A DNA stretch of 47,500 nucleotides from an uncultured SAR116 cluster alpha proteobacterium (GTDB taxonomy: Bacteria > Pseudomonadota > Alphaproteobacteria > Puniceispirillales > Marisalimonadaceae). The position numbers were made by a program, and so were the translations under genes. The stretch spans positions 1 through 47,500 of the forward strand of contig CACOVB010000002.1 in NCBI GenBank assembly GCA_902630555.1. The letters are read 5' to 3'. Under the pieces are notes generated by a model. The model saw only the letters and a list, made by a program, of their open reading frames with translations, searched no databases and was not told the origin of the DNA. This document shows positions 1-47,500 of the stretch, one piece after another; within the stretch, counting starts at the first letter, position 1, and every line of letters begins with the position of its first letter.

Positions 1-767
1 AAAAATCACCAGAAAATATATCTGAAGAAAAATTACGTAAAGACCTTGACGCAATCAGGTCAGAAATTGAGAAGAAAACTGACATACTTAGTAAAGAAAT
101 AAAGGTTGAGCCAAAAGAAAAGATAACTAAGGTTAAAAATCAAAACTATAATACTAAGAAAAAAACAGTTGCTCAAATTGCTGAAGAAATTGCTGAAGCC
201 AGTGTCAAAAATAGAGAAACAAAAATAATTAAGAATAAAAAACAAATTAATAAAAAAACATCTAGTATTAAAACTCTGAAAAATATTAATTCAAAACAGA
301 AGAGTTTTGCAATTCCTTTAATTATTTTTATTTCTATTCTAATCATAAGTAGTAGTGTATACTTTAGAAATAACGTTGTAAGTTTAAGTCATTCTTATTT
401 TCCTAATTTTGTAGAAAAAAATTTTCATAAAGTATTTGATTTATTCAAACACGTTAAAATACCATTTTATGCTGACTTTAAAAATTTAGAGATAGAAAAT
501 TTTGGTGCAGTTTATGAAGGTAAGTCAGTAAAGTTTTTTGGTAATATAAAAAACAATTCTAAATACTCTATATTAACACCTACGTTAAAAGTAATTATGA
601 CAACAGAAGATGGTAAAATACTTGCAGAAACAATAATAAAATCAACACAAACATTTATCTCATCAAAGAATTTAATCAAAATTAATCATTTGATTCTAAC
701 AAATCAAAAATATAATAATGCTACGATTCGTGCTACTATTATGAAAGAAATTCAAAGTTCAAGTTAG
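1..767 (+). CDS. Membrane protein, C-terminal part (zinc-ribbon/DUF3426-like), 5' truncated
   Basis: An open frame (third frame from base 1) enters from the left edge and stops at TAG 765-767; the start lies outside the window. The visible part begins with about 100 residues of Lys/Glu-rich, probably disordered sequence. One strongly hydrophobic segment follows (about 306-365, IPLIIFISILIISSSVYF). A C-terminal domain then contains FGAVYEGKSVKFFGNIKN and ends in MKEIQSSS, which resembles the beta-sandwich (DUF3426/FxLyD-like) domain of bacterial MJ0042 zinc-ribbon proteins. From memory, such genes lie near lysA and ftsE in Alphaproteobacteria, which fits here. The zinc ribbon itself would be upstream and is not seen. 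Its stop codon interlocks with that of lysA. Function unknown; the family call is an inference. Confidence 0.6.
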   Translation, partial: KSPENISEEKLRKDLDAIRSEIEKKTDILSKEIKVEPKEKITKVKNQNYNTKKKTVAQIAEEIAEASVKNRETKIIKNKKQINKKTSSIKTLKNINSKQKSFAIPLIIFISILIISSSVYFRNNVVSLSHSYFPNFVEKNFHKVFDLFKHVKIPFYADFKNLEIENFGAVYEGKSVKFFGNIKNNSKYSILTPTLKVIMTTEDGKILAETIIKSTQTFISSKNLIKINHLILTNQKYNNATIRATIMKEIQSSS

Positions 768-2023
768 AAATTTGGAATTATGTCAAGATTAAGTAGTTGA
801 TCTATTCTTTCTCTTTTTCTTAACAAAATTTCTTTATTATTTAATATAAAAACTTCAGCAGCGCTTGGTCTACTGTTATAATTTGATCTCATAACACTTC
901 CATATGCACCACAGGTCATAATTGCTAGAACTTCATTTTTTTTTGTTTCTTGTAAATTAAAATCAATACCTAAAAAATCACCTGTTTCACAAATTGGTCC
1001 AACGATATCATATTTTTTTGAAGATCGATCACTTTTAATTTTGAGAGGCTGTATAGAATGAATTGCATTGTAAAGAGTCGGTCTAATTAAATTATTCATC
1101 GCAGCATCAACAATCAAAAAGTTTTTATAATTAGTTGATTTTGTTCTAATTACTTTAGTTAGTAAAACCCCTGATTCAGCAATTAAAGATCTTCCTGGTT
1201 CAATACTCAGTTGAAACTCATTATTTTTGAAAACTTCATTTATAGCTTTACTAAAAGATTTGTAATTAAGTGAATTTTTCATTGTATAATCAACTCCAAA
1301 TCCACCCCCTAGGTCCAAATGATTAACTGCATAGCCAATGTTTTTTAATTTTACTGCTAAATTTTTAATTTTTGAAAATGTTTGAAAAAAAACATCATAA
1401 TCAAATAATTGCGATCCTACATGTATAGCCAGTCCATATGGATTAATAAAAGAAGCATCGTTTATCAATTTATAAGCGTGCACAATATCATCATAGATAA
1501 TTCCAAATTTTGAGTTTTCATCGCCAGTTGATATTTTCTTATGGGTTTTAGCGTTTATGTCGAGGTTAACTCTTAATGCTACATTTACTTTCTTTTTTAT
1601 GTTTTTTGAAATTTCAATTATATCTTTTAATTCTTCAATTGATTCTGCATTTAACTGTTTAATATTTTTATTAATAGCAAATTCTATTTCATCTTTTTGT
1701 TTTCCAACACCTGAAAATATAATGTCTTTTGGCTTAACTGAAACTTTTAAGCATCTTTTTAATTCACCAATAGATACCACATCAGCACCTGCACCTAGAC
1801 TATTTATATATTTAATGACTCCAAGATTATCATTTGATTTAACAGCAAAATGAATTTTACCATTAAGAGGATCCATAATTTTTTTAAGCATATAGAAGGA
1901 GTTTTTAATTAAATTTGAATCATAGACAAAGGTCGGAGTTTCATAGTGATCTACCAATTTTTTTAAACTTAAATTTTGAAGAAATAATTCTCCTGATTTA
2001 CGATAGTATCCAATTTTTTGCAT
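764..2023 (-). CDS. lysA: Diaminopimelate decarboxylase
   Basis: PLP-dependent fold-III decarboxylase that converts meso-diaminopimelate to L-lysine, the last step of lysine synthesis, in the cytoplasm. The 419-residue product is full length. It shows the PLP lysine motif FAVKSND (Lys62), HVGSQL, the glycine-rich LGGGFGVDY, EPGRSLI, the substrate-side Cys motif GPICETGDFL and the C-terminal CGAYGSVMRSNYNSRP. The ATG at 2021-2023 lies one base after the stop of the lptM-like gene, with no obvious Shine-Dalgarno, so translational coupling is likely. It is the last gene of argH-lptM-lysA. The stop (TTA at 764-766) overlaps the TAG of the convergent gene. A second lysine-pathway gene, lysC, lies far away at 37256. 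Confidence 0.97.
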   Translation of the reverse strand: MQKIGYYRKSGELFLQNLSLKKLVDHYETPTFVYDSNLIKNSFYMLKKIMDPLNGKIHFAVKSNDNLGVIKYINSLGAGADVVSIGELKRCLKVSVKPKDIIFSGVGKQKDEIEFAINKNIKQLNAESIEELKDIIEISKNIKKKVNVALRVNLDINAKTHKKISTGDENSKFGIIYDDIVHAYKLINDASFINPYGLAIHVGSQLFDYDVFFQTFSKIKNLAVKLKNIGYAVNHLDLGGGFGVDYTMKNSLNYKSFSKAINEVFKNNEFQLSIEPGRSLIAESGVLLTKVIRTKSTNYKNFLIVDAAMNNLIRPTLYNAIHSIQPLKIKSDRSSKKYDIVGPICETGDFLGIDFNLQETKKNEVLAIMTCGAYGSVMRSNYNSRPSAAEVFILNNKEILLRKRERIDQLLNLDIIPNF

Positions 2024-2024
2024 A

Positions 2025-2153
2025 TTAATTTTTTGTTGAAATTATTTTTTTTGATGGTGCAATAGGGTCAGCTTTTTTTCCACATCCATAAGAAAAAAAA
2101 CTTAAAACTATTAATAAAAGAAATAGAGTATTTAATTGCTTTAATTTTGGCAT
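2025..2153 (-). CDS. lptM: Small lipoprotein, LptM (YifL)-like
   Basis: A 42-codon frame from ATG 2151-2153 to TAA 2025-2027. It encodes a short basic N-terminus, a hydrophobic stretch (LFLLLIVLSFFSYG) and a lipobox-like SYG-Cys, so a mature lipoprotein of about 19 residues starting CGKKADPIAPSKK is predicted. The CGxKGxxxxP start is the signature of the LptM/YifL family, which in enterobacteria assists assembly of the LptDE lipopolysaccharide translocon in the outer membrane. A tiny lipoprotein between argH and lysA is a familiar alphaproteobacterial arrangement. It sits 4 bases after the argH stop and 1 base before the lysA start. The residue at -3 is Ser rather than Leu, a mild departure from the classic lipobox. 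Role in this organism is inferred. Confidence 0.8.
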   Translation of the reverse strand: MPKLKQLNTLFLLLIVLSFFSYGCGKKADPIAPSKKIISTKN

Positions 2154-2157
2154 AACT

Positions 2158-3558
2158 TTATAAATATCTCCTTTTGGCCTCCGATATTGCTTTTAAAACT
2201 AATCTTGGAGAGGTGCCACCAAATGATGTTTTTTTTAATATAGAAGAACTAATACTTATTGATTTCATAATATTACTTTCAATTTTAGGTTCAATTAATC
2301 TTAAATCTTCTAATGACAATTCATCAAGAGAGCAATTCTTCTTTTCTGCTAGAAGAATTATTTTACCGGTAATTTTATGAGCATCTCTGAATGGAATATT
2401 TAAATATGTCACTAAATAATCAGCTAGGTCTGTTGCAGTTGGGAAACCTCTCTGTAAGGCTTTAAGCATTTTATTTTTATTAATTTTTAAAGACTTAACT
2501 ATACCAATCATGTTTAATAGACAATTTTTGATATTTTCTGAAGAATCAAAAATTGGTTCTTTATCTTCTTGTAAGTCTTTACTATAAGCAAGAGGTAACC
2601 CTTTTAATAAAGTTGTTAAATTAATTAAGTTTCCTACAAGTCTGTTAGATTTCCCTCTAATAAGTTCAGCTGCATCAGGATTTCTTTTTTGGGGCATGAT
2701 ACTTGATCCAGTTGTGTATTCTTCATTAATAACTATGAAATTAAAACCATTTGATGACCATAAAATAAGTTCTTCAGCTATTCTAGACAAATTCATGCCA
2801 ATCAAACAAAGTACGGATAAATATTCAATAGCAAAATCACGACTTGAAACGGAATCTATAGAGTTTCTTGTAGGTGAAGAAAAGTTTAATTTTTTTGCTA
2901 CAAAGTTTCTATCAATAGGGTAACTTGTTCCAGCAAGTGCAGCTGAACCAAGAGGGCACTCATTCATTCTGTTTTTACAATCTTCAACCCTAGTTCTGTC
3001 TCTTCCAAACATTTCAACATATGCCAAAAGATGATGTCCAAAAGTGACAGGTTGAGCAACTTGCAAGTGAGTATAACCAGGCATTAAGGTTTCATAATTA
3101 TCTTCAGCTTGAAAAATTAATTTTTCTTGAAGTTGTTTTAAAAGCTCTAAAATCGAATCTATATCACTTCTTATCCACATCTTAAAGTCGGTAACAACTT
3201 GATCATTTCTTGAACGTGCAGTATGTAATTTTTTTCCAGACTCACCAATTAATTCAATTAATCTACTCTCAATATTCATGTGGATGTCTTCTAGTTCAAT
3301 TTTGAATTTAAATTTATTTGTTTCGATTTCTTTTTTAATCTTTAAAAGGCCACTTTTAATTTCTAAAAAATCTTTTTTTAAAATAATTTTTTGTTTTGAT
3401 AACATTTCAGCATGAGCTATAGATCCTTCAATGTCTTGAACATATAAATTTTTGTCAAAACTGATTGAAGAATTGAATTTAATTAAATTATCACTTGATT
3501 CTCCTTCAAATCTTCCACCCCAAATTGTGCTTTTTAAACTTTTTTTTCTTTTTGCCAT
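2158..3558 (-). CDS. argH: Argininosuccinate lyase
   Basis: Fumarase/aspartase-superfamily enzyme that cleaves argininosuccinate to arginine and fumarate, the last step of arginine synthesis. At 466 residues it has the usual length. Visible motifs are WGGRFEGESSD near the N-terminus, TARSRNDQVVTDF, TPGYTHLQ-type sequence (here MPGYTHLQVAQPV) with the catalytic His, and the family signature GSSIMPQKRNPDAAELIRG bearing the mobile-loop Ser. It is the first gene of the minus-strand set argH-lptM-lysA and is divergent from tlpA across a 60-base AT-rich gap. The other arginine gene in the window is argJ at 32075. Confidence 0.97.
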   Translation of the reverse strand: MAKRKKSLKSTIWGGRFEGESSDNLIKFNSSISFDKNLYVQDIEGSIAHAEMLSKQKIILKKDFLEIKSGLLKIKKEIETNKFKFKIELEDIHMNIESRLIELIGESGKKLHTARSRNDQVVTDFKMWIRSDIDSILELLKQLQEKLIFQAEDNYETLMPGYTHLQVAQPVTFGHHLLAYVEMFGRDRTRVEDCKNRMNECPLGSAALAGTSYPIDRNFVAKKLNFSSPTRNSIDSVSSRDFAIEYLSVLCLIGMNLSRIAEELILWSSNGFNFIVINEEYTTGSSIMPQKRNPDAAELIRGKSNRLVGNLINLTTLLKGLPLAYSKDLQEDKEPIFDSSENIKNCLLNMIGIVKSLKINKNKMLKALQRGFPTATDLADYLVTYLNIPFRDAHKITGKIILLAEKKNCSLDELSLEDLRLIEPKIESNIMKSISISSSILKKTSFGGTSPRLVLKAISEAKRRYL

Positions 3559-3618
3559 TATCTTAACTTTATAATTTTTTTAATTATCTTATATATAAAA
3601 TAAAAAAGAGAAACAATA

Positions 3619-4122
3619 TTGTTTAATAGTCTAAAATATTTATTAATTTTATCAATTATCATCCCATTTCCATCTCAATCAAATTCTTTATTTCAAAAAA
3701 TAGATATAAAATTAGAAAACAACGTAATTTTAAATGACGAAAAGAATATTGAAAAAAAATTGTTTGATATTTTTGATTTAAACTCAAAATACGTATTAAA
3801 TTTTTGGGCTACCTGGTGTATCCCTTGTAAAAAAGAATTGCCAGACTTAAAAAAATTAAAAATAGATAATAAAGATTTAAAAGTTGTAATTATTTCTATA
3901 GACAAAAAATCAATTAAGGATCAATTAAATTTTCTAAAAAAAAATAAAGTAAATGAATTGACTTCTTATTATGATCAAAACATGACCTTTTTTAAAAAAT
4001 TAAAACTAAGAGGTATACCCACTACTCTATTAATTAAACAACAAAAGATAATAGCAAAAAAAGAAGGCAATTTTAGTTATAATAAAAATTCATTAGAACA
4101 AATTAATAACTTTTTTAATTAA
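3619..4122 (+). CDS. tlpA: TlpA-family thiol:disulfide thioredoxin-like protein, exported
   Basis: A 167-residue protein with an N-terminal hydrophobic segment (KYLLILSIIIPFPSQSNS), either a signal peptide or membrane anchor, followed by a thioredoxin fold. The active site is WCIPC (Cys67/Cys70) within NFWATWCIPCKKELP, and the cis-proline loop is RGIPTTLLI. Proteins of this family act in the periplasm as reductants, for example in cytochrome oxidase copper-centre assembly or cytochrome c maturation. Position opposite argH is conserved: Bradyrhizobium tlpA, which affects cytochrome aa3 assembly, has a similar setting as far as I recall. The start is taken as TTG 3619, preceded by AAGAGAAA; no in-frame ATG precedes the signal sequence. 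The 3' end overlaps etfA by 8 bases. Exact partner unknown. Confidence 0.85.
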   Translation: MFNSLKYLLILSIIIPFPSQSNSLFQKIDIKLENNVILNDEKNIEKKLFDIFDLNSKYVLNFWATWCIPCKKELPDLKKLKIDNKDLKVVIISIDKKSIKDQLNFLKKNKVNELTSYYDQNMTFFKKLKLRGIPTTLLIKQQKIIAKKEGNFSYNKNSLEQINNFFN

Positions 4123-5047
4123 GTTTACTTTCCATCTCTGGGACTGCTTTAAATAAATCTTCAGCTAAGCCATAATCAGAGATTGAAAAAATAGGTGCTT
4201 CATCGTCTTTATTAATCCCTATTATAACTTTACTATCCTTCATTCCTGCCAAGTGTTGTATTGCACCTGAGATGCCTACGGCTATGTAAAGGTTTGGAGC
4301 AACAATTTTTCCAGTTTGACCAACCTGCCAGTCATTTGGCACATATCCAGCATCGACTGCAGCCCTACTTGCTCCCATCGCAGCGCCAAGTTTATCAGCC
4401 AATTTTTCTAATATCTGGAAGTTTTCTGCAGATCCTAACCCTCTTCCACCTGAAACAACAATATCAGCTGAAGTTAATTCAGGTCTTTCACTTTTAGTTA
4501 GCTCAGAATTTAAATATTTTGTTTGGTTATTAGTTGTTAAACTGCCTATTTCTTGAATCTTGCCAACGTTTTCATTGCCAATTTCTGCTTCTTCAAATGC
4601 TGTGGATCGAATAGTTATGATGTTTATTTTATTTTTACTCTTACAAGTTGCAATAGCGTTTCCAGCATAAATTGGCCTCTTAAATGTTTGCTTATCAACA
4701 ATTTCAATCACATCTGGAATTATCATAGTATCAAGTAAACCTGCTAGTCTTGGAGCTATATTTTTACCATTAGAAGTATTAGAAAATAAAATATTAGTGT
4801 AGTCTTTAAAATTTTCAGCAATAAAATTTGCTGAATCTTCAGCTAATTGGTTCTTAAATGCATCATTTTCATTAGTAAAAATATTATTAATATTTTTAAT
4901 ATGAATTAATTCATTACAAATATCTCTACAACTATCGCTTAAAACTAATAAATCTACATTTCCAAGTTTAAGAGCAGCTTTTATAGTATTTAATGTTGAT
5001 TTTTCTAATTTATTATTATTATGATCTACTACTACTAATGTTTTCAT
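4115..5047 (-). CDS. etfA: Electron transfer flavoprotein, alpha subunit
   Basis: The FAD-binding subunit of the soluble ETF heterodimer, which takes electrons from acyl-CoA and related dehydrogenases and passes them to ETF:ubiquinone oxidoreductase. The 310-residue product shows the C-terminal FAD domain: VVSGGRGLGSAENF, GAAMGASRAAVDAGYVPN, QVGQTGKIVAPNLYIAVGISG and the end motif DYGLAEDLFKAVPE. The start ATG at 5045-5047 has a good Shine-Dalgarno (AGAGG five bases upstream). It lies 13 bases after etfB in the same operon. The gene end overlaps convergent tlpA by 8 bases. No acyl-CoA dehydrogenase or ETF-QO gene is present in the window. Confidence 0.97.
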   Translation of the reverse strand: MKTLVVVDHNNNKLEKSTLNTIKAALKLGNVDLLVLSDSCRDICNELIHIKNINNIFTNENDAFKNQLAEDSANFIAENFKDYTNILFSNTSNGKNIAPRLAGLLDTMIIPDVIEIVDKQTFKRPIYAGNAIATCKSKNKINIITIRSTAFEEAEIGNENVGKIQEIGSLTTNNQTKYLNSELTKSERPELTSADIVVSGGRGLGSAENFQILEKLADKLGAAMGASRAAVDAGYVPNDWQVGQTGKIVAPNLYIAVGISGAIQHLAGMKDSKVIIGINKDDEAPIFSISDYGLAEDLFKAVPEMESKLN

Positions 5048-5060
5048 ATTTACCTCTATA

Positions 5061-5810
5061 CTAAATTACTTTAGCTTCATTTTTTAATTTTTCAATCATC
5101 TCATCAACAGATTTTACCATAATTCCAGCTTCTCTGGATTTAGGTTCCTCAACTTTTAAGATTTCTAACCTCGGTTCAATGTCGATATTTAAATCTTCAA
5201 CTTTTATTTCATCAATTGGTTTTCTTTTTGCCTTCATAATGTTAGGCAAACTTGCATATCTTGGTTCATTCAACCTCAAGTCAGTTGTTACAACAGCTGG
5301 CAAATTAACTTCAATATTTTCTATACCCCCATCTATTTCTCTACTAACTTTTATTTTTTTATCTTGTATTTCTAATTTACTTGCAAAGGTTGCTTGACCC
5401 CAGTTCAGCATTGCTGAAAGCATTTGTCCAGTGGCATTCATGTCATCATCAATTGCTTGTTTGCCCATAATAACAAGATCAGGTTTAATTTTATTACATA
5501 TAGATGTTAGAATTTTAGCGACTGATAATGGTTCAAGTTTAGATGTGCAATTTACAAAAATACCAGAATCAGCTCCCATGGCTAAAGCGTTTCTAATTGT
5601 TTCTTGTACTTCTGGCAAGCCTATGGATACTGCAATTATTTCACTGGCAACACCTTTTTCTTTTAATCGAAGAGCTTCTTCTACAGCTATTTCATCAAAA
5701 GGGTTCATAGACATTTTTACATTATCTAATTCGACGTCCGTCTCATCTTTTTTAACTCGAACTTTAACGTTGTAGTCTACAACTCTTTTTACTGGAACAA
5801 GTATTTTCAT
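5061..5810 (-). CDS. etfB: Electron transfer flavoprotein, beta subunit
   Basis: The 249-residue beta subunit of ETF, which pairs with EtfA and carries the structural AMP. Typical features are the N-terminal [48 protein letters not shown], the long [15 protein letters not shown] motif and [19 protein letters not shown], the beta-subunit recognition loop region with Leu. The start is well defined by an exceptionally strong Shine-Dalgarno two bases before the ATG (see 5813-5821). It is followed by etfA and preceded by the ATR gene, the order usually seen in Alphaproteobacteria. Confidence 0.97.
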
Positions 5811-5812
5811 AA

Positions 5813-5821
5813 ATCACCTCC
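5813..5821 (-). promoter_or_regulatory. Near-perfect Shine-Dalgarno of etfB
   Basis: Read on the minus strand the bases are GGAGGTGAT, nine contiguous matches to the usual 16S rRNA anti-Shine-Dalgarno tail, ending two bases before the etfB ATG. It is the strongest ribosome binding site I saw in the window. Many other genes here have weak or no visible site, so it probably marks high translation of ETF. Confidence 0.85.
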
Positions 5822-5829
5822 CATTTTAC

Positions 5830-6408
5830 TCATTGATTTCCTCCAGGAACCCATAATATATCCGCTTTTCCATTATCATTTGTTATTCTTGAAACTACAA
5901 ATAAAAAGTCTGATAGTCTATTGATATACATTAATGATTGTTTGTTAATCTTATTTTTTTCAGCAAGTTTTGATATGGATCTTTCGGCTCTTCTTGCTAC
6001 CGTTCTTGCAATATGAAGCCAGCACGACATTTCAGATCCACCAGGTAAAACAAATGAATTTAATGGTTCTAATTTATTATTAAAAGAATCAATCATATCC
6101 TCTAAATTTAAAACCTGAGAATTTTTAATTCTTAATGGTTCAAATTTTGGGTTTTCTTCAAATGGTGTAGATAAGTCGGCGCCTAAATCAAAAAGGTCAT
6201 TTTGTATTTTTTTTAAAATATCAACTAAAAAATTATATTTTTTATCATTATTGATACAGTTAATTGAAAGGCCAATAAATGAATTTAATTCATCAACATC
6301 TCCATATGCTGAGGGTCTTAAATCATATTTTTTTACACGACTACCATCTGACAGACCAGTTGTTCCGTCATCTCCTGTCTTAGTATAAATTTTATTGAGC
6401 TTAACCAT
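5830..6408 (-). CDS. Cob(I)alamin adenosyltransferase, PduO type (ATR)
   Basis: The enzyme transfers the adenosyl group of ATP to cob(I)alamin and so makes adenosylcobalamin, the cofactor of methylmalonyl-CoA mutase and some ribonucleotide reductases. The 192-residue product carries the PduO N-terminal ATP loop YTKTGDDGTTGLSDG, the catalytic helix RTVARRAERSI and the C-terminal NRLSDFLFVVSR. The gene overlaps the small membrane protein upstream by 8 bases (6401-6408), so the two are probably coupled. It lies 19 bases ahead of etfB. A small membrane protein, ATR, etfB, etfA order is common in Alphaproteobacteria. No cobalamin riboswitch is visible. It implies that the cell uses B12, made or imported. 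Confidence 0.93.
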   Translation of the reverse strand: MVKLNKIYTKTGDDGTTGLSDGSRVKKYDLRPSAYGDVDELNSFIGLSINCINNDKKYNFLVDILKKIQNDLFDLGADLSTPFEENPKFEPLRIKNSQVLNLEDMIDSFNNKLEPLNSFVLPGGSEMSCWLHIARTVARRAERSISKLAEKNKINKQSLMYINRLSDFLFVVSRITNDNGKADILWVPGGNQ

Positions 6409-6610
6409 TATAATATCTCTTTAGATATAAAATAAATACAAAAACGATTATTGCAATTGCTTGGAAAATAATTCTATATCTCATTATTAAATTACTTTTA
6501 GATTTGTTATATTCACCACCTCTACCCATTGTAATAACGCCCCACATTAAAATTCCAAAAACTATTAGAAGACAAATTACTAATATTGAATTTGCAAGTA
6601 AATCATTCAT
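6401..6610 (-). CDS. Small two-helix membrane protein, HIG1-like (twin transmembrane protein)
   Basis: A 69-residue protein with two predicted membrane helices (ILVICLLIVFGILMWGVITM and IIFQAIAIIVFVFILYL) joined by a short charged loop, GRGGEYNKSKSNLIMRYR. The loop plus MRYR..FQA resembles the HIG1 domain seen in respiratory supercomplex factors, and proteins of this size usually precede the ATR gene in Alphaproteobacteria. I take ATG at 6608-6610 as the start; a TTG codon directly precedes it. The start overlaps the folD stop by 8 bases, and the stop overlaps the ATR start by 8 bases. By analogy it may act with respiratory complexes in the inner membrane; this is unproven. Confidence 0.8.
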   Translation of the reverse strand: MNDLLANSILVICLLIVFGILMWGVITMGRGGEYNKSKSNLIMRYRIIFQAIAIIVFVFILYLKRYYNG

Positions 6611-7508
6611 CAAAAATAATCTCTTTAAATTCGTGATTATTTGTTAAGAAACTTGCTTTAACTGTGTTATACATTAAACATGCAATTGTCATAGGACCTA
6701 CCCCACCAGGTACAGGTGTAATTAAATTAACCTTATTAATAACATCATTAAAATTTACATCACCTAAAATTTTAATTTTATCATTCATTTTTTTTCTATT
6801 GATCCCCACATCAATTACAGTTGCTTTGTCTTTCACATAATTATTATCTATAAATTCAGTCATTCCGATTGCAGCAATTAAAATATCAGCTTTTAGTGTA
6901 AATTCAGATAAGTTTCTTGTTTTAGAGTGTGTAATTGTAGTTGTGCAGTTTTCTTTAAGTAGCAAAGATTGCATAGGTTTCCCAACAATATTTGATCTAC
7001 CTACTATCGTAGCATTTAATCCATTAAGTGAACCTAATTCTTTTTTTAACATATAAATACACCCAAGAGGGGTACAAGGGATCATTCCGTAATTATTACC
7101 TAGAAATAAGTTGCCTAAATTTATTGGATGGAATCCGTCTACATCTTTTTTTGGATCAATTGACAAAATAACTTTATCTTCAGATATATGCATTGGTAAC
7201 GGAAGTTGAACAAGAATTCCATCAATATCTTTTTGTTGATTTAATTCTTTAATTTTATTTAATAATTCTTTTTCAGATATTGACGAGGGATAAGTAATTT
7301 TCTTTGATATTATTCCAATATATTCTGCAGTTTTAATTTTATTTTTAACATATATTTCACTAGCTGAATTTTCTCCAATTAAAATTACGGCTATAGAAGG
7401 TCTGCGTTTATTAAGTTTCTCAGATTTTAAAACTAATTCTGTGACGCTATCAATCAAGTTTTGAGAATGTTTTATTCCATTAATGATTTTTATATTATCA
7501 CTTATCAA
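6603..7508 (-). CDS. folD: Bifunctional methylenetetrahydrofolate dehydrogenase / methenyltetrahydrofolate cyclohydrolase
   Basis: FolD interconverts 5,10-methylene-, 5,10-methenyl- and 10-formyl-tetrahydrofolate and supplies one-carbon units for purines and formyl-Met. The 301-residue protein shows the catalytic YVKNK motif (Tyr and Lys), GILVQLPLP, DVDGFHP, PCTPLG, the NADP-binding GRSNIVGKP and the C-terminal TPVPGGVGPMT. The start is TTG at 7506-7508: a Shine-Dalgarno (GGAG, eight bases upstream) points to it and no in-frame ATG lies nearby. yggT lies 11 bases upstream; the small membrane protein downstream overlaps by 8 bases. Confidence 0.96.
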   Translation of the reverse strand: MISDNIKIINGIKHSQNLIDSVTELVLKSEKLNKRRPSIAVILIGENSASEIYVKNKIKTAEYIGIISKKITYPSSISEKELLNKIKELNQQKDIDGILVQLPLPMHISEDKVILSIDPKKDVDGFHPINLGNLFLGNNYGMIPCTPLGCIYMLKKELGSLNGLNATIVGRSNIVGKPMQSLLLKENCTTTITHSKTRNLSEFTLKADILIAAIGMTEFIDNNYVKDKATVIDVGINRKKMNDKIKILGDVNFNDVINKVNLITPVPGGVGPMTIACLMYNTVKASFLTNNHEFKEIIFDE

Positions 7509-7519
7509 TTGTCTTACTC

Positions 7520-7804
7520 CTACAAACTTAATCTGTAATCAATTAATAAATTTCTAATAAATGATAAAAGCAATATGACTATTACAGGTGAGAAATCCAT
7601 TCCACCAATAAATGGAATATATTTTCTAATTTTAATTAACAAAGGTTCATGAAGTGCAATTAATCCTCTTAATATTAAATCTATAATTCTATTGTATCGA
7701 TTTACGATTTCGAATTGAACTAGGAGGGTTATTATCACATAAGCTATAAGAGTGTATAGATATATGGATATGATTTGATCTAATAATATAAATAAAGCAT
7801 TCAT
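7520..7804 (-). CDS. YggT family membrane protein
   Basis: A 94-residue inner-membrane protein with hydrophobic N- and C-terminal helices. It has the family's internal motif around IPFIGGMDFSPVIVILLLSF (glycine-aspartate-phenylalanine-serine-proline) and the end motif LLIDYRL. YggT proteins are implicated in cell-envelope or division-related processes and in osmotic tolerance in some bacteria, but have no defined biochemical activity. It is the first gene of the operon running to etfA and sits directly ahead of folD, a frequent pairing in Alphaproteobacteria. It is divergent from ynjB across about 60 AT-rich bases. Confidence 0.9.
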   Translation of the reverse strand: MNALFILLDQIISIYLYTLIAYVIITLLVQFEIVNRYNRIIDLILRGLIALHEPLLIKIRKYIPFIGGMDFSPVIVILLLSFIRNLLIDYRLSL

Positions 7805-7867
7805 TGTTAAATTATTTTTGTTATTATATTGATATAAGTTTTAAAATAAAATTTTAAACGGGTGAAT

Positions 7868-9088
7868 ATGAAATCTTTATTTTTAATTATTCTATTTATT
7901 TTTAATGTCATAAATCCTTCATTTAGTAAAACTGGACATACGAATAATTGGGATCAAATAATTAACCATGCCCAAAATAAAACTGTGAAACTTCACGCAT
8001 GGGGAGGTTCTAAAAATATCAATAATTATATTAATTGGGTTAAAGCAAAAGTTCATGAAAAATATGGGATTAAATTACAACATATTAAAATTAAGGATAC
8101 ATCTGATGCGGTTAAAAAAGTTTTATTCGAGAAAATAGCAAAAAAAAATGATAATGGTTCAGTTGATATCATTTGGATAAATGGAGAGAATTTTTTAACT
8201 ATGAAAAAAAATAATTTGTTGTTAAATAAGAATTGGATATTGCAATTACCTAATTCTAAATTTATCGATTTTTCTAAATCCTCAGCCTATTTTTATGACT
8301 TTGGCATTTTTAATGAAGGAAAGGAAATGCCTTGGGGATTATCTCAACTTATTTTTTATTATGATAGTGATAAATTAAAAATTGTTCCAAAAAGTGCGTC
8401 TCAATTAAAAGATTTCATAAAAAATAATCCTGGCAGATTTACTTTTCCTCAACCACCAGATTTTATAGGAACAAGTTTTTTGAAACAAATTTTGATAGAA
8501 GTATCTAAAGATAAAAAACTCTTTTATAATAAGTATAATCTTAACAATGATAGACATAAATCGTCATTGAATGAATTATGGAATTGGTTTGACGAAATCA
8601 CACCTTTTTTATGGAAAAGTGGCAAAACATACCCAAATAATTATTTGTCACTTGGCCAACTATTTTCTGATAATGAATTAGACATAGGTTTAACGTTCAA
8701 TATTGCATATCCAAAAAATGAAATTTCAAAAGGAAATTTTAAATCTTCAGTTAAAAGTTTTATACCAAATATCGGTTCATTAGCTAACACTCATTTTCTT
8801 ACAATTCCTTACAATGCTACAAATAAGAATGCTTCAAAGGTTGTAATAAATTATATGATTTCACCTGAAGCGCAATTAGAAAAGCAAAACTCAGAAATAT
8901 GGGGTGATCCTTCAGTTTTATCTTTCGAGAAATTAAACAAAAACCTTAAAAAAGACTTTGAAAATCTTTTGAGTAAATCTACCGATTTAAGTTTTCAAGA
9001 TTTAGACAAAAAAATTCCTGAACCTCACCCTAGTTGGGTCAAAGTTATTGAAGAAGGCTGGATTGCAAGATATGGAACAATTAATTGA
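7868..9088 (+). CDS. ynjB: ABC transporter periplasmic substrate-binding protein, YnjB type
   Basis: A secreted solute-binding protein of about 406 residues. The signal peptide is MKSLFLIILFIFNVINPSFSK. The mature part begins WDQIINHAQNKTVKLHAWGG and continues with INNYINWVKAKVHEKYGI and GSVDIIWINGENF, all hallmarks of the YnjB family (COG4134). Family substrate is not established; thiamine-like or other small cations have been suggested only by distant similarity. I place the start at ATG 7868, two codons after a possible GTG at 7862; GGGTGA directly upstream can serve as the ribosome site. The gene overlaps the permease gene. No ATPase gene follows. Confidence 0.9.
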   Translation: MKSLFLIILFIFNVINPSFSKTGHTNNWDQIINHAQNKTVKLHAWGGSKNINNYINWVKAKVHEKYGIKLQHIKIKDTSDAVKKVLFEKIAKKNDNGSVDIIWINGENFLTMKKNNLLLNKNWILQLPNSKFIDFSKSSAYFYDFGIFNEGKEMPWGLSQLIFYYDSDKLKIVPKSASQLKDFIKNNPGRFTFPQPPDFIGTSFLKQILIEVSKDKKLFYNKYNLNNDRHKSSLNELWNWFDEITPFLWKSGKTYPNNYLSLGQLFSDNELDIGLTFNIAYPKNEISKGNFKSSVKSFIPNIGSLANTHFLTIPYNATNKNASKVVINYMISPEAQLEKQNSEIWGDPSVLSFEKLNKNLKKDFENLLSKSTDLSFQDLDKKIPEPHPSWVKVIEEGWIARYGTIN

Positions 9089-10760
9089 AAAAAAAAAAAA
9101 TATATTATTATTTTTACTTTTTCTTTTAATTTTAGGTTTTATATCTTTTCCTGTAATTTTTGGTACACTTGGTACTATACTTCCATCAATGGGATATTTT
9201 TTGGATGTTTCAGATAATTTTACTCTTAAATATTTTCTTTTAACATTTCAGCTTCCTGGGATAGAAAAATCAATTTATTTATCTATTTTAGTGGGTATAT
9301 TATCTACTTTTATTTCTTTAATATTATCCCAAGCTATATTAGCAAAATTATATTTTACAAATTTTTTTACTAAGCTAAATAAATTTTTATATCCGTTAAT
9401 TGCTTTTCCACACATAACCATGGCGGTTGGAATTTCTTTTTTATTTTCATCAAGTGGTTTTTTTATTCGTATATTTTCATTAGTTTTTAATTTTGACAGA
9501 CCTCCAAATTTAGACTTTTTTCCAGATAATTTTGGTCTTTTTTTAATATTTGGTTTGATACTTAAAGAGACTCCTTTCTTTTTGTTAATATCAATTGGAT
9601 TTTTAAATAATGTAAAGAGCAAGGAGTATTTTTTTTTAGCAAAATCAAAAAATTTTACTGATTTTACAAGCTGGATTTTTTTTATTTTCCCCTTAATTTA
9701 TAGAAAATTAAAAATTACTATATTTGTTGTATTAATATTTTCGGCAACGGTAATTGATATGTCGTTGATACTTGCTCCAACAACACCTTCAACTATATCA
9801 ATACGAATTTTACAACTTTTTCAACAACCAGAATTGGCTAGTTTTTCAATTGCATCTTGTTTATCGATTATACAATTATTGATAATTATTTTAATAATAT
9901 TAACTTGGATTAGTCTCGAAAAATTGATTTGTAAACAACAATATTTAGTTTTTTTTAGAAATTTTTTAGATAGAAGAAACAATTTTTTTGAAAATATTTT
10001 ATATTTTGTTTCAATAACTTGTTTTCTAATTTTTATTATCAATATTTTTATATCAATTACCTGGTCTTTAGCAGTTGATTGGAATTTCCCTGATTTATTT
10101 CCTAAAAAATTTACCTTAGATAATTATTTTGTTTTTTTTAAATTTAATTTTGATAGTTTTCTTAATTCATTAATTTTAGCTACTTTAGGATCTTTTATTA
10201 GTTTAATAATAATAATTGTATGGTCAGAGCTTTTAGAAGCATTAAAATTAAAGAATAATTTTTTAAATTTTATATTTTACATTCCATTGTTAATACCTGA
10301 ATTAACAATTTTGTTAGGCTTTAATTTTTTTCTTTTAACTAATAACTTTGATAACAAGTTTCTTAACGTATTATGGATTAAGATTATATATATAATTCCA
10401 TATACATATTTAATATTTTCAAGTTCTTATAAAAATATTAACAAAAAATATTTAAAAATAGCTCAGTCTTTAAATAAGAGTTATTTAACAATTTTATTTA
10501 AAATTAAATTGAATTTAATTTTAAATGTAATTTTTCTTAGCTTTGCGATAGGATTTATCATATCTATTGGTCTATATGCGCCAATCTATTTTATAGGTAA
10601 TGGTGAAATAACAACGTTATCATTAGAAATCATCAATTTACAAACAAGTGGAGATCGAAAAGACTTAGCTGTTGCTACTACATTACAAATGGTAATCCCT
10701 CTATTAATTTTATTAATTTTCCACTTGAAATCAAAGATATTTATCAAGTGGTCAGTTTAA
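9072..10760 (+). CDS. ynjC: ABC transporter permease, YnjC type (double permease)
   Basis: A very hydrophobic protein of 562 residues from ATG 9072 (a TTG at 9048 would add eight residues). About twelve membrane helices fall in two homologous halves. Each half carries an EAA-like cytoplasmic loop for the ATPase: SKNFTDFTSWIFFIFPLIYR in the first, SLNKSYLTILFKIKLNLIL in the second. This fused binding-protein-dependent permease pattern and its position after ynjB identify it as YnjC. The start overlaps the end of ynjB by 17 bases. Codons 6-9 run through an A13 tract. The protein is unusually rich in Phe, Ile and Leu, as expected for a membrane protein at this base composition. The cognate ATPase gene (ynjD) does not follow; the next gene is aspS. 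Confidence 0.9.
   Translation: MEQLIEKKKNILLFLLFLLILGFISFPVIFGTLGTILPSMGYFLDVSDNFTLKYFLLTFQLPGIEKSIYLSILVGILSTFISLILSQAILAKLYFTNFFTKLNKFLYPLIAFPHITMAVGISFLFSSSGFFIRIFSLVFNFDRPPNLDFFPDNFGLFLIFGLILKETPFFLLISIGFLNNVKSKEYFFLAKSKNFTDFTSWIFFIFPLIYRKLKITIFVVLIFSATVIDMSLILAPTTPSTISIRILQLFQQPELASFSIASCLSIIQLLIIILIILTWISLEKLICKQQYLVFFRNFLDRRNNFFENILYFVSITCFLIFIINIFISITWSLAVDWNFPDLFPKKFTLDNYFVFFKFNFDSFLNSLILATLGSFISLIIIIVWSELLEALKLKNNFLNFIFYIPLLIPELTILLGFNFFLLTNNFDNKFLNVLWIKIIYIIPYTYLIFSSSYKNINKKYLKIAQSLNKSYLTILFKIKLNLILNVIFLSFAIGFIISIGLYAPIYFIGNGEITTLSLEIINLQTSGDRKDLAVATTLQMVIPLLILLIFHLKSKIFIKWSV
9088..9100 (+). repeat. A13 homopolymer at the start of ynjC
   Basis: Thirteen consecutive A residues begin at the last base of the ynjB stop codon (TGA 9086-9088) and lie within codons 6-10 of ynjC. 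Such tracts favour polymerase slippage and are also prone to sequencing error. Confidence 0.95.
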
Positions 10761-10828
10761 GATAATTTTAAAAATCTTATAGTAATTTTATAGTTTGATG
10801 TTATAAAAATTGTTGAGAGGTAATCTTG

Positions 10829-12598
10829 ATGAATAAAGCTCACACTTATAGAACACACAAATGTAATGAAATTAATAAATCTTTGGTAGGTGAAATAGTA
10901 ACATTATCAGGTTGGGTTCATAGAAAAAGAGATCATGGACAGTTGATATTTGTGGATTTAAGAGACCATTATGGCATATCTCAAATAGTTTCTGACACAC
11001 AAAAAGATACTTTTGATATTCTAGAAAAAATTTCTTTGGAATCTGTCATTTCTGTGCATGGAAAAGTAGTCGAAAGGTCAGCTGAAACTATAAATCATAA
11101 TATTCCTACGGGAGAGGTGGAGCTCCAAGTTGATAAAATTATTATTTTATCAAATGCAGAAAGTCTACCTTTGCAAGTCAATTCGGATGATGATTATGGA
11201 GAAGAAATAAGGTTAAGATATAGATATTTAGATTTGAGAAGAAATAGGCCTCATCAAAATATAATTTTGAGATCTCAAATTATTCAAGAGATAAGATCTG
11301 AAATGTTAGAGCAGGATTTTATTGAATTTCAAACACCAATCTTAACTGCATCTAGTCCTGAAGGTGCTAGAGATTTTTTAGTTCCCTCTAGAATTCACAA
11401 AGGTAAATTTTATGCCCTTCCTCAAGCGCCCCAACAATTTAAGCAACTTGTCATGGTGTCAGGGTTTGATAAATACTTTCAAATTGCTCCTTGTTTTAGA
11501 GATGAGGATAGTAGAGCTGATAGGTCTCCAGGTGAGTTTTATCAATTGGATGTGGAAATGTCATTTGTAGAGCAAGAAGATGTTTTTAAAGCTGTTCAAC
11601 CAGTAATTTATAATGTTTTTAAAAAATTCACAAAAAAAGAAGTAGTTAAAGACTTTATCAAAATTACTTTTAAAGATGCAATGTTAAAATATGGAACTGA
11701 CAAACCTGATATTAGATATGATGTATTTATTCAAGATGTAACAGATGTTTTTAAAGATTCTAATTTTAAAATTTTTGCAAGTAATATTGAAAAAGGGTCA
11801 GTAGTTAGAGGTGTGCCAGGTGTAGATTGCGGTAGTCGGGCATTTGCCGATAAAATGAATGGTTGGGCTCAATCACAGGGAGCTCCAGGTATGGGGTATA
11901 TTATTTTCTCTGATAACAATGCAAAAGGTCCAATAGCTAATGCACTTGGTCTTGAAAAATCTCAAATACTAAAAGAAAAATTTAATTTGAATGATGGAGA
12001 TGCTTTATTTTTCTCATGTGCAACAGAAAAAGAAGCTGCAGATTTAGCTGGTAGGGCAAGAACAAAAATAGCTACTGAAAAAAATATGATTGATGAAAAT
12101 CAATTTAAGTTTTGTTGGATTGTTGATTATCCAATGTTTGAAAAAAATGAAATTACTGGAGAAATAGACTTTTCTCATAACCCCTTTTCAATGCCGCAGG
12201 GTGGGATGAAATCACTTATTGAAAAAAACCCATTAGATATTTTAGCATATCAGTACGATCTAGTTTGTAATGGTGTAGAGTTATCTTCAGGTGCGATTAG
12301 GAATCATGTTCCAGCTATTATGTATAAAGCATTTGAAATCGCTGGTCATAATCATGATGTTGTTGACAATAAATTTCCTGGAATGATTAATGCTTTCAAA
12401 TTTGGCGCCCCTCCTCATGGAGGTATCGCACCTGGTATTGATAGAATAGTTATGCTTTTAGCTGATGAACCTAATCTGAGAGAGATTGTATTATTTCCTA
12501 TGACCGGAAAAGCAGAGGACTTAATGATGGGGGCGCCTTCCGACGTTAATGAAATTCAACTGAAAGAATTAGGTATAAATATTAATAAAAAAGATTAA
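10829..12598 (+). CDS. aspS: Aspartyl-tRNA synthetase
   Basis: A class II synthetase that charges tRNA-Asp. The 589-residue product is the bacterial type: N-terminal OB fold (LSGWVHRKRDHGQLIFVDLRD), class II motif 2 region with FRDEDSRADRSPGEFYQLD, the inserted GAD domain (about residues 290-420) and the motif 3 GIAPGIDRIVMLLADEP. QAPQQFKQ forms the flipping-loop region. In Alphaproteobacteria such enzymes are often non-discriminating and also make Asp-tRNA-Asn for GatCAB; the sequence alone does not decide this and no AsnRS or gatCAB gene is in view. I choose ATG 10829 (a TTG precedes it) because GAGAGG lies eight bases upstream. Its end overlaps convergent ctaA by 4 bases. Confidence 0.96.
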   Translation: MNKAHTYRTHKCNEINKSLVGEIVTLSGWVHRKRDHGQLIFVDLRDHYGISQIVSDTQKDTFDILEKISLESVISVHGKVVERSAETINHNIPTGEVELQVDKIIILSNAESLPLQVNSDDDYGEEIRLRYRYLDLRRNRPHQNIILRSQIIQEIRSEMLEQDFIEFQTPILTASSPEGARDFLVPSRIHKGKFYALPQAPQQFKQLVMVSGFDKYFQIAPCFRDEDSRADRSPGEFYQLDVEMSFVEQEDVFKAVQPVIYNVFKKFTKKEVVKDFIKITFKDAMLKYGTDKPDIRYDVFIQDVTDVFKDSNFKIFASNIEKGSVVRGVPGVDCGSRAFADKMNGWAQSQGAPGMGYIIFSDNNAKGPIANALGLEKSQILKEKFNLNDGDALFFSCATEKEAADLAGRARTKIATEKNMIDENQFKFCWIVDYPMFEKNEITGEIDFSHNPFSMPQGGMKSLIEKNPLDILAYQYDLVCNGVELSSGAIRNHVPAIMYKAFEIAGHNHDVVDNKFPGMINAFKFGAPPHGGIAPGIDRIVMLLADEPNLREIVLFPMTGKAEDLMMGAPSDVNEIQLKELGININKKD

Positions 12599-13602
12599 GT
12601 CTTAATATTTAAGGTGTGTATTATTTTTATCATTGTTAAGAATATTAGAACTGCAACAATTTGATGCAAACTTGCATTTAAATTTGGAACATAATTCAAC
12701 AGTATATAAACTCCTAATACGAATTGTATAATTATAAAGGTAATTAATAATATTAATTCAAGAAAAACTTTCTTTTGATAAAAATTTCTAGCAAAAAATA
12801 TTATAATTGCAATTAATGAAATAAATCCCAAATGTCTATGATGAAATTGCGCTGACCCAGGATTTTCAAAAGCATCTAAAACTCCTAATGAAAGATAGTC
12901 ACTGGGAAAAAAACTATCATTCATTAAAGGATATGTATTGTACATTAGTCCTGCATCCATTCCAGCAACTAGAGATCCTGCCATAATTGTAATAAATATT
13001 ATAAAAAAAATGATGAAGTTTAAATCGAACTTAATTTTAGATTTTTTGTTTTTTAAGTCTAGGATTAGCCAAAATAATAGAAACAAAATCAGTAAGCTGT
13101 TACCAAAATGAATTGCTAACCTATACTGAGATACGTCTGGTTTATCAATTAATCCAGATTTAACCATCCACCAACCGATAAATGCTTGAAGGCTACCAAA
13201 AAATAAAATGACAAGAAGTCTTAAAGTAATAAATTTATTTATTTTCTTTGAAACAATTAAATATATGAAAGGTAAAATAAAAACAATTCCAATTATTCTC
13301 CCCCATAATCTATGAAAATATTCCCAGAAAAAAATAAATTTAAAATCTGAAAGTAGCATCCCTTTGTTATAGTAAGCATATTCAGGTGTATTTTTGTAAA
13401 GGTCAAACACCCTTTCCCATTCTTGATGATTTAGAGGTGGTAAAAATCCAAGAACGGGTCTCCATTCAACCATTGACAGGCCTGAATCTGTAATTCTTGT
13501 AATGCCTCCAATAATAATCATGGCTACTACTAAAATTAAAATTAATGTAAGCCAATTTATGAGAAACACATGTTGTTTTATAGGATTAATATTATCATTC
13601 AT
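12595..13602 (-). CDS. ctaA: Heme A synthase, COX15/CtaA type
   Basis: An inner-membrane enzyme that oxidises heme O to heme A for aa3-type cytochrome c oxidase. The 335-residue protein has about eight membrane helices. Conserved histidines lie in HRLWGRIIG, RLAIHFGNSLL, QFHHRHLGFIS and LHQIVAVLIF. The N-terminal IGGITRITDSGLSMVEWRP and the lumenal DAGLMYNTYPLMND are characteristic of the alphaproteobacterial/mitochondrial COX15 branch rather than the short Bacillus CtaA. It stands alone on the minus strand, divergent from groES, and its stop interlocks with that of aspS. It implies an aa3 oxidase encoded elsewhere. Confidence 0.95.
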   Translation of the reverse strand: MNDNINPIKQHVFLINWLTLILILVVAMIIIGGITRITDSGLSMVEWRPVLGFLPPLNHQEWERVFDLYKNTPEYAYYNKGMLLSDFKFIFFWEYFHRLWGRIIGIVFILPFIYLIVSKKINKFITLRLLVILFFGSLQAFIGWWMVKSGLIDKPDVSQYRLAIHFGNSLLILFLLFWLILDLKNKKSKIKFDLNFIIFFIIFITIMAGSLVAGMDAGLMYNTYPLMNDSFFPSDYLSLGVLDAFENPGSAQFHHRHLGFISLIAIIIFFARNFYQKKVFLELILLITFIIIQFVLGVYILLNYVPNLNASLHQIVAVLIFLTMIKIIHTLNIKT

Positions 13603-13645
13603 ATCATTAATTTATTTACCAAAATTATAATGTAAGTAAATAGAA

Positions 13646-13694
13646 TTTTTTTTTTTTAAAAATCTTGAAACTTTATAATTTACAACTATTTATG
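13646..13694 (+). promoter_or_regulatory. Heat-shock (sigma-32/RpoH-type) promoter of groES-groEL
   Basis: A T12 run (13646-13657) is followed by CTTGAAA (13664-13670), an exact match to the RpoH -35 element. After CTTG and 17 bases comes ACTATTTATG (13685-13694), which matches nine of ten positions of the alphaproteobacterial heat-shock -10 consensus as I recall it (CYTATnTnnG). The T-run could act as an UP-like element. The predicted leader to groES is about 40 bases. Confidence 0.75.
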
Positions 13695-13701
13695 TGATGT
13701 G

Positions 13702-13712
13702 CTCTTAAAGAG
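13702..13712 (+). promoter_or_regulatory. Perfect 11-base palindrome in the groES leader
   Basis: CTCTTAAAGAG is a perfect odd palindrome just downstream of the predicted -10 box and so near the transcription start. Its right arm extends into GAGTG, faintly like half of a CIRCE operator, but the spacing is wrong for CIRCE. It could be a repressor site, a short hairpin or chance. Confidence 0.3.
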
Positions 13713-13740
13713 TGTAATTTAAATAATTAGGGAGATAATA

Positions 13741-14028
13741 ATGAAGTTTAAGCCACTTCACGACAGAGTAGTTGTCGAACGTTTGGACTCAGACGAGAAA
13801 ACTGCAGGTGGAATTATAATCCCAGATTCAGCTCAAGAAAAACCAATGCAAGGTAAAATATTGGCTGTAGGTTCTGGGGCAAGAGATGATTCTGGAAAGA
13901 TACAACCATTAGATGTCAAAGAAGGTGATACAATACTTTTTGGCAAGTGGTCAGGTACAGAAGTTAAAATTGATGGGAAAGACCTTCTTATTATGAAGGA
14001 AAGTGACATCATGGGAATTATAAACTAA
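13741..14028 (+). CDS. groES: Co-chaperonin GroES (Cpn10)
   Basis: The 95-residue lid of the GroEL chaperonin. It starts [20 protein letters not shown], contains the mobile-loop sequence [21 protein letters not shown], and continues VLAVGSG-type (here [11 protein letters not shown]) and [13 protein letters not shown] at the end. The ATG is preceded by a clear Shine-Dalgarno (GGGAG). It is the first gene of groES-groEL, with groEL 36 bases downstream, and is transcribed from the heat-shock promoter described at 13646-13694. No CIRCE operator is present, so control is probably by RpoH. Confidence 0.98.
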
Positions 14029-14052
14029 ATCTTAAAATTTTTAATTATTTGA

Positions 14053-15741
<1,689 letters not shown>

Positions 15742-15762
15742 CCCTAGTCCAAACAAAAATTT

Positions 15763-15796
15763 AAAAACACCTAATTTTTATTAGGTGTTTTTTTTT
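15763..15796 (+). terminator. Intrinsic terminator after groEL
   Basis: The arms AACACCTAA and TTAGGTGTT, extended by flanking A/T pairs to 12 base pairs (15763-15774 with 15781-15792), enclose a 6-base loop TTTTTA. A run of T residues continues to 15796. It starts 21 bases after the groEL stop. This is the clearest intrinsic terminator I found in the window. The symmetric A/T flanks mean it could also work on the other strand. Confidence 0.92.
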
Positions 15797-15853
15797 GAAT
15801 TTCACAATAATTCTTTATTAATAATTTAAATTAGATTAATAAATGTTTAACTT

Positions 15854-17452
15854 ATGAACTTTATAGATGAAAAAATTTCAAATGATTTAAAATCTTGGCC
15901 TTTTTTAGAAGCTAAAGTTTTAATAGAAAGATTAAAAAAAAATAAAAAATTTAATCTCATTAATGATGATAATCCTGTTTTGTTTGAAACAGGGTATGGT
16001 CCATCCGGATTGCCACATATAGGTACCTTTGGTGAGGTGGCAAGAACAACTATGGTTCAAAACGCTTTTTATCATCTCACTGGAAAAGCTACAAAGTTAA
16101 TTTGTTTTTCTGATGATATGGATGGATTTAGAAAAGTTCCTGAAAACGTACCAAATCAAACAATGCTGAGTGAACATCTAGAAAAACCTCTTACTGATGT
16201 TCCAGATCCTTTTGAAAAATTTGAGAGCTTTGGTTCTTACAATAATAATAAATTAAAAGAATTTTTAGATAAGTTTAGTTTTAATTATCAATTTGTATCA
16301 TCTACTGAATGTTACAAATCAGGCCAATTTAATGATGCATTATCAAAAATTTTACTTCATTATGATAAAATTAAAAATGTCATTATGCCAACTTTAGGTG
16401 AAGAAAGAAAGAAAACATATAGTCCATTTCTGCCTATATGTTCATACACAGGTAAAGTATTACAAGCCAATGTTATAGATATAGATGCAACGAATAACTC
16501 AATAACATACTTTTCTCCCATTAGTAATAAAGAAGAGAAAGTTTCAATTTTAAATGGTAATTGTAAATTACAATGGAAATGTGATTGGGCTATGAGATGG
16601 TATGCACTTGGAGTTGATTACGAAATGGCAGGAAAAGATTTAAGTGAAAGCGTAATTTTATCTACAAAAATTTTAAATATATTAGGTGGTTCTCAACCAG
16701 CAGGTTTTTCTTATGAGTTGTTTTTGGATGGGAATGGTCAAAAAATATCAAAATCTAAAGGTAATGGCTTATCAATAGAAGAGTGGCTAGCTTATGGAAC
16801 TGAAGAATCTTTATCGTTGTTTATGTTTAACAATCCAAAGAGAGCAAAAAAATTATTTTTTGATGTAATACCTAAAACGATAGATGAGTACTACTCATTT
16901 TTAAGTAAATATAACTCAAATAATGAATGTGAATATGATAATCCAGTCTGGCATATTCATAAAAGTAATCCACCTAAAGATATTTTTCCTGTCTCATTTA
17001 ATTTGCTTTTAAATTTATCTTCAGTATGTAATGCCGATAATTCAAATGATTTGTGGAGTTATATTACTAATTACACACCAGAGTTGAAAAAAGGGTTAAA
17101 CAAAAAATTTGATATGTTAGTTGAACTTTCTATTAATTATTATAAACAAAGAGTTTTACCATTTAAAAAATTTAGATTACCTAGTGAATTCGAAACTAAA
17201 ACTATAAAAAATTTATTAACCTATTTAAAAGACTTAGACGCCAAAACTTCTAATGAAGAAATACAATCTATTGTGTTTAAAGTTGGAAAGGAAGCTGGTT
17301 ACGAAAATCTTAGAGAATGGTTTTCTTGCTTGTATGAAACAGCCTTAGGGCAATCTAGTGGACCAAGAATGGGTGGGTTTATAAGATTATATGGTATAAA
17401 TAAGAGTATCAAATTATTAGAAGATGTTCTTAATGGTAACCTTGTTAAATAA
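15854..17452 (+). CDS. lysK: Lysyl-tRNA synthetase, class I
   Basis: A 532-residue class I LysRS, the archaeal-type enzyme that replaces the class II LysRS in many Alphaproteobacteria and spirochetes. The Rossmann-fold signatures are PSGLPHIGTFGEV (HIGH-type) and KISKSKGNG (KMSKS-type); GKDLSESVILSTKIL and GYENLREWF fit the family. It charges tRNA-Lys in the cytoplasm. The ATG at 15854 lacks a clear Shine-Dalgarno. pyrD begins two bases after the stop, so the two are co-transcribed. No class II lysS is seen in the window. Confidence 0.95.
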   Translation: MNFIDEKISNDLKSWPFLEAKVLIERLKKNKKFNLINDDNPVLFETGYGPSGLPHIGTFGEVARTTMVQNAFYHLTGKATKLICFSDDMDGFRKVPENVPNQTMLSEHLEKPLTDVPDPFEKFESFGSYNNNKLKEFLDKFSFNYQFVSSTECYKSGQFNDALSKILLHYDKIKNVIMPTLGEERKKTYSPFLPICSYTGKVLQANVIDIDATNNSITYFSPISNKEEKVSILNGNCKLQWKCDWAMRWYALGVDYEMAGKDLSESVILSTKILNILGGSQPAGFSYELFLDGNGQKISKSKGNGLSIEEWLAYGTEESLSLFMFNNPKRAKKLFFDVIPKTIDEYYSFLSKYNSNNECEYDNPVWHIHKSNPPKDIFPVSFNLLLNLSSVCNADNSNDLWSYITNYTPELKKGLNKKFDMLVELSINYYKQRVLPFKKFRLPSEFETKTIKNLLTYLKDLDAKTSNEEIQSIVFKVGKEAGYENLREWFSCLYETALGQSSGPRMGGFIRLYGINKSIKLLEDVLNGNLVK

Positions 17453-17454
17453 AA

Positions 17455-18558
17455 ATGTATTGGAGATTTTTTTATAAAGTTTTAAGTTTGATTGATCCAG
17501 AAACTGCACATAATTTTATAATTAAAATAATTAAGAATGGATTTTTACCAAAAATAAAAACAAAATCTATTCCATTAACAGTAATGGACATTAAGTTTCA
17601 AAATCCAGTTGGATTGGCAGCTGGTTTTGATAAAAATGCTGAGACTATTAACCAAATACATAAGTTGGGGTTTGGTTTTTTAGAGGTTGGCACGATTACA
17701 GTTTTTCCTCAAGAAGGTAATCCAAAACCAAGGATATTTAGATTACCTGAAGATAAAGCTATTATTAATAGAAATGGATTTAATAATGATGGTCTTACTT
17801 TAATCAAGAATAGAATAAAAGATTTTCAAAAAAACAATAAACCCTCAAATATAAAATTAGGAATAAATATTGGTCCTAACAAAGACACTTCTGATAGAAT
17901 TAAAGATTATACTAAATTAATTCACGCATTTGCTAAATATGCTGATTATTTAGTGATTAATATATCCTCTCCAAATACACCAAATTTAAGAAAACTTCAC
18001 TCAGATAAAAATTTTAAAAGCTTAATTACTTCAATAAAAAAAGAAATTATTCAGCTTAACAATTGCCCGCCTATATTAATTAAGATTTCTCCTGATTTAA
18101 GCAATACAGAACTAAAAAAAATAATTAAAGAAACAGTAAATCATAAATTGGATGGCTTAATCATATCTAACACAACTATTAAAAGAAATGTGAAATCTAA
18201 ATACAAAGAAGAAACTGGTGGTTTATCTGGAGAACCACTTTTTGAGGAATCAACTAAAGTCTTAATTATGGCTAGAAAAATTTTAAATGATTTTGATTCT
18301 CGTATTTCAATTATTGCTACCGGGGGTGTTTGTGATGGAAAATCAGCATACATCAAAATTTTATGTGGAGCTGACTTAATTCAACTATATACTGGCATGG
18401 TTTATGAAGGACCTTTTGTTGTAAAAAATATATTAGATCAACTTGATAGGTTTAAAAAAAGAGATAATATCAAAAATTGGGAAGATGTTAGAGGACGAGC
18501 TAAAAGCTTAGATGAAGCAAATAAAATTGTAGAAAATGGATTAAACAAAAAAACATAG
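17455..18558 (+). CDS. pyrD: Dihydroorotate dehydrogenase (quinone), class 2
   Basis: A membrane-associated FMN enzyme that oxidises dihydroorotate to orotate with ubiquinone, the fourth step of UMP synthesis. At 367 residues it has the class 2 N-terminal extension (MYWRFFYKVLSLIDPETAHNF) that docks to the membrane and quinone. FMN and catalytic motifs are NPVGLAAGFDKNAE, NRNGFNNDG, LVINISSPNTPNLR with the catalytic Ser, TGGLSGEPL, IIATGGVCDG and LYTGMVYEGP. It follows lysK by two bases with no separate promoter. Confidence 0.96.
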   Translation: MYWRFFYKVLSLIDPETAHNFIIKIIKNGFLPKIKTKSIPLTVMDIKFQNPVGLAAGFDKNAETINQIHKLGFGFLEVGTITVFPQEGNPKPRIFRLPEDKAIINRNGFNNDGLTLIKNRIKDFQKNNKPSNIKLGINIGPNKDTSDRIKDYTKLIHAFAKYADYLVINISSPNTPNLRKLHSDKNFKSLITSIKKEIIQLNNCPPILIKISPDLSNTELKKIIKETVNHKLDGLIISNTTIKRNVKSKYKEETGGLSGEPLFEESTKVLIMARKILNDFDSRISIIATGGVCDGKSAYIKILCGADLIQLYTGMVYEGPFVVKNILDQLDRFKKRDNIKNWEDVRGRAKSLDEANKIVENGLNKKT

Positions 18559-18576
18559 CTTAATTTTTACTTTTGC

Positions 18577-18605
18577 TTGACCATCAAAAGAGCTTCCTTT
18601 ATAAG
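18577..18605 (+). promoter_or_regulatory. Sigma-70-type promoter of rpmB
   Basis: TTGACC (18577-18582) and TATAAG (18600-18605) are separated by exactly 17 bases. They match the housekeeping consensus at five of six positions each. The expected start is near 18611, about 12 bases before the rpmB ATG, with AAGGG in the leader as ribosome site. It gives rpmB its own promoter downstream of lysK-pyrD. Confidence 0.7.
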
Positions 18606-18622
18606 TTCAACAAGGGTTAATT

Positions 18623-18907
18623 ATGTCTAAAGTATGTGAAATTTCAGGTAAAAAACCAATGACTGGGAACAATGTCAGTCATGCTAATAATAGGACCAAA
18701 AGGAGATTTATTCCAAATCTTCAAAACGTAAAATTATATAGTGGAATATTGCAAAAATACATTAATTTAAACATTACTATTAGAACTATGAAAACTGTTG
18801 AAAAAAATGGTGGCTTAGATTCTTATCTTATTAAAACAAGTAATAAAAACTTGGCTGATACAGCTATTAAAATTAAAAAGCAAATTTTAAAAAATAATAA
18901 AAAGTAA
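18623..18907 (+). CDS. rpmB: 50S ribosomal protein L28
   Basis: A 94-residue basic protein of the large ribosomal subunit. The N-terminus SKVCEISGKKPMTGNNVSHANNRTKRRF is diagnostic of L28, and RTMKTVEKNGGLDSYLI marks the conserved C-terminal part. Alphaproteobacterial L28 is longer than the 78-residue E. coli form, consistent with this length. It is preceded by a good promoter and AAGGG. In many Alphaproteobacteria rpmB adjoins the cobT-cobS genes, as here; three bases separate its stop from that of convergent cobT. Confidence 0.96.
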   Translation: MSKVCEISGKKPMTGNNVSHANNRTKRRFIPNLQNVKLYSGILQKYINLNITIRTMKTVEKNGGLDSYLIKTSNKNLADTAIKIKKQILKNNKK

Positions 18908-18910
18908 TCA

Positions 18911-20740
18911 TTATACATTTTCATCAAATAAATCTGCAAGTTGTTCCGTCATTGCTCCAGCAAGATGTTCTGCATCAGTGAGAGTAACAGCTTTTTTATA
19001 ATATCTTGTAACATCATGACCGATTCCGATTGCAATTAATTCAACTGGAGATTGATTTTCTATAAAATTAATTATTAGTTTTAAATGTTTTTCTAGGTAG
19101 TTACCACTATTTGCTGACAATGTGGTGTCATCTACAGGAGCTCCATCACTGATAACCATCAAAATTTTTCTTTCTTCGTATCTGTGAAAAATTCTTTCAT
19201 GAGCCCATGTCAGAGCTTCACCATCAATATTCTCTTTTAATATACCTTCTCTAAGCATTAAACCTAGAGAGTTTTTTGCTCTTCGCCATGGTGCATCTGC
19301 TGATTTATAGATAATGTGCCTTAAATCATTAAGTCTACCTGGGTTTGTTATCTTACCTTCATTTATCCATTGTTCTCTAGATTGACCTCCTTTCCAAGCT
19401 TTTGTTGTAAAGCCTAAAATTTCAACTTTAACTCCACACCTTTCTAATGTTCTTGCTAGAATATCTGCACTTATAGCGGCAATAGTAATTGGTCTACCCC
19501 TCATTGAACCTGAGTTATCAATTAAAATTGAAACAATAGTATCTTTAAATTTTGTATCTTTCTCAACTTTATATGAAAGTGGGAATAAAGGATTTGAAAC
19601 AACTCTTGCCAATTTTGCGGCATCAAGCATTCCTTCTTCTAAATCAAATTCCCATGTTCTATTTTGTCTTGCTTGTAATTTTCTTTGTAATTTGTTAGCT
19701 AAGCGAGCGACAGCTCCTTGAAGATTTTCAAGTTGTTTATCTAAGGTTTTCCTTAATCTTAATAATTCATCATTATCACATAGATCTGTTGCATTTATAA
19801 TTTCGTCATATTTTTTTGTAAAAATTTTATAAGCATTTGACTTGTTATCTAATTGATTTTGATTATTTTGTTGCTTAGAAATTAGTTCTTCATTTCCTTC
19901 TCCGTCGTTGTTTTCGATATCATCATCTGAAAACTCATTGTCATCAGAAGTAGCTTCTGTATTTTCTTCTACGCCAGTTTCAATTCCGTCTTCATTTTCT
20001 TCTTCACTATCTCCTTGTGATGTATTATTTTGATCATCCGAGTTTTCTTCATCACTTCCCTCATTATCAGAATCATCGTCAGAATTATTATTATCATCAT
20101 CTAAGTCTCCTAATTCAGATTTTAATGCGATAAGAAGATTATTGATATTTTTTCCAAATAACTCTTGATCATTTATATTTTCTGAAAGTTCAGATATAAA
20201 TTTTCCAACTCTTTTTTCTAACCAAGGTTCCCATAAAGACATAGTTTTTTTTGAATTTTGAGGTATAGGTGCGTCTGATAGTTTTTTTCTTAAATATAAA
20301 TGCATTGCGTTTACAAAAGAAGTTTTGTCATCACTTCCCGGTGGCGCAATTAAATTAGTCTCAAATTTTTTTTCTATTAATTTCTGTAAATTTTTTTTTA
20401 CTCCATAAAATTTCTTACTACCTATTTTTTCGATTCTTGCATCTTCAGCTAAATTAAAAATAGCTGCGGCCAAATCAGATGATGGTTTTAATTTTGAATG
20501 AATTGTTTTATCATGATATTGTAATTTGAGTGAAATCTCATCTGATTCCCCCCTAGTTTTATTAACAATTGTTTCATCAAAGTCATTTGAATCTTTTGCA
20601 ATTGTTATTTGTTTTGAATTAAATCTAGTCGTATTTCCAAAAAATTGTATTTCACGATTTTTTAATTTTTCTGCAGCAATTGCCTTGATAGTGGCCACAG
20701 TCGCATTTTGAAATTCAGCTAGTTTTTTTTCTTTATTCAT
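18911..20740 (-). CDS. cobT: CobT, cobaltochelatase subunit with VWA domain
   Basis: The 609-residue subunit that, with CobS (AAA+) and CobN, inserts cobalt into hydrogenobyrinate a,c-diamide in aerobic B12 synthesis; the pair resembles MoxR/VWA modules. The N-terminal half is followed by a very acidic, Asp/Glu/Asn/Ser-rich linker (about residues 210-285), typical of CobT. The C-terminal von Willebrand A domain has the metal site DNSGSMRG (about residue 410), and the conserved tail [15 protein letters not shown] follows. The start overlaps the cobS stop by 8 bases. No cobN or other B12-synthesis gene is in view, so the actual client metal or protein is open. Confidence 0.94.
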
Positions 20741-21737
20741 TTTCTAAGGTTTCGTTTTCAACTAATGTTCTTCCAAAACAACGTTGATAATATTCTGAAA
20801 CAATTGGTTTTTCTACTTCGTCACATTTATTTAAAAAAGTCATTTTAAATGCAAGATCTAAATCATCGATAATATTAAAATTTTCTGCCCAGGTTATTAC
20901 AGTTCTTGGTGACATTACAGTAGATAAGTCACCGGCTATAAAACCATTTCGAGTTAATTCAGCTAAAGATACCATTTGATTAATTAATTTTTCATTTTTT
21001 CCTAAAAATGTTGGAACCTTAGCTAAAACAATTTTTTCTTCAATCTCGTTTGGTAAATAATTTAATGCAGATACAATAGACCATCTATCCATTTGGCCTT
21101 GATTAATTTGTTGTGTCCCATGATAAAGGCCACTGGTATCACCCAAGCCTACAGTATTTGCTGTAGCAAAAAGTCTAAAATTTTGGTGAGGAGTAATTAC
21201 TTTATTATTATCTAATAATGTTAATTTTCCACTAGCTTCTAAAATTCTTTGAATTACAAACATAACGTCAGGTCTTCCTGCATCATATTCATCAAAGACA
21301 AGAGCAACTGGATTTTGAAGAGCCCAAGGTAAAACTCCTTCTTTAAAAACAGTTACTTGTTTGCCATCTTCGAGCACAATTGCATCTTTTCCTACTAAAT
21401 CTAAACGACTAATGTGACTATCTAAGTTAATTCTAATACAAGGCCAATTTAATCTTGAAGCAACTTGTTCTATGTGAGTTGATTTACCAGTACCATGATA
21501 TCCTTGGATCATTACTCTTCTATTATAAGAAAAACCAGCAAGAATTGCTTTAGTAGTTACTTCATCAAAGACATAAGATTCATCATGATCAGGGACAAAT
21601 TTTGTTTTTTCTTTAAATCCATAAACTTTCATGTTCGAAGAAAACCCAAAAAGTGACTTTGTATTAACTTCTTCTAGATTTTTTGGAAATGCTTTTTCAT
21701 CATTATCCATATTTCTTGCAAGTCCAATATCATTCAT
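20733..21737 (-). CDS. cobS: CobS, cobaltochelatase AAA+ ATPase subunit
   Basis: A MoxR-type AAA+ ATPase of 334 residues that forms a ring with CobT and powers metal insertion by the CobN subunit. The N-terminal segment [20 protein letters not shown] is CobS-specific. Walker A is GYHGTGKST (about residue 79), Walker [15 protein letters not shown], sensor 1 ATANTVG. The start is supported by GGAG eight bases upstream of ATG 21737. It lies between the J protein (24 bases upstream) and cobT (8-base overlap). Confidence 0.95.
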
Positions 21738-21760
21738 ATATATATCTCCAAAATTTTATA

Positions 21761-22276
21761 TTAATTAATATCTATTGATGGGCTGTTAAAAGATTTGATG
21801 ATTGCTTTGTAAGCATTAGTTATTTTTACAAACATATCACTTTCATTATCTTTTAATTTTAAATTTTTGTCTGGATGCCATTTCTTTGCCAATAATTTAT
21901 ATTGTTTCTTGACTTCTTCAATGTTTGCTGTTGGATTTAATTCTAATAATTTCCAGGAAGATAGTAATTTAGAATTATTTTTTTTCTTAGAAAGATTTTT
22001 ATCCTCTATATCATTGAAAAAATTGAAAGTATCATTTACTTTTTTGTTAAAATTACTCGTGCCAAATTTCCATGATGGTCTATCCCATGTTGTTGATTTT
22101 CTGATTTCATTTTCAAATTGTTCTTCGGTAAGACCTTCAAAAAAATTCCATGATTTATTAAAATCTCTTATATGTTCAATACAATAATATTTATAATTAG
22201 TAATATCTTTTCTAGATTTAGGTGCTGGATAAATCCCTTCTTCCATACAATTTAAAAACTCACAAATTTTTTTCAT
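21761..22276 (-). CDS. J-domain (DnaJ-like) protein associated with cobS
   Basis: A 171-residue protein. The N-terminal region (CEFLNCMEEGIYPAPKS, then YYCIEHIRDFNKSWNFFEGL) is characteristic of the alphaproteobacterial protein encoded just upstream of cobS. The C-terminal J domain has the HPDK motif (KWHPDKNLK, about residue 135), so it should stimulate a DnaK-type Hsp70. The usual J-protein Gly/Phe and zinc-finger domains are absent. Its client is unknown; the conserved position suggests a link to CobST or to the divergent bolA. It is divergent from bolA across about 70 bases. Confidence 0.9.
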   Translation of the reverse strand: MKKICEFLNCMEEGIYPAPKSRKDITNYKYYCIEHIRDFNKSWNFFEGLTEEQFENEIRKSTTWDRPSWKFGTSNFNKKVNDTFNFFNDIEDKNLSKKKNNSKLLSSWKLLELNPTANIEEVKKQYKLLAKKWHPDKNLKLKDNESDMFVKITNAYKAIIKSFNSPSIDIN

Positions 22277-22347
22277 TCTTATCTTTTAAACCTTGATCAG
22301 TTAGAAATTAATTTTATATTAAACTCATAAATATACAAATAGCATAA

Positions 22348-22626
22348 ATGAATAGAAAAGCAAAAATAACTAATATTTTAAATGAAAATCTTGATCTTTA
22401 TAGATGTTATGTTTCAGATGTATCAGAATCACACAAAGGTCACAGTGGATATGTTAAAGGAGAAGAAACTCACTTTGAGGTTTTTATCATTTCAAATGAT
22501 TTTGAAAATAAAAATAGATTAGAAAGACATAAAATGGTTAATAATTTTTTAAAAAATGAATTTTTAGGTTCTTTACATTCAATTACTTATAAGTTGATGA
22601 CAGTATCAGAAAGTAAGAAGAATTAA
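22348..22626 (+). CDS. bolA: BolA family protein
   Basis: A 92-residue protein with the BolA KH-like fold: SDVSESHKGHSGYVKGEETHFEV includes the conserved His and the GEETHF segment, then RLERHKMV with its Arg-His, and a terminal LHSITYKL. BolA proteins act with monothiol glutaredoxins in iron-sulfur cluster handling and in morphology or stress gene control. Position next to the J-protein/cobS/cobT genes is typical of Alphaproteobacteria. No Shine-Dalgarno is obvious. Its stop interlocks with that of the DUF2889 gene. Confidence 0.93.
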   Translation: MNRKAKITNILNENLDLYRCYVSDVSESHKGHSGYVKGEETHFEVFIISNDFENKNRLERHKMVNNFLKNEFLGSLHSITYKLMTVSESKKN

Positions 22627-23174
22627 TTTTGATACCATTTTGGCCATAATCTTTTAACAACTTCACTACTGGTGTTAAATGCATGACAAGTCCCAAGAAG
22701 AAGTGGCTTTTCTTGATTTTGGTTTAATTTGGTCTCATTTCGATTTTTTTGTTTTGATTTGTAAGGATATATTGTTTGGAAAGCAGCCGTGGCAGCTGAA
22801 GATAGTAGCTCTGTTATATGAGTACAGCCATTTGTTTCACCTATTAATTTTGTTATTTCTCTCTTCCAACCAGATTTAATTTGAAGCCCAATAATTTTTT
22901 TGAAATTTGAGTTTGCATTTTTACAAATAGAATAAGGACTATTTTCTGTTTTAGCTTCTGCATCTACAACAAACAAATTGTCATCAAGAACTAATTTTAT
23001 TTTCATTTGGTGTATAGGCTCGTCTTTTTTAATAGTACCTCTGTCATGATTTTGAAAATCGTAATTTTTAGTATCTATTAATTCAGCTTCAATTTCAAAA
23101 AGTTCATCATCTCTGATATAGCCTTTAAAACTTATATTTCTGTTATGAAGTAATTCACGTTTTATTTTATTCAT
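22623..23174 (-). CDS. DUF2889 family protein
   Basis: A 183-residue soluble protein if read from ATG 23172-23174. Motifs that recall the DUF2889 family are FKGYIRDDELFEIEAEL, DEPIHQMKIKLVLDD, AEAKTENSPYSIC, GLQIKSGWKREI and GCTHITELL with the conserved Cys-Thr-His. No activity is established for the family. I choose ATG 23174 because its A is shared with the last base of the corC stop (TAATG), a standard coupled arrangement; an upstream in-frame start would extend seven residues into corC. It is the last gene of aroK-aroB-corC-DUF2889. Confidence 0.8.
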   Translation of the reverse strand: MNKIKRELLHNRNISFKGYIRDDELFEIEAELIDTKNYDFQNHDRGTIKKDEPIHQMKIKLVLDDNLFVVDAEAKTENSPYSICKNANSNFKKIIGLQIKSGWKREITKLIGETNGCTHITELLSSAATAAFQTIYPYKSKQKNRNETKLNQNQEKPLLLGTCHAFNTSSEVVKRLWPKWYQN

Positions 23175-24427
23175 TATTTTTCTTGTTCTTTCCATAATCT
23201 CAATTTAGATAAAAAGTTTTTATCTTTTTGTAATATTCTGATTTTAATTCCAAAGAGTCTAAACTCTTGTCCAGGGTTTGGAATTGTTTTTGTTTCAAAA
23301 ACAACCAACCCGGCAATAGTATTGTAATTTTCATCTGGTGAATCCCAAGCTAGGGATCGGTTTAAATCTCTTATTGTAACTGAACCGTCAATTATCAAAG
23401 AGCCATCAGGTTGTGATTTTACACCTTCAACATTTATATCAGTTTCATCATCAATTTCTCCAACAATTTCTTCTAAAATATCTTCTAATGTCACAATTCC
23501 ACGAAAATCACCATATTCATTTACTACAATGGCAAAGTGCTCTTTCCTACCTCTGAAAATTTCTAATTGATCTAATATTGGTGTCGTTTCTGGGGCAAAG
23601 TAAGGATCGATTAAAATATTTTTAAGATCAAATGATTTTGTATCTTTAAAATTGTTTCTTTGTAAAAATCTGAAAAGTTCTTTTGCATGCAATATACCAA
23701 TGATATTATCTTGTGTTCCTGAAAAAACAGGTATTCTAGTATAGGGACTTTCTCCAACAATTTTATAAATATTTGCTGCAGATAAGTTAATATCAATCAT
23801 TGTCACTACCCCTCTATGTGTCATGACTTCTTCAATATTTACATCTTCAATGTCAATCATACTTGACATTATTTTTCCTCTTTCGATAGCCCTGGTTTCT
23901 TTTCCAGCATGCAATCTTATCATTCCTTTTAATTCTTCTGTCTTAGCTTCTTCACTAGCATAATCTGGTCCAGTTATTAATTTTGAAAATTTTTCTGTTA
24001 AGAAAGTTAAAGGAGTAAAAATTATAATAATTAAATTAATTAATGGCGAAACTATAAGTGCAATTTCATCTGCATTTTTAAGAGCATAAGTCTTTGGTAT
24101 CATCTCAGCAAAAATGACAAGGATTATAGTTAATATAATTGTAATAATAATTAAAGGTATGTCTGTAAAATATTGTATTGCAAAACTGGTCGCATATACT
24201 GAAGCAATTATATTTACAAAATTATTTCCTATAAGTATTGTTCCAATCATTTTATCTCGATTTTTTAAAATCTTTTCGATTAATTTTGCTTTTTTATTTC
24301 CTTTGTTTACAAGCTCATTAATACGAGCTTCAGATACAGCTGTTAAAGCAGTTTCAGAGCTTGAAAAAAATGCAGAACATACAATTAAAAAAACAATAAT
24401 TAGTATAAAAATACTTAATTCATTCAT
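23174..24427 (-). CDS. CorC/HlyC-family (CNNM) membrane transporter with CBS pair
   Basis: A 417-residue integral membrane protein. An N-terminal CNNM (DUF21) domain has about four helices and the motif FFSSSETALTAVSEARINEL. Two CBS domains follow (about residues 200-320; YTRIPVFSGTQDNIIGILHAKEL and GDFRGIVTLEDILEEIVGEI), then a C-terminal transporter-associated CorC_HlyC domain. Family members are linked to magnesium (and cobalt) efflux or homeostasis; older annotations as hemolysin are misleading. It overlaps the end of aroB by 8 bases and shares TAATG with the DUF2889 gene. The aroK-aroB-corC order is common in Alphaproteobacteria. Confidence 0.92.
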   Translation of the reverse strand: MNELSIFILIIVFLIVCSAFFSSSETALTAVSEARINELVNKGNKKAKLIEKILKNRDKMIGTILIGNNFVNIIASVYATSFAIQYFTDIPLIIITIILTIILVIFAEMIPKTYALKNADEIALIVSPLINLIIIIFTPLTFLTEKFSKLITGPDYASEEAKTEELKGMIRLHAGKETRAIERGKIMSSMIDIEDVNIEEVMTHRGVVTMIDINLSAANIYKIVGESPYTRIPVFSGTQDNIIGILHAKELFRFLQRNNFKDTKSFDLKNILIDPYFAPETTPILDQLEIFRGRKEHFAIVVNEYGDFRGIVTLEDILEEIVGEIDDETDINVEGVKSQPDGSLIIDGSVTIRDLNRSLAWDSPDENYNTIAGLVVFETKTIPNPGQEFRLFGIKIRILQKDKNFLSKLRLWKEQEK

Positions 24428-25559
24428 TGATCAACTCATTTAAAAATTTTTTTAATGTAATTTCATCTACATCATTTTTAATTAATGCACTTCCTATTCC
24501 ATTAGATAAAATAAATGTAATTTTTCTGTTTTTAACTTTTTTATCTAAATAAAATTTATCTAAAAGTTTTTTTGACGATATTTTTATACCCTTAATGTCC
24601 TTTAATTTTGTTGGAAGATTAAATTTTGATATTAATTCTATACATCTCTTCGCTTCTTTTTTTGAGCATAAATTCATATGGGTACTTAGTTTAAATGCAC
24701 AGGCCATTCCAATTGCAACGGCCTCACCATGAATTAATTTTTTACTATCATAATTTATTAAATTTTCAAATGCATGTGCAAAAGTATGACCGAAATTTAA
24801 TATGGCTCTAATACCTTGTTCTTTTTCATCAATAGATACTATCTTTGCTTTAATTTGACATGATTGAAAAATAATAGTTTCGATATATGGACTTTTTAGT
24901 TTTTTAACACTCTCAATATTTTTTTCTAAATAACTAAAGAACTTTTTATCATATATAAAAGAATATTTAATAACTTCTGCAAAACCTGCTAAAAGCTCTC
25001 TTTCTGGAAGTGTTTTTAAAAAATTTATATCAATTAAAACTCCTTTTGGTTGATAAAAAGTTCCAACAAGGTTTTTTCCATGTTTTGTATTTATTCCAGT
25101 TTTTCCTCCTACAGAACTATCTACTTGAGAAAGTAGAGTTGTTGGAATATGTATACATTTAACTCCCCTTAATACAATTGAACTAGCAAAACCAACTAAA
25201 TCTCCTGTTACACCACCACCTATTGAAATAATAATAGAATCTCTATTAATTTTATGAGACAAAATAAAATTTAATAAAATTGAGAGTTTGTCAAAATTTT
25301 TGAACTTATCTTTTGATTTAATTTTGAAAAAAAAATTTTCTGACCCTAGTTTAGTTGAAACTTTTTCAAAGTCTTTAATCAAATTTTCATGTAATTTTAA
25401 TTTATAAAAAAACTCATCATAAATTACATATATTTTTTTTCCTTTTAAAGTTTTGGAAAAATTCTTTTCTAATGTTTGAATGAAATTATTTCCTATGAAT
25501 ATTGAGTATTTAAATGATTTATTTTCATTAATAACTGATATTTTTTTTAAGACAGTCAT
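24420..25559 (-). CDS. aroB: 3-dehydroquinate synthase
   Basis: Second enzyme of the shikimate pathway; converts DAHP to 3-dehydroquinate with NAD and a divalent metal. The 379-residue product shows the NAD-binding IISIGGGVTGDLVGFASS, IPTTLLSQVDSSVGGKTGIN, LPERELLAGFAEVIKY and the metal-ligand motif NFGHTFAHAFE, plus HGEAVAIGM. The start ATG overlaps the aroK stop (ATGA), indicating coupled translation. Confidence 0.97.
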   Translation of the reverse strand: MTVLKKISVINENKSFKYSIFIGNNFIQTLEKNFSKTLKGKKIYVIYDEFFYKLKLHENLIKDFEKVSTKLGSENFFFKIKSKDKFKNFDKLSILLNFILSHKINRDSIIISIGGGVTGDLVGFASSIVLRGVKCIHIPTTLLSQVDSSVGGKTGINTKHGKNLVGTFYQPKGVLIDINFLKTLPERELLAGFAEVIKYSFIYDKKFFSYLEKNIESVKKLKSPYIETIIFQSCQIKAKIVSIDEKEQGIRAILNFGHTFAHAFENLINYDSKKLIHGEAVAIGMACAFKLSTHMNLCSKKEAKRCIELISKFNLPTKLKDIKGIKISSKKLLDKFYLDKKVKNRKITFILSNGIGSALIKNDVDEITLKKFLNELINE

Positions 25560-26092
25560 AATATACCTTTTATTATTTTATTACATAAATCGTTAACAGA
25601 AAGATTATCTGTATTTATTTTTAAATGTGATTTTTGATAATTTTTAATTCTTTTATTTAATAACATTTCAATATTGGTCTCAACATTACCTTTTATCATA
25701 GGCCTATTAAAAGCTTTGCCAACCCTTTTACTTAAAACTTTAATGTCACTATTTAACCAAATTACCTTAGAATTATTTAGAAGAAATTCTCTAGTTTTTT
25801 TACTTTCAAATCCACCTCCACCTAAACTAATTATAGCCTTAACATTTTGTCTTAAGTATTCACTTACTTTAAGAAAAATAACCTTTTCTTCTATTAAACG
25901 AAAATATTCCTCTCCAAACTTCTCAAAAATCTCACTTATTTTTAAATTTTCTTCTAATTCAATAATTGAGTCTATATCTAAAAAACTTATTCCTAATTTT
26001 TTAGCTAATACACTTCCACAACTAGTTTTACCAGAACCCATCATTCCTACTAAAGTAATTAACTTAATATTATTGTTTGTCATGCTATTCAT
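25556..26092 (-). CDS. aroK: Shikimate kinase
   Basis: A 178-residue P-loop kinase that phosphorylates shikimate. It has Walker A GMMGSGKTS, the shikimate-binding DIDSIIE, FGEEYFRLIEEKV, the glycine motif ISLGGGGFES and the lid Arg in FNRPMI. It is the first gene of the minus-strand set aroK-aroB-corC-DUF2889. The start is ATG 26092 or the Met four codons on (TNNNIKLITLVG follows); neither has a clear Shine-Dalgarno. A 102-base AT-rich gap separates it from the divergent microprotein gene and probably holds promoters for both directions. Confidence 0.95.
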   Translation of the reverse strand: MNSMTNNNIKLITLVGMMGSGKTSCGSVLAKKLGISFLDIDSIIELEENLKISEIFEKFGEEYFRLIEEKVIFLKVSEYLRQNVKAIISLGGGGFESKKTREFLLNNSKVIWLNSDIKVLSKRVGKAFNRPMIKGNVETNIEMLLNKRIKNYQKSHLKINTDNLSVNDLCNKIIKGIL

Positions 26093-26194
26093 ATATTGTA
26101 ACTATAACGTATATAAGTGATTAAAATTCATTTATTTTTTAAAAAATGTAAATAAAGACAAAAACTTGCCACAATCTTTTAATATCACACATTA

Positions 26195-26323
26195 ATGAAA
26201 ATCATAATTTCAATAATTATTTTATTTATTATAGGTTTTTTTACATATATTTATACATGGGATATACCTGTGCCAGAAAAAGAAATAAAAAAAGAAATAA
26301 ATATTTTAGATCTTAAGAAATAA
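26195..26323 (+). CDS. Small single-pass membrane protein (42 residues), uncharacterised
   Basis: A complete frame from ATG 26195 to TAA 26321-26323. A hydrophobic helix (IIISIIILFIIGFFTYIYTW) is followed by a short polar tail DIPVPEKEIKKEINILDLKK. Short proteins with a W-D-(I/L)-P-x-P motif after one helix occur between aroK and xerD in other Alphaproteobacteria as far as I recall, which supports a real gene. It begins a plus-strand set and ends four bases before the next start. No Shine-Dalgarno is visible. Function unknown; an inner-membrane location with the tail outside is plausible. Confidence 0.7.
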   Translation: MKIIISIIILFIIGFFTYIYTWDIPVPEKEIKKEINILDLKK

Positions 26324-26327
26324 ATTT

Positions 26328-28061
26328 ATGAAATTATTATTTATTTTATTCTTAGCTTTATTTTCAAACTCTGCTTTTACTCAGACACTTAAAAACTCTG
26401 ACGGTAACTTTATTAATTTAACAAATGAAATAAAAGGTGACCAAAAAACATCAAATAACGTAAAAAATGATAAAAAAATTGACAAACAAAGTGATAATGA
26501 AACTAAAAAAATAGAATCTGTAATGATTGGTAAGCTTGAAATACCTTCCTTGGGTTCTATTGGTGTAGAAACAAGTTTAAATAAAAAAAAGGGTTTAAAT
26601 TTATGGAGTAATTTTACAGCTAATAATGCAATAAAATATTTAAATCAATTACCAAACAAAATATCTAGTAGATCCTACCAAAGATTTTTAAATGAAGTAT
26701 ATGCCAGTACATCTGAACCACCTAAAGGAAATACTGATGAAATTTCTAAATTTTTAGAGACTAGATTAGTTAAATTAGCTTTAAATGGTCAAACAGATTA
26801 TTTAATTAAAATAATTTCTCAATTGCCTGATAGTCCAAAATGGGAGAGGTGGAAGAAATGGTATATTATTCATCATTTTTTAGTTAAAGACGATACTAAT
26901 GCGTGTCTTAAAATATCCAATACAATTAATATTTATGATAGTATTTTTTGGAAAAAAGCTAATCTATTATGTCTTATTCTTCAAAGGAATTTATCTGAAG
27001 CAAATTTCATATATGATGTTATGCGATCTCAAAATTTATTAGATGAAACATTTGAAACACTAATTGATAAAATTTTAAACGAAAAACAATTAGAAAATTT
27101 AAATTTTAACGATAAATCAGTCTCACCACTCAATTTGATTTTGTTAGATATAACTAAGTATCCAATCAGTTTTGAAATGATAAAAGATTTTGGGTTTGAA
27201 TATAAGTTGCAATTATCTAACCTAATATATTTGAAGCCTGAAGCAAGAGCATTGCTTATTGATCAAATAACAACTGTTAAAGATATAAATAGTGACTCGA
27301 TAATTAAGATATACCAAGACATTAAACTTGAAAATTCAAATCATGATGAGATTCTCAAAATCTTAAATTTAAATCCTAATGGATTGATAAGAGCAAAGGT
27401 TTGGCAAAATTCAATGAAAATCAAAGATAGTTCGGAAAAAGCTGAATTTATACTAAAAAGTCTTTTAATTGAGAACAAACATAATAATTCTAAAATAGCC
27501 ACAGAGCTATACATTCCATCTCTGATTTCTTTAAAAACCAATTCATTGTCTCAATCTCAAACTCAGGATATCAACTACATATATAATCTCAAGAATCCAG
27601 AAAAATTTGTTGACGCACCTTTTTCACAAATATTATTAGATCCTAAAAATAAAGTGTGGGATGAACAGTTTATCTCACGGCACAACGCTTGGAATTTTGT
27701 TAATTTCCTTAGCTATTTAGGGATGAAGTCACCTGACATTGCGTGGGAAAATAATCTTAATTTTACCTCAAAAGATATAAAAAAAATAAATGATAAATTT
27801 TCTTTAAATATTTCTTATGAAGATTTTATTTTAAGTAGAGGAATTTCTAATAATATTAAAGAAAAAAATTATTTAAAAGCAATTTTATTAATTGGTAAAT
27901 TAATAGGTGAAAATGAACTAAAATTTTTAAATTTAACAACTTTTCAAAAAATTGATATGTATTTAACTGATTTAGATTTTTTAACTTTACGTGATGAATT
28001 TAGAAAAGAAGTTTTATATGAAAAGTTTTTCTATTCTAAAAATCTTTACAATGAATTTTGA
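26328..28061 (+). CDS. Uncharacterised exported protein, 577 residues
   Basis: I do not recognise a family. The N-terminus [20 protein letters not shown] is a good signal peptide with likely cleavage after AFT. Residues 20-70 are Lys/Asn/Asp-rich and probably disordered. The remaining about 500 residues look largely alpha-helical, with alternating helical stretches and many Leu, Ile, Asn and Lys, possibly a helical-repeat solenoid. Few cysteines and no enzyme motif stand out. It starts four bases after the microprotein and its 3' end overlaps xerD by 11 bases, so it is probably part of one transcript with xerD and accA. A large exported protein here seems to be a feature of other Alphaproteobacteria as well, but I cannot name it. 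Confidence 0.85.
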
Positions 28062-28992
28062 TAAAAATAAAATTAATGAAGTAATAGAGAACTTTGTTTC
28101 TACAAAAGTTTTAGATAAAGGAATAACAAGTAATACAATTATAGCTTACAAAAAAGATTTAAATCTGTTTACTAATTGGTGTCTAAATAATAAAATTAGT
28201 TTGATTGAAGTTCAAAAAAAAGACATAAATCTTTACATCCATTTTTTAAAAGAACAAAATTTAAATAGTTCCTCTATTAATAGAAAACTATCTGTTATTA
28301 AAAGTTTTTATGATTATTTGAATCAAATAAATTTAATAAATTTCAATGAACTAAAAACAATAGTAACCCAGAAATTAGAAAAGAATTTACCAAAACTTTT
28401 ATCGGAAAAAGAGATTTTATTTCTTATAGATAAATCAAAAGAAATGTATGTTAAAAATCCTATTAAAAATATATCATATTTACGAATTCAGGTAATTTTA
28501 GAGATTTTATATTCAACTGGTCTTCGCATTAGTGAATTGTTAAATATTAAAATTTACCAAGTGGCAAACATAAAAGACAAATTGTATATAAACGGTAAGG
28601 GTAATAAACAGAGATTAGTAATATTTAATAAAAATGCTTTAGATTTACTAAAAAATTGGATTAGCATAATGATTAAAAATAATAAAAATAAAAACTCTTA
28701 TCTTTTTGAAAATATTCACAACATAAAAGTTATTTCACGACAACAAATATATAAAGACCTCAAAAAGTTAGCACTTAAAACAAATACTGACGTAGAAAAA
28801 CTTTCCCCTCATTCGATAAGACATTCTTTCGCTAGTCACATGTTAAACAGAGGTGCTGATCTAAGAAGTATTCAAAAACTTTTGGGGCATTCTGACATAT
28901 CGACTACAGAAATTTATACACAAGTTAGACAAAATAGACTAAAAGGTTTAGTTAATAACATACATCCACTAAGCAATATATTAAAGAGATAG
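28051..28992 (+). CDS. xerD: Tyrosine recombinase XerD
   Basis: A 313-residue site-specific recombinase of the kind that, with XerC, resolves chromosome dimers at dif. The N-terminal SAM-like domain ([34 protein letters not shown]) is followed by the catalytic domain with Arg in [13 protein letters not shown], Lys in GKGNKQR, His-x-x-Arg in [13 protein letters not shown], His in [12 protein letters not shown] and the nucleophile Tyr in EIYTQV. I choose ATG 28051; the frame is open upstream to 27991 but that would overlap the exported protein by 71 bases. It could be XerC; the position ahead of accA favours XerD. Nothing suggests a mobile element. Confidence 0.88.
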
Positions 28993-29004
28993 AGGGTAAA
29001 ATAA

Positions 29005-29949
29005 ATGATTAAACATTTTTTAACATTTGAAAAAAATATAGCTGACCTTGAAGGTAAAATAGAAGATTTAAAGCATATTTCATCAAACTCTGATTTAAAT
29101 ATTGCTGAAGAAATTGGTAAATTACAAAATAAAGTAGCAGATGAATTAACGGATACTTATTCTAATTTAAATCCTTGGCAAAAAGTTCAAGTAGCAAGAC
29201 ATCCTGACAGACCACAGTTTCAAGATGTTATTGAGCACTTAATTGATGGTTATTTGAGTTTAGGAGGAGATCGATTATTTGGTAATGATAATGCTCTTAC
29301 AGGGGGGGTAGGCTATTTTAGAGGAAAAAAAGTATTATTGGTTGGTATTGATAAAGGTAAGAATACTAACGATAGAATTTTAAGAAACTTTGGCATGGCT
29401 AGACCCGAAGGCTATAGGAAAGCTATTAGATTAATGGAATTAGCTAATAGATTTAATTTACCTATACTTTCTTTTATTGATACAGCAGGTGCATATCCAG
29501 GTAAAGGAGCTGAGGAAAGGGGACAAGCTCAAGCTATTGCATCATGTGTTGATGCATGTTTAAAGTTAAGTACACCAATGATTTCTACAATTCTAGGTGA
29601 AGGTGGCTCTGGAGGAGCTATTGCATTAACTTCTGGAAATGTAATTCTAATGTTTGAACATTCAATTTTTTCGGTAATTTCTCCTGAAGGTTGTGCGTCT
29701 ATTTTGTGGAGAGATGCAAGTAAAGCTAACGAGGCTGCAAAAGCTTTAAAATTAACTGCTAATGATATGAAAAAACTTAACATTATTGATGAAATTATTC
29801 AAGAGCCTTTAGGAGGGGCTCATAGAGATTATAAAAAATCTCTAACACTTTTAGGAGATTCTATAGAGTTACAACTTAATGAATTACTTAAACTTGATCC
29901 ACAAGAATTGAAAATAATAAAACAAAATAAATATCTAAAAATCACATAG
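29005..29949 (+). CDS. accA: Acetyl-CoA carboxylase, carboxyltransferase alpha subunit
   Basis: The 314-residue alpha subunit of the carboxyltransferase that, with AccD, passes carboxyl from biotin-AccB to acetyl-CoA to give malonyl-CoA for fatty acid synthesis. Conserved segments are RHPDRPQF, GDRLFGNDNALTGGVGYF, GMARPEGYRKAIRLMELA, DTAGAYPGKGAEERGQ and the oxyanion-hole GEGGSGGAIAL. The ATG has a clear Shine-Dalgarno (GAGGG, 28993-28997 region) and lies 12 bases after xerD. The next gene is convergent, 15 bases away. Confidence 0.97.
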   Translation: MIKHFLTFEKNIADLEGKIEDLKHISSNSDLNIAEEIGKLQNKVADELTDTYSNLNPWQKVQVARHPDRPQFQDVIEHLIDGYLSLGGDRLFGNDNALTGGVGYFRGKKVLLVGIDKGKNTNDRILRNFGMARPEGYRKAIRLMELANRFNLPILSFIDTAGAYPGKGAEERGQAQAIASCVDACLKLSTPMISTILGEGGSGGAIALTSGNVILMFEHSIFSVISPEGCASILWRDASKANEAAKALKLTANDMKKLNIIDEIIQEPLGGAHRDYKKSLTLLGDSIELQLNELLKLDPQELKIIKQNKYLKIT

Positions 29950-29964
29950 TTTATATCAAATCAT

Positions 29965-30798
29965 TTAGTCTATTTTATATTTCTTGTTTACAAATAGTGA
30001 AGGTATTTTTGATCTAGCTATTTCTATCTGACGTTTGTCAATATTAGTTATTATAATATTCTTTTCCGTTTTTGCATCTTTAAGTATTTTTCCCCATGGT
30101 GAAACTATTAAAGAGTGACCATAAGATTTTCTTTTATTAAAATAATGACCATATTGGGCAGGAGCAACTATATAGCATCCTGTTTCAATTGCACGTGCTT
30201 TTAATAGACTATGCCAGTGATCTTTCCCAGTAATGTGCATAAAAACTGATGGAACTGTAATTAAGTCTGCTCCGTTTAGTGCAAGATCTCTAAATAAATG
30301 TGGAAACCTTAGATCATAGCAAATGGTCATACCTATTTTGTAGTATTTTCCATTAACTTTTAATTTAGCGATTTTTGCACATTGACCACTTTCATAAGTT
30401 TTTGACTCTTGATAGGATTGTTGTTTTGATATTTTAACATCATACATATGAATTTTATCATATTTGCAAATCACTTTACCTTTTCTATTAATTAAAAAAG
30501 ATCTATTGTATAACTTTTTTGTTAACATTTTGTATTCAAGGGTTTGTAAAGATCCAATTAAAATATTTACATCTAAATTTTTTGCAATTTCTTTTATCAT
30601 TTTAAGAGAAAAACTATTTCTTTCAAAGCTTGCATTCATCATGGTATCAGATTTGTTAATATTTAAAAAAGTTGCACATTCAGGAAGTGTTATAAGATCA
30701 ACTTTTTTTTTGGCTGCACTATTAATTAAAGGTATTAATTTTTTTAAAGTTTTTTTTTCCTCTTCATAAGATTTGTATTGTATACAAGCTACTCTCAT
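29965..30798 (-). CDS. Carbon-nitrogen hydrolase, probable deaminated-glutathione amidase (Nit1-like)
   Basis: A 277-residue nitrilase-superfamily amidase with the Glu-Lys-Cys triad: LPECATF (Glu near 41), KYDKIHMYDV (Lys) and MTICYDLRFPHLFRDLA (Cys near 159). The pattern ESKTYESGQ...GMTICYDLRFP and GDRALETGCY-type (here KARAIETGCYIVAPAQYGHY) fits the Nit1/YafV-related branch that hydrolyses deaminated glutathione, a metabolite-repair reaction. In other Alphaproteobacteria this gene sits with grxC, DUF1178 and ubiG; here it is about 5 kb from the last two. Exact substrate is inferred. Confidence 0.85.
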   Translation of the reverse strand: MRVACIQYKSYEEEKKTLKKLIPLINSAAKKKVDLITLPECATFLNINKSDTMMNASFERNSFSLKMIKEIAKNLDVNILIGSLQTLEYKMLTKKLYNRSFLINRKGKVICKYDKIHMYDVKISKQQSYQESKTYESGQCAKIAKLKVNGKYYKIGMTICYDLRFPHLFRDLALNGADLITVPSVFMHITGKDHWHSLLKARAIETGCYIVAPAQYGHYFNKRKSYGHSLIVSPWGKILKDAKTEKNIIITNIDKRQIEIARSKIPSLFVNKKYKID

Positions 30799-30879
30799 AA
30801 AATTATTTCATAAATCATTTAATAATCTAATTAATTATATGTATGCTATTTATAAATTAACTTATATTAATGAAATTTT

Positions 30880-31683
30880 TTGCGAAATAATATATTTAAA
30901 ATTGACTACCAAATAAAAACTCTTAAACGAGCCAGAATATCCTCTGACATTGTTAATCATAATTTTTTAATTAAATTAAGCGAAAACCAAATTTTAAATA
31001 AAATAAATAATTTTGCTTCAACAGTTGAAGTTTTAGTAGAACTTGGTTCAAATAGTAATATAGGCGAAATGTATAGCAAAAGTAACAATTGTCTTTTTAT
31101 TTCAACAGACAATTCAATAGATTTCTTAAAACAAAATAGCTCCTCAAAAAATAACATTGTTATTGATAAAAATACATTGCCTTTTAGACAAGAAACAGTT
31201 TCAGGTGTAATTTCTTGCTTATATGTGGATAGTATAATTGACTCTGAAAACTTATTTTCAAATATTTACAAAATTTTAAAAAAAAACGGATTTTTAATAT
31301 TTTCGATTTTTGGCACAAAAACAATGGAAAATGTTAAAGAATGTTTCATAAAGATTGAAGAAAAAAAATATAGTGGTATATCACCTCGCTTTAATCCATT
31401 ATTTGATTTAGATTTAATTGGAAATGATCTAAAAAAAATAGGGTTTAAAAATGTCATTGTAGAAACTGAAATTATTAAAGTTAAATATAATAGTCTTTTT
31501 AAGTTAATGCGTGATCTTCGTGGCATGGGTATGACAAATAACCATTTAAATAGATCAAAATTTTTTACACCAAAAAGTTTGTTTGATGAAGTGAATGAAT
31601 TTTTAATAAAAGATAATAAAAATAATGAGTTTTTAGTTCCTTTTGAAATACTTACTTTAACTGCCTGGAAAGATAATTTATAA
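30880..31683 (+). CDS. NDUFAF5-like methyltransferase-fold protein
   Basis: A 267-residue protein with a Rossmann methyltransferase fold. The motif LMRDLRGMGMTNNHL matches the RDLRGMGETN hallmark of the NDUFAF5/BioC-like group; human NDUFAF5 hydroxylates an arginine of a complex I subunit. The post-I strand LPFRQETVSGVISCLYVD and NIYKILKKNGFLIFSIFG fit the fold. The SAM-binding motif I is degenerate (VELGSNSN rather than GxGxG). No ATG precedes the fold, so the start is taken as TTG 30880. It ends in a 6-base overlap with convergent mutT. It could support complex I maturation; this is inferred. Confidence 0.8.
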   Translation: MRNNIFKIDYQIKTLKRARISSDIVNHNFLIKLSENQILNKINNFASTVEVLVELGSNSNIGEMYSKSNNCLFISTDNSIDFLKQNSSSKNNIVIDKNTLPFRQETVSGVISCLYVDSIIDSENLFSNIYKILKKNGFLIFSIFGTKTMENVKECFIKIEEKKYSGISPRFNPLFDLDLIGNDLKKIGFKNVIVETEIIKVKYNSLFKLMRDLRGMGMTNNHLNRSKFFTPKSLFDEVNEFLIKDNKNNEFLVPFEILTLTAWKDNL

Positions 31684-32094
31684 GAGTAGATCTTGAAGAC
31701 TTGTAACCAAGAACTTATTTGCTGGTGGCATATTATACTTGTTTAAATTATTGGCTTTAACCCATTTCAATTCGGCATGGACATTACAAATTGGATCTAA
31801 GTTCCACTTTCGGCTTATAAAGAGTAAAATGATAATGTTAAAATTTTCATTGTTATAAGTTGAAAAAGCCAGAGGGGCAATACAATTCTTACTAAGATCA
31901 ATATTTATTTCTTCTTTTGCCTCTCTAATTAAAGCTTGTTCTACAGTCTCATTTTTTTTAACTTTTCCTCCAGGGAATTCCCATAAGTTTTCGAATTTTT
32001 TTCCAACAGGTCTTTTGCCAATAAGTATTCTATTTTTGTCATCAATTAAAGCAATCGTTGAAACTAGTTGATTTTTAACTTCTATAATCTGCAT
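31678..32094 (-). CDS. mutT: MutT-type Nudix hydrolase
   Basis: A 138-residue Nudix protein with a full box (GX5EX7REUXEEXGU-like): GGKVKKNETVEQAL followed by IREAKEEINID. IGKRPVGKKFENLWEFPGG and the C-terminal AELKWVKANNL fit MutT enzymes, which remove 8-oxo-dGTP from the nucleotide pool and reduce A:T to C:G errors. The start overlaps the end of argJ by 20 bases, so they are probably co-translated; argJ-mutT next to secA is usual in Alphaproteobacteria. A different nucleotide substrate cannot be excluded. Confidence 0.88.
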   Translation of the reverse strand: MQIIEVKNQLVSTIALIDDKNRILIGKRPVGKKFENLWEFPGGKVKKNETVEQALIREAKEEINIDLSKNCIAPLAFSTYNNENFNIIILLFISRKWNLDPICNVHAELKWVKANNLNKYNMPPANKFLVTSLQDLLL

Positions 32095-33289
32095 TAATAC
32101 GAATATATTGTTCTGTTAAATCACAAGTGTAGACAGTCCATTTATGGTTACCCATACCTATATCAATTGAAATATTAATTTCCTTATTTTTTAAATATTC
32201 GCTTAGATTTTTTTCTGAATATTTTGAATATCTCATCCCATTTTTTGTAACCAAATATTTACCAAATTTTATTTTTATTTTATTTTGATCTATTGGTTCA
32301 TAAGATTTACCAATTGCCATTATTATTCTACCCCAGTTAGCATCTTCTCCTGCGATAGCTGTTTTAACCAAGGGAGAATTAGCAATAGAAAAAGCAATGT
32401 TTTTGGCTGAAGAGATAGATTTTGCATTTTCTACTCTTATTTCTATAATTTTTTTTGCACCCTCTCCATCAATAACAATCTGTTTTGCCAAATCTAGCAT
32501 AATATTTGAAATACATTTTTTAAAACTATTCAGGTGTTTATCATGAAAGTTATTTATTTTTTTATTTTTCGATTGATTTGTAGATATTAATAAACATGTA
32601 TCGCTTGTTGATGTATCACTATCAACTGTAATGGAATTGAAGGTTTTATCATTTTCATCAGTTAAAATTTTTTGAAGTACTTTTGAACTTATATTCAAAT
32701 CGGTAAACATGTATGCTAACATCGTGCCCATATTAGGTGCAATCATTCCAGATCCTTTGGCAATTCCAATAACGTTAACTTCAAAATTTTTATATTTAAC
32801 TTTAGAAATTGCATATTTAGGAAAAGTATCAGTAGTCATTATTGATTTGGCAGCTTCTTCAATAGAGTTTACAAAAACTGGATTTTTATTGTTAATGCAA
32901 GATGTTATTTTTGATGGATTTAATTCTTCACCAATTACTCCCGTTGAGCTTGAAAAAACTTCATTTTCATCACAATTATAAAGGTTAGAAAGAAATTTTG
33001 TAATTTTTTTAACTGTTTTTGTGCCTTTCATTCCAGTAAAAGCATTTGCATTTCCTGAGTTAACAACTAAACATCTAATAGACCTATTTTTTAAATGAAC
33101 TTTATTTTTGCAATCGATTACAGCAGCACTTGGTGTTTTAGATTTCGTAAATACTCCTGAAATTGACGAAAATTTTGGTAAAGTTACTAATAATAAGTCG
33201 GTTTTATTTTTTTTTATACCTGATTTAAATACTTTAAAATCAAGTCCATCAATATCGTTTTTTTTAATTGGATCTTTATTTTTTGACAT
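32075..33289 (-). CDS. argJ: Bifunctional glutamate N-acetyltransferase / ornithine acetyltransferase
   Basis: ArgJ moves the acetyl group from N-acetylornithine to glutamate and so recycles it in arginine synthesis; bifunctional members also use acetyl-CoA. The 404-residue precursor cleaves itself before a Thr in the motif KGSGMIAPNMGTMLAYMFTD (Thr near residue 190) to give alpha and beta chains. Other motifs are VVNSGNANAFTG, SSTGVIGEEL and AGEDANWGRIIMAIGKS. The ATG is at 33287-33289 with no clear ribosome site. With argH it supplies two arginine steps in this window. Confidence 0.96.
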   Translation of the reverse strand: MSKNKDPIKKNDIDGLDFKVFKSGIKKNKTDLLLVTLPKFSSISGVFTKSKTPSAAVIDCKNKVHLKNRSIRCLVVNSGNANAFTGMKGTKTVKKITKFLSNLYNCDENEVFSSSTGVIGEELNPSKITSCINNKNPVFVNSIEEAAKSIMTTDTFPKYAISKVKYKNFEVNVIGIAKGSGMIAPNMGTMLAYMFTDLNISSKVLQKILTDENDKTFNSITVDSDTSTSDTCLLISTNQSKNKKINNFHDKHLNSFKKCISNIMLDLAKQIVIDGEGAKKIIEIRVENAKSISSAKNIAFSIANSPLVKTAIAGEDANWGRIIMAIGKSYEPIDQNKIKIKFGKYLVTKNGMRYSKYSEKNLSEYLKNKEINISIDIGMGNHKWTVYTCDLTEQYIRINADYRS

Positions 33290-33381
33290 TTTATGGATAA
33301 AGATTTGTTTATATATAGAATTTCATTTTAAAAATACCATTTAAATGTAATAAGTAAATAGAATTATAATAGAGGATAATT

Positions 33382-35973
33382 ATGTTTTCTAAAATTGGGA
33401 AAGTAATTTTTGGATCTTCAAATGATAGACAACTTAATAAATTAAGACCTACCATAAATAAGATCAATGATCTGGAAAAAGAAATTTCCAAGCTTGATAA
33501 GAATAAATTAATAGAAAAAACTAAACTTTTTAAAAATAGAATTAGTAATGGTGAAGATTTAGACTCTATTCTTCCTGAAGCTTTTGCAGTTGTGAGAGAA
33601 GCTTCTAAGAGAACGCTTAAACAAAGACATTTTGATGTACAATTGGTTGGGGGTGTTGTTCTTCATCAAGGTAAAATTGCAGAAATGAAAACGGGAGAGG
33701 GAAAAACATTAGTATCAACCCTTCCAAGTTATTTGAACTCTTTGACAAAAAAAGGAGTCCATATTGTTACAGTAAATGATTATCTTGCTAAAAGAGATTC
33801 TGAATGGATGGGAGAAATTTATAAATATTTAGAAGTTTCTGTAGGTTGTATAACTAATGAGAAAGATGATTCAGAAAGAAAATCAGCATACGATTGTGAT
33901 ATTACATATGGAACAAATAATGAGTTTGGCTTTGATTATTTAAGAGATAATATGAAATTTGGTATAATTGATATGGTTCAAAGACCATTTAATTTTGCTA
34001 TAATCGATGAAGTTGATTCAATACTGATTGACGAAGCAAGGACGCCATTAATTATATCAGGACAAGCAGAAGATTCTTCAGTTTTGTATAATAAAATTGA
34101 TAAAATCATACCTCAATTATCAAAAAATGATTATGAATTGGATGAAAAGCAAAGAACTTGTAATTTAACTGAAAATGGAATTTTAAGTATTGAAAAATTG
34201 CTGATTGATAATAATTTGATAGAAAATGGATCATTATATGATGTAAATAATGTAAATCTCCTGCATCATATAAATCAAGCTTTAAAAGCCCATACTTTAT
34301 TTAAAAAAAATACTCATTATATGGTAAAAAATAATTCTGTTGTAATTATTGACGAATTTACAGGCAGAGCTATGGAAGGTAGAAGATTTGGGGATGGGCA
34401 ACATCAAGCAATTGAGGCTAAAGAAAACGTATTTGTTCAGCCAGAAAATCAAACATTAGCTAGTATTACATTTCAAAATTATTTTAGAATGTATCCAAAA
34501 TTGTCAGGAATGACAGGCACTGCTTTAACCGAAGAAGGCGAGTTTTCAGAAATTTATAGTCTAGATGTAATTGAGATACCAACAAATGAAAAAGTTGAAC
34601 GCATTGACGAAGATGATGAAATTTACAAGACAAACGAAGAAAGAGATGAAGCTGTAATTAAATTAATTCAAAATTCTTCTGAAAACAATCAACCTGTTTT
34701 AGTTGGTACAGTATCTATAAGTAAATCTGAACAAATTTCAAAATTATTAAAAGATAAAGGTATAAAACATGAGGTATTGAATGCAAAATTTCATGAGCAA
34801 GAAGCAAAAATTATTGGTTATGCTGGTATGCCTGGTGCGGTAACTATTGCAACAAACATGGCTGGAAGGGGAACAGATATTCAATTAGGAGGAAACTTTG
34901 AAATCAGAAAACAACTAGAAATACCTTCTGAAATTTCTGATGATGATAAAAAAGTTATTGATTTACAAAATGATATATCAACAAAAAAAAATATCGCGCT
35001 AGACTCTGGTGGGTTGTTTGTTATTGGAACTGAAAGACATGAAAGTAGGCGAATTGATAATCAATTAAGAGGAAGAACCGGAAGACAAGGAGATATAGGG
35101 AAGTCTAAATTTTTATTATCACTGCAAGATGACTTGATGAGAATTTTTGGTTCTGAAAAATTAGAAAACATGCTGAATAAGCTAGGTCTTGAGAAAGGTG
35201 AGGCTATAATTCATCCATGGATAAATAAAGCAGTAGAAAAAGCTCAGGGAAAAGTTGAAGCTCATAATTTTGAAATTAGAAAACAATTGCTTAAGTATGA
35301 CGATGTTATGAATGACCAAAGAAAAGTTATATTTGAGCAGAGAAAAGAAATAATGAGTTCTGATGACATTAATTTAATGATAAAAGACATGAGGCTAGAA
35401 GTTATACAAAAAATAGTATCCGATTGTATTCCTGAAAACAGTTATTATTCCGAATGGAATCATGAAAAATTAAAAAATGAAGTTGAAACTAATTTGAATA
35501 TAGATATACCTGCAAAAGATTGGGTTAATGAAGATGGCATAGTAGAAAAAGAAATAATTGAAAGAATTGAAAAAGATGCATCTCATTTTATGGCTCAAAA
35601 AGTATCTAAAATTGGAAATAATGTTTTTAGAGAAGCTGAAAAAAGTATTTTGTTACAAGTGTTAGACCAATGCTGGAAAGATCACCTTTTATACTTAGAC
35701 CAACTTAGACAATCTATTGGTTTAAGAGCATATGGTCAAAAAGACCCATTAAATGAATATAAAAAAGAAGCTTTTCAACTTTTTGAGATGATGTTATCAA
35801 AAATAAGTTTTATGATTACATCAATTTTAGCTAAAGTTGTAATTGGGGAAGAAAATACATCTGATAAATCTCAATCACATAAAGCAAAAGATAATTTTGG
35901 AAAGATTTCAAGAAATCAACAATGTCCTTGTGGATCAGGAAAGAAATTTAAACATTGCTGTGGAAAGTTATAA
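33382..35973 (+). CDS. secA: Preprotein translocase ATPase SecA
   Basis: The 863-residue motor that drives unfolded preproteins through SecYEG. Walker A is [15 protein letters not shown], the DEAD motif appears as [36 protein letters not shown] marks NBD2, and [12 protein letters not shown] follows. The preprotein cross-linking domain lies between about 225 and 370. The C-terminal zinc motif [13 protein letters not shown] ends the protein, which binds SecB or ribosomes. AGAGGA ahead of the ATG gives a good ribosome site. Length is normal for the alphaproteobacterial form. Confidence 0.98.
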
Positions 35974-35985
35974 CCAAATATATAT

Positions 35986-36453
35986 ATGATTAAATACAGT
36001 CTTAAATGTGTTCAGGAAAATTGTAAGAAAAATGAACCTTTTGATGGTTGGTTCCAAAACAGTGCGTCTTTTGAAAAACAAATTGACGCTGGTTATGTTT
36101 CCTGTCCTTACTGTGGAGGTTTAAATATAAAAAAAAACTTAATGTCACCTGCAGTAAAAAGTACTAAGAAAAAAAAATCCAAAATTATTTCAAAAAATGT
36201 CAAACATAATGAATTGAATCAAAATACAAACAAACAAATTGACATGATGGTAGTATTAAGAAATCTAAAAAATGAAATTAAAAAAAATGCTGAGTTTGTT
36301 GGGAAAAATTTTACAAAAGAGGCAAAAGCTATTCACGAAGGAAAATCAAAAGAAAGAGCCATTTATGGGCAAGCAGACGCTAAAGACTTAGAAGAATTAA
36401 AAAGTAAAAATATTGATTTTATCAATGTTCCTTGGGTACAGGACGATAACTAA
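35986..36453 (+). CDS. DUF1178 family protein
   Basis: A 155-residue protein of a family almost confined to Alpha- and Betaproteobacteria. The N-terminal zinc-ribbon-like part reads MIKYSLKCVQENC, FDGWFQNSASFEKQ and VSCPYCGG; the C-terminal segment is ERAIYGQADAKDLEEL and ends with VPWV. Function unknown; four cysteines suggest a bound metal. It starts 12 bases after secA and may be co-transcribed. The stop interlocks with that of ubiG. In other Alphaproteobacteria it usually neighbours the nitrilase-family gene and ubiG. Confidence 0.92.
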   Translation: MIKYSLKCVQENCKKNEPFDGWFQNSASFEKQIDAGYVSCPYCGGLNIKKNLMSPAVKSTKKKKSKIISKNVKHNELNQNTNKQIDMMVVLRNLKNEIKKNAEFVGKNFTKEAKAIHEGKSKERAIYGQADAKDLEELKSKNIDFINVPWVQDDN

Positions 36454-37214
36454 ACAACTTTAATACCTGAGATTCCATAATTAACATTTAAAAAATTTGT
36501 AAATTTGAAATCTTTTATAATTGGTTTTAACTCACTGGAGATTCCAATAATTGGTTTAAACCCAACAATTTCGTCAAGGTAAATTTTTTGTTTTTTCGCT
36601 TCATCTATAAGGGTCTTCGGACTTACAAATTTTTCAAAATCGTGAATTCCTTTTGGAAGAAGTTTTAAAATATTTTCTGCCATGAATTTAGCAAATAATA
36701 GACTTATGGCGGTTTTATTAATTGTAGTCAAAATTAAGATACCTTTATTTTTTAACAGTTTTGATACTTCCTCAAAGAATAAACTTCTATTATCCAAATG
36801 TTCAACCACTTCTGAAGCAATAATTAGATCAAATTTTTTTGAAGAATTGTTTTTAATAAATAACGAAACATCAGTATTTATGTAATTGATATTTAAGCCA
36901 GAGTTAAATGCATGAATTTTAGCAATTTCAATTGAATTTTTAGTAATATCTATGCCGGTAACTGATGCTCCTAGACGAGCTATTCTTTCTGATAATAATC
37001 CACCACCACATCCTATATCTAGGCATTCAAGTTTATCTAAACTATATTTTCTATCTTGTTTTTTATATTTTGAAACTATTCTATTAATATATTGAATCCT
37101 AATATCGGTAAATTTATGTAAAGATTGAAATTTACCATTTTCATCCCACCATTCATTAGATAATTCTTTGAAAGGATCTTTTTTATTATTTAAAGTTGAT
37201 GAATTCATAAACAT
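36450..37214 (-). CDS. ubiG: Ubiquinone biosynthesis O-methyltransferase
   Basis: A SAM-dependent methyltransferase of 254 residues that performs both O-methylations in ubiquinone synthesis. WWDENGKFQSLHKF and RIQYINRIV near the N-terminus and LDIGCGGGLLSERIARLG (motif I) are UbiG hallmarks; IASEVVEHLDN and ILTTINKT follow. The start is ATG 37214; a second Met two codons on is possible, and neither has a clear ribosome site. It is divergent from lysC across 41 bases. Ubiquinone links it to PyrD, ETF-QO and respiration. Confidence 0.95.
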   Translation of the reverse strand: MFMNSSTLNNKKDPFKELSNEWWDENGKFQSLHKFTDIRIQYINRIVSKYKKQDRKYSLDKLECLDIGCGGGLLSERIARLGASVTGIDITKNSIEIAKIHAFNSGLNINYINTDVSLFIKNNSSKKFDLIIASEVVEHLDNRSLFFEEVSKLLKNKGILILTTINKTAISLLFAKFMAENILKLLPKGIHDFEKFVSPKTLIDEAKKQKIYLDEIVGFKPIIGISSELKPIIKDFKFTNFLNVNYGISGIKVV

Positions 37215-37255
37215 TTGTTACACGATTTTATAAAAATAAGCAAAAGAGGATTTAA

Positions 37256-38494
37256 TTGAAATTAATTGTTACAAAATTTGGTGGTACTTCAGTTGGAACA
37301 ATAGATAGAATAAAATCTGTAGCTTCAAGAATAAAAAATGAAGTTAATAATGGATATAATGTAATAGTTGTAGTATCTGCAATGGCTGGAGAAACAAACA
37401 GACTAATTAAGCTAGTAGAAAGTTTAACAAATAATTATAGAACAAGTGAATATGACACAGTAATTTCTTCTGGGGAACAAGTAACATCTGGTTTGCTTGC
37501 AATAGCTTTGAACGAGTTAGGAATTAAATCAAAATCTTATCAAGGTTGGCAAATACCATTTGAAACTGACAATAACTTTAGTAAGGCAAATATTAAAGAA
37601 ATTAAACAAGATAAAATTTTGTTTGACTTAAACGATGGTTATGTGATTGTTGTACCGGGTTTTCAAGGTGTGTACCAAAATAGAGTAACAACACTTGGAA
37701 GAGGAGGTTCTGATACATCAGCTGTAGCATTAGCAGCGGCTTTTGGAGCTGAAAGATGCGATATATACACTGATGTTGACGGAGTTTATACAGCTGATCC
37801 TAGAATTGTGGCTAATGCCCTTAAATTAGAAACAATAACATTCGAAGAGATGTTAGAATTAGCATCACAGGGTGCAAAAGTTCTTCAAACTCGTTCTGTT
37901 GCTCTAGCAATGAATCATAATGTCAATCTGCAAGTTTTGAGTAGTTTTGAAAATAAAAAAGGGACGTTTATTATTAATGAGAGGCAAAAAAGTATGGAAG
38001 AAACAATTATTAGTGGAATTACATATACTTCAAATGAAGCAAAAATAACTTTATTCAATGTAATAGATAAGCCTGGCCAGGCTGCAATGATATTTGGAGC
38101 TCTTGCGGATCAAGGAATTAACGTAGACATGATTGTCCAAACTTCAACAAAAGATGGAGAAGCTACAGATATAACATTTACTGTATTAAAATCAGATTTA
38201 TTAAGTACAAAAGAAATTGTCGAAAACCTTAAAACCACTATTAAATTTAAAAATATGGTAGAGGATAGTAAAGTTTCAAAAGTTTCAGTCGTAGGAAGTG
38301 GAATGAGATCCAAGCCAGGAGTAGCCAAAACAATGTTTAAGACACTAGCGGAGAATAACATAAATATACAAGTGATATCAACGAGTGAGATAAAAATTTC
38401 AGTTCTTATTTCCTCTGATTACACTGAATTAGCTATTAGAACGTTACATGATGCTTTTGGTTTAAGTAAAGATATAAAGTACAATAAATATTGA
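37256..38494 (+). CDS. lysC: Aspartate kinase
   Basis: Aspartokinase phosphorylates aspartate, the committed step toward lysine, diaminopimelate, threonine and methionine. The 412-residue monofunctional form begins KLIVTKFGGTSVGT and contains ISSGEQVTSGLLA, TLGRGGSDTSAVALAAA and DGVYTADPRIV. Two C-terminal ACT domains (from about residue 265; KPGQAAMIFGALADQGINVDMI and later KPGVAKTMFKTLAENNINI) indicate feedback control by lysine and/or threonine. The start is TTG 37256 with AGAGGA five bases upstream; no ATG gives the conserved N-terminus. It opens a plus-strand run of eight genes. Confidence 0.96.
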   Translation: MKLIVTKFGGTSVGTIDRIKSVASRIKNEVNNGYNVIVVVSAMAGETNRLIKLVESLTNNYRTSEYDTVISSGEQVTSGLLAIALNELGIKSKSYQGWQIPFETDNNFSKANIKEIKQDKILFDLNDGYVIVVPGFQGVYQNRVTTLGRGGSDTSAVALAAAFGAERCDIYTDVDGVYTADPRIVANALKLETITFEEMLELASQGAKVLQTRSVALAMNHNVNLQVLSSFENKKGTFIINERQKSMEETIISGITYTSNEAKITLFNVIDKPGQAAMIFGALADQGINVDMIVQTSTKDGEATDITFTVLKSDLLSTKEIVENLKTTIKFKNMVEDSKVSKVSVVGSGMRSKPGVAKTMFKTLAENNINIQVISTSEIKISVLISSDYTELAIRTLHDAFGLSKDIKYNKY

Positions 38495-38527
38495 TTAATT
38501 AAAAAAAAATATGATAAAAGTTAATTA

Positions 38528-39544
38528 ATGAAATTAAACGATAAAAATAATAAAATAAGAAAATCTTATATTGATGATAGAAATATTTCAAAAGATTTTT
38601 CTGAAATTTTTGATGTTTCAGAAAATTTTGAAGATATAGGCTCTTTATTTATTGATGCTAGAGTAAAAAAAAGTTTAACCCAAGAAGATGTAAGCAAAAT
38701 ATTAAAGGTTAGAATCTCTGCTATAAAGCAGGTCGAAAGTGGTGAAGAATTAGAATCATTAGGTTCAGCCTATAGCTTAGGATTTTTAAGAAGTTATGCA
38801 AAATTAGTTGATTTAGATCCTGAAAATATTATTAAAAATTATAAATCATCTAAAAGTGAAAAAAATATAAAATTTGATTATAACTTTCCTAGCGTAACAA
38901 AAGAAAAAAAATCATTATTGCCTGTAATTGCCTTATGCACTTTTCTTTTTTCATTAGTAATTTACTCTAGTTGGTATTATTTAAATATAAATAATTTGGA
39001 AACTGAAAATAAAAACATTACTTATCTAGATAATGACAATAATAATTTAGATTATGTTAAAATCGAAGATAACAAAAATACCCCACCAGATAATACGGAC
39101 AAAATCAATAGTGAAAATGTAGTTATTAGTGAAAAAGAAACCTCAAACAGTATAATTGACGAAAATTATGATAATAAAGTTGTCGATAATAACGAAGATA
39201 GATCAAAAATTTTATTAGAACCCAATACTTTAAAAGAAACTTCAATAAGCAATGAAACTTCTGCAATAGCAAATGAAAGAACACCTAAAGACGAAATGGT
39301 TTTAAAGTCATCAGGAAATAGTTGGGTAGAGATTGAAGATTTGGATGGAAATTCATATTTAACAAGATTAATGAGATCTGGAGAAACATTTGTTGTGCCT
39401 GATAAAAAAGGGTTAACCTTGTCAACCGGAAATGCAGGTGTTTTATCATTAACATTTGGATCTACACATATTTCTAAACTAGGTAGTGTCGGGGAAGTAA
39501 TATCTTCTAGACCATTAAATATTGAAGCCTTTAAAAAAAGGTAA
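38528..39544 (+). CDS. RodZ-like protein (Cro/CI-type HTH, membrane helix, DUF4115)
   Basis: A 338-residue protein. The N-terminal helix-turn-helix (about 38-95: [20 protein letters not shown], then [11 protein letters not shown] and [15 protein letters not shown]) is that of RodZ. One membrane helix lies near 135-158 ([20 protein letters not shown]). An Asn/Asp/Lys-rich linker of about 100 residues follows, and then a C-terminal beta domain ([42 protein letters not shown]) of the DUF4115 type. RodZ bridges MreB filaments to the wall-elongation complex; such a gene upstream of ispG is common in proteobacteria. No mreB is present here, and the role is inferred from domain order. Confidence 0.87.
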
Positions 39545-39557
39545 TATATCTATAAGA

Positions 39558-40649
39558 ATGGATTTTAATTCTTTAACAAAAATTACTCGAAAAACAACAC
39601 GTAAAATTAATATAAAAGACGTTCAGATTGGTGGTGATGCTCCTATAAGCGTTCAAACCATGACAAATACGATTACTTCAAATCCTACTTCAACCTTAAA
39701 TCAAATTGAAACAATAGAAAAAGCTGGTGCTGACTTAGTGAGAGTTTCGTGCCCAGACCAAGATTCCACTTCAAGTTTAAAAGAAATCGTAAAATTTTCA
39801 AATATACCTATTATTGCAGATATACATTTTCATTATCTAAGAGCTATAGAAGCAGCAAAAGCAGGAGCGTCTTGTTTAAGAATTAATCCAGGTAATATAG
39901 GCTCTAAAGAAAAAGTAAAAGATGTTATAAACGCTGCAAAAGATTATGATTGTGCCATTAGAATTGGTGTAAATGCTGGTTCGCTAGAAAAAAATATTTT
40001 AGATAAATATAAGGAGCCTACTTATGAAGCTCTTGTGGAGTCAGCTCTTTTCCATGCAAGTATTTTACAAGAACAAGACTTTCATCGTTTTAAAATTAGT
40101 GTTAAGGCTTCGAATGCATTGTTATCCATTGCGGCGTATTCAAGTCTTTCTGAAAAAATTGATTGCCCATTGCATGTTGGTATTACTGAAGCAGGTAGCT
40201 TTCGTGCAGGAACGGTAAAATCTTCAATTGGAATTGGAAATTTACTGCTTAATGGTATTGGAGACACAATACGAGTTTCATTGTCATCAGATCCTTGTGA
40301 TGAAGTGAGAGTAGGTTTTGATATCTTAAAATCTTTAGGTTTAAGACAAAAAGGTGTTACCGTGATATCTTGCCCATCTTGCGCAAGACAACAATTTGAT
40401 GTTATTAGTACTGTAAGAGAAATTGAAGAACAGTTAGATGACGTTCTAACACCAATAACGGTTTCAATAATAGGATGTGTTGTCAATGGACCAGGAGAAG
40501 CAAGGTCCACAGATGTTGGTATAACTGGTGGTGGAAAAGGTACTCATCAAATTTATGTAAATGGTATACCTGATCATGTTATAAAAAATCAAAGTGTAGT
40601 TGACCACGTTGTTAACGAAGTAAGAAAAAAGTTATCATCTTTAAACTAG
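39558..40649 (+). CDS. ispG: 4-hydroxy-3-methylbut-2-enyl diphosphate synthase (GcpE)
   Basis: An iron-sulfur enzyme of the MEP pathway that reduces MEcPP to HMBPP for isoprenoids, including the ubiquinone side chain. The protein of 363 residues starts near [20 protein letters not shown] and shows [29 protein letters not shown] and RINPGNIG. The cluster ligands are in [11 protein letters not shown] and [11 protein letters not shown] choose ATG 39558, after the rodZ-like stop; the frame remains open back to a TTG at 39522, which would overlap that gene by 23 bases. No strong ribosome site is evident. Confidence 0.96.
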
Positions 40650-40676
40650 CAATTATTTAATACTTTAGAGGATTTA

Positions 40677-41924
40677 GTGGAAAATTTTCAAACTGTGAGA
40701 GGAGTAAAAGATTTACTGCCAGAAGAGTTAGGCAAAATGAGGTTTATAGAACAACAAGCTACTTTAGTTTGTAAAAATGCTTGTTATGAAGAAATCTCAG
40801 TTCCAATATTTGAATTTGCTGAACTTTTTGAAAAACCACTTGGTGAGACAAGCGACATTGTAACAAAAGAGAATTATGTTTTTCAAGATAGAAGTAATAA
40901 CACATTAATGTTAAGACCAGAGGGAACTACAGGCGTAGTACGTGCAACTATTAATGAAAGTCTTTTTCAAGATTTTCCAAAAAGATTTTTTTATTATGGC
41001 CCTATGTTTCGCTATGAGAGACCTCAAAAGGGCAGATTGAGACAGTTTCATCAATTTGGTGTGGAGTTATTAGGTGTTAAGGATTATTTCGCTGATATTG
41101 AAACAATATATTTAGCTAAGTGTTTTTTAAAAAAAATAGATGTTCTTAGTCAAACTATTTTAAAAATCAATTCACTAGGTGACAATGAGAGTAGAGAAAA
41201 TTATAAAATAAAACTCAAATCATTTTTAAAAAAGTATATTAATGACTTATCCGCAGAAAGTAAAATTAGATTAGAAAATAATCCTTTAAGAATATTAGAT
41301 TCAAAAAATAAAAAAGATATTGAAATTTTATCATCTGCACCAAAATTTCAAAATTATTTGAATAAACAATCATTAGATTTTTTTAATTCGGTATGTGAAG
41401 GCTTAGATAGATTAAAAGTCAATTTTGAGATTGATCAATCTTTGGTAAGAGGATTAGATTATTATTCTCACACGGCTTTTGAATTTAAGACAAATTTTGT
41501 AGGTTCACAGGACGCTGTTTTAGCTGGAGGTAGATATGATGATTTATCTAAGTTGATAAGTAAGCAAAATTTTCCAGGAGTTGGTTGGGCGGCAGGAATA
41601 GAGAGGTTATCAATGTTGTTAGATTACAAGTACAATTCCATACCAATGGTCGGATTAATTGGGCACTCAGATAAATATTATCATGTTTTATTAGACTATT
41701 ATAAAAAATTTCTTAATAACAAAGTTAATGCTCAAATTATTTATAATGGAACTTTATCAAAAAAGTTTAAAAAAGCTGATAAACTTAAGTGCATGTTTGT
41801 TGCTGTTTTAGGTGAAGATGAAATAAAAAATGGAGTACTTCAACTAAAGAATCTTAAAACTGGAGATCAACAACAATTAACTTTTGAAGATATCATTGAA
41901 ATAATAAAGAAAAAAAATGATTAA
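40677..41924 (+). CDS. hisS: Histidyl-tRNA synthetase
   Basis: A class II synthetase that charges tRNA-His. The 415-residue product starts with the family signature [14 protein letters not shown], then [11 protein letters not shown], motif 2 [19 protein letters not shown], the histidine-binding [14 protein letters not shown] and motif 3 [11 protein letters not shown], with a C-terminal anticodon domain. The start is GTG 40677, set by AGAGGA six bases upstream and by the conserved N-terminus. prfA overlaps its end by 8 bases. hisS-prfA-prmC is a known alphaproteobacterial order. Confidence 0.96.
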
Positions 41925-42993
41925 TTTACAAGACAATATAAAAAAATTTTTCAAGAGAAAATTGGAGATTGAAGAAACATTGTCTAAATCTAACTTAGAT
42001 CCTAAAGAATATGCGACTTTATCAAAAGAACTGTCTGATGTTACTCAAGTCACTGATCTATCAGCATTAATTAATTCAAAAAAAAATGAATTAGAGGATT
42101 TATATATTTTGTTAAAAGATAAAGGATCAGATGCTGACCTTCAAGATATGGCAAAAGAAGAAAGTAAAATGTTAGAAAATGAATTAAATTCATTAAATAA
42201 AAAATTAGAATTAGCCATTTTGCCAAAAGATAAAGATGATCAAAGAAATGTTATTTTAGAGGTGAGAGCGGGCACAGGTGGAGATGAGGCAGGAATTTTT
42301 GCAGCAAATCTTTTTAATATGTACCAAAAGTTTTCAATGAATAATAATTGGAAATTTGAAATTTTAAGTGTATCTGATACTGGTGTAGGGGGGTATAAAG
42401 AGGCTCATGCTAATATAGTTGGTGGTGGAGCTTTTGGGAAACTCAAGTTTGAATCAGGTGTGCATCGTGTTCAACGAGTACCAGTGACTGAAACCAACGG
42501 AAGAGTGCACACATCAGCAGCAACGGTTGCTGTTTTACCTGAGGTTGAGGATGTGGAAATTAATTTAAATGATAAAGATTTAAGAATTGACGTATATAGA
42601 TCAAGTGGTCCAGGAGGACAATCAGTAAATACAACAGACTCTGCTGTTAGAATAACACACATACCATCAGGTATTGTTGTGAGTCAACAAGATGAAAAAT
42701 CTCAACATAAAAACAAAGCTAAAGCGATGAAAATACTTTTAGCTAGATTGTATGATCAAGAAAGACAAATTCAAAATTCAAAAATAGCTAGTACTAGGAA
42801 AAATCAAGTTGGTACTGGAGATAGATCAGAGAGAATTCGTACTTATAATTATCCTCAAGGGAGAGTAACTGACCATAGAATCAATCTTACTTTACATAAA
42901 ATAGAAAAGATCATTGAGGGGGAAGGTCTTGATGAAATAATTGATAATCTAATTTTGAAAGATAGGATGGAAAAACTAGAAGAAAATGGTTGA
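41917..42993 (+). CDS. prfA: Peptide chain release factor 1
   Basis: RF1 recognises UAA and UAG and triggers peptide release. The 358-residue protein has the PxT codon-recognition motif ([15 protein letters not shown]), the catalytic GGQ in [19 protein letters not shown] and the C-terminal [20 protein letters not shown]. The start overlaps hisS by 8 bases. UAA is the dominant stop in the window, as expected for an AT-rich genome that keeps RF1. The GGQ glutamine is the target of PrmC, encoded next. Confidence 0.97.
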
Positions 42994-43882
42994 TTTTTTT
43001 AATTCAAAAGAATTATTGATAGATGGTATTAGTAAACTAAAATCTTACAAAATTCCAAATCCAGAAATAGACGCAAGAATTTTATTATCCCATGCAACCA
43101 ATTATCACGATACTATTTACATGCATAATAATATTTCAATATCAAAAAAGGATAAAAATAAATTTTATTGTTTTTTAGACAAAAGAATTCAAGGAAAACC
43201 AGTTTCAAGAATATTAGGGTCAAGAAATTTTTGGAAAAATAATTTTTTAATTAATAAATATACACTTGATCCAAGGCCAGATTCTGAAGTTATCATAGAT
43301 ATTTTAACTAAAGCTTGCAGAAATAGTAGTAACCATTTTCAAGTTCTTGATCTTGGATCCGGTTCTGGTTGTATTGGTTTATCCTTAATTGATGAAATTA
43401 AAAACACATCACTTTTATCTGTAGATATATGTAAACAATCTTTGGAAATATTGAACAAAAATGCAAATAGACTTAATCTTATGAATAAATTACACTGTGC
43501 ACAAATTAATTGGTTTGAAAAAACATGGATTGAAAATATCAAAATAATTACTCAAAACGAAAAATTATTTTCAAAAAATAAATTCGATATTATAGTATGT
43601 AATCCACCATACATAAAATCATCAGATATTGAAAAACTTCAAACTGAAGTAAAAAATTATGATCCCTTAGTATCTTTAGATGGAGGCATTGATGGATGTG
43701 ATAGTTATAGGGCAATATTTAAGGATATAAGAGAGCTTTTAGCTGCAGGGGGTGTATGTTTTTTTGAAATAGGTTATGATTTGTTAGATAATATTAAAAT
43801 TATTCTAAAAGAATTTAATTTGAATTTAATTGAAGTATACAAAGATTTTTATGGTCATAGTCGAGTTATTGAGATAAATTGA
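42986..43882 (+). CDS. prmC: Release factor glutamine methyltransferase
   Basis: A 298-residue SAM-dependent enzyme that methylates the GGQ glutamine of RF1 and RF2. It has the N-terminal helical domain ([15 protein letters not shown]), [26 protein letters not shown] motif [15 protein letters not shown] and the hallmark [13 protein letters not shown]. The start overlaps prfA by 8 bases, so enzyme and substrate are translated together. A tighter link than usual is not implied; the pair is common in bacteria. Confidence 0.95.
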
Positions 43883-43890
43883 TTTTTTAT

Positions 43891-43918
43891 TTGGAATATT
43901 TTATTTTTTGTATATAGT
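43891..43918 (+). promoter_or_regulatory. Possible sigma-70 promoter before the DUF4167 gene
   Basis: TTGGAA (43891-43896) and TATAGT (43913-43918) are 16 bases apart in an 88-base gap. Both elements match the consensus at four or five positions, but the gap is so AT-rich that chance is a real possibility. Confidence 0.3.
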
Positions 43919-43970
43919 ACAAAGATCTTTTTACAAATGTTAATACATTTTATTTAGAATTCAGGGTGAT

Positions 43971-44435
43971 ATGAGAAAGCATAACGGACGCCGCCGACAT
44001 AGGGGGCAAAACCGAAGAAATTTTAACAACTTAAACAAGAATACTGTAATTGAGAGTTTTGGACCAATTTCTCAGATAAGAGGTAATGTCCAACAATTGA
44101 ATGAAAAGTATAATAATCTTGGTAATGATGCAGCTTCCAATGATGATAAAGTGTTATCAGAAACGTATTATCAATTCGCAGATCATTATCATAGATTATT
44201 AAAAGAGATTGAAATCTCGAATGAAAATAAAAATTTAAATGGTTTAAAAGTAGATAATGTTGATGAAAAAGATCATAGTTTAGATTTTGATGATGAACCA
44301 AAACCTTCTAGAAAAGAAAGAAGTATTAAAGCTAAAATCAAAGAAGACGAAGAAAGAACTACTAAGAGTCCCGCTCCTGAGTTAGAATTAACTGAGAGTG
44401 ACAATAAAATCAAAGACGTTAATTTTCTAAAATAA
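43971..44435 (+). CDS. DUF4167 family protein
   Basis: A 154-residue, highly basic-then-acidic protein of a family found in Alphaproteobacteria. The N-terminus RKHNGRRRHRGQNRRNFNNL is very Arg/Asn-rich, and the conserved core includes FGPISQIRGNVQQLNEKYN and YYQFADHYHRLLKEI. The C-terminal half is charged and probably disordered. The basic start suggests nucleic acid or ribosome binding, but no function is established. GGTGAT directly precedes the ATG. Its place between prmC and clpB is standard for the class. Confidence 0.92.
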   Translation: MRKHNGRRRHRGQNRRNFNNLNKNTVIESFGPISQIRGNVQQLNEKYNNLGNDAASNDDKVLSETYYQFADHYHRLLKEIEISNENKNLNGLKVDNVDEKDHSLDFDDEPKPSRKERSIKAKIKEDEERTTKSPAPELELTESDNKIKDVNFLK

Positions 44436-44462
44436 AAATTATATTTTTGTATCCATAGTTTA

Positions 44463-44490
44463 TTGAATAGTTTTATTTACTTGCCATATA
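44463..44490 (+). promoter_or_regulatory. Possible heat-shock-type promoter of clpB
   Basis: TTGAAT (44463-44468) and CCATATA (44484-44490) are 15 bases apart and resemble RpoH elements, though less closely than the groES promoter. The predicted start, about seven bases past the -10 box, would fall within a few bases of the clpB ATG at 44500. Confidence 0.4.
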
Positions 44491-44499
44491 AAACATACA

Positions 44500-47082
44500 A
44501 TGAAATCATTTAGTGATAGATGTAAGGAACTATTTATTGGAGCTGAGAAACTAGCAAGAGTTTCTAATAATCTTTATATATATCCTGAACATTTAGCATT
44601 AACTATATTTTCAAATCCGTCATACCTGATAAAAAAAATATTAGATGAGGCTAATTTAGATGTTGAAAGTATTATTTCAGATATTAAAAAAAACTTGTCA
44701 AAATTACCAATTATAAAATCAGAAATAAAAGAAATTAAAATTCATCATGAAACGAATAAATTACTTAACTATGCAATTTATTTAGCTAATGAAAACGGTG
44801 ATGATTTAGTAGCTGAGGATTATTTGCTTTTAGCATTAATATCAGAAAAAAATAACTTATCGAATATTTTTAAAAGTCAAAAAATAAATGAAGAAAAATT
44901 AAAAATTGTCATAGATCAGGTGAGAAGAGGTGAAAAGGCCATGACTAATACAGCAGAAAATAACTTTGATAGTTTAAATAGATATGCAGTTGATCTTACT
45001 CAAAAAGCATCCCATGGGCTAATTGATCCTGTTATTGGAAGAGACGATGAGATTCGAAGAGCTATTCAAATTTTATCAAGAAGAACAAAAAATAATCCCG
45101 TTTTAATTGGTGAACCTGGTGTGGGAAAGACAGCAATAGTTGAAGGTTTAGCTCAACGGATTGTTAACCAAGACGTTCCAGATAGCATAAAAAGTAAAAA
45201 AATATTTTCATTAGATATATCAAGCTTAGTGGCTGGTTCAAAATTTAGAGGAGATTTCGAAGAAAGACTCAAGAGTGTCTTAAATGAGATTACAAAAAAA
45301 ACTAATGAAGTTATTTTATTTATTGATGAATTACATACGTTAGTTGGTGCTGGAGCTTCAGAAGGAGCTATTGATGCTTCAAATATGCTTAAACCAAGTT
45401 TAGCGAGAGGGGAGTTGCATTGTATAGGTGCTACTACTTTGAATGAATATAGAAATTATATTGAAAAAGATACTGCTTTAGCAAGGAGATTCCAGCAGCT
45501 ATATGTAGATGAACCAAGTTTAGATAATACTGTATCCATACTCCGTGGATTGAAAGAGAAGTATGAGTTGCATCATGGTATTTCAATAAGTGATAAAGCT
45601 TTAATATCTGCTAGCAAGCTTTCGTCTAGATATATAACAGAAAGATTTTTACCTGATAAGGCAATCGATTTAATTGATGAAGCTGCCAGTAAAAAAAGAA
45701 TAGAACTTGATTCTAAACCTGATAATTTGGATGAATTAGACAGAAAAATAATGCAACTCAACATTGAAAAAAAAGTTTTAGCAAAAGAAAAAGATGCTGA
45801 CTCATTAAAACGTTTTGAACTAGTAAATACAGAATTGCAAGATTTACAGCAAAAATCTCATGAATTTACAAAAGAATGGAATTTGAAAAAAAAACAAATT
45901 GAGAAAATTCAAAATACTAAATTTGAACTTGAAAATGCAAAGAATGAACTAGCTTTAGCAAAAAGAAATGGTGATTGGGAAAAAGCGGGAGAACTATCAT
46001 ATCAAATAATACCATCACTGGTTGAAACTTTAGAAATATCAAATAAAAAAAATAAGACTGATGAAAAAAACTTTATTGAAAACACCATATATGAAGAAGA
46101 TATAGCAAATGTTATTTCTAAATGGACTGGAATACCAGTTTCAAAGATGTTGGAAGATGAAAAAAATAAATTTCTTCAGATTGAAACTTGGTTAAATAAC
46201 AAAATTATTGGTCAAGAAGAATCAATAAAAAAAATATCAAATGCTTTAAGACGAGCTAGATCTGGTTTAAACGATTTAAAAAGACCATTAGGTTCTTTTT
46301 TATTTTTAGGTCCAACTGGCGTAGGAAAAACAGAAACAGCTAAATTACTAGCCTCTTTTTTATTTGATGATGAGAAATCTTTATTAAGAATTGATATGTC
46401 AGAATTTATGGAAAAACATTCTGTTTCCAGATTAATTGGAGCACCTCCAGGATATGTGGGACATGAAGATGGAGGAAAATTAACTGAAAGTGTCAGACGA
46501 AGACCATTCAAAGTTATATTATTTGATGAGATTGAAAAAGCTCATCCTGAGGTGTTGAATATTCTGCTTCAAGTTCTTGATGATGGAAGATTAACGGACA
46601 GTCAGGGAAGATTAGTTGATTTTAGAAATACCATAATAATTTTAACCAGTAATATGGGGTCAAATTATTTTGATGATTGGCAAAATACAACTGAAGAAAA
46701 TGAAAGTACAAAATTATTAAAAAATAATATTATGAGCTCTGTAAAAACTTTTTTGAGGGCTGAATTTATAAATAGATTAGATGAAATTTTATTTTTTACA
46801 AAATTAACTAGAAATAATATCAAGGTGATAGCTGAGATCCAATTAAAAGAGCTTAATGAAAGATTAAATGAGATGAATATTAATCTTACTTGGGATGAGA
46901 GTGTTGTAAATTTAATAACTTTAGAAGGATATAATCCTGAATATGGCGCTAGACCAATAAAAAGAACTATAAGGTATTTAATTGAGGACAAAATTAGTGA
47001 TCTTATTTTGAAAGAAGAATTAGAGAAAAAAGTAATAAAATTAAAAGAAATTGACGGATATATTGAATTAAACGTGGATTAA
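44500..47082 (+). CDS. clpB: ATP-dependent disaggregase ClpB
   Basis: An 860-residue Hsp100 chaperone that threads aggregated proteins with DnaK's help. It has an N-terminal Clp-N domain (FSDRCKELFIGAEKLA, YIYPEHLAL), NBD1 with Walker A GEPGVGKTAIVEG (about 205), the ClpB-specific coiled-coil middle domain (about 405-530, LDELDRKIMQLNIEKKVL) and NBD2 with GPTGVGKTETAK (about 605) and Walker B VILFDEIEKAHPEV. The C-terminus has YNPEYGARPIKRTI. The ATG matches the family N-terminus but no Shine-Dalgarno is visible. The middle domain distinguishes it from ClpA. Its stop interlocks with that of the M23 peptidase gene. Confidence 0.97.
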   Translation: MKSFSDRCKELFIGAEKLARVSNNLYIYPEHLALTIFSNPSYLIKKILDEANLDVESIISDIKKNLSKLPIIKSEIKEIKIHHETNKLLNYAIYLANENGDDLVAEDYLLLALISEKNNLSNIFKSQKINEEKLKIVIDQVRRGEKAMTNTAENNFDSLNRYAVDLTQKASHGLIDPVIGRDDEIRRAIQILSRRTKNNPVLIGEPGVGKTAIVEGLAQRIVNQDVPDSIKSKKIFSLDISSLVAGSKFRGDFEERLKSVLNEITKKTNEVILFIDELHTLVGAGASEGAIDASNMLKPSLARGELHCIGATTLNEYRNYIEKDTALARRFQQLYVDEPSLDNTVSILRGLKEKYELHHGISISDKALISASKLSSRYITERFLPDKAIDLIDEAASKKRIELDSKPDNLDELDRKIMQLNIEKKVLAKEKDADSLKRFELVNTELQDLQQKSHEFTKEWNLKKKQIEKIQNTKFELENAKNELALAKRNGDWEKAGELSYQIIPSLVETLEISNKKNKTDEKNFIENTIYEEDIANVISKWTGIPVSKMLEDEKNKFLQIETWLNNKIIGQEESIKKISNALRRARSGLNDLKRPLGSFLFLGPTGVGKTETAKLLASFLFDDEKSLLRIDMSEFMEKHSVSRLIGAPPGYVGHEDGGKLTESVRRRPFKVILFDEIEKAHPEVLNILLQVLDDGRLTDSQGRLVDFRNTIIILTSNMGSNYFDDWQNTTEENESTKLLKNNIMSSVKTFLRAEFINRLDEILFFTKLTRNNIKVIAEIQLKELNERLNEMNINLTWDESVVNLITLEGYNPEYGARPIKRTIRYLIEDKISDLILKEELEKKVIKLKEIDGYIELNVD

Positions 47083-47500
47083 TTATTATTCAGTTTTTTT
47101 AGATGAGCAAATTCATTGTTTTTAATTTTGTTTCGCATTGCATAAATTTTACTGTTAATAATTTCTTGTTTTTTATAAAAATTATCTAATTCATTTCTTG
47201 GTATGTTTTTGCCTGAAGGTAATTTAATTCGTAATGGATTAACCTGTCTTCCACCTATGAGTATCTCATAATGAAGATGTGGTCCGGTTGACCTTCCTGT
47301 ACTACCTAAGGTTCCAATGATGTCACCTTGCTTTATTCTTGTCCCTCTTTTTTTATAAATTTTTGATAAATGAGCATATGCTGTTTTAAAAGTGCCATTA
47401 TGTTTAATCCTGATATATTTGCCATAAGCCCCATTCCAGCCAGAATATTCAATAACCCCGTCTCCTGCAGCAAATATAGGTGTGCCAATAGGTGCTGCGA
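47079..47500 (-). CDS. M23-family metallopeptidase, C-terminal part (5' truncated)
   Basis: A frame enters from the right edge on the minus strand and ends at TAA 47079-47081. The 140 visible residues include the LytM/M23 core: AAPIGTPIFAAGDGVIEYSG, AYAHLSKI with a zinc His, and GSTGRSTGPHLHYEI with the HxH zinc/catalytic motif, followed by a Lys/Asn-rich tail. M23 enzymes cleave peptidoglycan cross-links; close relatives with degenerate sites are activators, but here the visible His residues are intact. The first zinc-binding HxxxD motif lies outside the window. Its stop interlocks with clpB (TTAA 47079-47082). Confidence 0.92.
   Translation of the reverse strand, partial: AAPIGTPIFAAGDGVIEYSGWNGAYGKYIRIKHNGTFKTAYAHLSKIYKKRGTRIKQGDIIGTLGSTGRSTGPHLHYEILIGGRQVNPLRIKLPSGKNIPRNELDNFYKKQEIINSKIYAMRNKIKNNEFAHLKKLNNN

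Follow-up and report, generated by a model that had tools for sequence, protein, structure and literature searches.

A two-gene unit found throughout Alphaproteobacteria lies directly ahead of xerD in the DNA analysed here, a stretch of 47,500 nucleotides that we call the window. The first gene encodes a membrane microprotein and the second a predicted exported protein (EXP). Of 289 genomes sampled from the class, 192 (about two-thirds) have EXP and 154 (about half) have the pair in detectable form, and both proteins are absent from the curated family libraries used here and are in this sense undescribed. We tentatively read EXP as a periplasmic TPR-like adaptor or scaffold and the tail of the microprotein as the peptide that docks it at the membrane, the two together making up an ancient envelope module, a reading to which we would give slightly less than even chances.

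The window comes from an assembly of 0.98 Mb that is 57% complete and whose close relatives with names belong for the most part to the SAR116 cluster of Alphaproteobacteria. The pair and its surroundings are laid out as follows.

23174-24427, minus strand: gene for what is presumably a CNNM/CBS (tlyC/corC-like) membrane protein, conserved neighbour (open reading frame, conserved neighbourhood)
24420-25559, minus strand: gene that we take to be aroB, divergent conserved neighbour (open reading frame, conserved neighbourhood)
25556-26092, minus strand: gene that we take to be aroK, divergent conserved neighbour (open reading frame, conserved neighbourhood)
26093-26194, no strand: intergenic stretch between aroK and the microprotein gene, presumed divergent promoter region (coordinates)
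26195-26323, plus strand: membrane microprotein of 42 residues, probably bitopic (open reading frame; homologues upstream of EXP and xerD across the class; charge balance)
26328-28061, plus strand: EXP, predicted exported protein of 577 residues from an unnamed class-wide family (open reading frame; homologue searches)
26328-26384, plus strand: N-terminal stretch of EXP resembling a signal peptide, about residues 1-19, with the cleavage site placed by eye (sequence; modelled helix 2-17)
26385-26582, plus strand: charged EXP linker predicted to be disordered, about residues 20-85 (pLDDT below 50 at residues 11-93; alignment)
26583-27266, plus strand: predicted TPR-like helical-hairpin domain of EXP, residues 86-313 (AlphaFold2 mean pLDDT 85.1, pTM 0.81)
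26904-26906, plus strand: codon of EXP Cys193 (invariant in the alignment)
26970-26972, plus strand: codon of EXP Cys215 (invariant in the alignment)
27267-28058, plus strand: C-terminal half of EXP, predicted to be helical, residues 314-577 (model of low confidence)
28051-28992, plus strand: Xer tyrosine recombinase, best named XerD (NCBIfam and PDB sequence matches)
29005-29949, plus strand: accA, conserved cluster gene on the EXP strand (family searches; conserved neighbourhood)

The coordinates that a first-pass annotation of the window had given for EXP, four bases past the microprotein gene and with a 3' end running 11 bases into xerD (ATG at 28051), were all confirmed, and the spacings along microprotein, EXP, xerD and accA are 4, -11 and 12 bases. 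From these short gaps and the absence of terminator-like sites in 25900-30000 we infer that the four genes share one transcript. In the region around the aroK/microprotein intergenic stretch 19 promoter-like matches were found against 29.1 expected, which is not above chance. The neighbouring Xer protein matches both PF00589 and PF02899 in Pfam, as well as the general tyrosine recombinase model NF001399 in NCBIfam (294.9 bits, cut-off 279). Of the two Xer models the XerD equivalog scores better, with 272.2 bits, which is below its cut-off of 329.6, and the top PDB sequence match is XerD 1a0p (E 9.2e-44), presumably the E. coli protein.

EXP is a genuine protein-coding unit under purifying selection, since five sequence pairs from the genus give it a dN/dS of 0.16-0.23. 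For xerD these pairs give 0.08-0.13 and for accA 0.06-0.16, while the microprotein gives 0.18-0.30 in four of the five and 0.90 in one, over only 42 codons. The 11-base overlap of EXP and xerD is the same in four of seven genus relatives (L031, L033, L034, L035), is 4 bases in L037 and is altered in L058; in L036 EXP ends 1 base ahead of the same xerD ATG.

A single-sequence search found EXP in 51 of the 61 genomes of the order and in 23 of the 24 near-complete ones. Across 289 Alphaproteobacteria genomes, a profile made from 29 order members only detects EXP in 165, and a class-wide profile of 90 sequences in 192 (159 of the 234 near-complete ones), the class-wide profiles (A4, A5) having been drawn partly from this same sample so that those members match by construction. 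The microprotein was detected in 102 of the 289 with an order-only profile of seven microproteins; with the class-wide profile 175 match at E 0.01, a threshold that admits chance matches, as the other-class genomes described below show, and 151 at 1e-5. Both genes are detected in 154 genomes, EXP only in 38, the microprotein only in 21 and neither in 76, a co-occurrence far above chance by a Fisher value that ignores relatedness. EXP thus goes undetected in 97 genomes and the microprotein in 114, in a sample of which many assemblies are incomplete. Complete genomes of the class, of 4-8 Mb, that have no EXP match were also seen in a sample of the phylum, so that EXP is either dispensable in some lineages or diverged past detection.

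In that phylum sample 33 of 249 genomes match EXP, 32 of them from the same class with the window's own included, and the sole match from another class is weak and partial (E 2.5e-4). The microprotein gives weak matches in 4 of 71 genomes of other classes, none below E 2.9e-4. As matches in other classes are few and weak, both families are alphaproteobacterial as far as sampled. The microprotein can also persist without EXP, since EXP goes undetected in 15 genomes whose microprotein match is firm (E at most 1e-5), and in at least 4 of them the microprotein gene lies directly before xerD. At four loci (L191, L194, L200, L201) it stands directly upstream of xerD with EXP absent, and the class-wide profile found no EXP anywhere in these four genomes.

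Gene order was compared at 80 class loci, which were hand-chosen, mostly one per family and not random (62 via an EXP match, 18 via a microprotein or weak EXP match). EXP was found in 74 of them and the microprotein in 71, and wherever both are present they are adjacent on one strand (65 of 65). The test of conserved order proposed in the first-pass annotation turned out strongly in its favour, with xerD downstream of EXP on the same strand in all 69 class loci that have both, at a distance of -60 to +150 bases in 66. In a set of 110 EXP-bearing loci, which include near-duplicates, accA is on the EXP strand in 85 of the 85 where it was found, and in 91 of 100 aroK or aroB points the other way. 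Across Alphaproteobacteria one meets the same order of microprotein, EXP and xerD with aroK-aroB divergent from it, and the microprotein-EXP-xerD arrangement is also present in genomes of 5-6.5 Mb (L130 in G181, 6.0 Mb; L133 in G061, 5.4 Mb; L165 in G153, 5.7 Mb; L202 in G111, 6.5 Mb). The arrangement is therefore not a product of genome streamlining, and the idea that it is simply a streamlined operon finds no support.

The distances between EXPs correlate with those of xerD (r 0.79), accA (r 0.79) and aroB (r 0.74), over only 64 loci with all four genes (L168, L172 and L178 were dropped); shuffled controls for xerD and accA give r at most 0.13. Since the distances track those of its neighbours, EXP is inherited vertically together with the cluster. 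Five EXP loci have no Xer gene in the stretch. At one of them (L144) the contig ends within EXP, whereas the other four (L147, L184, L187, L193) are genuine exceptions as far as the stretch extends. At L184, L187 and L193 EXP nevertheless has the microprotein ahead of it, and L187 is without the aro genes as well as xerD. This marks the microprotein-EXP pair itself as the unit, one which can live outside the cluster, and because the pair persists at these three loci without xerD, its tie to xerD looks like co-expression.

The predicted layout of EXP is a signal-peptide-like start, then a disordered charged linker whose length differs between relatives in the alignment, then helices to the end. 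A hydrophobic N-terminal stretch is present in 74 of 90 members. In the AlphaFold2 model a helix at residues 2-17 gives way to disorder, residues 11-93 having pLDDT below 50, and the rest is helical, which agrees with the disordered segment and mostly helical remainder first described. The whole-protein model, made with eight close sequences, is poor (mean pLDDT 57.7); residues 86-313 alone reach pLDDT 85.1 and pTM 0.81. The secondary-structure list of the model gives helices at 136-152/156-163, 170-185/189-199, 206-218/222-234 and 240-251, so that helix pairs start at about 136, 170, 206 and 240 with a period of 34-36 residues. For this part of the protein the model predicts with confidence a TPR-like helical-hairpin domain, a helical-repeat fold of the kind that the first reading had proposed to look for.

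The 90 class-wide sequences of the EXP alignment, the other 89 at 11-80% identity to the window's, have only two invariant columns, Cys193 and Cys215 (90 of 90). The two cysteines are also present in all 23 EXPs omitted from the alignment, which were near-duplicates or had frames that were cut, split or over-long. The spacing between the cysteines is 22 residues in 67 of the 90, and 75 of the 90 have no further cysteine past residue 45 of the called frame. The model places the two on consecutive hairpins, Cys193 on the second helix of the earlier one and Cys215 on the first helix of the later one. The invariance of this pair, together with the lack of other cysteines after residue 45 in 75 of 90 sequences, suggests a single disulfide joining neighbouring repeats of a periplasmic protein. 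DsbB was found in 50 of 61 relatives and in 23 of the 24 near-complete ones, and was not found in the window's own genome, which is incomplete. The window's EXP has no cysteine before residue 193 and so no lipobox cysteine. Lipobox-like strings occur in 10 of the 90, some of them in N-termini probably called too long, and the EXP of L056 may be a lipoprotein.

Each of the 55 aligned microproteins has a single hydrophobic segment followed by about 20-25 residues. The class consensus of this tail is W-D-I-P-A-P-x3-V-E-K-V-I-P-N-D-R-F. Its first six motif columns have W (45 of the 55 sequences), D (36), I (41), P (52), A (41) and P (54), and the tail then continues most often with V/I, E, K, V, I/L, P, N/D, D/E, R and F/L; in the window the tail reads T-W-D-I-P-V-P-E-K...K-E-I. 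The mean charge is +1.5/-0.1 ahead of the hydrophobic segment and +3.3/-3.2 behind it, and this distribution fits an N-in/C-out orientation by charge balance.

That EXP belongs to no nameable family was borne out by the searches. No Pfam family rose above noise for the window's EXP, 29 order-profile members and 15 others, nor did any NCBIfam family for the window's EXP and 10 others, and PHROGs and PADLOC gave no match for two EXPs and two microproteins. Matches of the microprotein in Pfam and NCBIfam are scattered, the best NCBIfam one having E 0.0018 in 1 of 55 and the best Pfam one E 0.013. Pfam TPR models matched none of 29 EXP members (E 0.5), 10 (E 0.1) or 5 (E 0.05). The best match of PDB sequences to the EXP order profile had E 0.63. 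With the class profile a RAF1 peptide (6smh_I) was matched at E 0.00023 over profile positions 301-423, a relation that we set aside as generic helical similarity; the remaining matches were at E 0.23 and weaker, with designed TPRs from 0.65. A full-text search of the literature found no recognisable description of EXP or of the microprotein. Signature proteins of Alphaproteobacteria listed in two reports include CC3010 (216 residues) and CC0100 (576 residues) (PMC1182365, PMC2241609). The former is too short to be EXP. We take CC0100 to be a heparinase-like gene at another place. The description of an unrecognised, mostly helical and probably exported protein that follows a membrane microprotein and is tied to xerD is thus supported.

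Structure comparison with Foldseek returned nothing at E 0.001 for either the domain model or the whole model. NlpI ranks first for the domain, and its chains fill 10 of the top 14 rows with E values of 0.13-0.39 that are not significant. Z scores of the domain from VIA-align do not exceed 8.4, and most of them are for TPR-like proteins or other helical repeats. The whole model reaches Z 8.7 at most (VPS35), with the LbcA-CtpA complex third (Z 8.4, rmsd 22.5 Å, 253 aligned). No chain stands out among the matches listed, and the absence of a family from these lists carries no weight. For helical repeats such scores may reflect only a common arrangement, and we take the fold matches as indicating a class of fold with a weak functional lead, that of a periplasmic adaptor. 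Two other ideas were set aside. A phage or defence origin was dropped given the lack of PHROG and PADLOC matches for the four proteins scanned and of any plasmid match for one distant member (L160). A link to the elongasome was also rejected, with 8 of 20 listed MreC-less genomes (25 in all) having EXP and at least 80 genomes having MreC without it (264 MreC-bearing, 192 EXP-bearing), which indicates no mutual dependence.

According to the adaptor and docking reading that we favour, EXP would be exported by Sec, lose its signal peptide and fold in the periplasm as a TPR-like alpha-solenoid held by the Cys193-Cys215 disulfide, acting there as an adaptor or scaffold. The microprotein would span the inner membrane with one helix, its conserved proline-rich tail facing the periplasm, and this tail would most likely serve as the peptide by which EXP, or a partner common to both, is docked at the membrane; a conserved membrane-side tail encoded together with a putative periplasmic solenoid is what suggests docking. 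Because their genes are closely spaced or overlapping, the microprotein, EXP and XerD would be made in step, probably by translational coupling, which would set dosage and timing and would not require contact with XerD. What weighs against the docking reading is the weakness of the Foldseek and Z scores, the lack of Pfam TPR matches and of DsbB in the incomplete genome of the window, and the occurrence of the microprotein without EXP in 15 genomes and of EXP without a detected microprotein in 38. These last cases, with the 21 genomes in the reverse situation, would instead favour a general envelope role for EXP unrelated to the microprotein, the two being merely co-transcribed neighbours. However, the 154 genomes with both, the adjacency at 65 of 65 loci and the company that the pair keeps at three loci without xerD all argue otherwise, and we regard this explanation as unlikely. 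A closer relation to NlpI or LbcA, in which EXP would present endopeptidases or other clients to a Prc/CtpA protease, draws on the NlpI chains among the first Foldseek rows, mostly from Prc or MepS complexes, and on the third rank of LbcA-CtpA in the full-model re-alignment. We find it quite unlikely, as the NlpI matches are non-significant with rmsd above 10 Å, there is no sequence relation, and those proteins are lipoproteins whereas only 10 of 90 EXPs have lipobox-like strings.

The first-pass annotation had also raised a link between the envelope and chromosome segregation. EXP and the microprotein would then sit at the division site with FtsK and XerD and connect the resolution of chromosome dimers with the closing of the envelope or the release of vesicles. 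The constant strand of xerD (69 of 69 loci) is in keeping with this, as are passages of a report on Dinoroseobacter shibae outer-membrane vesicles, which describe dif-enriched DNA and FtsK and are themselves silent on the EXP and microprotein genes (PMC7901474). Yet xerD occurs without EXP at L191, L194, L200 and L201, EXP occurs without xerD in the stretch at L147, L184, L187 and L193, and accA and aroK/aroB are tied to EXP about as firmly, accA sharing its strand in all 85 loci where found and aroK or aroB being divergent in 91 of 100. We know of no segregation role for accA, aroK or aroB. The division-site proposal is in our judgement distinctly unlikely, and there is a slim chance that the pair forms a new alphaproteobacterial envelope complex, with the bitopic microprotein as receptor in the membrane for a periplasmic solenoid locked by a disulfide, and that this complex, via its coupling to xerD, serves the last division step, at which dimer resolution meets envelope closure; that the xerD tie is meaningful in division is possible, with a low probability. 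A flagellar motor scaffold of the PflA/MotE kind would suit the predicted TPR-like fold and a weak Foldseek match to a C. jejuni periplasmic scaffold (9hmf_K, E 0.28), but six EXP-bearing, near-complete (90-99%) relatives have no FliM match (G021, G039, G043, G046, G054, G059), which makes it very improbable. The proposal that EXP is an LppC/LpoA-like outer-membrane activator of a penicillin-binding protein, an outer-membrane assembly fold that had been suggested at the outset, is extremely improbable; LpoA does have a TPR-like part, but PF04348 does not match EXP, 15 of 25 relatives have an LppC-like gene elsewhere (8 of 25 above the curated cut-off), and hhalign of the EXP profiles with 14 of these LppC-like genes returned a probability of 0.1%.

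The pair is a promising place to look for a missing function of the cell envelope, and the invariant cysteines, the docking-like tail and the small number of genes make its function directly testable in laboratory strains of Caulobacter or Rhodobacter, provided that these have the pair. The nearest points of comparison are LppC/LpoA, the TPR superfamily, LbcA and NlpI. LppC/LpoA is exported, with a helical N-terminal part that is TPR-like, but profile comparison finds nothing and it is a separate gene in relatives of the window's genome. With the TPR superfamily at large EXP shares the modelled 34-36-residue helix-turn-helix repeat, although Pfam TPR models do not match the EXP members scanned. 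LbcA, an outer-membrane lipoprotein, is the helical-repeat periplasmic TPR partner of CtpA in Pseudomonas and is listed for the full EXP model at Z 8.4, but the rmsd is 22.5 Å, no sequence relation is found, and helical repeats often yield such a score. NlpI is an outer-membrane periplasmic TPR lipoprotein that serves as adaptor of Prc and MepS. Like the predicted EXP it is exported and built of all-helical hairpin repeats, and it is the first Foldseek match of the EXP domain (E 0.13); EXP differs in being roughly double the length, in its invariant cysteine pair and extended disordered linker and in usually lacking a lipobox, and the match itself is non-significant, at an rmsd above 10 Å and with no relation in sequence. 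Periplasmic TPR adaptors are known from Gammaproteobacteria, and the microprotein and EXP may together be their counterpart in Alphaproteobacteria.

The Xer gene of the window, at 28051-28992, passes the general recombinase model and falls below the curated cut-offs of the XerD and XerC models alike. In a number of members of the class an additional gene of approximately 325-350 amino acids lies between xerD and accA; the window has no such gene. In all three of the class loci in which this additional gene was scanned, it belongs to the HpcH/HpaI aldolase/citrate-lyase family (PF03328), and in one of these stretches, that of L203, accA was not found.

PF03328 genes 3' of xerD
L158, 8188-9240, PF03328 gene
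L182, 2834-3811, PF03328 gene
L203, 8734-9711, PF03328 gene

Several loci differ in their reading frames. The aroB frame is far longer in L163, L165, L168, L176, L178 and L208, at 508-1269 amino acids, and no separate aroK is shown in these six loci, together suggesting that the long frames are aroK-aroB fusions or merged frames. Single genes are also split over two open reading frames, namely that of the exported helical protein (EXP) in L171 (genome G267), xerD in L045 (G060) and accA in L053 (G041); the splits are frameshifts or assembly errors in these draft genomes. The EXP of L056 (G043), at 4541-6535, differs from most members in carrying lipobox-like strings with a terminal cysteine near its N-terminus, and may on this basis be a lipoprotein.

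The microprotein and EXP are also found outside the usual cluster. In L187 (G065) the two lie side by side at 5383-7066, in a 12-kb stretch without aro, xer or acc genes. The stretch of L198, from a 1.5-Mb genome (G271), contains neither EXP nor xerD, and its microprotein (6023-6220), a firm profile match with an E-value of 1.8e-16, adjoins the cnnM gene, which encodes a CNNM/CBS membrane protein. This locus is the strongest example favouring a role for the microprotein that is independent of EXP.
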